Below are positions 1-64,000 of a DNA stretch of 64,000 nt, piece after piece. The DNA lies in the NCBI GenBank assembly GCA_944383265.1, contig CALWOX010000001.1:310001-374000 (forward strand), given 5' to 3'. This DNA is from an uncultured Lachnospiraceae bacterium. GTDB lineage: Bacteria; Bacillota; Clostridia; Lachnospirales; Lachnospiraceae. A model generated the notes under the pieces. The model did no database searches. It had not been told where the DNA came from and saw nothing but the letters and a program-made list of their open reading frames with translations. Made by a program: the position numbers and the translations under genes. Each line of letters starts with the position of its first letter. Position 1 is the first letter of the stretch.

Positions 1-1
1 T

Positions 2-988
2 GCTGAAAAACTTGTGTATGATTTCCATTACCTTGATCTTGTGGACACAAACAACGGAAACGCATGGGTTGCAAGTGAGAAGGGAACGGATGTATATATG
101 CCTTATCCTGAAGGAACGGATATGAACACGGATATACATATCCTCCATTACAAGGATCTTCACAGAGAGTATGGCTTTGAGGGACAGGCTGAGATAGATG
201 AGGCGATAAGGAACTCGGAGATCGAGATCATAGGTGAAGATGTTAAAATGGAAAAACTTGCTGAGGGAATAAAATTCCACATCGAAGAAGCAAACTTCAG
301 TCCCTTCGTACTTACCTGGGTGGACGACAGTGCAACCACCCCCGAACCCCCCGATGACGGCGACGACGGACATCACAGCCACGGAGGCGGAGGCGGAAGC
401 TATACTGCGGGAATAAACGGCAACTGGGTACATGTGGGCCCCGTTGACATAAACGCTCCTTTAAGCACCAATGTTCCCGAAGGAGCCACACCCGTCACCA
501 ATCCAGAGTGGCATCAGTGGAAGTTTATACTCAACAACGGAACAATGCTCTATAGTCAGTGGGCATACATAAGGAATCCTTACGCCGTGGACGGACAGCC
601 CTCCGAGGGATGGTTCAGCTTCGATGAAAACGGAATCATGAACTACGGCTGGTATCTGGATGAGAGCACCGGAAAGTGGTACTACCTCCACAGAGAGTCC
701 GACGGAATGCTGGGAACCATGGAAACAGGCTGGCACTATGACGGACAGGACGGAAGATGGTATTATCTGAATCCGAACGGAGGAGAGATGCTCTTAGGCT
801 GGCAGCAGATAGGAGAAAGCTGGTATTACTTCAATCCCGTGGCGCCCGCGGTGACATGGAATTACAATGAAGCGACTGGAGGCTGGACCTACAACGGTTC
901 GGAATCGAGGCCTTACGGCTCCATGTATATAAACGAGACCACACCTGACGGATATGCTGTGGACGAGAACGGAGCATGGAGAAATTAA
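2..988 (+). CDS. Cell-wall-binding repeat protein, C-terminal part (cut by window start)
   Basis: The reading frame is open from base 2, so the gene begins upstream; the GTG at 14 is not needed as a start. The visible part has an N-terminal stretch without a recognised domain, then an acidic, Pro/Gly/His-rich linker (roughly residues 105-135 of the visible part). After that come aromatic/glycine repeats of the choline-binding/CW_binding_1 type, with motifs such as GKWYYL, GWHYDG, GRWYYL and SWYYF. Such repeats hold surface proteins on cell-wall polymers. Two other genes here (11344 and 29103) carry the same repeats. The role of the N-terminal part is unknown. Confidence 0.85.
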   Translation, partial: AEKLVYDFHYLDLVDTNNGNAWVASEKGTDVYMPYPEGTDMNTDIHILHYKDLHREYGFEGQAEIDEAIRNSEIEIIGEDVKMEKLAEGIKFHIEEANFSPFVLTWVDDSATTPEPPDDGDDGHHSHGGGGGSYTAGINGNWVHVGPVDINAPLSTNVPEGATPVTNPEWHQWKFILNNGTMLYSQWAYIRNPYAVDGQPSEGWFSFDENGIMNYGWYLDESTGKWYYLHRESDGMLGTMETGWHYDGQDGRWYYLNPNGGEMLLGWQQIGESWYYFNPVAPAVTWNYNEATGGWTYNGSESRPYGSMYINETTPDGYAVDENGAWRN

Positions 989-1206
989 GCGGTATACTGT
1001 TTGTATGCAAGTTTTGTGCAAAGCCCGTATTTGTAACGGATGAAAGAGATAAGAGAAGAGTCTTTTGCTGCAAAGAATGCGAGAAGAAATTTTGGAAAAA
1101 GAACGAGGGCTCGCGCAGGCTTAGGACAGAAAAGGCGGAAAAGAGATTTGTGGAGCTTGAGAGGGCTTTGACGGAATACTTGGATACTCAGCAAAAGAAA
1201 AAATAA
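976..1206 (+). CDS. Small zinc-ribbon-like protein
   Basis: A 76-residue frame overlapping the end of the preceding gene by 13 bases. It has two cysteine knuckles, CKFC near residue 11 and CCKEC near residue 31, about 20 residues apart, followed by a long basic and acidic helix. This is the pattern of a small treble-clef or zinc-ribbon protein. There is no clear Shine-Dalgarno sequence, so it may be translated by coupling to the upstream gene. I do not recognise a family with a known function. The spaced cysteine pairs are the main reason to believe it is real. Confidence 0.5.
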   Translation: MEKLSGILFVCKFCAKPVFVTDERDKRRVFCCKECEKKFWKKNEGSRRLRTEKAEKRFVELERALTEYLDTQQKKK

Positions 1207-1216
1207 AGAAATTAAA

Positions 1217-1249
1217 AAGGGGGTCTTTGGCATTGCCGGAGGCCTCCTT
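1217..1249 (+). terminator. Hairpin ending the 5' cell-wall/zinc-ribbon unit
   Basis: Bases 1217-1231 pair with 1235-1249 (about 15 pairs including G-U, loop ATT), just after the stop at 1206. The following T content is poor, so termination may be inefficient. Confidence 0.5.
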
Positions 1250-1274
1250 AAATAGTTGATATCAGCTGATTATA

Positions 1275-1296
1275 GTTTTATCAAGCTGATTTATAT
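1275..1296. repeat. 22-bp direct repeat, left copy, flanking the toxin cassette
   Basis: These 22 bases recur exactly at 1639-1660, in the same orientation. The two copies bracket the type I toxin-antisense cassette. The core reads TTTTATCAAGCTGATT. Confidence 0.85.
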
Positions 1297-1328
1297 TACT
1301 GATATTACTGATTTATCGTCTATAATAA

Positions 1329-1356
1329 TTGACAAGAGGAAAACCGATGGTATAAT
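1329..1356 (+). promoter_or_regulatory. Promoter of the antisense RNA
   Basis: TTGACA at 1329-1334, a 16-base spacer, and TATAAT at 1351-1356 form a near-perfect housekeeping promoter. No coding frame follows; transcription runs into the terminator at 1407-1449. Confidence 0.8.
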
Positions 1357-1362
1357 GAAAAT

Positions 1363-1449
1363 GTAAAAAGTGCTACCGATATAGACGGTCAGCCTAAGAG
1401 TTGGTTAAAAAAATAACCGTATCCGTGGGAGAAGGGCGGTTATTTTTTT
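1363..1449 (+). ncRNA. Antisense RNA (type I antitoxin) of the holin-like toxin
   Basis: An inferred RNA of about 85-90 nt, from the strong promoter at 1329-1356 to the T-run at 1443-1449. It converges on the toxin gene and overlaps its last codons and the shared terminator. Its 5' part (GTGCTACC from 1370, then GGTCAGCC) can fold as a small hairpin and closely resembles the 5' end of the toxin transcript. This matches the architecture of Firmicutes holin-like/Fst-type type I systems, in which the short convergent RNA blocks the toxin mRNA. Exact ends are not proven. Confidence 0.72.
1407..1449. terminator. Bidirectional terminator shared by toxin mRNA and antisense RNA
   Basis: AAAAAAATAACCG (1407-1419) pairs with CGGTTATTTTTTT (1437-1449). 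A-runs and T-runs on both sides allow termination on either strand, which gives the two RNAs complementary 3' ends. Confidence 0.85.
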
Positions 1450-1511
1450 AATGCTAATATTACTAAGCTGATGACTGTAAAAACAATCATAAGAAGTTCA
1501 TAGTCAGACAT
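1440..1511 (-). CDS. Holin-like type I toxin, 23 residues
   Basis: The reverse strand from ATG at 1511 encodes 23 residues beginning MSDYELLMIV and ending LALKK. It has a short acidic N-terminus, one hydrophobic segment of about 15 residues and a lysine tail. This is the pattern of the putative holin-like toxin family (Hol_Tox, relatives of Fst/TxpA). AGGAG lies about 8 bases upstream of the ATG. A minus-strand promoter lies at 1620-1648, and a convergent antisense RNA overlaps the 3' end. Such peptides insert into the membrane and stop growth when the antisense RNA is lost. Toxicity is inferred from the family, not shown here. Confidence 0.8.
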   Translation of the reverse strand: MSDYELLMIVFTVISLVILALKK

Positions 1512-1619
1512 TAATGCACTCCTTTCATGTAAAAGGATGAATCCAATACAATATAAAGGGTGCGACCCTATAAGAAACTTATAAGGCTAACCGCCTACCG
1601 TACAGGTAGCACGAAGGAT

Positions 1620-1648
1620 ATAATAAACGATAAGCTTGGTTTTATCAA
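1620..1648 (-). promoter_or_regulatory. Promoter of the holin-like toxin mRNA
   Basis: On the minus strand, TTGATA (1648-1643), a 17-base spacer and TATTAT (1625-1620). The start would fall near 1612, where the RNA begins GTGCTACC, leaving a leader of about 100 nt. The -35 lies inside the right copy of the 22-bp repeat. Confidence 0.65.
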
Positions 1649-1660
1649 GCTGATTTATAT
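1639..1660. repeat. 22-bp direct repeat, right copy
   Basis: Exact copy of 1275-1296. It lies four bases beyond the stop codon of the PHP gene and supplies the -35 of the toxin promoter. Confidence 0.85.
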
Positions 1661-1664
1661 CTGT

Positions 1665-2288
1665 CTAAAATTCGTAAATATGATACCTGCCATCCTTAAA
1701 ATATGCAGGCTTGCATCTTCCGGTTCTTACCGCACGGCAAAGATCTTCTGTGCTTTTTATATCGTCAGGAAAGTATGTGGCATACACCCCGACCTTTTCG
1801 GTAACATGGCAGTCGCTTGCGCCTGTGGCGGGGAGGCCGAGCTTTCTTGAATATTCCTCAGCCTTGGCTGTGGCATCCGGCAGGGTGCTGCCGTTAAGTA
1901 CCTCTATAGCTGTAATTCCCGTAACCGCGTCAAGATGCTCCTCAAGGCCTCTGCGGTTATTCCTGAAGGGATGCGCGCTTATGGTGATCCCGCCATGAGC
2001 ATTTACCATATCTATAAAATCTTGAGCATTTATGCGTTCTTTAGGATATTCATCTATTCCGAAGGCAAGTATATCTCCCTGAAGAGAATAAAATTCTATC
2101 CCCATAAAAACAGGAAAGCCTGTTCTCTTTGTATATTCAGAAGCTGTGTCCTTAAGCCCCATACTGTCATGATCTGTAATGCAGATACCGTCGAGGCCCT
2201 TCTTCTTTGCCTCGTAAACTATCTCATCAAGAGAAAGAAAGCTGTCATTTGAAAATGTCTTTTCGTGCATGTGCATGTCTATAAACAT
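1665..2288 (-). CDS. PHP-domain phosphoesterase
   Basis: The 207-residue protein has the metal-binding signatures of the PHP (polymerase and histidinol phosphatase) family. These are HMHEKTFSNDS close to the N-terminus, ITDHDSMG near residue 38, an SAHPFR motif in the middle and GASDCHV towards the end. PHP proteins of this size are usually trinuclear metal phosphoesterases acting on nucleotides or sugar phosphates; the substrate cannot be told here. I place the start at ATG 2288 because GGGGGA lies about 10 bases upstream; a TTG at 2306 would extend it by six residues over that site. It is a single gene, divergent from the small gene at 2578. Confidence 0.85.
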   Translation of the reverse strand: MFIDMHMHEKTFSNDSFLSLDEIVYEAKKKGLDGICITDHDSMGLKDTASEYTKRTGFPVFMGIEFYSLQGDILAFGIDEYPKERINAQDFIDMVNAHGGITISAHPFRNNRRGLEEHLDAVTGITAIEVLNGSTLPDATAKAEEYSRKLGLPATGASDCHVTEKVGVYATYFPDDIKSTEDLCRAVRTGRCKPAYFKDGRYHIYEF

Positions 2289-2322
2289 AGTTTGATATTC
2301 CCCCAAAAACTGTCTGAATTAA

Positions 2323-2352
2323 AATATAGATAATAGATGCGGGACTTGTCAA
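2323..2352 (-). promoter_or_regulatory. Promoter of the PHP gene
   Basis: Minus-strand TTGACA (2352-2347), an 18-base spacer and TATATT (2328-2323), followed by a leader of about 30 bases to the ATG at 2288. Confidence 0.55.
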
Positions 2353-2503
2353 CCTAAACTGAATGGCGTTTTTACTGTAATATATAAGGAAAGTTTACAA
2401 TTAATATCTGACGAATCGCAAGGAAGCATTGTACAGAATGATTTTTGGAAAAATTTCTTATGCTGATAGCAGATGAAATTTACAGAAAATTATAAAAATT
2501 TTT

Positions 2504-2532
2504 TTGGACGATATTTAATGCTGTTATAAAAT
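2504..2532 (+). promoter_or_regulatory. Promoter of the 59-residue protein
   Basis: TTGGAC at 2504-2509, a 17-base spacer and TAAAAT at 2527-2532, about 45 bases before the ATG at 2578. Confidence 0.55.
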
Positions 2533-2577
2533 AGCATTAAAGAGTAAAACTTATAGATTGGGAAAGGAGATTGTGCC

Positions 2578-2757
2578 ATGGAAATTATCAGAAAAAAGAT
2601 AACTCAGACAATGAAACCAACTGAAGCTCAGAGAGAAGAGATTCGTATCGCTACAAAGAGGACTCTTGTATTTGATGAGGATTCTCCGAAGCTTACATCC
2701 GAGCAGCTTGAACAGATGGAAGAATATGCACGTAAGCAGCGGGGGTTAATGGGATAA
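2578..2757 (+). CDS. Small acidic protein, antitoxin-like, function unknown
   Basis: A 59-residue protein with a strong ribosome binding site (GGGAAAGGAG) and a good promoter. The middle carries a VFDEDSPKLTSEQLEQM stretch. From memory, small orphan antitoxin-like proteins of Clostridia have similar 'FDED(S/C)PEL(T/S)' segments, but I cannot confirm that without a search. No toxin gene lies beside it in the same direction; the next gene is convergent. It may be a solitary antitoxin, the remnant of a type II pair, or an unrelated small protein. Confidence 0.65.
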   Translation: MEIIRKKITQTMKPTEAQREEIRIATKRTLVFDEDSPKLTSEQLEQMEEYARKQRGLMG

Positions 2758-2831
2758 AAAACTATAAACTGAAGCATGACATCCTATTAAAGGAGTGCCA
2801 TGCTATATTAATATTTGTATGGTCATCATAC

Positions 2832-3380
2832 TCAAAAGAAGTCTTTTCCAAATTGCCATAAATATTGATCAAGTTCTTTTGTAGTGTAATTCTCTAATCC
2901 AAAATAGTGACGAAAATCAGATAAAATACGCTTGAAATAAGGGTAATTCTTCAAATCAGTATTTTTAAATACGGCAAATCTCTCTTGATTTCGATAGTAT
3001 TGCAGTATCTTGTCTACATAACTGTCATAGATGGGGAATGCATCAGGGTTATGAAAACTACAATATTTCGTTGCAAAAGAATAGTGGTCTATTTTTCCAC
3101 CATCATTATAGAATACACGCATGAGTTCATTAACAAGTGTTTCGTCACCTGAAGAAAGCCGATCATCAATTTCCGGGGAAAGAATATGGTGCGCAACAGG
3201 ATAAACAGAATAGATGTGGGTATTATAAATAGTGTTAAGGGTAGCAACCTTCAGAATAATATCATCAATTAAGTTATTTTTCGGGCAAGTTTCTGTAAAA
3301 ATTTTTTTAATACGTTTTCCGGTTGGAATAAATCGACAGTTGTATTCCACTTGTGCAAATATAGTTCTACTACTCTGCAT
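2832..3380 (-). CDS. Uncharacterised protein, N-terminus uncertain
   Basis: A 182-residue frame rich in aromatic and charged residues. It has a well-formed C-terminal half with the motifs SFATKYCSFHNP and FPIYDSYV, then a tyrosine-rich helix ending WQFGKDFF. The motif pair recalls uncharacterised helical proteins (possibly helix-hairpin-helix glycosylase-like), but I would not assign a function. The ATG at 3380 has no ribosome binding site, and the same frame stays open back to about 3450. A different open frame covers 3269-3532. The gene may therefore be 5'-truncated or frameshifted. It is convergent with the small gene at 2578. Confidence 0.55.
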   Translation of the reverse strand: MQSSRTIFAQVEYNCRFIPTGKRIKKIFTETCPKNNLIDDIILKVATLNTIYNTHIYSVYPVAHHILSPEIDDRLSSGDETLVNELMRVFYNDGGKIDHYSFATKYCSFHNPDAFPIYDSYVDKILQYYRNQERFAVFKNTDLKNYPYFKRILSDFRHYFGLENYTTKELDQYLWQFGKDFF

Positions 3381-3729
3381 GACGGATAAGGTATATGTGA
3401 AGCGGTTGAAATCGAAGTATGTGTAAAAGCGGAAAGAGATATGCTGTCAGAATGAACATATCTCCATAATTGCGTTATGGCACTTGTATATATACTTATA
3501 TTATTTCCGGCAGCAGAGGACTTTTTAGGCAAGACATTTCCTAAATGCTCATTTACCTTACTTTAGAACTGCTGAATTTCATTAATATTCAGCAAAGCCG
3601 AAAAGTCAAGATCGGGACACTTCCTACATAGGTAAAAGGCGTCTGATACAGTAGTTCCATACAATTTTTTGTATTATAGCATGGTAATAATGAGGTATCA
3701 AACAGTCAATGCCAATTGAATGATAACGC
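3381..3729. other. Non-coding stretch before queT
   Basis: Part of this may be the degraded start of the gene at 2832-3380. It also holds two small dyads (GCTGAAT/ATTCAGC around 3570-3592 and ATACAA/TTGTAT around 3660-3675) without clear T-runs. I see no other gene. Confidence 0.4.
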
Positions 3730-3758
3730 TTGAGAAAAAAATCCCTCAATGATATACT
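3730..3758 (+). promoter_or_regulatory. queT promoter
   Basis: TTGAGA at 3730-3735, exactly 17 bases, then TATACT at 3753-3758. Transcription would start just before the hairpin and the riboswitch. Confidence 0.75.
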
Positions 3759-3765
3759 AAATCAG

Positions 3766-3838
3766 TTAAGGCAGTATAATTTTTCTGCCTTAAGGCTTGG
3801 TGTGTTCGAGACCTTCCACACCTAAAACAAAACTAAAG
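3766..3838 (+). promoter_or_regulatory. preQ1-I-type riboswitch upstream of queT
   Basis: A 5' hairpin (TTAAGGCAG 3766-3774 with CTGCCTTAA 3785-3793) precedes a compact aptamer. In the aptamer, GGTGTG (3799-3804) pairs with CACACC (3817-3822), the loop contains TTCGAGACC, and the A-rich tail TAAAACAAAACTAAAGG ends in the ribosome binding site. The short stem plus A-rich tail that reaches the Shine-Dalgarno is the hallmark of preQ1 class I H-type pseudoknots. Its position before a queuosine-precursor transporter supports the call. Control is probably of translation initiation: bound preQ1 would hide the ribosome site. Confidence 0.75.
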
Positions 3839-3851
3839 GAGAAAATTAAAT

Positions 3852-4361
3852 ATGAAGAGAGAAACCAATGTGTTTACAGGCGGTACGCGTACCATGACCG
3901 AGGCGGCCCTTATTGCGGCCTTATATGTGGCACTTACACTGTTGTTCGAGCCCATAGCCTTCGGCCCCATACAGTTCCGTATTTCGGAGATGTTCTGCGT
4001 GCTGCCCTACTTTACACCTGCGGCTGTTCCGGGGCTTTTTATAGGCTGCCTTTTGGGAAATATTTTCGGAGGGGCCATGCTTCCCGACATAGTATTCGGA
4101 AGCCTTGCGACGCTCATCGGAGCCGTGGGATCATATATGCTGAGAGGCAACAAGCACCTTGTATGCCTCCCTCCCATATTGGCAAATATGATAATCATCC
4201 CTCCCGTATTGAAATTCGCTTACGGCTTTGAGGGGGCCCTTTCCTTCTTTGTGCTTACAGTGGGAATTGGCGAGATACTTGCCGTAGGAGTTATCGGCAA
4301 TATTTTTCTTTCGATCTTGGACAAATATAAATCGCTCCTTTTCAGCAGACAGGAGTCATAA
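3852..4361 (+). CDS. queT: QueT family queuosine-precursor transporter (ECF S component)
   Basis: A 169-residue integral membrane protein with five or six hydrophobic segments and the family's EPIAFGPIQFRISE and GNIFGGAM motifs. QueT proteins are substrate-capturing S components that import queuosine precursors such as preQ1, using a shared ECF energising module. Such a module (ecfA1, ecfA2, ecfT) lies at 30551-33195 and could serve it, though that link is inference. The preceding riboswitch-like RNA fits feedback by preQ1. The start ATG 3852 follows AAGGAG. Confidence 0.9.
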   Translation: MKRETNVFTGGTRTMTEAALIAALYVALTLLFEPIAFGPIQFRISEMFCVLPYFTPAAVPGLFIGCLLGNIFGGAMLPDIVFGSLATLIGAVGSYMLRGNKHLVCLPPILANMIIIPPVLKFAYGFEGALSFFVLTVGIGEILAVGVIGNIFLSILDKYKSLLFSRQES

Positions 4362-4408
4362 AAGCCGAGGCCTGAGATAGGCCGCCCGGCAAAAATAAGA
4401 GGTGGATC

Positions 4409-5791
4409 ATGTATCAGATAGATTTTAACAATCCCTGCAGTATACATTTTATCGGAATAGGCGGAATAAGCATGTCAGGACTTGCGGAGATACTGCTTTC
4501 CGAGGGCTTTAAGATTTCCGGCTCTGATATGAAGAGCTCGGAGCTCACGGAGCATCTTGCAAGTCTCGGCGCGAGGATATCCTATCCTCAGTCAGCCGAC
4601 AATATTGAGGAGCCTGATGTTGTTGTATATACTGCGGCAATAAAGCCCGATAATCCCGAATTCAGAGCGGCGCTTATAAAGGGCATACCCATGATGCCAA
4701 GGGCTGAGCTTTTGGGCGAGCTTATGAATAATTATGAAGACGCTATAAATGTTGCGGGAACTCATGGAAAGACTACGACCACCTCTATGATAACGGAGAT
4801 ATTTATGGAGGCAAAGGCTGACCCCACTGTTACCGTGGGCGGTATCCTTGACTCTATAGGAGGAAACATAAGGGTAGGAGGCTCAAAGTACTTCATAGCG
4901 GAGGCCTGTGAGTATACAAACAGCTTTCTGTCTTTCTTCCCAACTACGGCTGTGATTCTTAATATTGAGGCTGATCATCTGGACTTCTTTAAGGATATTG
5001 ATGACATCAGGAATTCCTTTAAGAGCTTTATAAAAAGGCTCCCTCAGGATGAAAGGGGCTTCCTTGTATTTAACGGTGACATAAGGGACAAGGAATTCTT
5101 CCTCTCGGACATTAAATGCAGGACAGTCACCTTCGGTCACGGAAAAGAAAATGATTTTACGGCCGAGAACATCAGCTATGATGCCTTTGCAAGGCCCTCC
5201 TATGACCTTATCATAAGAGGGGAGAAGGCAGCGCGGATAGAGCTCGGAGTTACAGGAGAGCATAATGTTTATAATTCCCTTGCGGCTATAGCTGTAGCTC
5301 TCAACGCGGACATTGATATGGAATGCATAAAGCGAGCCTTAAAGCGCTTTTCAGGAACAGAGCGCCGCTTCCAGATAAAGGGTGAGGTAAACGGCTTTAC
5401 GGTGATAGACGATTACGCTCACCACCCTCAGGAGATAGAGGCGACCTTAAGGGCTGCAAAGATGTATCCACACAGAAAGCTTTGGGTAATATTCCAGCCT
5501 CATACCTATTCGCGAACGAAGGCTCTGCTTGATGATTTTGCCAAGGCCCTTTCCTTATCGGATGAGATAATACTTACGGATATTTATGCTGCCAGAGAGA
5601 AAAACGAGGTGGGCATAAGCTCCGAGGATCTTGCTGAAAAAATACGTCTTAATGGAAAAAATGTGAATTATATCCCCGCTTTTTCAGATATTGAGAGTTT
5701 TGTACTTAAAAATGTACAAAAAGGCGATTTGTTGATAACTATGGGGGCGGGAGACGTTGTAAATATTGGGGAAAACCTGATTTCAAGATAG
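4409..5791 (+). CDS. murC: UDP-N-acetylmuramate--L-alanine ligase
   Basis: The 460-residue protein has the usual MurC length. MurC adds L-alanine to UDP-MurNAc with ATP, the first amino-acid step of peptidoglycan synthesis in the cytoplasm. Visible features are the N-terminal UDP-binding Rossmann motif HFIGIGGISMSG (near residue 14), the ATP loop GTHGKTTTTS (near residue 117), DHLD in the central domain, and the C-terminal DDYAHHP and FQPHTYSR motifs. The ribosome binding site AGAGGTGG precedes ATG 4409. DnaA boxes begin directly after the stop codon. Confidence 0.97.
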   Translation: MYQIDFNNPCSIHFIGIGGISMSGLAEILLSEGFKISGSDMKSSELTEHLASLGARISYPQSADNIEEPDVVVYTAAIKPDNPEFRAALIKGIPMMPRAELLGELMNNYEDAINVAGTHGKTTTTSMITEIFMEAKADPTVTVGGILDSIGGNIRVGGSKYFIAEACEYTNSFLSFFPTTAVILNIEADHLDFFKDIDDIRNSFKSFIKRLPQDERGFLVFNGDIRDKEFFLSDIKCRTVTFGHGKENDFTAENISYDAFARPSYDLIIRGEKAARIELGVTGEHNVYNSLAAIAVALNADIDMECIKRALKRFSGTERRFQIKGEVNGFTVIDDYAHHPQEIEATLRAAKMYPHRKLWVIFQPHTYSRTKALLDDFAKALSLSDEIILTDIYAAREKNEVGISSEDLAEKIRLNGKNVNYIPAFSDIESFVLKNVQKGDLLITMGAGDVVNIGENLISR

Positions 5792-5908
5792 TTATCCACA
5801 TTATCCACAGAGTTATTAACAACAAATGCGTTTTTAATTCTGTGGATATTTTTATCCCCAAAAGCCCGGAAAATAAGGATTGTTAAAAATTAATACACAA
5901 TATCCACA
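5792..5908. promoter_or_regulatory. DnaA-box cluster upstream of the dnaD-dnaI operon
   Basis: Two perfect TTATCCACA boxes lie in tandem with no gap at 5792-5800 and 5801-5809. One-mismatch boxes follow: ATATCCACA on the minus strand at 5841-5849 and on the plus strand at 5900-5908. The rest of the 200-bp intergenic region is AT-rich. The cluster precedes two primosome genes, so it may be a DnaA-controlled promoter or a titration site. Confidence 0.75.
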
Positions 5909-5993
5909 AAATTTTTACCCAAAGCTCCCAAAGGTTTAAATTTGATTTTGCATATGTTATTATTGGCTTAATAACTGACAGGGGTGTGCAGGT

Positions 5994-6794
5994 ATGAATT
6001 ACAGGGATATATTTGATATAGACGTCACATTGGTGGCGAATGATTTTTTGGACAATTATATGCCGAAGGCAAACGGAGATTACATAAAGGTTTATCTTTA
6101 CCTTTTAAGGAACAAGTCGGAGCGCATAAGTATTTCCGATGTTGCTGAAAAGCTTGAGCTTACGGAGGGAGACGTAAACCGGGCTGTAAAGTATTGGAAG
6201 GAGCAGGGAATATTAATAGACAGGATAGAGAGTGACGGCCCTGCAAATGAAAATGAGGCATCAGATACGTCCGAGGCTTCAGAGATCAAAGCTCGCGAGG
6301 CTGAAAAGGAAGCAGCTGAAAATCATGAAGCCGAAAGCAATGTTAAGGAGCCTGCAAAACGAGGCGGCTCCATCACAAGGGAGCAGCAGGAGAGGCTTGC
6401 TGGAGATGATGAGTTCAGACAGCTCCTCATGATAGCCCAGAAGTATATGAGTATGATATTTACACCCAGAGAGGTGAATATTTTGGGATATCTCTATGAT
6501 ACTTTAAAGCTTCCCTCTGATGTCATAGATTACCTGATAGATTACTGTGTCCAGGGGGGACATAATGACATCAGATACATTGAAAAGACAGGTCTTAACT
6601 GGGCTTCTCAGGGTATAAAGAGCGTATCTGCCGCCGTAAAGCAGACAAAGGCCTTTGACAAGGCCAAGGAAGAGCTCATAAAGAAGAACGAGAGAAACAG
6701 CGTAAAGGCTGCGAGGAGGAAGGCTCTGAACAGGAATGATACGGATTATAATGCCCTTGTCATGGAGCAGTCCTTCCTCAGGAGGATCGAGTAA
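5994..6794 (+). CDS. DnaD-domain replication initiation protein
   Basis: A 266-residue protein of the DnaD/DnaB helicase-loading family. The N-terminal part (to about residue 80) is a winged-helix-like DDBH1 region, containing YLYLLRNKSERISISDVAEKL-like sequence. An acidic and alanine-rich linker (about 85-120) follows, then the DDBH2 domain with the family hallmark Y-x-D-T-L-K-L-P and the helix that follows (about 160-220). It is expected to help load the replicative helicase at origins or restart sites. The helicase-loader gene follows six bases downstream, and DnaA boxes lie upstream, so the context agrees. Confidence 0.88.
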   Translation: MNYRDIFDIDVTLVANDFLDNYMPKANGDYIKVYLYLLRNKSERISISDVAEKLELTEGDVNRAVKYWKEQGILIDRIESDGPANENEASDTSEASEIKAREAEKEAAENHEAESNVKEPAKRGGSITREQQERLAGDDEFRQLLMIAQKYMSMIFTPREVNILGYLYDTLKLPSDVIDYLIDYCVQGGHNDIRYIEKTGLNWASQGIKSVSAAVKQTKAFDKAKEELIKKNERNSVKAARRKALNRNDTDYNALVMEQSFLRRIE

Positions 6795-6800
6795 CAGTCT

Positions 6801-7793
6801 ATGGGACTTACGAGGAGTCAGTACAACCAAATAATGTCCGTCTATCAGGAGCGCAGGATAAGAAACAGCCTTAGACAGCGGGAAAGGACGGCGGAGGTAT
6901 ACCGAAAGATCCCTGAGATAAGGGAGGCCGATGAGCATATGAAGGCTCTTGCCCTTGAAAATGCCAAGGACATAATAGCGGGAAGGGCCGAGGACTCGAA
7001 GCGCTGCAGGGAGGAGATCGAAGAACTTAAGGCTGTGAAAAAACGCCTCCTCTGCGCGGGGGGATTTTCCGCCGATTATCTTGACATGACCTATGATTGT
7101 ATGTATTGTAAAGATACGGGCTACGCGGATGGGAAAAAGTGCCGCTGCTTCAGAAAGCTGCAGCTTGAGTTCCTTTATGCCCAATCCGGCCTGAAGGAGG
7201 TCCTCAGAAAGGAAAATTTCAGCACTTTCAGAGAGGATGTATTTGACGACAGAGCACTTTTGCCCTATATTAAAAAGACCGAGAGAGAGTACATGGCGGC
7301 GGTAAAGAGGGAATGCATCAGGTTTTGTGAGCATTTCGGCGACAACGAGAAGACAAGTCTCCTTTTTACGGGCCCCACAGGTACGGGAAAGACCTTCCTT
7401 ACCAACTGCATCTCGAAGATGGTCCTCGACATGGGCTATTCGGTCATATATATGACGGCTATCGAGCTTTTTGACCTTTTGGCAAAGGCTCATTTCGGAG
7501 AAAATGATGAGCAGGTTTCCGACAACAGGGATATGCTTTTCCAATGTGATCTCTTGACTATAGATGATCTGGGCACGGAAATGCGGACTGACTTTACTGA
7601 TTCTCAGTTATTTTCTCTTTTGAATTACAGAATGATACACAGGAGATCGACTCTGATCTCCACAAATCTGAGTATGCAGGCTATAGGAGATCTGTATACC
7701 GACAGAGTAGCATCGCGGATCATGAGTGAATACACGGTAATACCGTTTTACGGAAAGGATCTGCGTCTTCAAGGAGGAAAAAATGGCAGGTAA
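6801..7793 (+). CDS. DnaI/DnaC-like helicase loader ATPase
   Basis: A 330-residue AAA+ protein. It starts with a long charged helical region, then a four-cysteine knuckle (CMYCKDTGYADGKKCRC, near residues 100-116), as seen in DnaI-type loaders. The ATPase domain has Walker A GPTGTGKT (near 191) and Walker B LLTIDDLG (near 250), and a later arginine-finger region. It should load the replicative helicase, working with the DnaD-domain protein encoded just upstream. Its last codons overlap the prs start by 11 bases, so the two are translationally coupled. Confidence 0.9.
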   Translation: MGLTRSQYNQIMSVYQERRIRNSLRQRERTAEVYRKIPEIREADEHMKALALENAKDIIAGRAEDSKRCREEIEELKAVKKRLLCAGGFSADYLDMTYDCMYCKDTGYADGKKCRCFRKLQLEFLYAQSGLKEVLRKENFSTFREDVFDDRALLPYIKKTEREYMAAVKRECIRFCEHFGDNEKTSLLFTGPTGTGKTFLTNCISKMVLDMGYSVIYMTAIELFDLLAKAHFGENDEQVSDNRDMLFQCDLLTIDDLGTEMRTDFTDSQLFSLLNYRMIHRRSTLISTNLSMQAIGDLYTDRVASRIMSEYTVIPFYGKDLRLQGGKNGR

Positions 7794-9027
7794 CGAGAAT
7801 ATGGAAGCATCAGCTGACTTAAAGGAGAAAAACGGAAAATCACGCCCCAGCTCTCAGACAATAGAGACAGTTCCTGTGGGACCCTTGGGCCTTGTGCCCT
7901 TGAGAGGCTGTGAGGATTTCGGAAGTAAGGTGGACAAGTACCTTGTAAAGTGGAGAAAAGAGAGAGAGTCCGAGCACAAGCACACTATAGCTTTCTCAGG
8001 CTATCAGAGAGACAGCTATCTCATAGATTCAGCCACCCCCAGATTCGGAACAGGCGAGGCGAAGGGAGTTATAAACAGCTCTGTCAGAGGAGATGATCTC
8101 TATTTCCTTGTGGATGTGACTAATTATTCTCTTACATATACTGTTTCAGGACTTGTAAACCACATGTCCCCCGACGATCATTTCCAGGATCTCAAGAGAC
8201 TTATTGCTGCTTCTGCGGGTAAGGCCAGAAGACTTAATGTCATAATGCCTTTCCTTTATGAGAGCAGACAGCACAAGAGATCCGGAAGAGAGTCTCTTGA
8301 CTGTGCTATGGCACTTCAGGAGCTTTGCGACATGGGCGTTGAGAACATCATCACCTTTGACGCTCATGACCCCAGGGTGCAGAACGCTATCCCCTTAAAG
8401 GGCTTTGAGACGATCTCTGCCACATATCAGTATATAAAGGGTCTTTTAAAGAACATTACGGATCTTGTTATTGATTCCGACCATATGATGATAATAAGCC
8501 CTGACGAAGGCGGAATGGCAAGAGCTATCTACTTTGCCAACGTACTCGGCATAGACATGGGAATGTTCTACAAGAGAAGAGATTACACAAAGATAATCGA
8601 CGGAAGAAATCCCATAGTTGCCCATGAGTTTTTGGGAAGCTCTGTTGAGGGCAAGGATGTTATAATAGTTGACGATATGATCTCATCCGGAGAGAGCATG
8701 ATAGATGTTGCCAAGGAGCTTAAGAGGAGAAAGGCAAAGAGAGTATTCTGCTGTGCTACTTTCGGGCTCTTTACAAAGGGACTTAAGTCCTTTGACGAAG
8801 CCTATGAGGATGGCGTTATAGACAGGATACTTACTACAAATATGATTTATCAGAGTCCTGAGCTCTTAAAGAAAGAGTACTATATAGATGTGGATATGGC
8901 AAAATATGTCGCACTCATTATAGACTGCCTGAACCACGATAATTCCCTCAGCAGTCTTTTGAGCCCTACAGACAGGATCAACAAGAGGCTTGCAGAGTAC
9001 AGAGAAAAACATTGTATTGAGGATTAA
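7783..9027 (+). CDS. prs: Ribose-phosphate pyrophosphokinase (PRPP synthetase)
   Basis: A 414-residue enzyme that makes PRPP from ribose 5-phosphate and ATP for nucleotide, histidine, tryptophan and NAD synthesis. The PRPP-binding loop VIIVDDMISSGES is near residue 293; FDAHDP and the ESRQHKRSGRES flexible loop are also present. It is about 100 residues longer than the usual 315-residue bacterial enzyme, the extra sequence being mainly N-terminal and inserted. I regard it as the longer clostridial type. The start ATG 7783 follows AAGGAGG inside the end of the loader gene. Confidence 0.92.
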   Translation: MAGNENMEASADLKEKNGKSRPSSQTIETVPVGPLGLVPLRGCEDFGSKVDKYLVKWRKERESEHKHTIAFSGYQRDSYLIDSATPRFGTGEAKGVINSSVRGDDLYFLVDVTNYSLTYTVSGLVNHMSPDDHFQDLKRLIAASAGKARRLNVIMPFLYESRQHKRSGRESLDCAMALQELCDMGVENIITFDAHDPRVQNAIPLKGFETISATYQYIKGLLKNITDLVIDSDHMMIISPDEGGMARAIYFANVLGIDMGMFYKRRDYTKIIDGRNPIVAHEFLGSSVEGKDVIIVDDMISSGESMIDVAKELKRRKAKRVFCCATFGLFTKGLKSFDEAYEDGVIDRILTTNMIYQSPELLKKEYYIDVDMAKYVALIIDCLNHDNSLSSLLSPTDRINKRLAEYREKHCIED

Positions 9028-9036
9028 TGCTTATTC

Positions 9037-10215
9037 ATGTCAGATGACAGGAGATTTAATACATTAATAATATATACGAGCTTTGCGCTTACTGTCCTTG
9101 TGATATTTGTGCATGCTTTCAATATGGAATATGCCGGTAATTTGCTTACCGGCATAAGCTTTTTTACGGGATCGGGTTCTGCGCTCTATCAGGATGCGGA
9201 CGGATCGGCTATGGCCCTTCCGCTGCTTTTTGCCCGCGTTGAAAATCTCTTTTCCGAGACCTTGGGACAGGCGGCTGTCCCCGGGTTTTTTATGATCTCA
9301 GCCTATCTTTTTTACAGAAACATAGGAAAAAGACTTACCTTCGATATGCTTGGTAAAAAGTGGAAAAGCCGTATACGCTCGCTTCTTGTGCCATATCTCC
9401 TTTGGAACCTGTTTTATCTGTTTGTAAATATTGCAGTGGACAGAGGAGCGGTTGAGCTGAGCCCTGAAAGCGTATTTTTTGCGGTGGTAAACTACAGCTA
9501 CAACCCTGTGTTTTGGTATATGAAACAGCTGATACTTCTGACTGTGTTCGCTCCTTTTATACATGCCGCATTGAAAAATCGCTCAGTGGGTGCGGCATTT
9601 CTTATCGGGGCCTTTTTGTTGTCCGTGTTTTGGGCCGAGATACCTTATCATATTATTAATGAAGACGCACTGTTTTATTACATGTCAGGGGCATATATCT
9701 CGCTGCATCTGAAGGACCGGGTCGAAAAAAGGAAAAATGCGGGAGCTCCCTTGATAGCGGGGATTATGCTTTTTGTTCTTGCTTTTTTCCTTCAGGGAGT
9801 TAATTATTTCATACAAGCCCCGCAGAATGCGGTAGTTGTGACAAGTGTAGTTCCGTCCGAACATATTGCGGAGGCTGTAACAACGCTCACTGTTTTATGC
9901 AGAGCACTTATGTCTGTAGGGATATTTTTTATTACAGAGGGAATTTTGGGATATTATGAAGAAAAGAGCGGAAAAGAGCCCAAGGCCCCCGGATTTATGA
10001 AGATCAATTTCTTTATCTATGCCACTCATTACCTTATTATAAAGGCGCTAAATAAAACAGCGGAGCTCTTGGCTCCGGAGTTTTCGAGATATTATATCCT
10101 TTTTGCGCTGTATTTTGTTATGCCCTTTATCTGCGTATTTACAGCATATGGCATATCACGTTTCTTAAAAAAATATCTGCCTCGCTTTTGGAATGTTATA
10201 AGCGGAGGCAGATAA
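9037..10215 (+). CDS. Acyltransferase family 3 membrane protein
   Basis: A 392-residue membrane protein with about ten hydrophobic segments. Near the N-terminus it has the HAFN histidine of acyltransferase-3 proteins (about residue 26) and PGFFMISAYLFYRN (about 87). Members transfer acetyl or other acyl groups to sugars on the outer side of the membrane. The acceptor here is unknown; a cell-wall or surface polysaccharide is plausible. It starts nine bases after prs and converges on the methyltransferase gene with only 16 bases between them. Confidence 0.82.
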   Translation: MSDDRRFNTLIIYTSFALTVLVIFVHAFNMEYAGNLLTGISFFTGSGSALYQDADGSAMALPLLFARVENLFSETLGQAAVPGFFMISAYLFYRNIGKRLTFDMLGKKWKSRIRSLLVPYLLWNLFYLFVNIAVDRGAVELSPESVFFAVVNYSYNPVFWYMKQLILLTVFAPFIHAALKNRSVGAAFLIGAFLLSVFWAEIPYHIINEDALFYYMSGAYISLHLKDRVEKRKNAGAPLIAGIMLFVLAFFLQGVNYFIQAPQNAVVVTSVVPSEHIAEAVTTLTVLCRALMSVGIFFITEGILGYYEEKSGKEPKAPGFMKINFFIYATHYLIIKALNKTAELLAPEFSRYYILFALYFVMPFICVFTAYGISRFLKKYLPRFWNVISGGR

Positions 10216-10231
10216 AGCTAAAACTTTTATC

Positions 10232-11155
10232 TTATTCTTTTACCCAACGGCCGCTTGCGCCGCAGGGGAGAACCAGGCCTGAATCTGTTACAGGAAGTCC
10301 TATTTCATCGGAGGTTACATGACCTCCGAATTTTTTCTTTACAGCAAGATTCAGCATATAGCTCAAGACTGCGGGCTGCAGGCCTGTAGTGTAGGAGTTT
10401 ATAAGGAAAAACAAGGGCTCGTCGCTTATGAGCTCGCTGCAGAGCTCCACAAAGGGCCAAATGCTCTCCTCTATCTTCCAGATCTCGCCCTTGGGGCCCC
10501 TGCCGTAGGAGGGAGGATCCATGATAATAGCGTCGTATTTGTTTCCCCTTCTTATTTCGCGCTCGACAAACTTTTTACAGTCGTCAACGAGCCAGCGTAC
10601 AGGAGCGCCCTCAAGGCCTGATGAAACAGCGTTTTCTTTAGCCCAGGTCACCATTCCCTTGGAAGCGTCAACATGGGCTACAGAAGCTCCTGCCGCGGCA
10701 GCGGAAAGCGTTGCTCCGCCGGTATATGCAAAGAGATTTAATACCTTCGGAGCTCTGCCTGTCTCAATCCTTCTCTCGGATATAAGGCGTGAGAACTCAT
10801 CCCAGTTTGTTGCCTGCTCCGGGAAAAGGCCTGTGTGCTTAAAGGCGAAGGGCTTAAGGTTAAAGGTGAGCTTGTCTCCGTGGGTAGCATTATTGTTTAA
10901 GGAAGAAACTCCTTCGGGGAGATGATAATCGATGCTCCACTGCTCGGGAAGATCGAAAAACTCCCACTCGCCGCCTCCCTTTTGGCTTCTGTGATAGTGA
11001 GCGTTAGGCTTTCGCCAATATCCTGATCTCTTATCGCTTTTCCATATTACCTGGGGATCCGGACGAAGGAGCATATACTTCCCCCATCTTTCAAGCTTTT
11101 CTCCGTCCGAGGTATCTATGACCTCGTAATCGGTCCATCTGTCGGCTGTCCACAT
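10232..11155 (-). CDS. Class I SAM-dependent methyltransferase, RlmI-like
   Basis: A 307-residue methyltransferase. It carries the SAM-binding motif I VLNLFAYTGGATL (near residue 138), an acidic HVDAS motif II, and the catalytic-type IMDPPSYGRGPKG motif. The DPPSYGR sequence is typical of the 23S rRNA cytosine/guanine methyltransferase group (RlmI/RlmK-like), but this protein lacks an evident N-terminal PUA domain. The RNA target is therefore uncertain. I start it at ATG 11155 because GAGAGGA lies 10 bases upstream; a TTG at 11173 would put the ribosome site inside the gene. Confidence 0.85.
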   Translation of the reverse strand: MWTADRWTDYEVIDTSDGEKLERWGKYMLLRPDPQVIWKSDKRSGYWRKPNAHYHRSQKGGGEWEFFDLPEQWSIDYHLPEGVSSLNNNATHGDKLTFNLKPFAFKHTGLFPEQATNWDEFSRLISERRIETGRAPKVLNLFAYTGGATLSAAAAGASVAHVDASKGMVTWAKENAVSSGLEGAPVRWLVDDCKKFVEREIRRGNKYDAIIMDPPSYGRGPKGEIWKIEESIWPFVELCSELISDEPLFFLINSYTTGLQPAVLSYMLNLAVKKKFGGHVTSDEIGLPVTDSGLVLPCGASGRWVKE

Positions 11156-11240
11156 ATATAATTTTCCTCTCAAATACTGTATTTATTCGGATAGTAGCAT
11201 ATGTTCCGGATTTCGTAAATATTTTGAAATAATAAATTTA

Positions 11241-11321
11241 TTGTTAAAAACTTTAATGACTGTTATACTTTGTTGTAGTTAATATGATAGAATAAGGGCT
11301 CGTAATGCCTTAAAAGGCATT
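11241..11321 (+). promoter_or_regulatory. Promoter and leader hairpin of the cell-wall protein gene
   Basis: TTGTTA (11241-11246), a 17-base spacer and TATACT (11264-11269). A leader hairpin AATGCCTT/AAGGCATT (11304-11321) followed by TTT lies just before the ribosome site, and could attenuate transcription or protect the mRNA. Confidence 0.6.
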
Positions 11322-11343
11322 TTCGGCCCATAAGGAGAAGGGT

Positions 11344-12708
11344 ATGAAAAATAAGGGACTCTTAATTTTTTCTTTATCGACAGCTCTCGTGGCGGCGGCC
11401 TCTTTTACTTCCCTTGCGGCCTCAGGCTGGCAGCAGGTGAACGAGAACGGAGCGGTCAGATATGTATACTATAATTCTTACGGGGATCTTGAGCGTTCCG
11501 CATGGGTGCGCGGAGATTCCGACAATCAGTGGCGCTGGCTCAATTCCGACGGATATATGGCTGTGAACAGTCTTGTGGATGACGGAAGATACTGCGTGGA
11601 CGAGAACGGCCGCATGGTCGTCAACCAATGGAGACAGGTAAACATTGACGGAGAGCTCAAGTGGATGTACTTCAGCTCCACAGGAAAGGCTGTTACAGAC
11701 GGTTGGAAGCAGATAAGCGGCGCATATTATTTCTTTGACGAGGACGGGATCATGCAGACCGGATGGGTCGATGAGGAGAGATACTATTGTGCCGAGAACG
11801 GAGTCATGAAAAAAGGATGGCAGCTCCTTGATCCTCCGGATGATTATGACGAGGATGACAACGGACCTCAGATAAGCAGCAATGAGGGAAAATATTGGTT
11901 CTATTTTCAGGACAGCGGCAAGGTCGTAAGGGCCGAGGGCTCCGATGATTATATCGAGAAAAAAATCGGCGACAGCAGATACTGCTTTGATGATGACGGG
12001 ATCATGCAGACAGGATGGGTAAAGGTAGAGGACAGAGACCCCGCCATCAGAGGCTACAGATTCTGTGCGGATTCCGAGGATATAAACGGATTTAAGTACG
12101 GAGAGGTCTTAAGATCCACATGGTGGTCGGCGGAAGCTCCCGATGAAGACGGTTTTGACAGTGCTGATGTGAACTGGTACTATCTGGACAGGAGCGGAGA
12201 GCCCCTTGCGGGAGAGGTGACAGAGGACGGAAACGGAGTCGAGCTTTTTACTTCAGGCCTTGAAAAGGTAGAGGGAAAGACCTATTTGTTTAATGAGGTC
12301 GGAAATCCTGTATCAGGCTTAAGAAAGGTAAAGACCTCAAGCGGAAACAAGTCCATGTATTTCGGCGAGAACGAGGCCGAACCCGCACATGAGGGAACCG
12401 CAAGGATCGATGACGGAGTCGGAAATAAGGAGACCTTTGAGTTCAATTCTTCGGGATACGGTTATGACGGAGTACATGACGGAAAGCTCTACTATATGGG
12501 AAGACTTCAGAGAGCTACAGACGGAAGCCGTGCTTTCATAAGAGTAAACGGAGAGACCTATCTTGTAAACACGAGCGGAAGTATACTTAAGAACAAAGAG
12601 TATAAGTCGGACGGTGAGATAGAGTATAAGTCGGACTCAAGCGGAAGACGCAGCGGAGGCTATGGAGAGATAATAGATGCTGAGGAGCCTGAGTACACCA
12701 CGGACTAA
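11344..12708 (+). CDS. Secreted cell-wall-binding repeat protein
   Basis: A 454-residue protein with a clear signal peptide (basic MKNKG, hydrophobic core, cleavage around residues 25-28 after SLAA). The whole mature part is built of choline-binding-like repeats with GW, YYFFDEDG, MQTGW and YYLDRSG motifs, interrupted by acidic stretches. There is no separate enzymatic domain, so it may be a structural surface protein or adhesin. It has its own promoter and stands just before the ribosomal operon. The last 25 residues are tyrosine, serine and glutamate-rich without the repeat pattern. Confidence 0.87.
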   Translation: MKNKGLLIFSLSTALVAAASFTSLAASGWQQVNENGAVRYVYYNSYGDLERSAWVRGDSDNQWRWLNSDGYMAVNSLVDDGRYCVDENGRMVVNQWRQVNIDGELKWMYFSSTGKAVTDGWKQISGAYYFFDEDGIMQTGWVDEERYYCAENGVMKKGWQLLDPPDDYDEDDNGPQISSNEGKYWFYFQDSGKVVRAEGSDDYIEKKIGDSRYCFDDDGIMQTGWVKVEDRDPAIRGYRFCADSEDINGFKYGEVLRSTWWSAEAPDEDGFDSADVNWYYLDRSGEPLAGEVTEDGNGVELFTSGLEKVEGKTYLFNEVGNPVSGLRKVKTSSGNKSMYFGENEAEPAHEGTARIDDGVGNKETFEFNSSGYGYDGVHDGKLYYMGRLQRATDGSRAFIRVNGETYLVNTSGSILKNKEYKSDGEIEYKSDSSGRRSGGYGEIIDAEEPEYTTD

Positions 12709-12821
12709 GGCACAAGGAGACTTGACCGACATATAAGGCCTTAAAATAAGGCTTATGGTTCCGATGGACGGAGCAAAACAAATTGTATTAAAAAAAATAC
12801 AAAAAACAAATATATGATTAT

Positions 12822-12850
12822 CAAAAGCACTTGCAAAGCAGGTGCTTTTG
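12822..12850 (+). terminator. Hairpin before the ribosomal superoperon
   Basis: CAAAAGCACTTGC (12822-12834) pairs with GCAGGTGCTTTTG (12838-12850), loop AAA. The TTTT is inside the stem and little T follows, so this may end the cell-wall gene or be part of the operon's promoter region. Confidence 0.5.
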
Positions 12851-13105
12851 TGTTATTCTTTGTTGGCTGTGGCATGATAGCGTAGATGTGTAAGGTTGCC
12901 GCGAAGGGCGAATACATAAGCCGAGCGGGTTTTTACACGGAGCGAATGTCAGGTTAAACTCGACGACAAGTCACTGTACCAAAGAGAAATAAGCTGCTTT
13001 AGGCAGCGCGGGTGTGAGAATAAAAATGAAACACCCGATTGCGTGTACAGTCACCACTCGTCGTACCGGTTTTATTTAAAGTACGAATAGGAGGCGACTT
13101 TTTTT
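12851..13105 (+). promoter_or_regulatory. Structured leader of the S10 ribosomal operon
   Basis: About 250 bases with no gene. TGTGGCATGATAG at 12869-12881 looks like an extended -10. Possible stems are GCTGC/GCAGC around 12992-13006, and GGGTGT with ACACCC around 13009-13038. The ribosome site TAGGAGG lies just before rpsJ. A long structured leader fits autogenous control by a ribosomal protein, but I cannot name a known leader family. Confidence 0.5.
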
Positions 13106-13531
13106 ATGGCAAGTCAGATAATGAGAATCACACTCAAGGCTTATGATCATCAGCTTATCGATCAGTCAGCCGCAAAGATCGTGGAGAACTGCAAGAAAAC
13201 AGGTTCAGAGGTTTCAGGCCCCGTGCCCTTACCTACAAAGAAGGAGGTTGTTACCATCCTCAGAGCCGTACATAAGTACAAGGACTCAAGAGAGCAGTTT
13301 GAGCAGAGAACCCACAAGAGACTTATCGATGTAATCAATCCCGGACCCAAGACAATGGAGTCACTTCAGAGACTTGATATGCCTGCAGGAGTTTACATCG
13401 ACGTTCAGATGAAAAATCAGAATGACAAGAACGGAAAGAAATCACCCAGGAAGCAGCTCATCACAAGGCCTGCAGCTCCCAGAAGAACAAACAGAGCTCC
13501 CAAGAAGCCTGCTGCAGAGAAGGCTGAGTAA
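13106..13531 (+). CDS. rpsJ: 30S ribosomal protein S10 with C-terminal extension
   Basis: The first 102 residues are standard S10 ([34 protein letters not shown]). S10 binds 16S rRNA in the 30S head and takes part in antitermination with NusB. The protein continues for about 38 more residues rich in Lys, Arg, Pro and Ala, whereas S10 normally ends near residue 102. It is the first gene of the ribosomal superoperon, preceded by AGGAGG and a long leader. Confidence 0.97.
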
Positions 13532-13641
13532 TCCGTAAAGGTCATCAGATTTTATAGAGAACTTCATCACCGCCGACAGGTGGTGCGCTGTTCTATTATG
13601 AACGCGAAAGCGTTCCGCTGTAGATTAAAAGGAGGTAACTA
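13532..13641 (+). other. Structured rpsJ-rplC spacer
   Basis: Unusually long (110 bases) for this operon. It contains GAACGC-GAAA-GCGTTC, a perfect stem with a GNRA tetraloop, near 13600-13615. An upstream CACCGCC/GGTGGTG stem is also possible. It may be a processing or regulatory element. Confidence 0.45.
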
Positions 13642-14277
13642 ATGAAGAAAGCAATACTTGCTACCAAGGTAGGAATGACTCAGATATTCGCTGAGAACGG
13701 AGAGCTCGTTCCTGTAACTGTCCTTCAGGCAGGACCCTGTGTCGTTACTCAGGTAAAGACTGTTGAGACAGACGGCTACGATGCTGTTCAGGTCGGCTTC
13801 GCCGATATAAGAGAGAAGCTTGTGAACAAGGCTCAGAAGGGACAGTTCGAGAAGGCCGGCGTTACATGTAAGAGATACTTAAGAGAATTCAGATTCGAGA
13901 ATGCGGCTGAATACAACCTTAAGGACGAGATCAAGGCTGACATCTTCGCAGTAGGAGACAAGGTCGATGCAACCGCGATATCAAAGGGTAAAGGATTCCA
14001 GGGCGCTGTTAAGAGATACGGACAGCACAGAGGACCTATGAAGCACGGTTCAAAGTTCCATCGTCATCAGGGATCAAACGGTTCGGCTACAACTCCCGGA
14101 CGTGTGTTCAAGGGCAAGGGAATGCCCGGACATATGGGTTCGGTTCAGAGAACTGTCGAGAATCTTGAAGTGATAAAGGTTGACGCAGAGAACAATCTGC
14201 TTTTGGTTAAGGGTTCCGTTCCCGGACCCAAGAAGTCCCTTGTCACCATCAAAGAGACTGTTAAGGTAACAAGATAG
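13642..14277 (+). CDS. rplC: 50S ribosomal protein L3
   Basis: 211 residues, normal length. It begins [16 protein letters not shown] and has the glycine-rich [21 protein letters not shown]-type loop that reaches the peptidyl transferase centre. L3 is an early 23S rRNA-binding assembly protein. A strong AAAGGAGG site precedes the ATG, and rplD follows after 33 bases. Confidence 0.98.
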
Positions 14278-14310
14278 ATTTGATGGAGAAGAGAAAGGAG
14301 GAACACTTAA

Positions 14311-14931
14311 ATGGCAACAGTTGCAGTTTATAACATGCAAGGTAAAGAAGTTGATAAGATCGAGCTTAACGACAGCATCTTCGGTGTTGAGGTTAACGAG
14401 CATCTTGTACATATGGCTGTGGTTGCTCAGCTTGCCAACAAGCGTCAGGGCACACAGAAGGCAAAGAACAGATCCGAAGTTTCAGGAGGCGGAAGAAAGC
14501 CTTGGAGACAGAAGGGTACAGGCCATGCAAGACAGGGATCTATCAGAGCTCCCCAGTGGAAGGGCGGCGGAGTTGTATTTGCTCCCGCACCCAGAGATTA
14601 CAGCATCAGACTCAACAAGAAAGAGAAGAGAGCTGCTCTTAAGTCGGCCCTCACCAGCAGAGTTGAGGATCAGAAGCTTGTGGTTCTCGACGAGCTTAAG
14701 CTTGACGAGGTAAAGACAAAGAACTTTATCGCTGTTCTCAAGGCTCTTAATCTTGACAAGGCACTCTTTGTTCTTGATGACAATGACAAGAATGTAATCC
14801 TTTCAGCAAGGAACATTCCTGATGTAAAGACAGCTCAGGTGAACGAGCTCAATGTTTACGATGTACTTAAGTACAACACAGTAGTTCTCACAAAGAAGGC
14901 TGTTTCAGATATTGAGGAGGTATATGCATAA
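14311..14931 (+). CDS. rplD: 50S ribosomal protein L4
   Basis: 206 residues, with the extended-loop signature [20 protein letters not shown] that lines the peptide exit tunnel. In other bacteria L4 represses its own operon, which is relevant to the structured leader before rpsJ. The last base of the stop codon is the first base of the rplW start, so the two genes are translationally coupled. Confidence 0.98.
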
Positions 14932-15230
14932 TGGCTGATTTAAAATATTATGATGTCATCCTTCGCCCGGTTATAACCGAGACATCCATGAATGCCATGG
15001 CGGAGAAGAAGTACACCTTCCTCGTAGCTCCCGAGGCCACAAAGACACAGGTTAAGGAAGCTGTGGAAAAAATGTTCCCCGGAACAAAGGTTGACAAGGT
15101 CAACACATATAATGCTCCCGGTAAGGACAGAAGAAGAGGAATGATCATCGGAAAGACAGCAAAGACCAAAAAGGCCGTTGTAAAGCTTACCGCTGATTCC
15201 AAGGATATCGAGATATTCCAGGGCTTATAA
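14931..15230 (+). CDS. rplW: 50S ribosomal protein L23
   Basis: 99 residues, typical size. L23 sits at the tunnel exit and docks trigger factor and SRP. Recognised by the N-terminal [12 protein letters not shown] motif and the C-terminal KTKKAVVKL region. It overlaps the rplD stop by one base and is followed by a 64-base gap before rplB. Confidence 0.98.
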
Positions 15231-15294
15231 TCGAAGCCCCAAATATGCAGAGAAAACTGCGAAAATAAATTGATTGAAGGAGAAATGACCGGTT

Positions 15295-16140
15295 ATGGGT
15301 ATTAAAACATACAGACCTTATACACCCTCCAGAAGGCATATGACAGGCTCTGATTTCTCAGAGGTTACAAAGAAGTCTCCCGAGAAGTCTCTCCTTGCAG
15401 GAAAGAAGAAGACTGCAGGACGTAACAATCAGGGTAAGATAACAGTCAGACACCACGGCGGCGGAAACAGACAGAAATACAGAATAGTTGATTTCAAGAG
15501 AAATAAGAAGGACGGAATCTCAGCTACAGTTCTCGGAATCGAGTACGATCCCAACAGAACAGCAAACATAGCACTTATCTGCTACGAGGACGGAGAGAAG
15601 GCATACATCCTTGCACCTCTCGGACTCAAGGACGGAATGAAGGTTATGAACGGCGAGAATGCCGAGGCTAAGGTAGGAAACTGCCTCCCTCTTTCAAAGA
15701 TCCCCGTTGGTTCATCAATACACAATATTGAGCTTATTCCCGGAAAGGGCGGACAGCTTGTTCGTTCAGCAGGAAACAGCGCACAGCTCATGGCTAAGGA
15801 AGGAAAGTACGCTACATTGAGGCTTCCCTCAGGCGAGATGAGAATGGTTCCCATCGAGTGCCGCGCTACTATCGGAGTTATCGGAAACGTTGATCACAAC
15901 CTTATCAACTACGGAAAAGCAGGACGTAAGAGACATATGGGTATCAGACCTACAGTCCGCGGTTCAGTCATGAACCCTAACGACCATCCCCACGGAGGTG
16001 GAGAAGGTAAGTGCGGAATCGGTCGTCCCGGTCCCTCAACACCTTGGGGCAAGCCTGCTCTCGGTCTTAAGACAAGAAAGAGAAACAAGCAGTCCAATAA
16101 GTTGATCGTAAGAAGACGTGATGGAAGAGCCATCAAGTAA
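15295..16140 (+). CDS. rplB: 50S ribosomal protein L2
   Basis: 281 residues, slightly above the usual 275. L2 is needed for subunit joining and peptidyl transfer. It shows the RNA-binding [16 protein letters not shown] motif and the catalytic-loop region [13 protein letters not shown] with its conserved histidine. ATG 15295 follows AAGGAGAAATGACCGGTT. rpsS begins 19 bases downstream. Confidence 0.98.
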
Positions 16141-16159
16141 TTAAGGAGGATAAAAGGAT

Positions 16160-16444
16160 ATGGCAAGTCGTTCATTAAAGAAGGGACCTTTTGCTGACGC
16201 TCACCTTCTCAAGAAGGTTGACGCTATGAATGCAAGCGGTCAGAAATCGGTAATCAAAACTTGGTCACGCCGTTCTACTATCTTCCCTCAGATGGTCGGA
16301 CACACAATCGCTGTGCATGACGGCAGAAAGCATGTTCCTGTATACATCACAGAGGACATGGTAGGACATAAGTTGGGTGAGTTCGTTGCCACAAGGACCT
16401 TCAGAGGTCACGGCAAGGACGAGAAGAAGACATCAGTAAGGTAA
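16160..16444 (+). CDS. rpsS: 30S ribosomal protein S19
   Basis: 94 residues, normal length. [11 protein letters not shown] at the start and the [10 protein letters not shown] and GHKLGEF motifs identify S19, which forms a complex with S13 in the 30S head and contacts the A-site tRNA region. Preceded by TAAGGAGG. Confidence 0.98.
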
Positions 16445-16470
16445 GCTAAAGCGCGAAAGGAGGTTTTACT

Positions 16471-16860
16471 ATGGCAAAGGGACATAGATCACAAATAAAG
16501 AGAGAAAGAAATGCCAATAAGGACAGAAGACCGAGCGCTAAGCTTTCATACGCAAGAGTCTCAGTTCAGAAGGCATGCTTCGTATTGGATGCCATCAGAG
16601 GCAAGGATTTAGAGACAGCTATCGGTATAGTTACTTATAACCCCAGATATGCTTCATCCTTAGTAAAGAAGTTACTTGAGTCCGCAGCAGCAAATGCGGA
16701 GAACAACAATAACATGGACAGAGATAACCTTTATGTGGCTGAGTGCTACGCTAATAAGGGACCTACCATGAAGAGAATACATCCGAGAGCACAGGGCAGA
16801 GCTTATCGTATAGAGAAGAGAACAAGCCACATCACTGTTGTTCTTGACGAGAAGAAGTAA
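16471..16860 (+). CDS. rplV: 50S ribosomal protein L22
   Basis: 129 residues. L22 lines the exit tunnel near the macrolide site. The hook region [17 protein letters not shown] is present. The first residues are more basic and longer than in the 110-residue E. coli protein, as in other Gram-positives. The stop lies ten bases before rpsC. Confidence 0.98.
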
Positions 16861-16870
16861 GGAGGAGAGC

Positions 16871-17530
16871 ATGGGACAGAAAGTTAATCCACACGGCCTT
16901 AGAGTTGGTGTCATCAAAGACTGGGATTCCAAATGGTATGCTGAAGGCAAGGACTTCGCAGATGCCCTTGTGGAAGATTATAATATAAGAAAATTCCTCA
17001 AGAAGAGGCTTTATGCAGCAGGTATCGCAAAGATCGAGGTTGAGAGAGCCGCTGACAGAGTAAGAGTTATCATCTACACAGCTAAGCCCGGAGTTGTTAT
17101 CGGTAAGGGCGGAGCAGGAATCGAGAAGCTTAAGGGCGAGACCCAGAAGTTTACTTCAAAGAAGCTCTTCATCGACATTAAGGAGATCAAGAGACCTGAC
17201 AGAGACGCACAGCTCGTTGCTGAGAACATCGCTCAGCAGCTTGAGAACCGTGTATCTTTCAGAAGAGCATTAAAGCAGGCTATGCAGAGAACAATGAAGT
17301 CCGGAGCTCTCGGAATCAAGGCCGCTGTTTCAGGAAGACTTGCGGGAGCTGATATCGCTCGTTCAGAGTTCTATTCAGAGGGAACTATTCCTCTTCAGAC
17401 ATTGAGAGCTGACATAGATTACGGATTTGCCGAGGCTGATACAACCTACGGTAAGCTCGGAATCAAGGTTTGGATCTACAAGGGTGAGGTCCTTCCGGGA
17501 AGAAACAAGAAAGAAGGGAGCGATAAATAA
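16871..17530 (+). CDS. rpsC: 30S ribosomal protein S3
   Basis: 219 residues. The start is ATG 16871 ([13 protein letters not shown]), right after AAGGAGGAGAGC; an in-frame ATG at 16838 inside rplV is not the start. The KH domain motif [12 protein letters not shown] and the C-terminal [10 protein letters not shown] motif identify S3, which forms part of the mRNA entry site and helicase activity of the 30S subunit. Confidence 0.98.
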
Positions 17531-17532
17531 TC

Positions 17533-17970
17533 ATGTTAATGCCAAAAAGAACTAAGTATCGTAAGCAGCAGCGTGGTTCTATGAAGGGCAAAGCCACCAG
17601 AGGCAACAAGATTGCATACGGTGAGTACGGCCTTGTCGCTACCGAGCCCTGCTGGCTTAAGTCAAATCAGATAGAGGCAGCCCGTGTTGCCATGACTCGT
17701 TACATCAAGCGTGGCGGACAGGTTTGGATAAAGGTATTCCCCGACAAGCCTGTTACTTCAAAGCCTATCGGAGTACGTATGGGTTCAGGAAAGGGCGCAG
17801 TTGAGTATTATGTAGCAGTAGTTAAGCCGGGACGCGTTCTCTTTGAGATCGCAGGTGTTCCGGAGGAAACAGCCAGAGAAGCATTACGTCTTGCAATGCA
17901 TAAGTTACCGCTTACATGCAAGATCGCTTCCAAAGCAGACTTAGAAGGCGGTGATAACAGTGAAAAGTAA
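17533..17970 (+). CDS. rplP: 50S ribosomal protein L16
   Basis: 145 residues beginning [11 protein letters not shown], as usual for L16, with the [14 protein letters not shown] motif. L16 helps place the A-site tRNA. It starts two bases after rpsC and its last codons overlap the L29 start, giving a tightly coupled run of genes. Confidence 0.98.
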
Positions 17971-18166
17971 AAAGTATGTTGAAGAGCTGAAGGCAAAGGA
18001 TATCGCTGCTTTAAAGGAAGACCTTGTAGCAGCAAAGAAGGAACTTTTCAATTTAAGATTCCAGAACGCGACCAATCAGTTGGATAACACTTCAAGGATC
18101 AGCGAGGTAAGAAAGAACATCGCAAGAATACAGACTGTTATCACTGAGAAGTCCAAGCTTGCATAA
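17960..18166 (+). CDS. rpmC: 50S ribosomal protein L29
   Basis: 68 residues from GTG 17960 ([14 protein letters not shown]), matching the usual N-terminus. A GTG nine bases earlier would add three residues (total 71) but overlap the AAGGCGG ribosome site. The helix pair with [13 protein letters not shown] is diagnostic. L29 sits at the tunnel exit beside L23. Confidence 0.95.
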
Positions 18167-18189
18167 CCGGAGAAAGGAGAACATTAACC

Positions 18190-18444
18190 GTGGAAAGAAA
18201 TCTCAGAAAAACACGTACCGGTAAGGTAGTTAGCAATAAGATGGATAAAACCATAACTGTAGCTATCGAGGATAATGTTAAACATCCTTTGATCGGTAAG
18301 ATTGTAAAGAAGACCTACACTCTTAAGGCTCATGATGAGAAGAACGAGTGCAATGAAGGCGATACAGTAGAAGTTATGGAGACAAGACCTCTCTCTAAGA
18401 CAAAGAGATGGAGACTTGTGAGAATAGTTGAGAAGGCTAAATAA
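18190..18444 (+). CDS. rpsQ: 30S ribosomal protein S17
   Basis: 84 residues from a GTG start after GAAAGGAG. The OB-fold protein is recognised by [12 protein letters not shown] and the C-terminal [12 protein letters not shown] motif. It binds 16S rRNA early in 30S assembly. Confidence 0.98.
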
Positions 18445-18464
18445 TAGGAGAAAGGAGTCTGGAT

Positions 18465-18833
18465 ATGGTACAGCAGGAAACAAGACTTGCAGTCGCTGAC
18501 AATACCGGTGCAAAAGAACTCCTTTGCATCCGTGTAATGGGCGGCTCAACAAGAAGATATGCGCGCATCGGAGACATAATTATCGCTTCGGTAAAAGACG
18601 CTACACCCGGCGGCGTTGTTAAGAAGGGAGACGTTGTTAAGGCGGTGGTTGTACGTACAGTTCAGCCCACCAGACGTAAGAACGGCTCATACATCAGATT
18701 CGACGAGAATGCCGCAGTTATTATAAAGGACGACAAAACACCCAGAGGAACCCGTATTTTCGGGCCCGTAGCCAGAGAGCTTCGTGACCATCAGTTCATG
18801 AAGATCGTATCTCTTGCTCCGGAAGTATTATAA
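18465..18833 (+). CDS. rplN: 50S ribosomal protein L14
   Basis: 122 residues, exact family length. Motifs are [15 protein letters not shown], the [11 protein letters not shown] strand and the C-terminal [10 protein letters not shown]14 forms an intersubunit bridge and is the docking site of silencing factor RsfS. Confidence 0.98.
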
Positions 18834-18846
18834 GGAGGTGCCTGAA

Positions 18847-19152
18847 ATGCGTAAGATCAAGAAAGACGATATGGTCAGAATCATAGCGGGAAAAGATAAA
18901 GGCAGAGACGGCAAGGTATTGAGCGTAGACACAAAGAAGAACAGAGTCACTGTTGAAGGCTGCAACATGGTTACCAAGCATCAGAAGCCCTCTGCAGGAA
19001 ATCCCCAGGGTGGAATCATTCAGAAGGAGAACCCCATCCACATCTCAAACGTAATGCTTCTCGTGGACGGTGAGCCCACAAGAGTAGGCTTTAAGATGGA
19101 AGGTGACAAGAAGGTTCGTGTCGCAAAGAAGACCGGCAAGGTAATAGGCTAA
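18847..19152 (+). CDS. rplX: 50S ribosomal protein L24
   Basis: 101 residues from ATG 18847, which has TAAGGAGGTGCCTGAA in front; an in-frame start at 18814 lies inside rplN. The KOW motif is [13 protein letters not shown] (near residues 14-26). L24 is an assembly initiator of the 50S subunit near the tunnel exit. Confidence 0.97.
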
Positions 19153-19171
19153 GCGAAAGGAGGAAAAAACT

Positions 19172-19714
19172 GTGGCCAGATTAAAAGACATCTACAATTC
19201 AGAGATAAAGGATGCCATGATCAAGAAGTTCGGTTACAAGAACATCATGGAAGTTCCCAAGTTAGAGAAGATAGTCATCAACATGGGCGTTGGTGAAGCT
19301 AAAGAAAATGCCAAGGTTTTGGACTCTGCTGTCAGAGATCTTGAGATCATCTCAGGACAGCACGCTGTAACCACCAAGGCAAGAAAGTCAGTTGCTAACT
19401 TCAAGATCCGTGAGGGCATGCCCATCGGATGCAAGGTTACTCTTCGCGGCGAGAAGATGTATGATTTTGCTGATCGCCTTATAAACCTCGCACTCCCCAG
19501 AGTACGCGACTTCAGAGGCGTTAACCCTAACGCATTCGACGGAAGAGGTAACTACTCACTTGGAATCAAGGAGCAGCTTATCTTCCCCGAGATCGAGTAC
19601 GATAAGATAGACAAGACCAGAGGTATGGATATAATATTCGTTACCACAGCAAAGACCGATGAAGAGGCACGCGAGCTTTTGAGGCTCTTCAACATGCCTT
19701 TTGCAAAGAATTAG
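19172..19714 (+). CDS. rplE: 50S ribosomal protein L5
   Basis: 180 residues from a GTG start after GAAAGGAGG. Motifs [32 protein letters not shown] and [12 protein letters not shown] identify L5, which binds 5S rRNA and contacts S13 and the P-site tRNA. Confidence 0.98.
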
Positions 19715-19727
19715 GAGGAAGAGACAC

Positions 19728-19913
19728 ATGGCTAAAACTTCTATGAAGATTAAGCAGCAGCGCCCTGCAAAGTTCTCTACAAGAGAGTACAACAGATGCA
19801 GAATCTGCGGAAGACCCCACGCATATTTGAGAAAGTACGGCATCTGCCGTATCTGCTTCAGAGAGCTTGCGTACAAGGGTGAGATTCCCGGTGTCAAGAA
19901 AGCTTCCTGGTAA
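19728..19913 (+). CDS. rpsZ: 30S ribosomal protein S14, zinc-binding type Z
   Basis: 61 residues from ATG 19728 after TTAGGAGGAAGAG. Two cysteine pairs, CRICG and CRICF, mark the short zinc-dependent C+ form typical of Gram-positive bacteria. In bacteria with both forms the zinc-free form replaces it under zinc starvation; no second copy is in this window. A GCCGGC dyad follows in the 64-base gap before rpsH. Confidence 0.97.
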
Positions 19914-19977
19914 ACCGGAACAAAGCCGGCTTAATGCCGGCATAAATTCAAATATAATTTAGGAGGATATCCGTAAA

Positions 19978-20379
19978 ATGACTATGAGTGATCCTATTGC
20001 AGATATGCTTACAAGAATTCGTAATGCAAATATCCGCAAGCATGAGACAGTTGATGTTCCCTCTTCAAAGATGAAATTGGCTATAGCTGATATACTCGTA
20101 AACGAGGGATATGTTGAGAAGTATGAGCTTGTTGAGAATGGAAAGTACAAGGACATCAGACTTACACTTAAGTATACTCCCGACAAGAGCCAGAGAATAA
20201 TCACAGGACTTAAGAGAATATCAAAGCCCGGACTCAGAGTATACGCAGGTAAGGAAGACATGCCCAAGGTTCTCGGCGGACTCGGAACAGCTATCGTTTC
20301 AACAAACGAGGGCGTACTCACAGATAAGGAAGCAAGAAAAAGAGGAATCGGCGGCGAGGTCCTCTGCTTCATCTGGTAA
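19978..20379 (+). CDS. rpsH: 30S ribosomal protein S8
   Basis: 133 residues. [14 protein letters not shown] at the start and the C-terminal [20 protein letters not shown] are diagnostic. S8 is a primary 16S rRNA binder and in E. coli the translational repressor of the spc operon. The following 83-base gap includes GCCTC-ACA-GAGGC, a small hairpin. Confidence 0.98.
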
Positions 20380-20462
20380 TTATTCAGCTATAAACAAATT
20401 CTGATAAAGAATTCTGAAAACAGCCTCACAGAGGCCGGTAATTTAAGAAGGAGGAAAATACA

Positions 20463-21005
20463 ATGTCAAGAATCGGCAGAATGCCGGTTGCAGTCCCTCA
20501 GGGAGTGACTGTGACAATCGGAGATGACAACCTTGTGACTGTAAAGGGTCCCAAGGGAACACTCGAGAGACAATTCGCTCACGAGCTTAAAATCGAGCAG
20601 GCAGACGGAACAATAACTGTTTCAAGACCTAATGACCTTAAGAGAATCAAAGCTCTTCACGGACTTACAAGAACTCTTATCCACAACATGGTAACAGGCG
20701 TTACCGAGGGATACCAGAAGGTACTTGAGGTAAACGGTGTAGGTTACAGAGCTGCAAAGCAGGGTAACAAGCTTATCCTTAACCTCGGATACTCACATCC
20801 CGTTGAGATGGAGGATCCCGAAGGAATAGAGACTGTATGCGACGGCCAGAACAAGATAATCGTAAAAGGTATCTCAAAGGAGAAGGTCGGACAGTATGCA
20901 GCAGAGATAAGGACAAAGAGACCTCCTGAGCCTTACAAGGGCAAGGGAATCAAGTATGAGACCGAGACTATCAGACGTAAAGTCGGTAAGACAGGTAAGA
21001 AATAA
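20463..21005 (+). CDS. rplF: 50S ribosomal protein L6
   Basis: 180 residues. Starts [12 protein letters not shown]; the C-terminal [13 protein letters not shown] motif is diagnostic. L6 lies near the sarcin-ricin loop and the factor-binding region. Strong AAGGAGG site. Confidence 0.98.
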
Positions 21006-21023
21006 ATAAGGAGAGTGTAGAGA

Positions 21024-21386
21024 ATGATTAACAAAAAGTCAAAAAGCGAAATTCGCGCAAAGAAGCACGCAAGACTTCGTAATCGTATCTCGGGAACACC
21101 TGAGAGACCTCGTCTTAGCGTATTCAGAAGTAATAATCATATGTATGCTCAAATTATTGATGACACCTGCGGCAATACTTTGGTAGCTGCATCAACAATG
21201 GATAAGGGCGCAGAGCTTGAGCATACAGATAACATTGAAGCCGCAGCCTTTGTAGGAACTTCTATCGCAAAGAAGGCACTTGAGAAGGGTATCACAAAGG
21301 TGGTATTCGACAGAGGCGGTTTCATCTACCACGGCAGAGTAAAGGCATTGGCAGAAGCGGCACGTGAAGCCGGACTTGAATTCTAA
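21024..21386 (+). CDS. rplR: 50S ribosomal protein L18
   Basis: 120 residues. [20 protein letters not shown] and the C-terminal [16 protein letters not shown] motif identify L18, which binds 5S rRNA with L5. Confidence 0.98.
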
Positions 21387-21401
21387 GGGAGGAGATGGAA
21401 T

Positions 21402-21911
21402 ATGAAGCGTAATATAATTGATCCCAAGTCATTAGAATTAAACGACAAAGTTGTGGCTATTAAGCGTGTATCAAAGACCGTTAAGGGCGGACGTACCATG
21501 AGATTCTCAGCTTTAGTGGTTGTAGGAGATGGCAACGGACATGTAGGAGCAGGTCTCGGCAAGGCTGCTGAGGTACCTGAGGCTATAAGAAAAGGTAAAG
21601 AGGCTGCACAGAAGAACCTTATTGCAATCCCTCTTGACAAGAATAACAGCGTTCCTCACGATTACACAGGAAAGTTCGGAAGCTCATCAGTTCTTCTTAA
21701 GAGAGCTCCCGAGGGTACCGGTGTTATCGCAGGAGGCCCCGCTCGTTCTGTACTTGAGCTTGCGGGAATCAAGAACATTCGTACCAAGGCTCTTGGCTCA
21801 ACAAACAAGGTAAACTGCGTACTTGCAACACTTGAAGGCTTAAAGAGCATGAAGACACCCGAGGAGTATGCAAAGCTTCGCGGAAAGACAGTCAAGGAAA
21901 TTTTAGGTTAA
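21402..21911 (+). CDS. rpsE: 30S ribosomal protein S5
   Basis: 169 residues. The N-terminal double-stranded RNA-binding region has [21 protein letters not shown] and [13 protein letters not shown]; the C-terminal part has the GNAT-like S5 fold. S5 contributes to decoding accuracy and is the target of spectinomycin-type resistance changes. Confidence 0.98.
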
Positions 21912-21926
21912 TAGGAGGATAAAGAG

Positions 21927-22112
21927 ATGGCAGAAAAGAAATTGAAAGTAACTCTTGTAAAGTCCCCTATAGGCGCAGTTCCTAAGCACAGAGCAACAGT
22001 AGCAGCTTTAGGACTCCATAAAGTCAACAGATCAAACGAACTTCCGGACAATGCAGCTGTAAGAGGCATGATCAAGGCCGTAAGTTACATGGTTAAGGTT
22101 GAAGAACTTTAA
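21927..22112 (+). CDS. rpmD: 50S ribosomal protein L30
   Basis: 61 residues, typical bacterial L30: [24 protein letters not shown] and the C-terminal [14 protein letters not shown]. Preceded by ATAGGAGG, fifteen bases after rpsE. Confidence 0.97.
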
Positions 22113-22126
22113 TAAGGAGGTTAGTG

Positions 22127-22570
22127 ATGGAATTATCAAATTTAAAGCCTGCTGCAGGTTCTAAGCACAGCAATAACTTCAGAAAAGGCCGTGGCCACGG
22201 TTCAGGAAACGGAAAGACTGCAGGTTACGGACATAAGGGACAGAAGGCTCGTTCAGGAGCACCCAGACCCGGATTCGAGGGTGGACAGATGCCCCTTTAC
22301 AGAAGACTTCCCAAGAGAGGCTTCAACAACAGAAACAGGAAGGAGTTCATCGGAATCAATGTCAGCACCCTTGATAAGAGATTTGAGGACGGCGCTGTAG
22401 TTGATGTAAAGACACTTCTTGAGATGAACATAATCAAGGATACCCTTGATGGAGTAAAGATCCTCGGAAATGGAGAGATCAACAAGAAACTTACTGTTAA
22501 AGTAAATGCATATTCAGAAGCGGCTAAGCAGAAAATTGAAGCCGCAGGCGGAACCTGCGAGGTATTATAA
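22127..22570 (+). CDS. rplO: 50S ribosomal protein L15
   Basis: 147 residues from ATG 22127, six bases after AAGGAGG; the GTG directly before it is too close to that site. The glycine-rich N-terminal [22 protein letters not shown] is typical (only its first part is needed to see it). L15 is a late 50S assembly protein. Confidence 0.97.
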
Positions 22571-22572
22571 TT

Positions 22573-23892
22573 ATGTGGAAATTACTAAAAAATGCATGGA
22601 AGGTTGAGGAAGTAAGAAAAAAGCTTATTTTCACATTCTTCATGCTGATAGTAATTAGATTCGGATCAGTTCTCCCTATACCCGGCGTAAACACCGGGTA
22701 TTTCGCGGGACTGTTTGAAGGCTTAAGCGGAACAGATGCTTTCGGCTGGTTCAATGCAATGACGGGAGGCTCGTTTACCGACCTCTCCGTTTTCGCACTG
22801 AGCATTACCCCTTATATCACGTCCTCCATCATAATGCAGCTCTTGACTATTGCAATACCTGCACTGGAAGAGCTCCATAAGGACGGAGAGGAAGGGCGTA
22901 AAAAGATAGCAGAATATACCCGCTATTTGACAGTAGCTCTTGCTCTTATTGAATCCTTGGCCATGGCTGTAGGATTCGGAGGCAGAGGGCTTCTTATTAA
23001 TTTCAACGTCTGGAGCGTTATAATTACAGTCGTAACAATGACAGCAGGATCTGCACTTCTCATGTGGATAGGAGAGAGGATCACAGAGAAGGGTGTGGGT
23101 AACGGTATATCCATAGTCCTCCTCTTCAACATCATCTCAAGCCTTCCTGATGACCTTGAAGGACTTTATGCAAGATTTATGATGGGCAGAAACATCGGAA
23201 TTCAAGCTATTATAGGGCTTGTGATAATACTTATCATACTTGCAATGGTGGTTTTCGTAGTTGTGCTTAACGATGCGACAAGGAACATACCTGTACAGTA
23301 CTCAAGAAAGATGCAGGGAAGAAGGATGCTCGGAGGAAGCGGCTCAAATATCCCTCTCAAGGTAAATACAGCGGGAGTTATTCCTGTTATATTTGCTTCA
23401 TCCATAATGTCTATGCCTGTAGTTATTTCAAGCTTTTTGAGTGTGGATTACAGTACTATAGGTGGTAAGATCATTCTTGCCTTAAATTCAAGCAGTTGGT
23501 GTAATCCTGCTATGCCTTGGGCATCTGTAGGACTTGTGATCTACATAGCGCTTGTTATACTGTTTGCGTATTTCTATACATCAATAACCTTCAATCCCTT
23601 GGAGGTTGCGAACAATATGAAAAAGAGCGGCGGATTCATCCCCGGAATAAGACCCGGAAAGCCCACAAGCGACTACCTTCAGAGCATACTCAACTACATA
23701 ATTTTCATAGGTGCTGTGGGCCTTACGATAGTTTGTGTTATCCCTATCATCTTTTCCGGAGTTTTCGGGGTAGGACATTTATCTTTCACAGGAACCTCGC
23801 TTATCATTATCGTAGGCGTGGTACTTGAAACGATAAAGGCTGTTGAGTCGCAGCTTCTTGTAAGGAATTACAAGGGCTTCCTCAACGATTAA
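22573..23892 (+). CDS. secY: Preprotein translocase subunit SecY
   Basis: 439 residues with ten predicted membrane segments and a second segment containing SITPYITSSIIMQLL. SecY forms the protein-conducting channel of the Sec pathway with SecE and SecG. The cytosolic loop with GFIPGIRPGKPT, used in SecA and ribosome binding, is present. It begins two bases after rplO, as in most bacteria. Confidence 0.98.
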   Translation: MWKLLKNAWKVEEVRKKLIFTFFMLIVIRFGSVLPIPGVNTGYFAGLFEGLSGTDAFGWFNAMTGGSFTDLSVFALSITPYITSSIIMQLLTIAIPALEELHKDGEEGRKKIAEYTRYLTVALALIESLAMAVGFGGRGLLINFNVWSVIITVVTMTAGSALLMWIGERITEKGVGNGISIVLLFNIISSLPDDLEGLYARFMMGRNIGIQAIIGLVIILIILAMVVFVVVLNDATRNIPVQYSRKMQGRRMLGGSGSNIPLKVNTAGVIPVIFASSIMSMPVVISSFLSVDYSTIGGKIILALNSSSWCNPAMPWASVGLVIYIALVILFAYFYTSITFNPLEVANNMKKSGGFIPGIRPGKPTSDYLQSILNYIIFIGAVGLTIVCVIPIIFSGVFGVGHLSFTGTSLIIIVGVVLETIKAVESQLLVRNYKGFLND

Positions 23893-23904
23893 ACAGGAGA
23901 AAAT

Positions 23905-24546
23905 ATGAAGATAATTATGTTGGGTGCCCCGGGGGCGGGCAAAGGAACGCAAGCCGTAAAGATAGCAAAGGAATATAGCATACCTCATGTATCTACAGGT
24001 GATATATTCCGTGCTAATATAAAAAACGGCACAGAGCTCGGGAAAAAAGCAAAATCATATATGGATAAGGGACAGCTTGTCCCTGATGAGGTTACAATTG
24101 AAATGCTTCTTAAGAGGATAGAAGAGGACGACTGCGGGGGCGGTTATGTTCTCGACGGATTTCCCAGGACTATTGCCCAGGCAGAGAGCCTTAAGAAATC
24201 TCTTGAAGCAAAAAAGCAAAAGATCGATTATGCAATAAACATAGATGTTCCTGATTCGGCTATAGTAGAGAGGATGTCCGGAAGAAGGAGCTGTCCCAAA
24301 TGCGGTGCCAGCTACCATGTATCCTTCAATCCTCCGAAAAAGGAAGGAACATGTGATAATTGCGGCGAGTCGCTTATCCAGAGAGATGACGACAAGCCTG
24401 AAACAGTGGAAAAGAGACTTGAAGTTTACCATGAGCAGACTAAGCCTCTTGTTGACTACTATGACAGCGAAGGAATTTTAAAGACTGTGGACGGTACAAA
24501 AACTACTGACGAGGTCTTTAAAGCTATTGCGGAGGTACTCAAATAA
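23905..24546 (+). CDS. adk: Adenylate kinase, zinc-LID type
   Basis: 213 residues. Phosphate loop [11 protein letters not shown] (residues 7-17), [11 protein letters not shown], and a LID domain with CPKCG and CDNCG (near residues 130-155). The four cysteines bind structural zinc, as in Gram-positive adenylate kinases. It interconverts AMP, ATP and ADP in the cytoplasm. Its stop codon is immediately followed by the map start. Confidence 0.97.
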
Positions 24547-25329
24547 ATGGTGACTGTAAAGTCCGAACACGAAATACAGCTTATGAGAGAAGCAGGTCTT
24601 ATTCTCGCCGAGGTTCACATGAGGCTCGGCGAGGAGATAAAGGCCGGCATGACGACGAAACAGGTGGACAGGCTCTGTGAAAAACTTATCAGAAGCCATA
24701 ACTGTGAGCCTTCATTCCTCGGATACGAGGGATATCCCGCTTCGGTATGTGTGTCCATAAACGATGAAGTTGTTCATGGCATACCCAGTGATGACAGGAT
24801 AATAATGGAAGGCGATATAGTGAGCCTTGACACAGGCGTCATCTGGAAGGGATGGCAGTCGGATGCGGCAAGGACACATGCCATAGGTAAAGTAAGCGAT
24901 GAGGCGTTAAAGCTTATCGAAGTTACAAGGCAGAGCTTCTTTGAGGGAATAAAAGCCGCAATTCCGGGAAATCATATAAATGATATCGGAAGAGCTATTG
25001 AGAATTATGTAAAGCCCTATAAGTTCGGAATAGTGGAGGATCTTGTAGGACACGGCATAGGACGTGAGATGCATGAGGAGCCTGAGGTGCCTAACTTCTA
25101 CACAAAGAGGAAGGGTATAAAACTTCAGAAGGGCATGACCTTGGCGGTAGAACCTATGATAAACGCCGGCACCTGGGAAGTTGCATGGACCGAGGACGAT
25201 GACTGGACTGTATACACAAGAGACGGCTCTCTCTCAGCCCACTATGAAAACACTATCGCGATAACAGACGGGGAGCCCGAGGTATTGAGCCTTCTTCCCG
25301 AAGAAAAGAAGCTGTATAACGTTAAGTGA
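24547..25329 (+). CDS. map: Type I methionine aminopeptidase
   Basis: 260 residues, close to the 250 of the family. It removes the initiator methionine from nascent proteins. Metal ligands and surroundings are visible in [22 protein letters not shown] (Asp pair), [12 protein letters not shown] (His) and the C-terminal Glu motifs LAVEPMI and HYENTIAI. It abuts adk without a gap. No KOW-domain rplGB-like gene is present between map and infA. Confidence 0.97.
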
Positions 25330-25343
25330 TAAGGAGGATGCGG

Positions 25344-25562
25344 ATGTCAAAGGCAGACGTGATTGAAATTGAAGGAACAGTAGTTGAGAAGTTACCTAAC
25401 GCTATGTTTCAGGTGGAACTTGAAAACGGACATCAGGTGCTTGCCCACATCAGCGGAAAGCTCCGAATGAATTATATAAGGATACTGCCCGGAGACAAAG
25501 TCACAATAGAGATGAGCCCCTATGATCTGACAAAGGGACGCATAATCTGGAGAGACAAGTAA
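25344..25562 (+). CDS. infA: Translation initiation factor IF-1
   Basis: 72 residues from ATG 25344, which follows AAGGAGGATGCGG; an in-frame earlier ATG at 25326 overlaps the map end and lacks a site. The OB-fold sequence [19 protein letters not shown] and the C-terminal [11 protein letters not shown] are diagnostic. IF-1 binds the 30S A site during initiation. Confidence 0.97.
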
Positions 25563-25596
25563 TCTCAAAGGGCTAAACAAAATATGGAAGATATAC

Positions 25597-25625
25597 TTGC
25601 ATTATAGCTTTTATTCTGCTATAAT
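25597..25625 (+). promoter_or_regulatory. Internal promoter for rpmJ-rpsM-rpsK-rpsD-rpoA-rplQ
   Basis: TTGCAT (25597-25602), exactly 17 bases, TATAAT (25620-25625), in the 103-base gap between infA and rpmJ. It would let the alpha-operon genes be expressed apart from the S10 promoter. Confidence 0.7.
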
Positions 25626-25665
25626 GCTTTAGCAACTCTGTCCATAGGATAGAAAGGAGATTAAC

Positions 25666-25779
25666 ATGAAAGTCAGATCTTCAGTAAAACCTATATGCGA
25701 AAAGTGTAAGGTTATCAAGAGAAAGGGCGTTATCAGAATAATCTGTGAAAACCCCAAACACAAACAGAGACAAGGTTAA
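25666..25779 (+). CDS. rpmJ: 50S ribosomal protein L36, zinc-binding
   Basis: 37 residues ([19 protein letters not shown] at the start), with the C-x2-C ... C ... H zinc pattern of the C+ form. It follows AAAGGAG and is 14 bases before rpsM. Confidence 0.97.
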
Positions 25780-25793
25780 TTAGGAGGTAGAAC

Positions 25794-26162
25794 ATGGCTC
25801 GTATTGCAGGTGTTGATTTGCCTAGAGAGAAGCGTGTTGAGATCGGTCTTACCTATATCTATGGTATAGGACTTCCCTCTTCAAAGCGTATCTTAAAGGA
25901 TGCCGGTGTCAATCCGGATACACGTGTAAAGGATCTTACTGACGACGAAGTAAAGAAGCTCGCAGAGGTCATCGCAGAGTCTCAGGTAGTTGAAGGAGAT
26001 CTCAGAAGAGAGATCGCTATGAATATCAAGAGACTTCAGGAGATCGGATGCTACAGAGGTATTCGTCACAGAAAGGGACTTCCCGTGCGCGGTCAGAAGA
26101 CAAAGACCAACGCAAGAACACGTAAGGGACCCAAGAAGACAGTAGCAAACAAGAAGAAGTAA
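25794..26162 (+). CDS. rpsM: 30S ribosomal protein S13
   Basis: 122 residues. [26 protein letters not shown]-type start and the C-terminal [19 protein letters not shown] identify S13, which touches the P-site tRNA and forms bridges to L5. The gap of 84 bases to rpsK has no clear hairpin. Confidence 0.98.
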
Positions 26163-26246
26163 TAAGAGACAACAGACGAATCGGGTTTTGCATGTTTTAA
26201 AAACAGGAAACAACGATTTAGGAAGAAGAAAGTAGGTTAGTTTGAT

Positions 26247-26651
26247 ATGGCAAAAAAAGTGTCAGCAGGCGCTAAGAAAGTAACAAAGAAGCGCGTAAAG
26301 AAAAACGTTGAACGCGGACAGGCACATATCCAGTCATCATTCAATAACACGATCGTTACATTGACTGATGCACAGGGTAACGCATTATCATGGGCAAGTG
26401 CCGGTGGTCTGGGATTTAGAGGTTCAAGGAAATCTACTCCGTATGCGGCTCAGATGGCAGCAGAAACTGCTACTAAGGCGGCTTTAGCGCATGGCTTAAA
26501 GTATGTGGATGTTATGGTTAAGGGTCCCGGATCGGGACGTGAAGCAGCAATCCGTGCACTTCAGGCAGCTGGATTGCAGGTTACCAGCATTAAGGATGTT
26601 ACACCCGTTCCTCACAACGGATGCCGTCCGCCCAAGCGTAGAAGAGTCTAA
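26247..26651 (+). CDS. rpsK: 30S ribosomal protein S11
   Basis: 134 residues with a lysine-rich N-terminus. [29 protein letters not shown] and the C-terminal [18 protein letters not shown] are diagnostic. S11 forms part of the 30S platform. A weak GAAGAAAG precedes the ATG. Confidence 0.98.
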
Positions 26652-26667
26652 TTAGGAGGTAAGCAAA

Positions 26668-27261
26668 GTGGCAGTAGATAGAGTTCCTGTTCTTAAAAGA
26701 TGCAGATCCCTTGGACTGGATCCTGTATTCTTAGGAATTGATAAAAAGTCTAAAAGACAGTCAGCAAGAACCGGTAAGAAGGTTTCAGAGTACGGACTTC
26801 AGCTTAGAGAGAAGCAGAAGGCTAAATTCATCTATGGCGTTCTTGAGAAGCCTTTCCGTAACTATTATGAGAAAGCTACTCGTATGAACGGACAGAGTGG
26901 TGAGAATCTTATGATCCTTCTCGAGTCAAGACTTGACAATGTTATCTTCCGTCTCGGATTTGCGAGAACAAGAAAAGAGGCAAGACAGATAGTTGATCAC
27001 AAGCATGTTACTGTAAACGGCAAGCAGGTCAATATCCCCTCATACCTTGTTAAGGCAGGCGACGAGATCGAGATAAAAGAGAAATACAAATCAGCACAGA
27101 GATATAAGGATGTTCTTGAGGTTACAGGAGGACGTCTCATTCCCGAGTGGCTTGAGGCAGATCAGGACAACCTCAAGGGAACAGTCAAGACACTTCCCAA
27201 GAGAAGCGATATAGACGTTCCTGTTGATGAGATGCTTATAGTCGAGTTGTACTCAAAGTAA
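26668..27261 (+). CDS. rpsD: 30S ribosomal protein S4
   Basis: 197 residues from a GTG start after TTAGGAGG. The S4 domain RLDNVIFRLGFARTRKEARQ is clear. The zinc-binding N-terminal cysteines of some S4 proteins are missing, apart from one CRS, so this is the zinc-free form. S4 starts 16S assembly and represses the alpha operon in several bacteria. Confidence 0.97.
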   Translation: MAVDRVPVLKRCRSLGLDPVFLGIDKKSKRQSARTGKKVSEYGLQLREKQKAKFIYGVLEKPFRNYYEKATRMNGQSGENLMILLESRLDNVIFRLGFARTRKEARQIVDHKHVTVNGKQVNIPSYLVKAGDEIEIKEKYKSAQRYKDVLEVTGGRLIPEWLEADQDNLKGTVKTLPKRSDIDVPVDEMLIVELYSK

Positions 27262-27308
27262 TAGTATAGCGGCATCTTTGCCCGAATGTAAAAAGAGGAG
27301 GGCTTTAC

Positions 27309-28268
27309 GTGTTTGATTTTGAAAAACCGAATATAGAGATCGCAGAAATCTCTGATGATAAGAAATACGGCAAATTCATATGCGAACCTCTTGAGAGAGG
27401 ATATGGCATTACTCTCGGAAATTCACTCCGCAGAATAATGCTTTCCTCCCTTCCGGGATGTGCGGTAAGCAGAATAAAGATAGACGGAGTTCTCCATGAG
27501 TTTTCCTCTATCCCCGGAGTTAAAGAGGACGTGACTGAAATTGTTATGAATATCAAGGAGCTTGCTTTAAAGAACCACTCTTCAAGCGGTGAAGTAAAGA
27601 CAGCTTATATCGACTTTGAGGGAGCGGGAGTTGTAAAAGCTTCCGACATTCAGGTCGACAGTGATATTGAAATAATGAACCCCGACCTTACAATAGCTAC
27701 ATTAAGCGGCCCCGGGGCTAAGCTCAATATGGAGCTTACAATAACAACAGGCCGCGGCTATGCGGGCGCTGACAAGAACAAATCAGATGACCTTCCTATA
27801 GGATGCATTGCTATAGATTCAATTTACACACCTGTAGAGAGAGTCAACATGACTGTTGAAAACACTCGTGTAGGTCAGCAGACCGACTATGACAAACTCA
27901 CTTTGGATGTTTATACAAACGGAACCCTTGAGCCTGATGAGGCGGTGAGCCTTGCAGCCAAGGTATTGAGTGAGCACCTTAATCTTTTCATAGATCTTTC
28001 CGAGAACGCTAAGACCGCTGAGGTCATGATTGAGAAGGAAGACGATGAGAAGGGCAAGGTACTTGAGATGAATATTGACGAGCTGGAGCTTTCGGTTCGT
28101 TCATATAACTGTCTCAAGAGAGCAGGCATCAATACTGTTGAGGAGCTCTGCTCGAAAACTCCCGATGATATGATGAAGGTCAGAAACCTTGGACGCAAGT
28201 CTCTTGAAGAAGTTCTTGCAAAGCTTAAGGAGTTAGGCCTCAGCCTTAACATGGGAGAAGAGGCATAA
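27309..28268 (+). CDS. rpoA: RNA polymerase subunit alpha
   Basis: 319 residues from a GTG start ([10 protein letters not shown]). The N-terminal dimerisation domain has [23 protein letters not shown]. The C-terminal domain (from about 245) has the [16 protein letters not shown] helix that binds UP elements and activators. It lies between rpsD and rplQ as in nearly all Firmicutes. Confidence 0.98.
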
Positions 28269-28337
28269 TCGTATAATTAATAATTGATACAGATTAGCCC
28301 ATCGATAAGACCACAGGCACGATAGGAGGAAAATAAA

Positions 28338-28886
28338 ATGCCGGGATACAGAAAATTAGGAAAAACAACACCTCAGAGAAAGGCCCTTTTAAGAAATCAG
28401 GTTACTGCTCTTTTATATCATGGAAAGATCAGAACCACAGAGGCCAGAGCTAAGGAGATCCGCAAGCAGGCTGAGAAGCTTATCGCACTTGCAGTAAGAG
28501 AGAAGGATAACTTTGAGACAGTTACTGTAAAGGCTAAGGTTGCTAAGAAGGACAGCGACGGAAAGCGCGTTAAGGAAGTTAAAGAGATCAACGGTAAGCA
28601 GAAGAAGGTTACTGTTTATGATGAGGTTGAGAAGCAGATCAAGAAGGATCTTCCCTCGAGACTTCACGCAAGACGCCAGATACTTAGCGTTCTCTATGAT
28701 GTAACTGAGGTTCCTACAAAGAATGCAGGACGCAAGGCAAACACCAAAAAGGCAGATATAGCAGCTAAGCTTTTCGATGAGTATGCACCCAAGTATGCTT
28801 CAAGAAACGGTGGATACACAAGAATCGTTAAGATCGGACCTCGTAAGGGTGATGCAGCTATGGAAGTTCTTATAGAGCTTGTTTAA
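28338..28886 (+). CDS. rplQ: 50S ribosomal protein L17, long form
   Basis: 182 residues, versus about 115-125 in most bacteria. The ends are standard ([37 protein letters not shown]). A lysine-rich insertion of about 45-50 residues (near 57-104) lies before the LHARRQ motif, with a shorter one after it. L17 sits near the tunnel exit, so the insertion probably projects from the solvent side. Last gene of the superoperon; a terminator follows. Confidence 0.96.
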
Positions 28887-28967
28887 TTTTCTCTATTTAG
28901 GATTTACAGGAAATTCGATTTTATAAAAACAGAAAACCGCATTGAATGAGGATAAAAAAGTATATTT

Positions 28968-28998
28968 CAGCGTGTCGTGAAAAACGGCACGCTGTTTT
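28968..28998 (+). terminator. Terminator of the ribosomal superoperon
   Basis: CAGCGTG...CACGCTG stem (28968-28994) around CGTGAAAAACG, followed by TTTT. It lies 80 bases after the rplQ stop. Confidence 0.75.
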
Positions 28999-29031
28999 GC
29001 TTCTGTAAAGGTTTTGTCACAAAAAAGTAAA

Positions 29032-29060
29032 TTGACTCTCCCATAAGCTCCGGTTATAAT
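29032..29060 (+). promoter_or_regulatory. Promoter of the third cell-wall-binding gene
   Basis: TTGACT (29032-29037), 17 bases, TATAAT (29055-29060). Confidence 0.75.
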
Positions 29061-29102
29061 AAAATCAAGAAAGTGTATTAACTAAATGTACAGGAGAGGG
29101 CT

Positions 29103-30404
29103 ATGAAAAAGATTATAAGTTTGATAACAGTGGCAAGTTTAGTGTCTTCAATGCTGTGCAGTACCGCCTTTGCAAGAGTATACTATGATGATAAGTATAA
29201 GGCTATTCCCAGTGTGAGGATAAAAGTGGAGACCGGAGAGCTTGACTTGGGGGATGAGCTCAGTGACAGCGCTGATTCCTATGTTTCTGTTCCGGAGAAC
29301 GAGTACTATACTCTTGACGATGCTGAGTGGATAGATTCCGTATATCAGTTGAAGGTAGGAGATGCACCTCGAATGAGAGTATGGCTTTCCAATGCAGGGA
29401 GAGAAGTCAGCAACAGCAACTATTCGACATACTATGAATTCAGGGGAAGCTACACATCGTCAAATGTTCGTATTACAAATGGAGAGTTTATTTCAGCCTC
29501 CAAGAGAGACTCCGGAGATACGCTGGAGGTAGTACTCAGGATAGACCCTGTAAAGGGAACTTATGATTCGCCTGTTTCGGCGGATTGGGGATCTCAGAGA
29601 GGCATGGCCACATGGGAGGAGCCTTCAAATGGCTCAGGATATTATGATGTTGTCTGCTACAGGGGTTCAACGGTAGTTAAGAGACTTAACAGCTATCACG
29701 GAACAAGCTATAATTTCTACCCTTACATGACAAAAGAAGGAGATTACAGCTTCAGAGTGAGAACAGTTTCATCTTCAGGCAGCTCGGTGGGAAAAGATTC
29801 TGACTGGATGGAGTCGGGTTTGCTTACTATAGAGGCAAATCAGGTGTCTGACGGCTCGGGACAGACGACAGCCGATGAGAATGGAGGAAATCAAACTCTT
29901 GACGGAAATTCATATCCTAACGGTACCGGTAATGCAAATGTAGCAGGCTGGATACAGCAGGGCAGCAATTATTATTTCAGATATCCGAATGGAACCTATG
30001 TGACTGACGGCTGGTTAAATCTGAACGGAACTTACTATATGTTTGATTCCACAGGACGTATGCTTACGGGCTGGCATCAGAATAAGTACGGAATATGGTA
30101 CTATATGGATAATAACGGGAAGATGCATACAGGCTGGCTTAAGGACGGAAACTATTGGTATTTCCTCAATACCACAAAGGATGTCTACGAGGGCTGCATG
30201 GTGCGCGGTTGGTGGACCTGGGACGGACGCAAGTATTACTTTAATGACTCGGGAATAATGGTTACAGGTTGGTATCAAGTAGACGGTAACTGGTATTATT
30301 TCTATCCTGAGGGAAGTACAAACGGAGGCCCCTACGGATATATGGCTACAAATACCGATATAGGCGTATTTCATGTTGATGCCGATGGGGTATGGAGAGG
30401 ATAG
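29103..30404 (+). CDS. Secreted cell-wall-binding repeat protein
   Basis: 433 residues with a signal peptide (MKKIISLITVA, cleavage near STAFA, residue 24). Two beta-rich parts follow, the second (about 160-245) resembling a fibronectin type III-like fold (ATWEEPSNGSGYYDV, YSFRVRTVSSSGSS). After a Gly/Asn linker come choline-binding-like repeats (about 280-420) with GWIQQGSNYYF, GWLNLNGTYYM and GWHQNKYGIWYY. It has its own promoter and terminator and sits between rplQ and the ECF genes. It is probably a surface protein with a ligand-binding head; the ligand is unknown. Confidence 0.88.
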   Translation: MKKIISLITVASLVSSMLCSTAFARVYYDDKYKAIPSVRIKVETGELDLGDELSDSADSYVSVPENEYYTLDDAEWIDSVYQLKVGDAPRMRVWLSNAGREVSNSNYSTYYEFRGSYTSSNVRITNGEFISASKRDSGDTLEVVLRIDPVKGTYDSPVSADWGSQRGMATWEEPSNGSGYYDVVCYRGSTVVKRLNSYHGTSYNFYPYMTKEGDYSFRVRTVSSSGSSVGKDSDWMESGLLTIEANQVSDGSGQTTADENGGNQTLDGNSYPNGTGNANVAGWIQQGSNYYFRYPNGTYVTDGWLNLNGTYYMFDSTGRMLTGWHQNKYGIWYYMDNNGKMHTGWLKDGNYWYFLNTTKDVYEGCMVRGWWTWDGRKYYFNDSGIMVTGWYQVDGNWYYFYPEGSTNGGPYGYMATNTDIGVFHVDADGVWRG

Positions 30405-30458
30405 AAAGATACAAAGAGGCATAGAACAGGCTTCTGATATATAAAATAACAAAGGTAT

Positions 30459-30509
30459 AAAAAAGAGAGCAAGTCCGGCTGTGCAAATGGACAGTCTTGC
30501 TCTCTTTTT
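30459..30509 (+). terminator. Strong terminator after the cell-wall gene
   Basis: AAAAAAGAGAGCAAG (30459-30473) pairs with CTTGCTCTCTTTTT (30496-30509). The A-rich left arm makes it usable in both directions. Confidence 0.88.
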
Positions 30510-30513
30510 ATCC

Positions 30514-30542
30514 TTTACTTTTCCTGCATGTAAAGTTATACT
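30514..30542 (+). promoter_or_regulatory. Promoter of the ECF module
   Basis: TTTACT (30514-30519), 17 bases, TATACT (30537-30542). The -10 ends only eight bases before ATG 30551, so the transcript may begin at or next to the start codon. Confidence 0.55.
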
Positions 30543-30550
30543 TTATAAAT

Positions 30551-31447
30551 ATGAAAATAATTGATGCTGTGCATGTGTTCTTTGACTACATGCGAAGAGA
30601 TGAAAATGACAAGATCGAGGAGATAAGCCCTGCTCTTTCAGATATGAATCTGGAAATAGAGAAGGGCAGTTTTGTGTGCGTTCTGGGGCATAATGGCTCA
30701 GGGAAATCTACCTTTGCAAAGATGGTAAACGGACTTCTGCTGCCTAAAAAAGGGAAAGTCTATGTGGAGGAAATGGATACAGCGGATGACAGCCTGCTGC
30801 TTAAGATAAGGGAAACTGCAGGAATGGTTTTCCAGAATCCGGACAATCAGATAATCGGAAATATTGTCGAGGAGGATGTAGCTTTCGGTCCCGAAAATAT
30901 AGGAGTTCCTACTGATGAAATAAGACAGAGGGTGGATGCTTCTCTTAAGGCTGTCAATATGACAAAGTACAGAAAAAAATCTCCCGGGAGACTATCGGGA
31001 GGCCAGAAGCAGAGAGTCGCCATAGCCGGAGTCATGGCTATGAAGCCGGAGTGCATAATACTTGACGAGCCTACCGCCATGCTTGACCCCATAGGAAGAA
31101 AGGATGTCATAAGGACAGTAAGAGAGCTTAACAAAAAAGAAGGTATAACCATTGTCCTCATTACACATTACATGGAGGAGGCTGTAGATGCCGACAGGAT
31201 AATCGTGATGGATGAGGGACATGTGGTAATGGACGGAAAGCCTGAGGATATATTTAAGAGAGTCGAGGAGCTTAAGGCTTTAAGACTTGATGTCCCCCAA
31301 GTGACTGAGCTTGCTTACGAACTGAGAAAAGCCGGGCTGCCGCTTCCTGAATGCGTTTTGAGAAGAGAGGAACTCTGTGACATTTTGACGAAGCTTTTGA
31401 AGCCTGTTGAATCATTTAAAAGACCTGCTGATGGTCATAACTTTTGA
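30551..31447 (+). CDS. ecfA1: ECF transporter ATPase subunit EcfA1
   Basis: 298 residues from ATG 30551. ABC ATPase with Walker A GHNGSGKST (near 47), signature LSGGQKQR (near 148), Walker B CIILDEPTAMLD (near 166) and switch histidine in LITHYMEE. The start IIDAVHVFFDYMRRDE matches EcfA1 N-termini. It powers uptake of vitamins and other small molecules with EcfA2, EcfT and exchangeable S components such as QueT. There is no ribosome binding site, and the promoter -10 is eight bases away, so translation may be leaderless. The place after rplQ is conserved in Firmicutes. Confidence 0.95.
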   Translation: MKIIDAVHVFFDYMRRDENDKIEEISPALSDMNLEIEKGSFVCVLGHNGSGKSTFAKMVNGLLLPKKGKVYVEEMDTADDSLLLKIRETAGMVFQNPDNQIIGNIVEEDVAFGPENIGVPTDEIRQRVDASLKAVNMTKYRKKSPGRLSGGQKQRVAIAGVMAMKPECIILDEPTAMLDPIGRKDVIRTVRELNKKEGITIVLITHYMEEAVDADRIIVMDEGHVVMDGKPEDIFKRVEELKALRLDVPQVTELAYELRKAGLPLPECVLRREELCDILTKLLKPVESFKRPADGHNF

Positions 31448-31457
31448 AGGGAGAATA

Positions 31458-32327
31458 ATGTCTTTACGAGTTGAAAACTTAAGCTATATATACCAAGCGG
31501 GAACCGCTATGGAATCCTATGCCCTGAGGGATATATCCTTCGAGACACGAGAAGGAGAGTTTATTGGACTTATAGGACATACAGGCTCGGGAAAGTCCAC
31601 GCTCATACAGCATTTAAACGGACTTATAAAGCCCACGGAGGGCCATATATTCTACAATGACAGAGATATTTATTCCGAGGGAATGAGCCTTAAGGAACTT
31701 AGGCAAAAGGTGGGCCTTGTGTTTCAGTACCCAGAGTATCAGCTTTTCGAGACGGATGTTATTACAGATGTGAAATTCGGACCCAAAAACATGGGCCTTT
31801 CTGATTCTGAAGCTGAGGAGGCGGCAAAAAGAGCTCTTGAGCTTTCGGGCATAGGAGAGGAATTTTACAAAAGGTCTCCCTTTGAGCTTTCGGGAGGGCA
31901 AAAGAGGAGAGTTGCCATTGCCGGAGTGCTTGCCATGGATCCCGAGGTACTCATACTTGACGAGCCTGCTGCAGGACTTGATCCTCTCGGAAAGAATGAG
32001 ATACTTTCGACTATTGAACGACTTCACCACGAGAGAAAAAATACCATAATAATGGTATCTCACAGTATGGAAGATGTGGCTGAATATGCGGACAGGATAA
32101 TGGTTCTTGACAGCGGAAGGCTTGTTTATTTCGATGAGCCGAAGGTGGTGTTCAGGCACTATGAGGAGCTTGAGAAAATGGGCCTTTCGGCGCCTCAGAT
32201 AACCTATCTTATGGGAGATCTGAAAAAGAGAGGCCTTGATGTGGACGATTCCATAGGCACAGTTGAGGCGGCGAAGGCGGAGATACTGATGCTGTGGAAA
32301 GGAAAACAAAAATATAACAAAGAATAA
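31458..32327 (+). CDS. ecfA2: ECF transporter ATPase subunit EcfA2
   Basis: 289 residues from ATG 31458, after GAAGGGAG; a reading from 31407 would start inside ecfA1. Walker A GHTGSGKST (near 39), signature LSGGQKRR (near 144), Walker B VLILDEPAAGLD (near 165), and the PEYQLFE Q-loop. It pairs with EcfA1 as the second, non-identical ATPase of the energising module. Confidence 0.96.
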   Translation: MSLRVENLSYIYQAGTAMESYALRDISFETREGEFIGLIGHTGSGKSTLIQHLNGLIKPTEGHIFYNDRDIYSEGMSLKELRQKVGLVFQYPEYQLFETDVITDVKFGPKNMGLSDSEAEEAAKRALELSGIGEEFYKRSPFELSGGQKRRVAIAGVLAMDPEVLILDEPAAGLDPLGKNEILSTIERLHHERKNTIIMVSHSMEDVAEYADRIMVLDSGRLVYFDEPKVVFRHYEELEKMGLSAPQITYLMGDLKKRGLDVDDSIGTVEAAKAEILMLWKGKQKYNKE

Positions 32328-32391
32328 GAAAATACAATAAATAAGAAAATACCATAAAAGCATAAGATAATAATACAGAAAAGAGCAAGGA

Positions 32392-33195
32392 ATGTTAAGA
32401 GATATAACGATTGGACAATATTATCCCTCCGACTCGCTGATACACAGGCTTGATCCCAGAGTGAAGCTGGCCTCCACAATGCTGTTTCTGATATCGCTTT
32501 TTATCACAGGCAGCATTGCAGCCTATATTTTTGCAGGCCTTGTACTGCTTTTGGTCATAAGGATAAGCAGGATACCTGTAAAATTTATAGTTAAGGGGCT
32601 TAAGGCTGTATTTATACTTCTTTTGATAAGCGTATCCTTCAACCTGTTTTTGACTCCGGGCGAGGTTATATTTAAGCTTGGCTTTTTGCATATTACAAGA
32701 GAGGGAGTACGCATAGCTGTATTTATGGCTGTAAGGCTTATATACCTTATTATAGGATCATCGTTGATGACACTCACTACTACACCTAATGAGCTTACGG
32801 ATGGACTTGAAAAGAGCCTGGGCTTTCTCAACAAGGCCCATATACCTGTTCACGAGATCGCTATGATGATGTCTATAGCCCTGAGATTTATTCCTATTCT
32901 TATAGAAGAGACAGACAAGATCATGAAGGCTCAGATGGCAAGAGGAGCCGATTTTGACACAGGCGGACTTATGGACAGGGCAAAGGCCATGGTACCGCTT
33001 TTAGTACCACTTTTTTTGTCCGCCTTCAGGAGAGCGGCTGATCTTGCCCAGGCCATGGAGGCGAGATGCTATCATGGCGGCGAAGGAAGGACAAAGCTTA
33101 AGCCCTTAAGGTACAAGAGGAGAGATTACATCGCATATTTTACAGTTGCGATATACTTCATTATAATGCTTTCAACGAGATTTATCGGGATTTGA
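32392..33195 (+). CDS. ecfT: ECF transporter transmembrane subunit EcfT
   Basis: 267 residues with five or six hydrophobic segments. The Ala-Arg-Gly coupling motif appears as AQMARGADF, and a second as QAMEARCYHGGEGRTKL. These contact the two ATPases and transmit movement to the S component. RBS AAGGA just before ATG. Followed after three bases by truA. Confidence 0.95.
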   Translation: MLRDITIGQYYPSDSLIHRLDPRVKLASTMLFLISLFITGSIAAYIFAGLVLLLVIRISRIPVKFIVKGLKAVFILLLISVSFNLFLTPGEVIFKLGFLHITREGVRIAVFMAVRLIYLIIGSSLMTLTTTPNELTDGLEKSLGFLNKAHIPVHEIAMMMSIALRFIPILIEETDKIMKAQMARGADFDTGGLMDRAKAMVPLLVPLFLSAFRRAADLAQAMEARCYHGGEGRTKLKPLRYKRRDYIAYFTVAIYFIIMLSTRFIGI

Positions 33196-33198
33196 TCT

Positions 33199-33987
33199 AT
33201 GAGAAGGATAAAGCTTATAATTGCCTATGACGGCACAAATTATTGCGGATGGCAGATACAACCTACAGGAAAAAGCATAGAAGGCTGCATAAATAAAGCT
33301 GTATCTGAGCTCACAGGAGAGGACATACATGTTATCGGCGCTTCAAGGACGGACTCGGGAGTGCATGCTATGGGAAATGTGGCCGTTTTTGACACAGAGT
33401 CGCGGATCCCCGGAGAAAAATTTGCCTATGCCATAAATCAGAGACTTCCTGAGGATATAAGGATATCCGCTTCGGAGGAGACAGATATCAGCTTTCACCC
33501 CCGCAAGGCCGGCTGCATAAAAACATACAGATACACTATCTTTAATGAGAGGATAGAGGATCCCTTAAGGAGACTTTATGCACATTTTTGTTATTATCCT
33601 TTAAATATAGAAAAGATGCGGGAGGCGGCCTCATTCTTATTGGGGGAGCATGATTTCAGAAGCTACACAAATCCTGATTCGCAGGTGCTTATCGAGGGCG
33701 GCAGCTCTGTGAGGGAGATATACTCCATAAATATAGAAGCAGAGCACGACAGGAGATATATCGGAAAGGGCCATTATGGCCTTATCACTGTAACCATAAG
33801 AGGAAACGGCTTTCTCTACAACATGGTGAGGATAATAGTTGGCACGCTGCTGAGAGTCGGTACAGGCCTTTATGAGCCGGAGCATATAAAAGAGATAACA
33901 GAGGCGAGAGACAGGCAGGCGGCCGGCCCTACAGCGCCTGCAAGGGGACTGTGCCTTATGGGGCTTGATTACGGAGATGAAAAATAA
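33199..33987 (+). CDS. truA: tRNA pseudouridine(38-40) synthase
   Basis: 262 residues. The catalytic aspartate is in GASRTDSGVHAMGN (about residue 52), and GNGFLYNMVRIIVGTLL near 195 is the second family motif. TruA makes pseudouridine at positions 38-40 of the tRNA anticodon arm. It is the last of the ecfA1-ecfA2-ecfT-truA run. In many Firmicutes rplM-rpsI come next, but here they are 17 kb away. Confidence 0.96.
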   Translation: MRRIKLIIAYDGTNYCGWQIQPTGKSIEGCINKAVSELTGEDIHVIGASRTDSGVHAMGNVAVFDTESRIPGEKFAYAINQRLPEDIRISASEETDISFHPRKAGCIKTYRYTIFNERIEDPLRRLYAHFCYYPLNIEKMREAASFLLGEHDFRSYTNPDSQVLIEGGSSVREIYSINIEAEHDRRYIGKGHYGLITVTIRGNGFLYNMVRIIVGTLLRVGTGLYEPEHIKEITEARDRQAAGPTAPARGLCLMGLDYGDEK

Positions 33988-34007
33988 ATACCGGGAGATT
34001 TCATTTA

Positions 34008-34682
34008 ATGATAAAAGGTCTTATATTTGATATGGACGGAACCATATTTGACACAGAAAGGCTTTACTATAAGGGATGGAAAAATGTGGCCCGAGACAAC
34101 GGCTATGAGCTTCCTGACGAGCTACTTGACACTATGAGAGGCGGAGCTCTTGATGTATGCGAAAGGATCTTTAACAGCTACTTTAAAGGAGCGAGGGATT
34201 TTCTTACAGACAGAGAACAGAGACAGAAATATATATTTAAGGAAGTTGCGGAAAAGGGCGTACCCTATAAGCCGGGGCTCAAAGAGCTTTTCTCCTTCCT
34301 TAAAGAAAACGGATACAAGAAGGCCCTCGCGACATCCACACACAGAAAGGTCGTGGATTTTTATCTCTCAAACTGTGATATGTCAGAGGATGACTTTGAT
34401 TTTATCATGACGGGAGATATGGTAAAAAACGGAAAGCCTGCGCCTGACATATTTATTATGGCTGCAAAGGGACTGGGGCTTGATCCTTCAGAATGTGCTG
34501 TCGTTGAGGACTCAAAGAACGGTATAAGGGCAGGATATGATTCCGGTGCAAGGGTCATACATATACCTGACCTTGAAAAAATAACCGATAAGGAAGAGGC
34601 TATGCTTTCGGCAAAGCTCGGGACACTTACGGACATCCGGGACTGGCTTTTAAAGGTAAATGGAGAAAGCGAGATTAAATAA
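34008..34682 (+). CDS. HAD-superfamily sugar-phosphate phosphatase/phosphomutase-like
   Basis: 224 residues. Motif I DMDGTIFDTE (residues 8-17), motif II ALATSTHR (near 105), motif III lysine and the acidic VVEDSKNGIRAG motif IV (near 165). The helical cap is of the beta-phosphoglucomutase/GS1-like type. The substrate is probably a small phosphorylated metabolite, not identifiable from sequence. It starts 20 bases after truA and ends at a terminator. Confidence 0.87.
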   Translation: MIKGLIFDMDGTIFDTERLYYKGWKNVARDNGYELPDELLDTMRGGALDVCERIFNSYFKGARDFLTDREQRQKYIFKEVAEKGVPYKPGLKELFSFLKENGYKKALATSTHRKVVDFYLSNCDMSEDDFDFIMTGDMVKNGKPAPDIFIMAAKGLGLDPSECAVVEDSKNGIRAGYDSGARVIHIPDLEKITDKEEAMLSAKLGTLTDIRDWLLKVNGESEIK

Positions 34683-34740
34683 AACTATAAAAAATATAAT
34701 GAGATAAATCTGCGGGGCAAGCTGAATAAGAAAAGATTGT

Positions 34741-34780
34741 AAACTGTAAAAGGGAAATGACCTTTTGCAGTTTTTTTGTT
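34741..34780 (+). terminator. Terminator after the truA-HAD unit
   Basis: AAACTGTAAAAGG (34741-34753) pairs with CCTTTTGCAGTTT (34761-34773), followed by a run of T. Confidence 0.85.
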
Positions 34781-34817
34781 CTCGCGCACAAAAAACGAAA
34801 TAAAAGACAATAATATT

Positions 34818-34846
34818 TTGTGATGTTGAATAATGAAAAATATATA
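34818..34846 (+). promoter_or_regulatory. Possible promoter of the metallo-hydrolase gene
   Basis: TTGTGA (34818-34823), 17 bases, TATATA (34841-34846) in a very AT-rich leader. Confidence 0.45.
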
Positions 34847-34907
34847 AAAAAATGAGACAATTACAGCACAATTTATTGAAAATATATAAAAAACAGGAGG
34901 CGTTATT

Positions 34908-35735
34908 ATGATTGAGATCAGAACTCTAATTGAAAATGTTGGGACAGAGCACAAGTCTCTTATTCCAAAGCACGGATTTTCAACATTTATAAAGACAGAC
35001 TCCCTTAAGCTTGTCTTTGACTGCGGGCCTGATGAGACAGCTCTCCACAATGCAAGGCTTATGGATGTGAAGCCCGAGACAGCTGACGTGGTTGTTTTGA
35101 GTCACTCTCACTATGATCACAGTGGAGGATATCCTGACTTTATAAGAAGCGGAGTAAAAGGAACACTTTATACAGGCCCTGCATTTTTTGAACCCAAATA
35201 TGCTTTTGACGGTGTGAAGCATACTTATCTGGGAGCAGGCTTTGACGAAGAGTTCCTTGCCGAAAACAAGATCGTCCACAAAGAATGTCGAGACATGGTC
35301 AAGCTTTCGGAGGACTGCTTCCTTTTCCAGGGATTTCCGAGAGTTCATGAGTTTGAGACGATACCCGAAAGATTTGTAAAGGGCGAGCTTCCCGGTGCCG
35401 TGACAGATGACTTTGACGATGAGATATGTGTTGTATTAAAAACCTCAAAGGGACTTGTGGTAGTCGTAGGCTGCTCTCATCCGGGAATCCTCAACATGCT
35501 TAAGAAGATCCACGAAACCATGAACATGCCTATATACGCAGTGCTTGGAGGCACACATCTTGTGGAAGCTGACTCCGAGAGAGTTGAAAAGACAGTAGAA
35601 GAGATGAAGGCTATGGGCGTTGAAATAATGGGCCTTTGCCACTGCTCCGGACAGGACGCGGAGTCAGCGGTACATATGCATAAGGATGTTCGCAGCTGCC
35701 ATCTCGGAGTGGGAGATTGCTTCGCAGTAGAATAA
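34908..35735 (+). CDS. MBL-fold metallo-hydrolase
   Basis: 275 residues of the metallo-beta-lactamase fold. The metal-binding HSHYDHSGG motif is near residue 66; further ligands lie in GCSHPGIL and the late GLCHCSGQD histidine. The architecture (short, with GCSHPGI) fits the group annotated as ribofuranosylaminobenzene phosphate synthase-like, whose real bacterial substrates are mostly unknown. It begins the operon-like run with the cdaR-gntP-glxK remnant: the next frame starts directly after its stop. Confidence 0.83.
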   Translation: MIEIRTLIENVGTEHKSLIPKHGFSTFIKTDSLKLVFDCGPDETALHNARLMDVKPETADVVVLSHSHYDHSGGYPDFIRSGVKGTLYTGPAFFEPKYAFDGVKHTYLGAGFDEEFLAENKIVHKECRDMVKLSEDCFLFQGFPRVHEFETIPERFVKGELPGAVTDDFDDEICVVLKTSKGLVVVVGCSHPGILNMLKKIHETMNMPIYAVLGGTHLVEADSERVEKTVEEMKAMGVEIMGLCHCSGQDAESAVHMHKDVRSCHLGVGDCFAVE

Positions 35736-36728
35736 ATGGTTATGATGAGTCGTTTGGAGAGCTTCTCCAAAAAGCTGGTGGACGCTACATCACCGCTTCC
35801 GGGCGGAAGGACCGTAAACATCATGAACACTAGGGGAATAATAATCGCATCTACTGAAAAGGAAAGGATAGGGACCTTTCATCAGGGGGCATATGATGTT
35901 ATCACAACGGGAAAGGAAAATCTTATATATCCCTATGAGGTTGAGAAATATCCCGGAGCGAAGCAGGGGATAAACATGCCCATAGTGGTAAAAAATGAGA
36001 CGATAGGCGTTGTGGGAGTCTTCGGGAATCCTGATGAGATAAGGGACGTGGCAAATCTCCTGAAAATATATGTTGAGCTTTATTTCAAGCAGCTGTCCAA
36101 GGAGGATAAGGTCGAGATAGAGGATGAGATAAGGACAAAGCTGCTTAAGCACATAACCCGCAACAGATCTATAGATAAAAGCCAGGTCGCCCGGTTGGGA
36201 GAGATGATAGGCTGGAAGCCGGAGCCATCCTTTGTCATGATAGCGGCCAAGACAGGACTTTATGAAAACAATATATCCGATACCATAAAGTTAAAAAGCC
36301 TTTTGAGGCACATTTCATCTCTGGAGTCCATGGGAACCGGAAAGGATCTTTATGGAATGATAAACGGAGATATCCTTATCCTCAGGAGCCATATATCAGG
36401 CGGAGATGCCTCATCCTTTGCATATACGCTTTTTAAAGCCATAAAAAAGGAATTCAAAATAACGCCTTCAGTGGCGGTAAGCTGTACTTACAAGCACCTT
36501 GAGGAGACGCAAAGCGCATATGAGGGTGTCAGCTCTGTAATAAAATCCGCAGGAGGCGGAGTTTTCCGAATGGATTCCTACGAAGGAATGATGCTATATA
36601 TTTTCCAAAAGCTGTCCGAGGATCCGGTTATAAGAGAATTCTCCATGAAGCTGCTTAAAAAAATGGAAAAGGATATGGATGAAAAGGCCCTTTCAAGCAG
36701 CCTTTGTAATAGCAAATACGATACTTAA
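35736..36728 (+). pseudogene. CdaR-like sugar-diacid regulator, C-terminus lost by deletion
   Basis: 330 residues. The N-terminal sugar-diacid recognition domain (about 1-135; DATSPLPGGRTVNIMNTRGII at the start, GVVGVFGNPDEI later) and the middle domain are intact. CdaR proteins end in a PucR-type helix-turn-helix of about 60 residues; here the frame runs into unrelated sequence after KKMEKDMDEK and stops. The last codons overlap the truncated permease frame at 36679. A deletion has evidently joined this gene to gntP. The protein could sense glycerate or a related acid but should not bind DNA. Confidence 0.8.
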
Positions 36729-37788
36729 TGCTGTAGGAGAAAAGCACTCCGTACTTGCCATGGCTATGGCGGGCTATGTAACAGGCGTACCGCTTTTCTG
36801 TAATTCGGGTTATGTTGTTCTGGCGCCTGTTGCAAAGGCAATGTCCGTAAAATCAAAAATATCAATGGCGGTAATAGCAAGTGCACTCAGTGCCGGACTT
36901 TTCACTACTCACTGCTTTGTACCCATTCACCCGGGAACTCTCGCCATTGCAAATACTCTCGGAGCAAACTTCGGACTTCTGTTCGGCCTTGGACTCTTGG
37001 TTTCCATACCCGGAACCTTGGCAGGAGTATTTTATGCACAGCATGTATCATCAAAGACAGATGTAAAGGTGGAAGGCGAGGCCACAGAAGAGGATATAAT
37101 AAAGAAATACGGAAAACTTCCCGGAAAGCTGCACTCGTTTTCACCTGTACTTGTTATAATAATATTGGTTGCATTAAAGACTGTGGCGGACTTGGAGCAG
37201 ACTCCCTTCGGTGAGGGCGCTGTGAAGTATTTCTTTGACCTTATAGGAAATCCCACCATAGCACTCATCATAGGTATGTTTGTTTCAATGACCTTGGTAT
37301 CAAAAGATGACCGAGCAAATATAGGAAAGTATATAGGCGAGGGAATCGGAAGCTCTGTCGGAATGCTTGCATTGATCGGTGCGGGAGGTTCCTTCGGACA
37401 GGTGCTTCAGGCGCTTCCCCTTGCTGAAAAGATAGGACAGGGAATGTTGACGCCCGCTCTCGGAGTAATAATACTTTTCCTCATATCCGCATTCTTAAAG
37501 ACAGTAATGGGCGCTACTACAGTTGTTCAGGCTCTTGCGGCGACCATGGCTATCCCCATGCTTTCGTCTCTGGGACTTGATTCGGAGATGGGAAAGATCC
37601 TTGCCGTACTTGCGATAGCAGCAGGCTCAATGGTAGTATCACATGCAAATGATGCATATTTTTGGATAGTTACTGAATTTTCAAACATGACCACAAAGCA
37701 GTCCTATAAGGCACAGACAGGAATGACCCTTGTAGTGGGTATTGTTTCCATAATAGTTATTTACATAATATCCATGTTTGCTTTGTAA
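36679..37788 (+). pseudogene. GntP-family permease, N-terminus lost by deletion
   Basis: 369 residues against about 430-450 in the family. Homology begins inside the protein, at IANTILNAVGEKHSVLAMAMAG. It continues through GVPLFCNSGYVVLAPVAKA, THCFVPIHPG and the final ATTVVQALAATMA and HANDAYFW motifs. About the first 80 residues, two membrane segments, are missing. The ATG at 36679 with AAAAGGA before it could give a shortened product, so residual translation is possible. Next to glycerate kinase it was probably a glycerate/gluconate importer. Confidence 0.8.
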
Positions 37789-37839
37789 AATACTTTATCC
37801 TTTTGGACCGCCGGACAGAGGCGGGGAATGGAGATCGAA

Positions 37840-38970
37840 ATGAAAAAATGCTTGGTGATATCCGATTCATTTAAGGGGACTCTGAGCTCGCTGGAGATAT
37901 GCTCTCTTGCGGAAAAAGAAATAAAAAAAATATTTCCCGCCTGCGAAGTCATAAACATACCTGTGGCTGACGGAGGAGAAGGGACAGTAGAGAGCTTTTT
38001 AAGTATCCTTAAGGGAGAGAAGATAAGTATTGACGTAAAGGGGCCTTTCTTTGAGACGGTACATGCATATTACGGAATGTTCGGAAAAAAGGCCGTGATC
38101 GAAATGGCTCAGGCCGCGGGGCTTCCGCTTGTGGAAGGAAAGCCTGATCCCTTAAGGGCATCCACCTATGGCGTCGGACAGATGATAGATGATGCAGCAA
38201 AAAGAGGCGCAAAAGAGATCGTAATAGGCCTTGGGGGCAGTGCAACAAACGATGGGGGCTGCGGCTGTGCTGCGGCGCTGGGAGTCATCTTTAAGGATAA
38301 GGAAGGAAAAGAATTCATTCCTGTCGGGGGAAGCTTGGATCGTATAGCGGAGATCGATATCTCGGAGGCAGAAAGAAAGCTCTCCGGAATAAAGATAAGC
38401 GCAATGTGTGATATAGATAATCCTCTATACGGAAAGGAAGGCGCCGCATATGTTTTCGGTCCTCAAAAGGGAGCGGATGGAAAGACAGTGGAGCTACTTG
38501 ACAGAAATCTCGTGGCACTGTCTGAAAGCATTAAACGATGCCTCGGAAAGGATGTTTCAGGGATTCCCGGAAGCGGCGCTGCAGGAGGAATGGGAGCAGG
38601 GGTGGTCGCATTCCTCAATGCGGAGCTTAAGCCAGGGATAGAGGCAGTCCTTGACATGGCGGAGTTTTCCGAGAAGGCTCAGGATGCAGACCTCATAATA
38701 ACAGGCGAGGGAAGGCTTGACACTCAGACTCTTCGGGGAAAGGTCATAAGCGGGGTGTCAAAGAGGGCGAAAGAGCTCGGAATACCTGTAGTAGCTATAG
38801 TCGGAGCCATAGAAGAAGGTATAGAAAAGATATACGATATGGGGGTTAGCGCCGTATTTTCCATAAACAGAAGGCCAATGCCGTTTTCCGAGTCAAGGTA
38901 CAAGAGTAAGACGTTTTATGAGAGTACGCTGGAGGATGTGCTGAGGCTTGTGAAGGCTTTGGGGAGATAA
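37840..38970 (+). CDS. glxK: Glycerate kinase
   Basis: 376 residues from ATG 37840 (KKCLVISDSFKGTLSS), six bases after GGAG; ATG 37828 would add four residues. It belongs to the GarK/GlxK family that phosphorylates glycerate with ATP. Visible motifs are ADGGEGTVES, GLGGSATNDGGCGCAAALG and ITGEGRLDTQT. It is intact, whereas the two genes in front have lost their junction ends, so its supply of substrate may now come from another route. Confidence 0.93.
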   Translation: MKKCLVISDSFKGTLSSLEICSLAEKEIKKIFPACEVINIPVADGGEGTVESFLSILKGEKISIDVKGPFFETVHAYYGMFGKKAVIEMAQAAGLPLVEGKPDPLRASTYGVGQMIDDAAKRGAKEIVIGLGGSATNDGGCGCAAALGVIFKDKEGKEFIPVGGSLDRIAEIDISEAERKLSGIKISAMCDIDNPLYGKEGAAYVFGPQKGADGKTVELLDRNLVALSESIKRCLGKDVSGIPGSGAAGGMGAGVVAFLNAELKPGIEAVLDMAEFSEKAQDADLIITGEGRLDTQTLRGKVISGVSKRAKELGIPVVAIVGAIEEGIEKIYDMGVSAVFSINRRPMPFSESRYKSKTFYESTLEDVLRLVKALGR

Positions 38971-38994
38971 GAAATAATGAAGAGTAAAAAGAGA

Positions 38995-39025
38995 CGGTAC
39001 ATTGTGATATGTACCGCCTTTTTTA
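38995..39025. terminator. Bidirectional terminator between glxK and lipoprotein 1
   Basis: CGGTACAT (38995-39002) pairs with ATGTACCG (39009-39016), with T-run after and A-rich sequence before. The two genes converge on it. Confidence 0.8.
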
Positions 39026-39041
39026 TATATAGGCCAGAATA

Positions 39042-40175
39042 TTACTTCTGTGCTATCATTTCATAAAGAGTTTTAAAATTATCAGGGATAATAGTAAACA
39101 GATAATTTTCGATACGGTTATCAGCATTTTCCAGATAGAAGGTTATGTTACCTTCTTCCATTAATGCAGCTAATACTTCATCACGATAGACATCATCAAC
39201 AAAAATCCTATCATTTTGACTGTAAAATATACCGGATAAGTTATGGTCGGTTCCATCAGAAGTTCTCATCGTTATGTTGAAGGTTTTGTCAAAGCCGACA
39301 TTTTTATCAGGGTTTATGTCTTGATAGGAATGGAGTGTTATAGTTATATAGTCAGGATCAACTACCAGTCTTGCTCCAAGAGCTCCGTTTGTTGCAACAC
39401 TGTTATTAAATGTACCTGCGAAAAGTTTTTGAGTAGTAATGAACCAGTCTTCGGTAGGCTGATTAAAATTATCTACATAGTAATTAACTGACCAGAGATT
39501 CATGGCCTCTGTATCTGCAATCTGCTCTGAAGACTCTACAGAACCGGAAGACTCTTCAGGGCCTAAGGGCTCAGCAACATTTTCTGAGTCGGCAGTGCTC
39601 TCTGTATTTCCTAATGCTTCCGGAATGGAAAAGTTCAACTCAAATGATTCACTGCCTGAATCGGTTTCCAATCTTCCTTCAAAAAGTCCTTCAACTCTAT
39701 ACAAATCATCTATTGATTCTAACGCTGTATGTTCAGGCTTCGTATCTTTTGCAACGAAGAAATCATGATTACCTGACATTCCCGATGCCACAGTAACAGG
39801 ATTATTAACTATATATGCTTTTTCTCCATCCAAGTAAGCATCCTCAGGCCAAACGCTTATTTCATCATCACTCTTATTGGTTACTTTAATTGTAATTTTT
39901 TTTTCATTTTGCTTTCCGTCAGCCCAGTTTACATCCTCTGCAAAGAAATTGACCAACTCGATCTTTGCAACATCATTTTCCGCTAAAACAACATTTTCAA
40001 AAGTCCTTAGATTCTCATCCTGTGATTCAGACTCTTCGCTTTCTTCAGTAGCATCCTTTGTCAGAGATTCAGCATTTGCCTGAGCCTCTGTTACATTAGC
40101 CTCTGTACCCCCCCCGCATGCGGAGAGCGCCATTGCGGCGGCCACAGCGGTTAGTGCCAAAAGTTTTTTCTTCAT
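39042..40175 (-). CDS. Lipoprotein 1 of a three-gene paralogous set (poly-G 8, in frame)
   Basis: 377 residues. Lipoprotein signal with lipobox LSAC, cysteine 20. An acidic Glu/Ser linker follows (to about 60), then a beta-rich domain (about 60-190, DUF-like) and a C-terminal domain (about 225-377; NLWSVNYYVDNF, FNITMRTSDGTDHNL). The C-terminal domain is shared with lipoprotein 3. The codons after Cys20 are a run of eight G at 40108-40115, encoding Gly-Gly-Gly. Eight G keeps the frame open. Function unknown; the protein should be anchored on the outer face of the membrane. Confidence 0.87.
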   Translation of the reverse strand: MKKKLLALTAVAAAMALSACGGGTEANVTEAQANAESLTKDATEESEESESQDENLRTFENVVLAENDVAKIELVNFFAEDVNWADGKQNEKKITIKVTNKSDDEISVWPEDAYLDGEKAYIVNNPVTVASGMSGNHDFFVAKDTKPEHTALESIDDLYRVEGLFEGRLETDSGSESFELNFSIPEALGNTESTADSENVAEPLGPEESSGSVESSEQIADTEAMNLWSVNYYVDNFNQPTEDWFITTQKLFAGTFNNSVATNGALGARLVVDPDYITITLHSYQDINPDKNVGFDKTFNITMRTSDGTDHNLSGIFYSQNDRIFVDDVYRDEVLAALMEEGNITFYLENADNRIENYLFTIIPDNFKTLYEMIAQK

Positions 40176-40280
40176 ATCTTTATCCTCCTTTAATCGCGCA
40201 AAAGCACGAAATTATAACGGGTTTTCATATATTATATTAAAAAGAAGGAGGCAATCCAATATGCGGGCTGCATAGTGTTT
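40099..40280 (-). repeat. Direct repeat A1: promoter, leader and signal sequence of lipoprotein 1
   Basis: About 182 bases nearly identical to 41333-41517. It covers the promoter, the leader, the ribosome site, the signal peptide and the poly-G run. The minus-strand promoter is TTGGAT, 17 bases, TATAAT. Confidence 0.85.
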
Positions 40281-40285
40281 ATATA

Positions 40286-40311
40286 AGGACGGCACTTAGA
40301 TGTACCGTCCT
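40286..40311 (-). terminator. Terminator of lipoprotein 2
   Basis: AGGACGG (40286-40292) pairs with CCGTCCT (40305-40311), with T-rich sequence on the minus strand. Confidence 0.65.
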
Positions 40312-40323
40312 GTAATGAATAGT

Positions 40324-41410
40324 TTATTCTGTTAATCCGACAAGTCCCGAAAAATCAAGATTGCCGTCCTCGTAGGTGTAATCCATTGTAGCTTGTTCGC
40401 CGTTTTCGTAAGTTACCAAAAGAAGATCCTTGCAGACGGTGTAGGTACCTTTGTTGGTAAGCTGATAACCGCCTACAACACTTTCAACAGTAATGTTGAA
40501 TCCGTCAAAAGTCAAGGTATAAGATACAGCACCTTGGCTGTACTGCCACTGCCCTTGAAGCTTTTGACTTATCTCATTTGCAAGGGCTTCGTCAACAGGT
40601 GCATATTTTTCATCCTTTTCCGCTTGCATAGCAGCCTCTTGCGCATCAAAATCTGACGCGTTTTCATCTGTCTGTTTTTTTAAGACATTATAGTAAAGCT
40701 TATTGTCTATAAATAAAAGCTGATACTCTGCATCGTTCCATTTAAGTGTAACGACACCGTTATCAAATGTATACTCACCATCATACGAGTCACCATCGGA
40801 GGTTACGAGAAAGCCACCTTGCATCTGTCCTGTTTCCTGCTGAATAGTGAATGTTCCGTCTTCCTTGAAGGTGAGAGTATTTGACAGTTCATATCCATTG
40901 CTCTGAGATACGAAAGGTGTTTGGAAGCTCTGCGTTGATCTGCCGTTTTCATCAAAGGAAGGCACAGCGCCATATTCCGAGTCTTCATCAAAATAATCAT
41001 CATTTGAGAAGTAGTAATATTCCTCATAAGGAGTCATGATGTATTGATTACCTAAGTCAACAGGCTGTAAAGTTATTTTGCCGTCTTCACTGACGGTATA
41101 AGTTCCTTTTTGTCCGTAATCCACCTTGTCACTGTCATAGGTTCCGTTATCATTTAAGACATAAGTTGTGTTTTCAAGAAAACTTACATTTTTATAGGTT
41201 CCCGTGACATCCTGTACTTCAGGTGCCTCAGTCTCCTTGGACTCGTTTTCGGATTCGGCATCTTCGGAAACCTCGCTTGAATCAGACTCTTCGGACTGAC
41301 TTTCATTGCCTGTCTGAGCTTCCGTTACATCAGCCTCTGTACCCCCCCCCGCATGCGGAGAGCGCCATTGCGGCGGCTACAGCGGTTACCGCCAAAAGTT
41401 TTTTCTTCAT
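40324..41410 (-). pseudogene. Lipoprotein 2, frame OFF by a 9-G run
   Basis: From ATG 41410 the signal sequence reads into a run of nine G (41342-41350) after the lipobox cysteine. With nine G the frame ends three residues later (GGGYRG then stop). With eight G it would continue in frame through an acidic linker to the stop at 40324, about 361 residues. The body (open from about 41124) has lipocalin-like beta repeats such as GTYTVSEDGKITL and GTYTVCKDLLLVTYENG, a fold unlike copies 1 and 3. Only the 5' end is shared with them. It is either a phase-OFF state or a base-call error. Confidence 0.8.
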
Positions 41411-41517
41411 ATCTTTATCCTCCTTTAATCGTGCAAAAAAGCACGAAATTATAACGGGTTTTCATATATTATATTAAAAAGAAGGAGGCAATCCAATATG
41501 CGGGCTGCATAGTGTTT
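41333..41517 (-). repeat. Direct repeat A2: promoter, leader and signal sequence of lipoprotein 2
   Basis: 185 bases, nearly identical to 40099-40280; the three extra bases are one G in the poly-G run and two A in the leader hairpin. Confidence 0.85.
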
Positions 41518-41533
41518 TTCTTTATATAAAAAA

Positions 41534-41562
41534 GAGAGGAGATATAAAGGTATCTTCCTCTC
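41534..41562 (-). terminator. Terminator of lipoprotein 3
   Basis: On the minus strand GAGAGGAAGATA pairs with TATCTCCTCTC, followed by TTTTTT (plus 41528-41533). Confidence 0.75.
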
Positions 41563-41572
41563 CTGATTCGGT

Positions 41573-41757
41573 TTATTGTAATGCCTCTTCATAAACAGTA
41601 CTGAAGTTGTCGGGTATAATTGTAAACAGGTAATTTTCGAGCGGATCATCAGTATTTTCAATATAGAATGATATATTGCCATCGCCTTTAAGGGCAGTTA
41701 ATACTTCATCAAAATATACATCGTCTATATATAGCCTGTCATCATTTGAATAGAAAA
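41573..41757 (-). pseudogene. Lipoprotein 3, 3' fragment (left of the mobile element)
   Basis: The minus-strand frame ends at stop codon 41573-41575 and aligns with the C-terminus of lipoprotein 1 (FYS-x-DDR, IDDVY, ENYLFTIIPDNF). It is the tail of the gene whose first part is at 49762-50765. Across the core the frame is continuous, so the intact gene encoded about 397 residues. Confidence 0.85.
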
Positions 41758-41794
41758 AGCAATATCCTTATAAAGTCGGAAAAAAAAGGTATAT

Positions 41795-42919
41795 ATGACA
41801 CCTTCAGCAGCCCAGGAACATGGTTATATCCGAGCAGACAAACATCCGAAAAGCACCCGTTTCGGCAGACAGAATCCTGTTTCAGAACAGTGGAACAGCG
41901 AAGCACAGCTTCGAGAATGGCGGAAAGCATGGGCAGATGCAGTCAACCATACTTTACAGGAACATCAGATCGACACCCGGATAGATCACCGTAGTTTTGC
42001 TGATCAGGGACGTGATGAACAGCCTACCATCCATGAGGGATACCATGCAAGAGATATGGAGAAGAAAGGATTGATTTCCGACCGCTGTGAGATCAACCGC
42101 CAGATTCGGAAAGACAATCGACTCTTCCGGGAATTAAAACGGCAGGTAGAGAAACTAACAAAGACAGTCAGCGAAAATATCCATTCCGTCGCAAAACGAT
42201 TGGAGCAGCTCCGGGGCACTATGATCATGATCCGTTACTATCTGTTCCATAACCGTATGCAGGCATCCTCCACCAGAGAATGGATTTCTATGATTACACC
42301 GGTTTTGAAGAAATACAAAGCTATCACAAAGACAATCCGGACAAAGCAGACAGAAAAGAAGTCTCTTCAGGCACAGAAAAAGAAACTCAGCTTTTTGCAG
42401 CCGGTACAGTACTATCAGATCAGCCAGAAGATCACAACTCTTACTGAGGATATTGAAGAATTGCTGTCGCAGAAAGAACGGCTTATCTGTGATAATTACT
42501 TTCACAATGAATCCGAAATAAAGACGAGTGAAATCGCTCTTAAAAATCAGAAAGACTTTTTAAAGAAACTGGATGCCCAGTATGACAACTTATCTGATCA
42601 GCTGACAGAAAATCAAAAAAAGTATCAGGAAATCAAAGCAGATGTCAGTCCCGAAAAATCTGCGGACCTGTTCGATGCAAGAGTTGACGAAAGAGATATG
42701 ATCAGGGATCAGGTTTATCAGAAATTATATGCCACGATGGGACAGAAATTCGATGCTTCCCTGTTTCATGAGTCTGTCAGTGACATAGACGATCGGCTCG
42801 GTGAAGATCCAGAAGCTTTTCATGACCGTACTTATCAAAAACGAATTGCACGGGAAATGGAACGCAGGAAAGAGCAGCCTGTCCGACTGAAGAAAAAAGT
42901 GCATAATCATGAACGGTAA
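41795..42919 (+). pseudogene. MobA/MobL-type relaxase, 5'-truncated
   Basis: 374 residues that match only the part downstream of the relaxase catalytic domain: REWRKAWADAVN, IDHRSFADQG, PTIHEG and MEKKGL, then long coiled coils (about 105-330). The N-terminal domain with the catalytic tyrosine and the HxH metal site is absent. The left end of the element lies only 30 bases upstream, so that part was cut off. The ATG at 41795 has a weak ribosome site. It probably cannot nick DNA. Confidence 0.75.
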
Positions 42920-43034
42920 CAGGTGGAACTAAATACCGCCTGTTACTCTATTACATGATTAATTTATAATAATAGACTTTTATCGAGGTCTCACACCTGT
43001 CTAGCGGTCCTGTCAAGAATAAATCTTCTGTATT

Positions 43035-44495
43035 TTACTCCTCTTCAAAGATTTCTTTCCCATTTGTTTCAATAACTTTTTTGTACCAGTAAAAGCTGTC
43101 CTTTTTGAAGCGGTTCAGTGTGCCACCCTCCTCTTCTTCCCGGTCCACATAAACGAAACCATATCGCTTCTGATATCCATTCAGCCAGCTCAAAAGGTCA
43201 GTGAAGGACCAGGTACAGTAGGCCAGTACCTGGCAGCCCTCCTCCACAGCTTCTCCCAGCGCCTTGATATGCTCTTTCAGGTAGCAGATCCTGTACTCGT
43301 CATGTATCTGATCGTCCTCAGTCTTCTTGTCAAATGCTCCCAGTCCGTTCTCAGAGATGACTATGGGCAGCGCATAGCGGCTCGTAATCTCTCTGCAGCA
43401 GAACTGAAGTCCCGAAGGATCGATACTCCAGTCCCAGTCTGTGGTCATCAGATACGGATTGGCCGGATTTTTGTAAATCCCTGGCATCCCCAGCTCCTGG
43501 GCAGAGCCCTTAACACCGGTCGTGTTCATAGTCCCGTAGGGAGTGACTCCATCCATGGGATTGTACTCGCACACACAGCTCTGGTAATAGTTTACGCCCA
43601 TAAACGTGATTTGTGATGCCGCCTGTCTGAGAATCTCCTTGTCTCCATCAGCTATGTCCGGCGCAATCCCCTTTTTCTTCAGATATGTCATCGCCGCAAC
43701 AGGATAACGCCCGTATGCATATACATCCATCCACCAGTAGTTTTTCAGGTCATCGTAGTTGGCTTTTGCCATAGCGTTGATAGGCTTGCAGTCCAGGGCA
43801 TAGGAGGGGGTGTAGGCAAAGCTCGCCCCTATCTGTCCCTTTCCTCCCATCTGCCGGTAGGCCAACACCGCCTTTGCATGAGCCATAAACGCATGATGAT
43901 TGACCTGGTAGAACATTTTCTGGTCATCAAATTTACCCGGCGGATGCTGGGCTGTCAGCCATCCCAGCGAAGTAAATATATTCTGCTCGTTCAGAGTGAT
44001 CCAGTACTTCACCTTGCCGTCAAACCTAGAAAACAGCGTTTTTGCATAATGTACATAATCATCGATGATGCGGGGGCTCTCCCACCCCTGATACTCATCG
44101 ACGAGGGCCTGGGGCAGATCCCAGTGGTAAATAGTCACCATGGGCTCTATGTTGTATTTCAGGCACTCGTCAATGATATCCTGGTAAAAAGCTATTCCCT
44201 CCTCGTTGACCTCCCCGGTCCCCTCAGGGAAGATCCTGGCCCAGGAGACAGAGAAGCGGTATGTATTCAGTCCCATCTCCGCCATCAGTGCGATATCTTC
44301 TTTGTACCTGTGATAGTGATCCACTGCCACATCCCCTGTAGTAGCTTTGTAAGTCTTGCCCGGGATGCGCACAAACGCATCCCAGTTCGTCATCCCTTTT
44401 CCTCCTTCCTTCCATCCGCCTTCAATCTGATAGGCGGCAGAAGCACTTCCCCAGAGAAATCCCTCCGGAAATCCTGCTGCTCTCATCTGTTCCAT
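43035..44495 (-). CDS. bglA: 6-phospho-beta-glucosidase, GH1
   Basis: 486 residues, a usual GH1 length. The N-terminal FLWGSASAAYQIEG motif, the acid/base glutamate in TLNEQN (near 168) and the nucleophile glutamate in VISENGLGAF (near 380) are present. It hydrolyses phosphorylated beta-glucosides (cellobiose, salicin or arbutin type) delivered by the PTS encoded just upstream (24 bases). The third gene of the licT-bglP-bglA operon. Confidence 0.94.
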   Translation of the reverse strand: MEQMRAAGFPEGFLWGSASAAYQIEGGWKEGGKGMTNWDAFVRIPGKTYKATTGDVAVDHYHRYKEDIALMAEMGLNTYRFSVSWARIFPEGTGEVNEEGIAFYQDIIDECLKYNIEPMVTIYHWDLPQALVDEYQGWESPRIIDDYVHYAKTLFSRFDGKVKYWITLNEQNIFTSLGWLTAQHPPGKFDDQKMFYQVNHHAFMAHAKAVLAYRQMGGKGQIGASFAYTPSYALDCKPINAMAKANYDDLKNYWWMDVYAYGRYPVAAMTYLKKKGIAPDIADGDKEILRQAASQITFMGVNYYQSCVCEYNPMDGVTPYGTMNTTGVKGSAQELGMPGIYKNPANPYLMTTDWDWSIDPSGLQFCCREITSRYALPIVISENGLGAFDKKTEDDQIHDEYRICYLKEHIKALGEAVEEGCQVLAYCTWSFTDLLSWLNGYQKRYGFVYVDREEEEGGTLNRFKKDSFYWYKKVIETNGKEIFEEE

Positions 44496-44519
44496 GTCTC
44501 TTCCTCCTTTTATTTTCGA

Positions 44520-46415
44520 TTAACGTACTATCAGTATCTCATCCAGTTCCTTCACCAGTCCGGAGGAGGTGGCAGAGACATCCGCAAATGCATCCGTGTT
44601 GGATACGATAACCGGAGTCGTGATGTCATATCCCGCCTTCAGGATCTCATCCTTGTCAAACTCCAGGATAACTTCTCCCTTCTTGACTGTATCTCCGGAA
44701 GCCTTTTTCGGATAGAAATATTTTCCTTCCAGATTTACCGTGTCCATACCTACATGTATCAGCAATTCCACACCATCATTGCTGGTCATTCCGACTGCAT
44801 GACCGGTCTCAAACATCATATCTATTTTTCCGTCAAAGGGGGCTACCACTTCTCCCTTCTCCGGGATGACAGCGGCGCCTTTTCCCAGGATTCCCTGTGA
44901 AAATGTAGCGTCCTTCACCTGCTCCAGCGGGATGCACTCTCCCTGGATAGGGCTCGAAATACGGATTTCTCTTCCCTCCGGAAGGGGAGCGGCTGCAGGC
45001 TTGGCTTCTTCTGCCAGAATATCCTCATCATCCTCGTCCACAATGTCTTCAAAGCCGATCAGCATAGTGGCGATAAATGCCACAATGATTGTTATGACAA
45101 TGGTAAGGGCTGCTATCAGAAGGCTGGCCGCTCTGTCCTCCTCCACATACTGAACAATCGTCACGATTGCCGGTGTTGCGATACCAAAGCATTTCATCTG
45201 GAAAAATCCACCGAAGAGTCCACCTGCGACAGCTCCGATGCAGGCTCCCAGCATTGGCCTTTTCAGTCTCAGTGTCACACCGTAGAGAGCGGGCTCTGTA
45301 ATACCTGCCACAAGTGCGGAGAATGCGGAAGAGCCTGCCACCTGTTTAAAATCTTTATTTTTGCTCTTTAAGGATACAGCAAGAGAAGCAGCACCTTGTG
45401 CCATGTTGGCGCAGAGCTCACCGATACAGATAAAATTCTCATACCCGGTTGTGGCAATCATACCAAGCTTTATCGGGGTAAATGCATGGTGCATACCAGC
45501 CATGACAACAAACGGATAAATACCGGCCACCAGTCCGATGGCGATAAAACCGAGCTGGTCATGGATAAAGTATACGATATCTGACAGGACATTGCCGAGG
45601 ATTGCCCCCAAAGGTCCCAGCACGATCAGGGCAATCGGTGCCTCGATCAGCACCACCAGCATGGGACGCAGGAAGTTCTTAGTCACCACGGGTGTAATCT
45701 TATCTGCCAGCTTCTCCACATACTTTAGGGACCATACTGCCAGGATGATCGGGATAACCGAGTAGGAATAGGAAGCATAGGTAACCGGAATAAAGCCGAG
45801 GAATTTTACCACCTCCCCTGCCTCATTTGCATTGCTCATCAGAGAAATAAAATTAGGATGGAGCATGATAAGCGCAATGCTGGCCGCATAGTACATATTT
45901 GTCCCGAATTTCTTTGATGCAGAGATGGCAATCAAAACAGGCATAAAGAAAAAGGCTCCGTCTCCCATAACACTTAACAGGTTATAGGTATTCCCTTCTG
46001 TATCAAGCACGCCTATCATGGGCAGCAGCGTCAAAAGCACCTTGATCATAGCTGCTCCGATGAGCGCTGGAATAACTGGCGCCATAATGCCGGAAATCGT
46101 GTCCATCAGCATGGAGATGATTCCTTTCTTTTCCTGCTTCTGGGGTGTGCTCTTCGGCGTCTCGTTTGAGAAGTTACCGAGCTTATTCAGCTCTGCAAAG
46201 ACATTGGCCACGTCATTGCCTATGATGATCTGGTACTGTCCAGCCTTCTTCATTACTCCCATAACGCCTTTTGTCTTTTTCACTGCCTCGTCGTCCACAA
46301 TGGACTCGTCTTTCAGCGTGAATCTCAGTCTGGTCATACAGTGTACAAGGCTGATTACATTTTCTTTTCCTCCTACACGCTGCAGGATTTTCTTTGCAAC
46401 ACTTGCGTAATCCAT
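44520..46415 (-). CDS. bglP: Beta-glucoside PTS permease EIIBCA
   Basis: 631 residues. The EIIB domain has phosphocysteine 26 (SLVHCMTRLRF), the EIIC membrane domain lies about 105-460, and the EIIA domain has the phosphohistidine in LLIHVGMDTVNLEG (near 552). It imports and phosphorylates beta-glucosides with phosphate from HPr. In BglF/BglP systems the permease also controls the LicT antiterminator by phosphorylation. A terminator and a RAT site lie between it and licT. Confidence 0.95.
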   Translation of the reverse strand: MDYASVAKKILQRVGGKENVISLVHCMTRLRFTLKDESIVDDEAVKKTKGVMGVMKKAGQYQIIIGNDVANVFAELNKLGNFSNETPKSTPQKQEKKGIISMLMDTISGIMAPVIPALIGAAMIKVLLTLLPMIGVLDTEGNTYNLLSVMGDGAFFFMPVLIAISASKKFGTNMYYAASIALIMLHPNFISLMSNANEAGEVVKFLGFIPVTYASYSYSVIPIILAVWSLKYVEKLADKITPVVTKNFLRPMLVVLIEAPIALIVLGPLGAILGNVLSDIVYFIHDQLGFIAIGLVAGIYPFVVMAGMHHAFTPIKLGMIATTGYENFICIGELCANMAQGAASLAVSLKSKNKDFKQVAGSSAFSALVAGITEPALYGVTLRLKRPMLGACIGAVAGGLFGGFFQMKCFGIATPAIVTIVQYVEEDRAASLLIAALTIVITIIVAFIATMLIGFEDIVDEDDEDILAEEAKPAAAPLPEGREIRISSPIQGECIPLEQVKDATFSQGILGKGAAVIPEKGEVVAPFDGKIDMMFETGHAVGMTSNDGVELLIHVGMDTVNLEGKYFYPKKASGDTVKKGEVILEFDKDEILKAGYDITTPVIVSNTDAFADVSATSSGLVKELDEILIVR

Positions 46416-46460
46416 ATCTTCACCTCATTAAAATAAAATTATGCATCCCGGAAGTCTCCG

Positions 46461-46551
46461 GAAAAAGAAAGACCTGGCCTCAAAGAGCGCATTTTCCCGG
46501 GAAATGTGCCCTTCAGGACCAGGTCTTGCTTAACTGAATAATAACAAACCT
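46461..46551 (-). promoter_or_regulatory. RAT antiterminator site and terminator before bglP
   Basis: In the minus-strand RNA the RAT-like AGGTTTGTTATTATTCAGTT... (46551-46521) overlaps a strong terminator whose stem AAGACCTGG/CCAGGTCTT (46528-46468) is followed by T-rich sequence. LicT binding to the RAT would prevent the terminator. Confidence 0.8.
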
Positions 46552-46556
46552 GTGAA

Positions 46557-47396
46557 CTAGCGATGCTGTTCGTCCAGTATTCTCTTTATATGAATCAGCA
46601 GATATAGCTCTTCATCTATGCTAAGCCGGTATCCGTACTGCTTTTCAATGAACTGGGCCACCTTTTCCACACCCGTATAGGCATGCCCGTTTTGTGCCAC
46701 CATTGCATGGTATATCTCCTCCATGCTGTCCTGGTAAACCTCACCATCCAGCACTCTGGCCGAGAAGAATTTTAAATGTGTCAAAAATCTCTGATAGGAC
46801 ACAGAATCCTCATCAAATTCAATCCTGAAATGCATTTTTACAATCTTGATAATGGCATTGATCAGCTCTGTCATCTTTTGCACATCTGAAACCTCATTGC
46901 TCTCAAACTCTGAGGATATAATATGCATGGCAATAAATCCCGCCTCGTCTTCTCCCAGATCAATATCTGTCATCTTCCGAATCCACTCAATGGCCTCCTG
47001 GGCCACCCTGTATTCCTGGGGATAAAATTTCCGAATCTCGTGTCGCATCAAATTCTTGAGGCTGATTCCGCTCTGGTATCTCTCCACAGCGGAATTGATG
47101 TGATCTGTCAACGTGACATAGAGGGTATCTCTCACCTTCAGTCCTTCTTCTCTGGAAGCAGTGACCACCTTGCCGGCAATCTCCAGATATTTTTCCGAGA
47201 TTTCCCTCACCACCTGCTGCAACCTGTAATTATCTTCCGCACTCTTCAGGCAATAAATTTTCTCCACGCAGGACTTGTCCAGCTCTTCGCCTTTTTTCTT
47301 TTTAAAACCAATCCCGGCACCGGTAATGATGATTTCCCGGCCGTACGAATCCAACGATACAACTGCATTTGTATTCAGAACCCTGACGATCTTCAC
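46557..47396 (-). CDS. licT: BglG/LicT transcriptional antiterminator
   Basis: 279 residues. An RNA-binding CAT domain (about 1-55; LNTNAVVSLD, GAGIGFKKKKG), then two PTS regulation domains with their phospho-histidines (HINSA, EAGFIAMHI, HLKFF). It binds RAT hairpins in nascent RNA, and is switched by PTS phosphorylation. Two RAT-terminator pairs stand in front of licT and of bglP, so it controls itself and the operon. Confidence 0.94.
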   Translation of the reverse strand: MKIVRVLNTNAVVSLDSYGREIIITGAGIGFKKKKGEELDKSCVEKIYCLKSAEDNYRLQQVVREISEKYLEIAGKVVTASREEGLKVRDTLYVTLTDHINSAVERYQSGISLKNLMRHEIRKFYPQEYRVAQEAIEWIRKMTDIDLGEDEAGFIAMHIISSEFESNEVSDVQKMTELINAIIKIVKMHFRIEFDEDSVSYQRFLTHLKFFSARVLDGEVYQDSMEEIYHAMVAQNGHAYTGVEKVAQFIEKQYGYRLSIDEELYLLIHIKRILDEQHR

Positions 47397-47442
47397 CTAT
47401 TCCTGCTCCCTCTAGCAAACATCCGAAGCAATTCTAATATAA

Positions 47443-47517
47443 AAAAACTGTCCATAATACTATTATCCCAATCAGTATTATAAACAGTCTTGCTTACCAT
47501 TACGTAATAACAAACTT
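47443..47517 (-). promoter_or_regulatory. RAT antiterminator site and terminator before licT
   Basis: Minus-strand RNA: RAT-like AAGTTTGTTATTACGTAATG (47517 downward) followed by GGTAAGCAAGACTG. It overlaps the terminator GACTGTTTATAATACTG/TAGTATTATGGACAGT with TTTTTTT (47443-47490). Confidence 0.8.
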
Positions 47518-47528
47518 AATTTATATAT

Positions 47529-47557
47529 ATTTTAACAGTTCTCAGTGCATTTGTCCA
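47529..47557 (-). promoter_or_regulatory. Promoter of the licT-bglP-bglA operon
   Basis: Minus-strand TGGACA (47557-47552), 17 bases, TAAAAT (47534-47529); the RNA would start just before the RAT site. Confidence 0.6.
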
Positions 47558-47902
47558 TAGCTATATTCATTTTCGTCATATATTACAATTTTCTTTTTTT
47601 ATTTTTGTACAATATTTCAAAATTATTTTCTCAGCTCCAGCCAACCTGTAGAACTATACAAAACATTTTATCTAAAATATGATGATCGGAGCCGACATTG
47701 CAAAGCTTCTATCATTTTCCAATACAAGTACATTCTCATCTCTTTTCTGTAAAATGTATGGATGTTCACCACGTCAGTACAAAAATTTTTCCAAGAACAC
47801 GGATGAAATTTGTTGAGGAAAGAGCTTTTTGACTGATATTAATTTCAAGATTTGAAAGTTATTCATACTTTACTTTTATACGCATATATGTCTCTATTAC
47901 CA
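47558..47902. other. AT-rich region between divergent licT and recombinase genes
   Basis: About 340 bases without a coding frame, between two divergent promoters. I saw no clear cre box or long repeat. It may hold the element's transfer origin, but I cannot recognise one. Confidence 0.4.
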
Positions 47903-47931
47903 TTTACCCGTTTTATACTATATGATATAAT
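47903..47931 (+). promoter_or_regulatory. Promoter of the serine recombinase
   Basis: TTTACC (47903-47908), 17 bases, TATAAT (47926-47931). ATATGA and TCATAT form an imperfect dyad over the -10 and the start, a possible operator. Confidence 0.65.
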
Positions 47932-47968
47932 AGCTTAAGTCATATATCGTATAATAAGGAGAAACATA

Positions 47969-49771
47969 ATGAAAGAAAATGAGAATTATATTGCCATCTA
48001 TTCCCGAAAGTCAAAATTCACCGGCAAAGGTGAAAGCATCGGCAATCAGGTTGAACTCTGCAAAGAATATATCCAGGCACATTATACTGAAATTCCACAG
48101 GATCATATTTTAGTGTATGAGGATGAAGGCTTTTCCGGCGGTAATCTCAACCGACCGGACTTTAAAAAAATGATGGAAGCTGCAAGGCAGCGTAAGTTCA
48201 AAGCGATCATTGTCTACCGCCTGGACCGAATCAGCCGGAATATCAGTGACTTTTCCAGCCTTATTGAAGAATTGTCAAGACTGGACATTGCTTTCATATC
48301 TATCCGAGAACAGTTTGATACCGGAACTCCCATGGGACGGGCCATGATGTATATAGCTTCTGTTTTTTCCCGGCTGGAGCGTGAAACCATAGCCGAGCGT
48401 ATCAGATATAATATGCATGAACTGGCGAAAACCGGACGATGGCTTGGGGGAACAACTCCCACAGGATATGCCTCAGAATCGGTACAGAAAGTTACCATAG
48501 ACGGGAAAGCAAAAAAGGCCTGCAAGCTGAAACTGATACCGGAAGAATCAGAAATTGTCCGTCTGATCTACAGCCTGTATATCGAACACGATTCTCTGAC
48601 TTCTGTAGAAGCAGAATTAATAAAGCGGGGACTTAAAACAAAAAACAATAAACTCTTTACCCGTTTTTCAATCAAGTCTATCTTACAGAATCCGGTTTAC
48701 ATGATCGCGGATGTAAACGCATATAACTTTTTTGTAAAAGAGAACGCAGATCTTAATTCTGCCAAAGATGAATTCGACAGCGTCCATGGCATGATGGTAT
48801 ATAACCGCACCAAACAGGAAAAAGGGAAAGCCGTCACCTATCTTCCGCCCGATGAATGGATTGTTGCGGTAGGTCTGCATCAGGGCATTGTTCCGGGCAA
48901 AGTCTGGATTTCTGTACAGGAGTCTCTGGATCGGAATAAAAGTAAGGCATACCGAAAGCCTCGGAATAACGAAGCACTCCTGACCGGTCTTTTATACTGC
49001 ACCTGCGGCAGCCGTATGTATCCGAAGATCAGCAAGCGAAAAACTGCTGACGGGAAGCCGATATACACTTATGTATGCAAATTAAAAGAGCGCAGCAAAC
49101 GTTCCATGTGCAACAGTAAAAATGCCAATGGGAACACACTGGATCTGGCTGTGATCGAGCAGATCAAGCTGCTGGAAGATGACAAAGGTTTCTTCATTGA
49201 CCAGCTGGAACAAAGCCGGAAATTCTATACCGGCAACCGTGCAGCCTATGAAGATCAGCTGGCTTCTATCCGTCATGAGAAAGAAGAACTGGAAAAGAAA
49301 ATTGAAGGTCTGGTTGATTCCCTAGCCGATTTGGGTGACAGCACGGTTAGGAATCAGGTGGCACGACGCATTGAACAGCTGAATCAGAAATGTGAGGAAA
49401 CAGACACCCGGATCCATGAACTGGAAGCACTGACTTCCCAGCACACTTTCAGCGATATCGAATTTGACGTCATGCGGCAACTGCTGTCCGTTTTCAAGAC
49501 AAGCATAGATGAAATGACCGTAGAACAGAAACGTGTGGCGATCCGCAAACTCGTCCGCAAAGTTGTATGGGACGGTGTCAACGCCCATATTATCCTCTTC
49601 GGGGTGCAGGATGATGAAATTGAATATCCGCCGCTTTCCTATCAAACAGATGAAGCAGACAGCACAGAAGACGACTTAGAAGAGTTGGAACGGTTCAGTG
49701 ATGTGGATTATGAAGATGAAACCGCTGACGGCTCAAAAACTCATTGGGGTGAGGATAGCAAATTCCCGTAA
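47969..49771 (+). CDS. Large serine recombinase (element integrase)
   Basis: 600 residues. The resolvase domain has the likely catalytic Ser12 (YSRKSKFTG), the YRLDRISRN motif and RETIAERI. After this comes the recombinase domain, a zinc-ribbon (CTCG near 343, then YVCKLKERSKRSMC) and a coiled coil of about 430-490. This is the layout of the large serine integrases of the TnpX/TndX type. The last codons (SKFP then stop) lie beyond the AGCAA core and so come from host DNA; in the circular form the end would differ. Start ATG 47969 follows AAGGAG. Confidence 0.92.
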   Translation: MKENENYIAIYSRKSKFTGKGESIGNQVELCKEYIQAHYTEIPQDHILVYEDEGFSGGNLNRPDFKKMMEAARQRKFKAIIVYRLDRISRNISDFSSLIEELSRLDIAFISIREQFDTGTPMGRAMMYIASVFSRLERETIAERIRYNMHELAKTGRWLGGTTPTGYASESVQKVTIDGKAKKACKLKLIPEESEIVRLIYSLYIEHDSLTSVEAELIKRGLKTKNNKLFTRFSIKSILQNPVYMIADVNAYNFFVKENADLNSAKDEFDSVHGMMVYNRTKQEKGKAVTYLPPDEWIVAVGLHQGIVPGKVWISVQESLDRNKSKAYRKPRNNEALLTGLLYCTCGSRMYPKISKRKTADGKPIYTYVCKLKERSKRSMCNSKNANGNTLDLAVIEQIKLLEDDKGFFIDQLEQSRKFYTGNRAAYEDQLASIRHEKEELEKKIEGLVDSLADLGDSTVRNQVARRIEQLNQKCEETDTRIHELEALTSQHTFSDIEFDVMRQLLSVFKTSIDEMTVEQKRVAIRKLVRKVVWDGVNAHIILFGVQDDEIEYPPLSYQTDEADSTEDDLEELERFSDVDYEDETADGSKTHWGEDSKFP

Positions 49772-50765
49772 GATTATGGTCTGTGCCGTCATCTGTTCTC
49801 ATTGTGATATTGAAGGTTTTGTCAAAGCCTATATTTTTATCAGGATTCCTGTCTTGATATGAATGAAGGAATATTGTTATTACATTGTCCGAGTCAACCA
49901 CAAGCTTAACCGCAAGATTGGCATTAGTCGCAATACTGTTATTGAAGGTTCCTTGGAAAAACTTTTGTGTGCTGACATACCACTGATCGGCAGGCCGGTT
50001 AAAATCGTCGACATAGAAATCCTTGGACCAAAGATTCATAAGCTTTGTATTTGCCGCCTGATCCGATGAAGATCCTTCTCTGGTGCCGTTGCTATTCTCA
50101 TCAGTCAAGGTAGCGGTTTTCATATCGCTTGTAAATGTATAGAGATTTTCAGTAGAGCCATCCCCAAGCGATGCGGACATATCATTATTAAATCCTATGC
50201 TGAAGCTTGCGCTTTGAAACTCGTCGATGAGTTTTTCAGGGACATTGGCATAAATAGCGTAGTCAAAATCTGTATAGGGGTCAAGCTCACGAGAGTTGCT
50301 TCTGCAAAAGTCAAATCGTGGATCGTCGATTTCAAAGGAATCATTTACCGTTATGGAGCATGAAAAAGCGTTCGAAGGTATAACATATGTTGCCTTGTTT
50401 TCAATGTGTCCCTCAAGTACAAGCAGCTTGTAGCCTTCTTCTATAGTGGGTGCAAAAGCGGAGCCGGATGAATCTACAGTATAGGAATATTCCGAGTATG
50501 CATCCAAGGCTCCAAAAGTCATGTGGAACGCATCTGTATCAATGACATCGTCGCATATCGCCTCCGGCTCTTCAGTCGATTCTTCAACGCCTTCCTCATC
50601 AGAAGATGCACTGCTTTCATCCTCAGATGACTCTTGAGTTTCGCTGCTTTTCTGAGCCTCTGCGGCTGAATCAGCCTCTGTTACAGTACTGTCTGTACCC
50701 CCCCCGCATGCGGAGAGCGCCATTGCGGCGGCCACAGCGGTTAGTGCCAAAAGTTTTTTCTTCAT
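49762..50765 (-). pseudogene. Lipoprotein 3, 5' part (interrupted by the element)
   Basis: From ATG 50765, with the same signal peptide, lipobox and poly-G run (eight G, 50698-50705, in frame) as lipoprotein 1. An acidic linker, a beta-rich domain unlike copy 1 (about 85-210) and the start of the shared C-terminal domain (NLWSKDFYVDDF, FNITMRTDDGTDHNL) follow. The frame runs across the junction into the element for 22 residues. The missing end lies at 41573-41757. Confidence 0.85.
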
Positions 50766-50961
50766 ATTTATATCCTCCTTATTAATAGCGCAAAAGCGCT
50801 TAATTAAAGCAGATTTACATATTGAAATGTCTGTCCCGAATGAGTACGAAATCTACGGCTGTTTATTATTACATTATATTGAAAAGAGAGGGCCAATCCA
50901 ATATGCCGGCTGTATAGTGTTTCGGGCTTATGAATTATACTGAAAAATCCTCTTTTTCCGC
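50766..50961 (-). promoter_or_regulatory. Promoter region of lipoprotein 3
   Basis: The minus-strand promoter TTGGAT, 17 bases, TATAAT (around 50872-50900) matches those of copies 1 and 2. A leader hairpin GCGC-AAAA-GCGC and a GGAGG site follow. Sequence outside these is diverged from A1/A2. Confidence 0.65.
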
Positions 50962-50990
50962 TTGACACAAGACTTTCATTACAATATAAT
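50962..50990 (+). promoter_or_regulatory. Promoter of rplM-rpsI
   Basis: TTGACA (50962-50967), 17 bases, TATAAT (50985-50990). A leader of about 95 bases follows; L13 autoregulatory leaders are known in Firmicutes, but I cannot match the structure. Confidence 0.85.
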
Positions 50991-51092
50991 AAATAAGCTG
51001 TTTGAAAAAAATAGCGTTTTTTAAGTATGATAAATGCCAATCCACAGCCCCGGATGAAGCATTTGATTGAAAATTAAATTAGGAGGTTTACC

Positions 51093-51521
51093 ATGAAAAC
51101 TTTTATGGCAACACCGTCAACTATTGAGAGAAAATGGTATGTTGTTGACGCAGAAGGTCAGACACTGGGACGCCTTGCTTCAGAAGTGGCTAAGGTGTTG
51201 AGAGGCAAGAATAAGCCCATATATACTCCCCATATGGATTGCGGAGATTATGTAATCGTTGTAAACGCTGAGAAATTCAAGGTATCAGGAAAGAAGATGG
51301 AGCAGAAGACTTACTTCAGCCACTCAGAGTATGTAGGCGGAGTGAAGGAGCCTACTCTTCGTGAGATGCTTCAGAAGCACCCTGAGAGAGTTATTGAGTC
51401 AGCTGTTAAAGGAATGCTTCCCAAAGGAGCTCTCGGAAATGCAATGTACAGAAAGCTTTTTGTATACGCAGGACCGAACCACAATCATCAGGCACAGAAG
51501 CCTGAGGAATTAAAGTTCTAA
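51093..51521 (+). CDS. rplM: 50S ribosomal protein L13
   Basis: 142 residues, exact family length. [21 protein letters not shown]-type start (short form seen), [17 protein letters not shown] and [10 protein letters not shown]13 is one of the first proteins to bind 23S rRNA. Preceded by TTAGGAGG. It forms an operon with rpsI. Confidence 0.98.
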
Positions 51522-51539
51522 TCGAAGGGAGGATAAAAA

Positions 51540-51935
51540 ATGGCTAACGAGGCAAGATATTACGGAACCGGCAGAAGAAAGAAATCTGTTGCAAGAGTAT
51601 ATGTTACACCCGGTACAGGCGTTATAACTATCAATAAGAAGAATATAGATGAGTATTTTGGACTCGAGACCCTCAAGGTTATCGTTCGTCAGCCCTTTGT
51701 GGCTACAGGAACAGAGGGGAAGTTTGATGTTCTCGTAAACGTACACGGCGGCGGCTTCACAGGACAGGCAGGCGCTATCAGACACGGAATATCAAGAGCT
51801 CTTCTTGAGGCAGACAGCGAGTACAGACCCGCTCTCAAGAAAGAGGGATATCTTACAAGAGATCCTCGTATGAAGGAGCGTAAGAAATACGGTCTCAAGA
51901 AGGCACGTAAGGCTCCTCAGTTCTCAAAGAGATAA
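51540..51935 (+). CDS. rpsI: 30S ribosomal protein S9
   Basis: 131 residues. [17 protein letters not shown] near the start, [19 protein letters not shown] and the C-terminal tail [17 protein letters not shown], which reaches the P-site tRNA. AAGGGAGG in front; a terminator follows. Confidence 0.98.
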
Positions 51936-51953
51936 TTTTATATCGAATATTTC

Positions 51954-51990
51954 AAACCCCGAAAGGCAAATGCTTTTCGGGGTTTTACGT
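51954..51990 (+). terminator. Terminator of rplM-rpsI
   Basis: AAACCCCGAAA (51954-51964) pairs with TTTTCGGGGTTTT; loop GGCAAATGC. Confidence 0.9.
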
Positions 51991-52016
51991 TTATAACTTT
52001 GCAATATGTAATTATC

Positions 52017-53237
52017 TTATTTTTCCAACAGCCAGTCAGGCAGATATTTTACCTGAATTCCGTTGTAATTTCCCATCGTTAAGCGGTCAGCTGTCAAAAC
52101 TATCTTTTCGTAGTTATCTTTGATATTGACTAAAGGTCTTAATTCGCGCTCAAAGGTCTCTTTAGCTGTCATATCCGCAGTCACCTGAAAATAGATGTAT
52201 GTTCTGTTCTTTTCGGCAACGAAGTCCACTTCCGCGTTGCCCGCCTTTCCGATCAATACACGGTATCCTCTGCGAATGAGCTCAAAGTAGACTATATTCT
52301 CCAGAGAAAATCCCAAATCATAATGCACTCGTGGCAAGATATGGTTCCTTAAGCCGAGATCGACAATGTACAGTTTTCTGTTTGTTTTCAGGATTTGTTT
52401 TCCGACAATATCAAAGCGCTCTGCAGGATAGAATATAAATGATTCTGTAAGAGCTTCCACGTAATCAGCCACGGTATTAGCGGAAATCTTTCTGCCTGTT
52501 GAAGTTAAGTAATCTGTTATACTTTTTATAGAGACAGGATTTCCGACAACGGATGCAAGATATTTGGCAATTGTCTTCAGCAAAAGGATATCTGTGATCT
52601 TCCTTTTTGATGGGTCTGTTTCTTTCCTTGTCTGACGGTCTTCTATATCTTTTACGATAACTGTATTATAGATACCTTCCAAATAGGCTTCAATTTTTTC
52701 GGGAGAACGATCCATGACTGCAATATATGGCAATCCTCCATCATTCATATATTCTGCAAGGCCTCGCTCCTGATCCATTCCTGTTATTTCAAGAAATTCT
52801 TTGAAGGATAGAGGCAGCATCTTAATTTCTATATATCGGCCTGTCAGAATAGTAGCAAGGTCTCCTGACAGCATACAAGCGTTGGAGCCTGTAATATATA
52901 TATCAACATTCGGTTTCACATAGAGGCTGTCGACGACCTTTTCAAAGGAGGGAACCTTCTGAATTTCATCCAGAAATATATATGTTTTCTGATCTTTGCA
53001 TAAACGCTCTTTCAAATATGAATATAATTTTTTATAGTCTTGAAGCTCTTCATGTTCCAATTCTTCAAAATTGATGGAAATAATTCGTTCATCAGAGACA
53101 CCGCTTGCTTTAAGTTTGTCTTGGTACTGCAAAAGCAATGTGGATTTCCCGCAACGCCGTATACCTGTAACGACCTTGATGACCTGCTCATCTTTCCATT
53201 TGATCAAGCGATTCAGATATTCCCTTCTTTCAACCAA
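52017..53237 (-). CDS. AAA-family ATPase with DUF4143 domain
   Basis: 406 residues. Walker A GIRRCGKST (near 26), Walker B TYIFLDEIQ (near 88), a C-terminal DUF4143 nuclease-like domain (about 200-370) with AEVDFVAEKNRTYIYFQV, which has the look of a restriction-endonuclease-like fold. The family is common in anaerobes, with no settled function. The likely start is TTG 53237, seven bases after GGAGGTGA; a GTG at 53246 overlaps that site. It is a lone gene, perhaps of mobile origin. Confidence 0.87.
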   Translation of the reverse strand: MVERREYLNRLIKWKDEQVIKVVTGIRRCGKSTLLLQYQDKLKASGVSDERIISINFEELEHEELQDYKKLYSYLKERLCKDQKTYIFLDEIQKVPSFEKVVDSLYVKPNVDIYITGSNACMLSGDLATILTGRYIEIKMLPLSFKEFLEITGMDQERGLAEYMNDGGLPYIAVMDRSPEKIEAYLEGIYNTVIVKDIEDRQTRKETDPSKRKITDILLLKTIAKYLASVVGNPVSIKSITDYLTSTGRKISANTVADYVEALTESFIFYPAERFDIVGKQILKTNRKLYIVDLGLRNHILPRVHYDLGFSLENIVYFELIRRGYRVLIGKAGNAEVDFVAEKNRTYIYFQVTADMTAKETFERELRPLVNIKDNYEKIVLTADRLTMGNYNGIQVKYLPDWLLEK

Positions 53238-53498
53238 GATGCTCACCTCCGTTAAATAATATTTTTATTATAGCATTTATTATTCATTAAATCAAAAATT
53301 ATTCTTATTTCGGAATATTTTTATAATAATATAAGTTATATATTTATTATAATATTTATTTCATAAAATCAGAATAAATATTTAAATTTAAATATATAAT
53401 ACTACGGAGTTTATCTTTACTTTTAGCTTATACCGCAGTGTGGTATAATATTTTCAATGTATTATAGGTATTTCAGGAGAAAGGAATAGTAAAAAAAT
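53238..53498. other. AT-rich intergenic region
   Basis: Very AT-rich, no open frame. A plus-strand promoter for the GNAT gene is likely at the end (TTTTAG, 17 bases, TATAAT with an extended TGTGG, 53421-53449). Confidence 0.45.
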
Positions 53499-54029
53499 AT
53501 GAATGAAAATATACAGAATAAAAAATCTCATGAAGCCACAATATACTTCATGACACCTGACAAAAGGGATTCCCGTGAGCTTTCAGAGCTCGAAGCCATC
53601 TGCTTTCCTCCAAACGAGGCCTGCAGCCCTGAGATGGTGGAGAAAAGGCTTTGCGCCATGCCTGAGCTTTGGCTTTGTGCAAGGGACAGCGAAACCGGTA
53701 AGACTGTAGGCTTTATCTGCGGATATGCAAGCTCGAAAGAACGCATAACAGATGAGATGTTTGTGGACACAGCGCTTTATGAGCCTGATGGGGCGAATAT
53801 AATGATACTGGGTGTCGAGGTCCATCCCGACTACAGAGGACGAGGCATAGCCGAAGCTCTTATGGAGGAATACAAGAGTAAAATGAAGGCCATGGGGAAG
53901 AGGAAGCTTGTGCTTACCTGCCATGACAGACTTATAGGCTTTTATGAGCGTTTCGGCTTTAAGGACATGGGACTTTCCGGTTCAAAGTGGGGCGGAGAGA
54001 CATGGTATGATATGGAATGTGTACTCTAA
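53499..54029 (+). CDS. GNAT-family N-acetyltransferase
   Basis: 176 residues. Acetyl-CoA-binding signature HPDYRGRGIAEALM (motif A, near 108), with a family-typical tyrosine in GFYERFGFKDMG near the end. It resembles arylalkylamine/ribosomal-protein acetyltransferase types; substrate unknown. The N-terminus has about 20 residues before the fold. Confidence 0.85.
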   Translation: MNENIQNKKSHEATIYFMTPDKRDSRELSELEAICFPPNEACSPEMVEKRLCAMPELWLCARDSETGKTVGFICGYASSKERITDEMFVDTALYEPDGANIMILGVEVHPDYRGRGIAEALMEEYKSKMKAMGKRKLVLTCHDRLIGFYERFGFKDMGLSGSKWGGETWYDMECVL

Positions 54030-54212
54030 ATGGGAAGTTATACTATAAATAAGAATGTATACTGCAAATAAGAACGCATACTATAAACGGGCATTCGGAG
54101 TAAAGCTTTAGCCGTTTAAAACATAAATATCCTGTTGACACTTTGGATACTAAAGGGCAAAATAATATTTGCAGACATCTTTGTAGAGACACAGCGAAAG
54201 GAGAAGATTCAG

Positions 54213-54473
54213 ATGAAAAAGGTTTTAATGTTTTACATGGAGGGATGCCCTCATTGTGCAAGGGCGAGAAAAATGGTTGAGGCATTGAAGGCAAAGAATC
54301 CCGAGTACAAGGACGTGGAGATCGAGGAGATAGACGAGAACAAGCAGTCGGACATTTCTTCAAAGTACGATTATTACTATGTGCCTACATATTATGTGGA
54401 CGGGGAAAAGATGCACGAGGGCGTTCCCTCATTTGAGGCCATTGAGTCGGTGCTTAAGGCTGCAATCGGATAA
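54213..54473 (+). CDS. Glutaredoxin/thioredoxin-like protein
   Basis: 86 residues from ATG 54213 after AAAGGAG; an in-frame start at 54135 has no site. Redox motif C12-P-H-C15, the cis-proline region YYVPTYYVDGEK, and no extra domains. Expected to reduce disulfides or supply electrons in the cytoplasm. Confidence 0.87.
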   Translation: MKKVLMFYMEGCPHCARARKMVEALKAKNPEYKDVEIEEIDENKQSDISSKYDYYYVPTYYVDGEKMHEGVPSFEAIESVLKAAIG

Positions 54474-54586
54474 AAGTTTTTTATCGGATAATGATGTTAA
54501 GGTGACGCCGGCAAGAAACAAAATATAACAGGCAGAAAATATACATAAATATATAACCAACATAAAGTACGCAGAAGGGAAATGCA

Positions 54587-55057
54587 ATGTCAGTAGAATC
54601 AGTTAAGAAATATTTGGATCAATTCGGCTTTGGGGACAGAGTCATAGAGTTTGAAAAATCCAGCGCAACAGTGGCTGAGGCTGCCGAGGCGGCGGGAACC
54701 ATACCGGGGCGCATAGCAAAGACTATGTCATTTATCGTGGGAGGAGAGCCTGTGCTCATCCTTCTTGCCGGTGACGTGAAGGTGGACAATCATAAGTACA
54801 AGGGACAATTCCATGAGAAGGCGAAAATGCCGAAGCCCGATGAACTGACAGAGCTCATAGGACATCCTCAGGGAGGAGTTTGTCCCTTTGCCATAAAGCC
54901 CGGAGTAAAGGTATATCTTGACGAGTCATTGAAAAGATTTGAGACAGTCTTTCCTGCTGCGGGAAGCGGAAATTCCGCTATAGAGCTGAGCATTCCGGAG
55001 CTTGAGAAGGCGTCAGGCTTTACGGAATGGGTTGATGTGTCAAAGCCTATAGAATAA
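54587..55057 (+). CDS. YbaK/EbsC-type aminoacyl-tRNA deacylase
   Basis: 156 residues of the YbaK/ProX fold, with the conserved lysine region GRIAKTMSFIVG and the C-terminal GGVCPFAIKPGVKVYLDESL. Such proteins hydrolyse mischarged tRNAs, such as Cys-tRNA(Pro). It is weaker in identity than ybaK itself, so the exact substrate is open. AGAAGGG stands before ATG. Confidence 0.85.
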   Translation: MSVESVKKYLDQFGFGDRVIEFEKSSATVAEAAEAAGTIPGRIAKTMSFIVGGEPVLILLAGDVKVDNHKYKGQFHEKAKMPKPDELTELIGHPQGGVCPFAIKPGVKVYLDESLKRFETVFPAAGSGNSAIELSIPELEKASGFTEWVDVSKPIE

Positions 55058-55167
55058 TCAACTGTACAAAAAACGGCCGCAAGAAAGAGTTATATAAAAA
55101 TCAGCCGCAAAAACAGCTGAAAAAAATAATTCGTAAAAATTGTCGTATAAAAGGAAAGGTGACAAAA

Positions 55168-56214
55168 ATGACCTATCAGGAGATATTGGATAATGCCAAG
55201 GGTTGTCTTGGACCATACTGCAAGGGCTGCCCTGTATGTAACGGAAGAGCCTGCAAGAACCAAATGCCCGGCCCGGGAGCAAAGGGGGTGGGAGATACAG
55301 CCATAAGAAATTATGACAAATGGCTTGATATAAGGGTAAATATGGATACGCTTTGCCCGAACGGAGAGCCCGACACAAGCCTTGAGCTTTTCGGAAGGAA
55401 ATTTAAGTATCCCATATTTGCAGGTCCTGTAGGAGCTGTAAATCTCCACTATGGAGACAAGTATAACGATATGGAGTACAACAACATCCTTGTGCCTGCA
55501 TGTGCAAAGGCGGGAATAGCGGCATTTACGGGAGACGGAACAAATCCTGAGGTGATGGTTGCGGCTACGGCAGCTATAAAGAACAACGGAGGCTTCGGAA
55601 TTCCTACTGTAAAGCCTTGGAATAAGGAAACAGTTGACGAAAAGCTTAAGCTCATAGAGGAGAGCAACGCCTTTGCCGTTGCCATGGATGTAGATGCGGC
55701 AGGCCTTCCCTTTCTCAAGAACCTTGATCCGCCTGCAGGAAGAAAGTCCGTATCCGAGCTTTCAGAAATAATTGAGAGCTTTACAAGCAAGAACATCCCC
55801 TTTATCGTAAAGGGTATCATGACTGTAAAGGGGGCTATGAAGGCAAAGGAGGCAGGCGCCTCTGCCATAATTGTTTCAAATCATGGCGGAAGAGTACTTG
55901 ACCAGTGCCCTGCCACAGCCGAGGTTCTTTGCGAGATAGCGGAAGCTGTGAAGAATGCCACAGCTGAGGGCGAGGAGCCTATGAAGATACTTGTTGACGG
56001 AGGAATTCGTTCGGGAGTTGAGGTATTCAAGGCTCTTGCAATGGGAGCGGATGCGGTGCTTGTGGCAAGACCCTATGTTACAGCTGTTTACGGCGGAGCC
56101 GAGGAGGGAGTCATAGCGTACACGGAAAAGCTTGGCGAGGAGCTGAGAGATACGATGTCAATGTGCGGCGCTATGAGTCTTGACGAAATAAGCCGAGATA
56201 TGGTAAGAATATAG
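55168..56214 (+). CDS. FMN-dependent alpha-hydroxy-acid oxidising protein, cysteine-rich N-terminus
   Basis: 348 residues from ATG 55168 after AAAGGAAAGG; a GTG nine bases earlier overlaps that site. The FMN barrel has the catalytic histidine and arginine motif IVSNHGGRVLD (near 235) and VDGGIRSGVEVFKAL. The N-terminus carries five cysteines (GCLGPYCKGCPVCNGRAC, about residues 12-29) in a spacing that could hold an iron-sulfur cluster or structural metal. In an anaerobe it is unlikely to be an oxidase with oxygen; a dehydrogenase role is more likely. Substrate unknown. Confidence 0.82.
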   Translation: MTYQEILDNAKGCLGPYCKGCPVCNGRACKNQMPGPGAKGVGDTAIRNYDKWLDIRVNMDTLCPNGEPDTSLELFGRKFKYPIFAGPVGAVNLHYGDKYNDMEYNNILVPACAKAGIAAFTGDGTNPEVMVAATAAIKNNGGFGIPTVKPWNKETVDEKLKLIEESNAFAVAMDVDAAGLPFLKNLDPPAGRKSVSELSEIIESFTSKNIPFIVKGIMTVKGAMKAKEAGASAIIVSNHGGRVLDQCPATAEVLCEIAEAVKNATAEGEEPMKILVDGGIRSGVEVFKALAMGADAVLVARPYVTAVYGGAEEGVIAYTEKLGEELRDTMSMCGAMSLDEISRDMVRI

Positions 56215-56338
56215 GTGGAAGACAGATAAGAGGAAAAAACGGTTAATGACATATTTTGAAAATTACGTTAGCTGTCCGATACCTACCGGACAGAACCTTG
56301 TAAAGATCAAAATAATTGAACACGATAAAAGCTATATC

Positions 56339-56371
56339 AGGGAGGCCTTTAATATGGCCTCCTGTTTTTTT
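56339..56371 (+). terminator. Terminator after the hydroxyacid enzyme
   Basis: GGGAGGCC (56340-56347) pairs with GGCCTCC (56356-56362), followed by a T-run. A second small hairpin, CTGTCCG/CGGACAG, lies at 56273-56294. Confidence 0.85.
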
Positions 56372-56435
56372 ACAAAAATTTACAGCGAAGGCATTTAAAC
56401 CGGAAATTTTTAAAATCATTCAGGAGGATAAAAAA

Positions 56436-57587
56436 ATGCAGAAATTACCTGATAACTTTGAAAGCTATGATGATAAGAGACAGAAGGGCTTTATAACCAT
56501 GAAGAACCTTAAGGACAAAGGTCAGAGAGTGGTCGGAACATTCTGTTCCTTTGTGCCTCAGGAGATCATATATGCGGCGGGGGCGATACCCTGCGGACTT
56601 TGCGCAAGCAGTGAGGAGCCTATCCCTGATGCTGAATCGGTGCTTCCCGCAAACCTCTGTCCCCTTATAAAGGCAAGCTATGGCTTCGCTCTTACAGACA
56701 AATGTCCTTATTTCTATTTTTCGGATATTATTGTGGGAGAGACCACCTGCGACGGAAAAAAGAAGATGTTCGAGCTTTTAAACGAGATCAAGGAGACCTA
56801 TGTGCTTCAGCTCCCCAACAGCAGGGACTATCCGGATGCCCTTGAATCCTGGAGAAATGAGATCATAAGATTCAAGGAGAAGCTTGAGGATTTCTACAAG
56901 ATCACTATCACCGAGGACGATATCAAAAAGGCCATAAAGATGAAGAACCGAGAGCGAGACATCCTCAGAGAATATCTTGAGCTCGGAAAGCTCGTACCCG
57001 TGCCTATCAGCGGATACGAGATGGGAACTCTTATAGACGGACTTTCATTCTCCTTCGACATAGACGAGAGATGTGAAACTACAGCAAAGAGGACAGCCGA
57101 GGTGAGGGAGCTCTGGGAGAAGGAGTTCAAGGGCAAGGAGTCAAAGCGCCCCAGAATAATGGTCACAGGCTGCCCCAACATGGGTGTAAGGGACAAGATA
57201 ATAAAGAATCTTGAGGAGCTTGGTGCGGACTGCGTGGTTATAGATACCTGCAACGGCATAAGGACACAGCTTGACAAGGTCAGAGAGGATACAGATGTTT
57301 ACACAGCTCTTGCGGAAAAGTACCTCAACGTCACCTGTTCCGTAATGAGCCCCAACAAGCCCAGGTTTGAGGAGATGGGAGTGCTTCTTGACGAGTTTAA
57401 GGTTGATGCGGTGGTTGAGATCGTGCTTCAGGCCTGCCATACCTTCAACATTGAGACCTATAATGTTAAGAGATATGTGACAGAGGAGAAGGGCCTTCCA
57501 TACATGTCACTTGAGACAGATTATTCTCAGTCGGATAAGGGTCAGATCACCACAAGGCTTGAGGCGTTTATCGAGATGCTTATGTAA
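56436..57587 (+). CDS. Double-cubane-cluster anaerobic reductase (2-hydroxyacyl-CoA dehydratase D family)
   Basis: 383 residues from ATG 56436 after CAGGAGG. It matches the 2-hydroxyacyl-CoA dehydratase beta-subunit fold, with cysteines in FCSFVPQE, NLCPLIKASYGF, DKCPYFYFSD and VGETTCDGKKKMFE. The pattern is that of the double-cubane [8Fe-9S] proteins (DCCP), one protein instead of the alpha/beta pair of dehydratases. Known members reduce small molecules at very low potential after ATP-driven activation. The matching activase follows at 57654. The substrate is not known. Confidence 0.87.
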   Translation: MQKLPDNFESYDDKRQKGFITMKNLKDKGQRVVGTFCSFVPQEIIYAAGAIPCGLCASSEEPIPDAESVLPANLCPLIKASYGFALTDKCPYFYFSDIIVGETTCDGKKKMFELLNEIKETYVLQLPNSRDYPDALESWRNEIIRFKEKLEDFYKITITEDDIKKAIKMKNRERDILREYLELGKLVPVPISGYEMGTLIDGLSFSFDIDERCETTAKRTAEVRELWEKEFKGKESKRPRIMVTGCPNMGVRDKIIKNLEELGADCVVIDTCNGIRTQLDKVREDTDVYTALAEKYLNVTCSVMSPNKPRFEEMGVLLDEFKVDAVVEIVLQACHTFNIETYNVKRYVTEEKGLPYMSLETDYSQSDKGQITTRLEAFIEMLM

Positions 57588-57653
57588 TATTACGGCAATG
57601 CACGGAATGATTCCGGACGAATCAGAAATATAAAAAAGAAAGCTGAGAAATAT

Positions 57654-58415
57654 ATGAACTATGTAGGAATAGATATCGGTTCTACCGCTGCCAAGGTGGT
57701 GGTAAGGGGCGACAAAAGCATTAAATTTGTTATCCCTACAGGATGGAGTTGCAAGATGGCCGCTTCATCCATAAAGGATATACTTTTAAAGGACGGTGTG
57801 GACGTTCTTGGCGAAGACACAAAGACAGTATCCACGGGCTATGGCAGAGAGGCTGTAGACTATGCGGGAAAGACAGTAACAGAGATAACCTGCCACGGAA
57901 AAGGTGCGGCGTCTATATTCGGAGGCGAGAAGGCGGTGACCGTAATAGACGTGGGCGGTCAGGACACAAAGGTCATAAATCTTGAAAACGGCATAGTTTC
58001 TGACTTCATAATGAATGACAAGTGTGCCGCAGGTACTGGAAAATTCATAGAAATAATGGCAAACAGACTCAATGTGGAGCTCTCCGAGATGTTTGAGCTT
58101 GCAAAGGCGGGAGATCCTGTGCCTATATCGTCGCTTTGCACAGTTTTTGCCGAGTCCGAGGTAATAAGCCATATCGCCGAGGGAAGGAAGAGAGAGGACA
58201 TAGCCGCAGGCATCGTTTCCTCTGTTGCCTTGAAGGTTTCCTCCCTCTGCTCAAAGCAAAGGCTTGCGGAGAAGGTGGTTCTCACAGGCGGACTAAGCGA
58301 GAACGAGTACTTTGCGAAGCTCCTTTCGGACAGGCTCAAAAAGCATGTTGAGATCTCCACGGAAGGCAGATATGCAGGGGCTCTCGGAGCATCTGTCATA
58401 GCGGAGAGACTGTAG
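57654..58415 (+). CDS. Acyl-CoA dehydratase activase-like ATPase (BcrAD/BadFG/HgdC family)
   Basis: 253 residues of the ASKHA fold. Phosphate-binding GIDIGSTAAKVVV (near 5), VIDVGGQDTKV (near 100) and the C-terminal VLTGGLSEN. Two conserved cysteines, in NDKCAAGTGKF (near 124) and SSLCTVFAESEV (near 162), hold a [4Fe-4S] cluster between two subunits in HgdC. It hydrolyses ATP to push an electron onto the partner, here the double-cubane protein directly upstream (66-base gap). No alpha/beta dehydratase genes are near. Confidence 0.92.
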   Translation: MNYVGIDIGSTAAKVVVRGDKSIKFVIPTGWSCKMAASSIKDILLKDGVDVLGEDTKTVSTGYGREAVDYAGKTVTEITCHGKGAASIFGGEKAVTVIDVGGQDTKVINLENGIVSDFIMNDKCAAGTGKFIEIMANRLNVELSEMFELAKAGDPVPISSLCTVFAESEVISHIAEGRKREDIAAGIVSSVALKVSSLCSKQRLAEKVVLTGGLSENEYFAKLLSDRLKKHVEISTEGRYAGALGASVIAERL

Positions 58416-58492
58416 AAGATGCCGGAAGCTCCTTTGGAGAGGCATTCCGGTATGAGCATCTGATAAGATAAAATTATTATTAATTTAGGAGG

Positions 58493-58517
58493 CGGAGTAT
58501 TCATACTCCGTTTCTTT
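58493..58517 (+). terminator. Terminator after the activase
   Basis: CGGAGTAT (58493-58500) pairs with ATACTCCG (58503-58510), followed by TTTCTTTT. Confidence 0.75.
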
Positions 58518-58657
58518 TATGTTAAAATAACCGGGACAGAAAATTTATAAAGAGAAAAATATAAAAGAAAACATAAACAGAAAATACATAAACCACGAAA
58601 TATATAAAAATAATTACAAAGATTATAAATAAAAATACATCAGGAGAAAGTATATTA

Positions 58658-60883
58658 ATGAAGGTAAAGATAGCAAGATATATAGCAAGATTACTTGCGG
58701 AAAACGGTATAACACAGGTGTTTTCCGTTACGGGCGGAGGCGCCATGCACTTAAATGACGCTCTCGGACATGAGGTGGGGCTCAACAAGCTCTATATGCA
58801 CCATGAGCAGGCCTGCGCCATAGCCGCGGAGAGCTATGCCAGGATATACAATAAGCCCGCATGCCTTTGCGTCACCACAGGCCCCGGGGGCACAAATGCC
58901 ATAACGGGAGTCGTGGGAGCTTGGCTTGACTCCATACCCATGATAGTCTTGTCGGGGCAGGTCAGATATGACACCACCGCAAGGTGGTCCGGCACAGGTA
59001 TAAGGGCTATGGGCGATCAGGAGTACGAAATAACAAAATCCATAGACAGCATGACAAAGTATTCTGAGATGATCACCGATCCCGGAAAGATAAGATACGC
59101 CCTTGAAAAGTGCATATGGCTCTCCCAGACAGGGCGTCCGGGTCCCTGCTGGCTGGATATTCCCCTTGATATTCAGGGGGCCTATGTTGAGGAAGACGAC
59201 CTCTACGGCTTTGACCCTGAGGAGTACCTTAAGGATGTAAAGGAGAGGACGGAGATACTTAAGGGAAGCAAAGGAAAGCTTACCCCCTCCTTTATTCAGA
59301 AGAACGAAATACCTCCGGAGAAACCCTCAATAGAGCTTATAAAGCTGATAGTTGAAAAGATAAAGAATTCAAAGCGCCCTGTGTTTTACACCGGAAACGG
59401 TATAAGGATAGCCGGAGCCCACGAGCTTTTTAAGAAGGTTTCCATGCAGCTGGGTATACCTGTGGTGACAGGCTGGAACAATCAGGACTGCATAGAGGAT
59501 GATAACCCTCTCTATGTGGGAAGAGCGGGAAATATGGGAGACAGACCTGGAAACTTTGCCGTGCAGAACGCGGACCTCATCTTTGCCGTGGGCTCAAGGC
59601 TCAGCATAAGGCAGGTCGGCTACAATTATAAGACCTGGGCCAGAGAGGCCTATGTCATGGTCTGCGACGTTGACGCCGAGGAGCTTAAAAAGCCTTCCGT
59701 TCACTGTGATCTGCCTATACACGCAAATGCAAAGGATCTCCTTTGTATGATGAATGAATACCTGAGCAAGGAGGGATACGGTATAAGTCAGTCGGGACTG
59801 CATGATATACATATCGGAGCAAAGGCTCCTGTATTAAAAACTGTGTTTGACGGGGGAGAGGGCCTTCCCGGAAAGAACTGGCTTGAGACCTGCGCGTACT
59901 GGAAAAAGAGATACCCTGTCTATCAGGACAAGTTTGCCGCAAGCGGAGCGGATGAGCCTGCAAACGTATACGAATTCTTCAGAGTCCTTTCGGAAAGGCT
60001 CAGTGAGGATCAGGTGACTGTAGTGGGCAACGGCTCCCCCTGCGTTGTGGGAGGCCACAGCTACATTATAAAGAACGGAACTAGGTTCATATCAAATTCC
60101 GCTATCGCCTCCATGGGCTACGATCTTCCTGCCGCAATAGGCGCCTGCGTTGCCTGCCACGACGTGTGCGGAAAGGTATATCCGGTTGACTTTGAAGCGG
60201 TGGATGAGGCCTATGAGAAGGGCGTATTCAAAACCTGCGGCGAGAGAGATAAAAATACGGGAAATGCAGAGGCTCCCCTGAAAAAGAATATATGCGACAG
60301 AGAAAGGTTTGTGACGGATAAGGCCTATGCCTTAGGAGAGCTTGAGTCCGCAAACAGAAACAAATATTGGGCGGGGCATGGTGAAGTATATCCTCCTTAT
60401 TATGAGCATGACATCATTTGTCCCACAGGCGACGGCAGCATACAGATGAATCTTCAGGAGCTACAGACTATAATCAGCCACAGGATGCCCATAAAAATAT
60501 TCATCATAAACAACAACGGATATCACAGTATCAGACAGACCCAGACCAACCTTTTCTCGGAGAATCCTCTGGTGGGAGTGGGAGGCGACAGCATGGATCT
60601 GAGCTTTCCTGATTTTGAGAGGCTTGCAAGGGCCTATGGCTTTCCTTTTGTGAGGGCGAGACATAACACGGAGCTTGCAAAGGCTGTTGAGGATACACTT
60701 AACATCTCAGGACCCGTTATATGTGAGATAATAGTTGATACACATCAGAATTTTGAACCGAAGTCAAGTGCGAAGAAGCTTCCTGACGGAAGCCTTGTGA
60801 GCCCGCCTCTTGAGGACTTGAGTCCTTTCCTTTCCGATGAGGAGATGGATGCGAATATGATAATTGAGAGGATAAAGGAATGA
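58658..60883 (+). CDS. Thiamine-diphosphate enzyme, acetolactate-synthase-like, with insertion
   Basis: 741 residues, longer than the usual 550-600. The N-terminal pyrimidine domain has the catalytic glutamate HHEQACAIAAESYARI (near 50), and the C-terminal diphosphate-binding domain has GDGSIQMN followed by NNNGYHSIRQTQ (from about 587). Between GYDLPAAIGACVA (near 488) and that motif lies an insertion of about 80 residues with several cysteines (CHDVC, KTCGERD, NICDRE). AHAS itself makes acetolactate; relatives in sugar clusters transfer two-carbon units to keto-sugars. It starts a three-gene operon and overlaps the epimerase by four bases. Confidence 0.85.
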   Translation: MKVKIARYIARLLAENGITQVFSVTGGGAMHLNDALGHEVGLNKLYMHHEQACAIAAESYARIYNKPACLCVTTGPGGTNAITGVVGAWLDSIPMIVLSGQVRYDTTARWSGTGIRAMGDQEYEITKSIDSMTKYSEMITDPGKIRYALEKCIWLSQTGRPGPCWLDIPLDIQGAYVEEDDLYGFDPEEYLKDVKERTEILKGSKGKLTPSFIQKNEIPPEKPSIELIKLIVEKIKNSKRPVFYTGNGIRIAGAHELFKKVSMQLGIPVVTGWNNQDCIEDDNPLYVGRAGNMGDRPGNFAVQNADLIFAVGSRLSIRQVGYNYKTWAREAYVMVCDVDAEELKKPSVHCDLPIHANAKDLLCMMNEYLSKEGYGISQSGLHDIHIGAKAPVLKTVFDGGEGLPGKNWLETCAYWKKRYPVYQDKFAASGADEPANVYEFFRVLSERLSEDQVTVVGNGSPCVVGGHSYIIKNGTRFISNSAIASMGYDLPAAIGACVACHDVCGKVYPVDFEAVDEAYEKGVFKTCGERDKNTGNAEAPLKKNICDRERFVTDKAYALGELESANRNKYWAGHGEVYPPYYEHDIICPTGDGSIQMNLQELQTIISHRMPIKIFIINNNGYHSIRQTQTNLFSENPLVGVGGDSMDLSFPDFERLARAYGFPFVRARHNTELAKAVEDTLNISGPVICEIIVDTHQNFEPKSSAKKLPDGSLVSPPLEDLSPFLSDEEMDANMIIERIKE

Positions 60884-61845
60884 TAGTGATCCTCACAGGT
60901 GCCACAAGCTTTCTCGGAAGAGCAGTCAGGTCTGAGCTTGAAAAAAGAGGGCATAGTGTTTTTGCGCTTCGTCACAGCTTTGAAGAAAACGGATCAAACG
61001 GGGTTTTGCTGCCTGAGACGGCAGATACATGGATACACTTTGCCTGGGCGGGAGTGGGAAGCAAGGGACGCTCTGACGCTTCGATTCAAGCCTACAATGT
61101 CGGTATGTCTCTTTCCGCTCTAAAAAAAGCCTGTGAGCTCGGCTGCAAAAGCTTTATATTTGCAGGCTCTCAGGCGGAGTATGGGAATTTTATTAAAAAG
61201 CCTGCAATGTCAAAGAGTGATCCTTCCTACGGGCAGGATGAAGCTTTCGGAGTCGGCTTTAAGGAAGGAAGTTTTCAGACTGAAGATACGCCTTGCAATC
61301 CTGTAAGCGAATACGGTAAGGCGAAGCTTGAATTTCTGAGAGAGGCCCAAAGCTTTATCAGGGAAACCTCTTCGGATATAGCTTATATACATATGCGCAT
61401 CTTTTCGGTATACGGCCCCGGAGACCATGAGAGCTCTCTTATTTCAAGCTCGGTAAAAAGCTTTCTCGCAAATAAGGCCATGGAATTCGGCCCCTGCACT
61501 CAGGACTGGAATTACCTCTACATAGAGGATGCGGCAAGGGCTGTGGTTTCCCTTATGGAGACAGAGGGAGCGGAGGGAATCTACAATATTGCGGGAAGAG
61601 ATACAAGACCCCTCAGAGATTATATCGAGGAGCTGTTTAAGCTGTGCGCCGAGACTGCCGGCATGCCCCTGTCACGGGAGACTGCCGGGAATATGTTGAA
61701 ATTCGGTATGCGGGGCGACAATGCCGAGGGAGCGGTTTCACTAAGGCCCGACATAAGAAGGATAACTGCCGAGACGGGCTGGGAGCCTGAGGCAGACTTT
61801 AGGACAGGAATAAAAAAGACACTGGAATTTTATAAAAGCAGATAA
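60880..61845 (+). CDS. NAD-dependent epimerase/dehydratase (SDR)
   Basis: 321 residues. NAD-binding GATSFLGRAV (near 7) and active-site tyrosine and lysine in SEYGKAKLEF. The extended short-chain dehydrogenase form, as in nucleotide-sugar epimerases and dehydratases. The ATG overlaps the stop of the TPP enzyme (ATGA), so translation is coupled. It probably modifies a sugar nucleotide; the sugar is unknown. Confidence 0.87.
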   Translation: MIVILTGATSFLGRAVRSELEKRGHSVFALRHSFEENGSNGVLLPETADTWIHFAWAGVGSKGRSDASIQAYNVGMSLSALKKACELGCKSFIFAGSQAEYGNFIKKPAMSKSDPSYGQDEAFGVGFKEGSFQTEDTPCNPVSEYGKAKLEFLREAQSFIRETSSDIAYIHMRIFSVYGPGDHESSLISSSVKSFLANKAMEFGPCTQDWNYLYIEDAARAVVSLMETEGAEGIYNIAGRDTRPLRDYIEELFKLCAETAGMPLSRETAGNMLKFGMRGDNAEGAVSLRPDIRRITAETGWEPEADFRTGIKKTLEFYKSR

Positions 61846-61869
61846 AAAGATATTAAAGGCGGTAAGGTA

Positions 61870-63036
61870 TTGAAGGCATATATATTTGAGAGCATAGGAA
61901 GGCTTATATTAAAGGACGTAGCCGCCCCTGTCATTTCGGACAGCCAGGATGACAGGAGAGCTGCCATATTAAGGCCGAGGTATGTCAGCCCCTGCTCCTC
62001 TGATGTGCATACTGTATTCGGAGGTTCAAGGCCAAGAAGGGAAAATATGATACTTGGTCACGAGGGGCTTGCGGAGGTGGTCGAGACAGGCAGCGAGGTC
62101 AGAGACTTTAAGAAAGGGGAGCTTGTCGCCGTATCCGCAGTCATGCCGGATATACCGGGAGGTACCGGGCACGAGGGCTTTCCGTTTTCGGGAGGAAAGC
62201 TCGGCAGGAACATGGACGGACTTTTTGCGGAGCTTTTCAAGGTTCCTGATGCGGATATGAATCTTGCAAAGATTCCGGAGGGCTTGAGCCCTGAGGCTGC
62301 TCTTATGAGCGTCGACGTAATGACTACAGGCTTTAGCGCCGCTGAATATGCGGACATAAGAAGAGATGATACGGTCATAGTAATGGGAACAGGCCCCATA
62401 GGCCTTATGGCTATAGCCGCGGCTAAAAGGTTTGGAGCCGGTCCTGTCATTGCAATGGGCTCTGAAAAAAGAGAAGAGTGCATTAGGCTTTCACGCGAAT
62501 ATGGGGCGGACATGTATATCTCTTACAGAAGCGGAGATATTATCTTTGATAACGGAAGAGTCTCGGAAAAATATGCACCACTCGGAAAGGCCTATGAGAT
62601 GGCGAGTGCGGCAAATTCTCTCGGCTCCCCTGCAGTATCAAGGATATTTGAGCTTACAGGGAGCAGGGGAGCGGAGCGCATCCTTATATGCGGAGGAGGA
62701 AAAAGATCCCTTATGAGCGCTTGCGACATGGCCTCTTACGGCACGGGAACAGTGGTAAATGCAGCCTATATAGAGGGAACTGAAAATCCTGAGCTTCCGC
62801 TCTTCTCTCTTGGAAAGGGTATGGCCGGAAAGACCTTTAAATTTATATACTGCAAGGGAGGAAGAGCACGCATCGAGGAGATGATGAAAATTGCGGGCAA
62901 GAGGGGTGAAAGTGAGACCCTTGATCCTGCTCCCCTTGTGACCCACAGGCTTAAGGGCTTTGAAAACATACCTGCGGCCCTTGAGATGATGAGAGAAAAG
63001 CCTGCAGGGCTTATAAAGGTGATGGTGGAGATATAA
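61870..63036 (+). CDS. Zinc-type medium-chain dehydrogenase
   Basis: 388 residues from a TTG start after AAAGGCGG. The catalytic zinc site region PCSSDVHT and GHEGLAEV, and the NAD-binding GTGPIGLMAIAAAKRFG (near 177). The four-cysteine structural zinc loop of many alcohol dehydrogenases is absent, as in the sorbitol/threonine dehydrogenase-like branch. Third gene of the operon with the TPP enzyme and the epimerase; it may reduce or oxidise their product. Confidence 0.85.
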   Translation: MKAYIFESIGRLILKDVAAPVISDSQDDRRAAILRPRYVSPCSSDVHTVFGGSRPRRENMILGHEGLAEVVETGSEVRDFKKGELVAVSAVMPDIPGGTGHEGFPFSGGKLGRNMDGLFAELFKVPDADMNLAKIPEGLSPEAALMSVDVMTTGFSAAEYADIRRDDTVIVMGTGPIGLMAIAAAKRFGAGPVIAMGSEKREECIRLSREYGADMYISYRSGDIIFDNGRVSEKYAPLGKAYEMASAANSLGSPAVSRIFELTGSRGAERILICGGGKRSLMSACDMASYGTGTVVNAAYIEGTENPELPLFSLGKGMAGKTFKFIYCKGGRARIEEMMKIAGKRGESETLDPAPLVTHRLKGFENIPAALEMMREKPAGLIKVMVEI

Positions 63037-63083
63037 ATTTTTAACAGTGATATTTCTGCTGTAATTCGTTTATAATTTATGAG

Positions 63084-63137
63084 AAAAGCATTTCAATTTT
63101 AAAAACGTCAAGTTCTTAAAATGAAGTGCTTTTTATT
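63084..63137 (+). terminator. Terminator of the TPP-epimerase-dehydrogenase operon
   Basis: AAAAGCATTTCAATTTTAA (63084-63102) pairs with TTAAAATGAAGTGCTTTT (63116-63133), followed by TATTTAT. Confidence 0.75.
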
Positions 63138-63280
63138 TATATAAAATACATAAAAAGCGTTCAAAAAAGTCCGGAATATTGTGGACATATAATAAAAACC
63201 TGAAATATTCAGTTTCTTTATCAGCATTGATATAATCTCGATAAAGGAACTCCTTAATGTAATGCTCAAAAGGAGGGAAA

Positions 63281-64000
63281 ATGAACAGGAGGCAAATACT
63301 ATTTCTTAAAGAATTACTGGATAAGGACGATTATGCTCCCCTGTCGGAGTATTCCGAAAAGCTTAAGGTATCTGAGAAAACCCTGAGGAGAGATATAGAT
63401 GAGATAAATACATATCTTTCTTCGACAGGAAAAAATGTAAAAAAGAAAAGCGGAGTAGGGGTAAGGCTTAAAGTAAGCAGAGAAGAGAGAGAAAAGCTTA
63501 TAAACAATCTTTCACTTATGAATTTTCTTGAAAGGAATTCAAAAAGCATTATAAAGGAGAGAGACTCAAGAAAGATAGATATAGCATTCAATCTTTTGCT
63601 TTATTCCGATGAATATACGTCGCTTTCAGAGCTTTCATATAAATACTATACGAGCAAAAGCAGCATATCGGCTGACTTAAAAGGCGTTGAAAAGCTCATT
63701 GAAAGGCATGGGCTTACGCTTTTAAAGGACAGCAGGGGAACAAAGGTAAGAGGAGAAGAGGCTGATATAAGGAATGCCCTGGCCGAGATACTTTCATACA
63801 TACTTGACTTCAATGTAAACAGGGCTGCAACAGGGAAAAACTCAATGGTATCCGACAGCTTTATATCCGAGACCTTAAGCACCATACTCGATATCTTCAA
63901 AGAGCGTGATATTACGTTTGTGGAGAGGATAATGAGATGGACGGAGACGGAATTGGGACAAAGCTTTGATGAGCAAGAATTTATGGATTTCTCTCTGTTT
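63281..64000 (+). CDS. PRD-type BglG/MtlR family transcriptional regulator, 5' part (cut by window end)
   Basis: The frame is open from ATG 63281 (after AAAAGGAGGGAAA) to the window end, 240 residues. The N-terminal helix-turn-helix of the MtlR/LicR type (YSEKLKVSEKTLRRDIDEIN, near 24-43) is followed by a second helix-turn-helix (TSLSELSYKYYTSKSSIS). The beginning of a PRD domain follows. Full-length members have PRD, EIIB and EIIA parts and sense PTS sugars. A weak promoter TTCAGT, 17 bases, TATAAT lies at about 63210-63238. Confidence 0.82.
   Translation, partial: MNRRQILFLKELLDKDDYAPLSEYSEKLKVSEKTLRRDIDEINTYLSSTGKNVKKKSGVGVRLKVSREEREKLINNLSLMNFLERNSKSIIKERDSRKIDIAFNLLLYSDEYTSLSELSYKYYTSKSSISADLKGVEKLIERHGLTLLKDSRGTKVRGEEADIRNALAEILSYILDFNVNRAATGKNSMVSDSFISETLSTILDIFKERDITFVERIMRWTETELGQSFDEQEFMDFSLF

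Follow-up and report, generated by a model that had tools for sequence, protein, structure and literature searches.

Putative poly-G phase-variation tracts in the leaders of a small tandem lipoprotein family of an uncultured Lachnospiraceae bacterium

Three lipoprotein genes (copies 1 to 3) in a 64-kb stretch of an uncultured Lachnospiraceae genome, here called the window, carry an uninterrupted run of G's at the same place in their leaders, and one of the runs is out of frame with the gene that follows. Are these runs switches that turn surface lipoproteins on and off, or did they arise for another reason? On balance we favour the former and regard the three runs as putative poly-G contingency tracts, that is, phase-variation tracts, in the leaders of a small tandem lipoprotein family.

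Three G runs behind a shared lipobox leader

All three genes are encoded on the minus strand, where the runs comprise eight G in copy 1 (40108..40115), nine in copy 2 (41342..41350) and eight in copy 3 (50698..50705); the plus strand shows them as C runs of 8, 9 and 8. No other G/C run in the window exceeds six. Each starts after codon 20 of its ORF and is directly preceded by TGC, the lipobox cysteine codon of MKKKLLA(L/V)TAVAAAMALSAC. With eight G, copies 1 and 3 continue in frame as CGGGTE... and CGGGTD... in ORFs of 377 and 356 aa. With nine G, copy 2 reads CGGGYRG and meets a stop six residues past the cysteine; past the run its body frame stays open over 338 aa. The original prediction had given these run lengths, their position directly after the lipidated cysteine and the frames, with copy 2 out of frame three residues later; all of this is confirmed on the minus strand, the three residues being Y, R and G before the stop. 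In the three copies both frames other than the body frame close 3 to 8 codons past the run, and the tracts appear to be placed where a change of one unit would switch expression. The out-of-frame run of copy 2 fits a random on/off switch and does not prove one.

Copies 1 to 3 show the features of lipoproteins (M-KKK, a hydrophobic core, L-S-A-C), as read by eye and with a simple pattern, not with a signal-peptide program. The signal peptide and cysteine of copy 2 (MKKKLLAVTAVAAAMALSAC) are encoded at 41351..41410 on the minus strand. From ATG to TGC the leaders of copies 1 and 3 are identical at 60/60 bases and those of copies 1 and 2 at 57/60. The shared run position in three genes therefore does not amount to three independent observations, since one leader was duplicated. 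Only 85 of the 755 glycine codons in 23 ORFs of the window are GGG, and with this codon usage the chance that Gly-Gly-Gly is written GGG GGG GGT is about 0.0017; owing to the duplicated leaders, this counts as one event and not three. The runs are pure in all three copies and the flanks on both sides are already diverging.

The three copies are what is left of a tandem array in which a recombinase element of about 8 kb has interrupted the third member. Copy 1 (39042..40175, minus strand) shares its C-terminal domain with copy 3 and has no Pfam match up to an E value of 0.01. The body of copy 2 (40324..41340 with its stop, minus strand, in the frame beyond the run) gives lipocalin-like Pfam hits, to DUF4923 above and to DUF5640 below the respective cut-off. 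Copy 3 as now read (49695..50765, minus strand) ends in about 19 residues that derive from the inserted element and no longer match copy 1. Its detached C-terminal piece, identified by eye at 41573..41749 on the minus strand, reads SNDDRLYIDDVYFDEVLTALK...LFTIIPDNF..., resembles the end of copy 1 and sits upstream of copy 2. The inserted element spans approximately 41760..49757, with ends placed by eye, and carries a MobA/MobL 3′ part, GH1, PTS EIIBCA and a large serine recombinase with Resolvase, Recombinase and zinc ribbon domains (47969..49771, plus strand), the final codons of which run into copy 3. No near match to the element was found among plasmids. Against NCBIfam the three copies gave below-cut-off matches only, a sequence search for solved relatives of copies 1 and 3 found none, and of 43 stretches in named genome contigs that fit the peptide pattern of copy 1 none was confirmed as a relative. 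Upstream of copy 1 (40211..40240) and again upstream of copy 2 (41448..41477) lies the same promoter-like site on the minus strand, TTAATA and TATAAT spaced by 18 nt, which is a consensus match only.

Long G runs in the genome, the genus and the family

The 2.30-Mb genome contains 60 G runs of six, two of seven, four of eight, five of nine and one of ten. This distribution is bimodal, and its 60-2-4-5-1 shape is the real signal. Markov null models, trained on the window after removal of the tracts, give different answers for the excess of long runs. Orders 1 to 4 predict 6-33 runs of at least eight, so that the 10 observed are no clear excess, and 206-582 runs of at least six, compared with 72 observed. 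Order 5, which comes nearest to the observed count of runs of at least six (100 expected), predicts 0.56 runs of at least eight. The tracts are thus longer than composition explains only under the order-5 null, which agrees with the shorter runs.

Besides those of copies 1 to 3, the genome has seven more runs of 8-10 G. An unrelated lipoprotein gene (C5:25514) has MKKKFAVAMAAVLALSVAGCS followed by 10 G, out of frame, with a 363-aa body open beyond, and so repeats nearly the same arrangement in an independent leader. An Acyl_transf_3 gene (C1:427872) has nine G and is out of frame: the part before the run matches positions 7-257 of the 326-position profile, and the profile end, 279-325, has a weak match (E 0.023) in a frame that differs from the one read on. 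The same region has polysaccharide pyruvyl transferase and aminotransferase genes, and a nearby gene beside a polysaccharide pyruvyl transferase contains eight G in frame. Others lie in a promoter-like spacer, with C4:155625 a run of the promoter type, and at the expected position of a ribosome-binding site. Judged by gene family, copies 1 to 3, the C5:25514 lipoprotein and the acyltransferase would be surface targets; this does not extend to every long run, as the one at C5:95363 precedes a peptidase M20 gene. Because the further runs include those in a lipoprotein, an acyltransferase and a polysaccharide-adjacent gene, at a promoter-like spacer and at an expected ribosome-binding site, the lineage probably carries a modest complement of poly-G switches at several loci, many of which would affect the cell surface.

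Two genus-mates have a comparable arrangement in binding lipoproteins, with the run at the cysteine or one codon past it: 8 G in frame in an SBP_bac_5 protein (L155) and 9 G out of frame in a Peripla_BP_4 protein (L164). Together with copies 1 to 3 and C5:25514 these are the only six lipoprotein runs in the scanned genus loci, and three of the six are in frame. Acyl- and glycosyltransferases with runs are also found in relatives (L133, L134, L135, L159). Both frame states thus occur among paralogues and unrelated lipoproteins; no orthologue of the bodies of copy 3 or C5:25514 was seen in 24 genus-mates. Some match to copy 3 is present in 13 of 25 genomes, outside the window genome just to its leader and N-terminal part (the longest, in G022, has 26% identity over residues 1-204), and none of the 24 genus-mates matches the C-terminal domain that copy 3 shares with copy 1. 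The C5:25514 body has no match in the same 24 genomes.

Two runs close to the edge of their locus (in L148 and L320) were excluded from the run-length and promoter tests in the genus set. The runs of at least eight comprise 63 of 8, 41 of 9, 10 of 10 and 3 longer; many of the compared genomes are fragmented and the named relatives are mostly metagenome assemblies, in which a homopolymer length may be a consensus or an artefact, as a 49-G run that ends in N's (L061 of G219) illustrates. A −10-like hexamer directly follows 10/117 runs of at least eight and 7/598 runs of 4-6 (p 7e-5), and at the mirror position the counts are 1/117 and 5/598. A score for −35 and −10 boxes gave 21/117 compared with 52/662 for runs of 4-6 (p 0.001), and against runs of 5-6 (12/113) the difference was not significant (p 0.08). 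Poly-G before TANNNT was found 16 times in the genus and 7 times in the reversed arrangement, a weak difference (p 0.09) that points the opposite way in the window genome (1 versus 2). The evidence for poly-G in promoter spacers is therefore suggestive, with a significant strict −10 test and mixed results in its other versions. Frame splits were seen at 9/113 sense-strand G runs of at least eight and at 1/83 of those 5-6 long (p 0.03), and runs with C on the coding strand showed no excess (1/112 versus 1/86). Taking all long G runs of the genus as switches was rejected, as by eye some belong to prophage-like or housekeeping contexts or allow no reading, and a number sit in genes or gaps without an evident link to the surface.

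Across the family, 152 of 250 Lachnospiraceae genomes have a G run of nine or longer. A cysteine-plus-G7 pattern gave 73 matches (hand count) in 51 of 397 genomes and its reversed form 28 matches in 23 genomes, with one outlier (G318) contributing 16 and 6. Thirty loci with the pattern were read, one of them the window's own, and the other 29 (of 70 matches) included no lipoprotein; two that had passed a loose filter (L066, L076) do not have signal peptides by eye. The arrangement had been called unusual for Clostridia, which overstates the case for poly-G itself and, for its place in lipoproteins, fits the 29 loci read.

Slippage in replication and its alternatives

We propose that slipped-strand mispairing during replication adds or removes single G's in the runs of copies 1 to 3, so that each copy would alternate between the complete lipoprotein and a lipidated stub some seven residues long. 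The copies may flip separately, since no two of them share a run, and copies 1 and 2 in addition have a promoter-like sequence each; because of the latter, independent switching is plausible. Slippage, as put forward in the original prediction, is the likeliest reason for the runs, and it is supported by the G-run spectrum and by the independent lipoprotein cases in the genome and genus.

It is unlikely, though not far-fetched, that the nine G of copy 2, and perhaps the ten of the other lipoprotein, were miscounted in sequencing or assembly and that the genes are constitutively in frame. Assemblies often err in homopolymer length, which counts in favour of this explanation. It is further supported by a case in which the reference length of a G-tract differed from the main length in the population, as far as the available part of PMC9187656 describes it. 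Among 35 homopolymers in the window (A/T of at least seven, G/C of at least six), 18 are contained in long ORFs whose frame continues across them; these include a T9 within copy 1 as well as the runs that copies 1 and 3 carry behind the cysteine. No pair of long ORFs is separated by any of the 35, a test that is blind to copy 2 with its short upstream part. Moreover, miscounting would produce neither the bimodal spectrum nor the placement behind the cysteine.

The lipobox is commonly followed by a Gly-rich spacer, and the runs could be an ordinary linker, GGG GGG GGT, copied by tandem duplication, with copy 2 a pseudogene by one indel. The near-identity of the three leaders and the wide occurrence of poly-G runs in the family favour this. 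We nevertheless consider it rather improbable, given the rarity of GGG and hence of a pure run, the purity of the run in all copies despite divergence on both sides, the lack of any other stop over 338 codons of the copy 2 body and the nearly identical arrangement behind the unrelated leader at C5:25514. Finally, slippage might take place in transcription or translation instead of replication, and an out-of-frame run would then still give some full-length protein. Long homopolymers can cause such slippage, but that of bacterial RNA polymerase is best known on A/T runs, and we regard this explanation as very improbable.

Relation to known phase-variable systems

Replicative slippage in poly-G is a known kind of phase variation, best known from pathogens, and its setting in Lachnospiraceae appears new to the literature searched: in the titles and abstract beginnings of the open-licence PMC papers listed, no description of phase variation by poly-G or other repeat slippage was found for this family. 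In one review the apparent restriction to pathogens of genomes with many phase-variable loci counts as a major open question, for which database bias is offered as a possible explanation (PMC11868660, in the part available). If the proposed slippage is true, a Lachnospiraceae lineage with such loci, judged from named relatives to be a gut commensal, would bear directly on that question, and seemingly identical strains might vary in their surface lipoproteins and glycans between single cells.

Clostridioides difficile is a phase-variable member of the Clostridia that, according to the accessible part of the same review, uses site-specific promoter inversion and not the repeat slippage proposed here. 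The homopolymeric tracts in the available text of PMC2831843 likewise lie near the 5′ end of genes, where a frameshift leads to a very short product, but poly-A and poly-T are over-represented there. In the pilus of Bifidobacterium breve, also a gut commensal, a G-tract of 9-12 in the first gene decides whether a surface protein is produced in full; the available part of that report (PMC9187656) concerns sortase-dependent pilus operons with length mixtures shown by deep sequencing, whereas ours are lipoproteins known from assembly sequence alone. For Campylobacter, the available part of PMC8355987 describes G tracts of about 8-11, mostly inside ORFs with a minority intergenic, in surface-structure genes and at many loci per genome. 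Campylobacter belongs to another phylum, our tracts are known only as sequence, and a tract behind the lipobox cysteine is not mentioned in the accessible part of PMC8355987, a paper that nowhere uses the word 'lipoprotein'. The run lengths in our genus are close to the range of switching tracts given there. As a tentative extension, this uncultured genus might possess a Campylobacter-like multi-locus poly-G set that acts both on frames, in lipoproteins at the first residue past the lipid anchor and in acyl- and glycosyltransferases, and on promoters, with poly-G directly before the −10 box, and that would yield random combinations of surface features in single cells of a gut commensal, with lipidated stubs as the off-state of the lipoproteins.

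A duplicated lipoprotein leader with poly-G runs

Three minus-strand lipoprotein genes of the window, termed copies 1, 2 and 3, share the leader MKKKLLA(L/V)TAVAAAMALSAC, which is followed directly, with no gap, by 8 G in copy 1 (40108-40115), 9 G in copy 2 (41342-41350) and 8 G in copy 3 (50698-50705). These are the only G/C runs longer than 6 nt in the 64 kb. The open reading frames of copy 1 (377 aa) and copy 3 (356 aa) are open across the run. Copy 2 as read continues with CGGGYRG and a stop, and its body past the run is open for 338 aa. Both the run lengths right after the lipobox cysteine and the frame states are as described in the original prediction. In all three copies the two frames other than that of the body terminate 3 to 8 codons past the run. 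The body of copy 2 is lipocalin-like with a DUF4923 match above cut-off, and those of copies 1 and 3 have no family assignment; sequence matches indicated no function for any of the three.

The shared position of the runs had been taken as an occurrence in three genes. The position is indeed the same, but the occurrences are not separate, since from ATG to TGC copy 1 is identical to copy 3 (60/60) and differs from copy 2 at 3/60 positions (57/60 identical). Across the 2.30-Mb genome the leader DNA has no more than three matches. The three leaders are therefore copies of one, and the shared run position represents a single event that was subsequently copied. Beyond the leader and its upstream flank no DNA match was found between copy 2 and copies 1 or 3. 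Copies 1 and 3 have a C-terminal domain in common (59% over 156 aligned residues). The reading frame of copy 3 as now read (49695-50765) lacks its last part, and a piece resembling the end of copy 1 is located at 41573-41749, approximately 160 bases upstream of the copy 2 start and approximately 8 kb from the remainder of copy 3 (both by eye). The element of approximately 8 kb that splits copy 3 contains the 3′ part of a 5′-truncated MobA/MobL gene, a GH1 glycosidase, a PTS transporter and a large serine recombinase. The three copies were thus once neighbours, and the element entered copy 3.

Long G runs in the genome and in relatives

Genome-wide counting by pattern windows (101 six-G, 29 seven-G and 17 eight-G windows) gave 60 runs of six G, two of seven, four of eight, five of nine and one of ten. 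The longest (contig C5, position 25514) lies one codon past the cysteine in the leader of an unrelated lipoprotein; as read, it is out of frame. A GTG located further upstream shares the frame of the body but yields no signal peptide. The 9 G at C1:427872 are located in an Acyl_transf_3 gene, which matches profile positions 7-257 of 326 before the run; a weak match (E 0.023) to positions 279-325 lies in a different frame from the one read on past the run. At a distance of 1.8 kb, C1:426101 (8 G, in frame) lies in a gene without family beside a polysaccharide pyruvyl transferase. Further runs are found in a MacB/FtsX permease (C4:192737, 9 G, in frame), at the expected ribosome-binding site position of a peptidase M20 gene (C5:95363, 8 G) and in an intergenic region (C1:190327, 9 G).

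With the three tracts removed from the training sequence (the window), Markov models of orders 1 to 4 predict 33, 9.6, 7.1 and 6.2 runs of at least 8 G, respectively, so that the ten seen are no clear excess by these models; the same orders expect 206 to 582 runs of at least 6 G versus 72 seen. For order 5 the expectations are 100 runs of at least 6 G and 0.56 of at least 8 G; keeping the tracts in training gives 9 to 33 runs of at least 8 G over orders 1 to 5. Geometric decay from the 60 six-G runs predicts 0.07 to 0.98 (observed and upper-limit rate), and 3.75 in the most generous version (p 0.005 for ten, p 0.04 with the three leaders counted once), all these chance tests, Markov and decay, having been chosen post hoc with the data already seen.

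The stretch with two proteins carrying choline-binding repeats (11344-12708 and 29103-30404) also contains the genes for ribosomal protein L2 and SecY. By SecY comparison the organism groups with uncultured Lachnospiraceae; of the best 80 matches listed, the closest comes from a metagenome assembly (92%), and SecY of Candidatus Avilachnospira shows 73%. At least one run of at least 8 G is present in 22/25 genomes of the genus, including that of the window. The genus set, drawn from 119 loci, comprises 117 distinct runs (two others, too close to a locus end, were excluded), mostly 8 to 10 G long. Six of the 117 lie at a lipoprotein cysteine: copies 1, 2 and 3, C5:25514 and one each in the genomes G017 (locus L155; 8 G, in frame) and G018 (L164; 9 G, out of frame). 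Acyl- and glycosyltransferase genes of relatives also carry runs (L133, L134, L135, L159). Frame splits amounted to 9/113 versus 1/83 for sense-strand G runs (p 0.03) and 1/112 versus 1/86 with C on the coding strand. The classifier under-counts such splits, since it scored both C5:25514 and C1:427872 as in frame.

Across the wider family, 152/250 genomes contain G9 runs, and 46 of 249 other genomes have at least the seven nine-G windows of this one (counted by hand). A cysteine-plus-G7 pattern is present in 51/397 genomes; among 29 loci read from other genomes (of 70 matches) none was a lipoprotein. Nine-G windows are very numerous (54 to 149 per genome) in G084, G131, G169, G171 and G219. 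In G219 at least one match is a stretch of 49 G that runs into N's (L061), which marks it as an artefact.

Runs at promoter-like sites

A -10-like hexamer directly follows 10/117 runs of at least 8 G versus 7/598 shorter runs (p 7e-5), and is found on the mirror side in 1/117 versus 5/598. A combined -35/-10 score gave 21/117 versus 52/662 (p 0.001) and versus 12/113 (p 0.08), and the simple pattern gave 16 versus 7 reversed in the genus (p 0.09) and 1 versus 2 in the window's genome alone. Compared with the strict test the other versions are thus mixed, and these runs are possible candidates for promoter-spacer switches. Examples are L179, L157, L148, L156, L176, L145 and C4:155625 (L014), where the 21-nt spacer separating TTGACA from TAGTAT contains 9 G; in some cases a TTGACA-like hexamer lies 15-21 nt upstream. 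The base after the run is T in 69/117 long runs versus 143/598 runs of 4-6 G, more than the ten strict cases account for.

Potential switching and known systems

Most likely, slipped-strand mispairing during replication would shift the run length by one, yielding either the whole lipoprotein or a stub of approximately seven residues with the anchor cysteine as its first. Such changes might be reversible and the copies might switch independently. Every copy carries a run of its own, and the promoter-like site is the same in copies 1 and 2, so that their states may differ, as they do in the window. Possibly, a homopolymer miscount is behind the run lengths; against this, 18 of 35 window homopolymers tested are in frame within long reading frames; these 18 include a T9 within copy 1 and also the two in-frame poly-G runs (copies 1 and 3). 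The frame of copy 2 might likewise reflect simple decay following one indel.

Searches of open-licence papers listed no report of poly-G phase variation in Lachnospiraceae. For Clostridia, a review describes phase variation by inversion, in C. difficile (PMC11868660). Campylobacter tracts are reported to favour insertions at G8 and deletions from G11 upwards, which keeps them near G9-G10 (PMC8355987). In their mode of action the window runs would resemble Campylobacter poly-G contingency genes and the switch by a G-tract described for the pili of Bifidobacterium breve (PMC9187656). They are probably a new case of the kind of poly-G phase variation known elsewhere.
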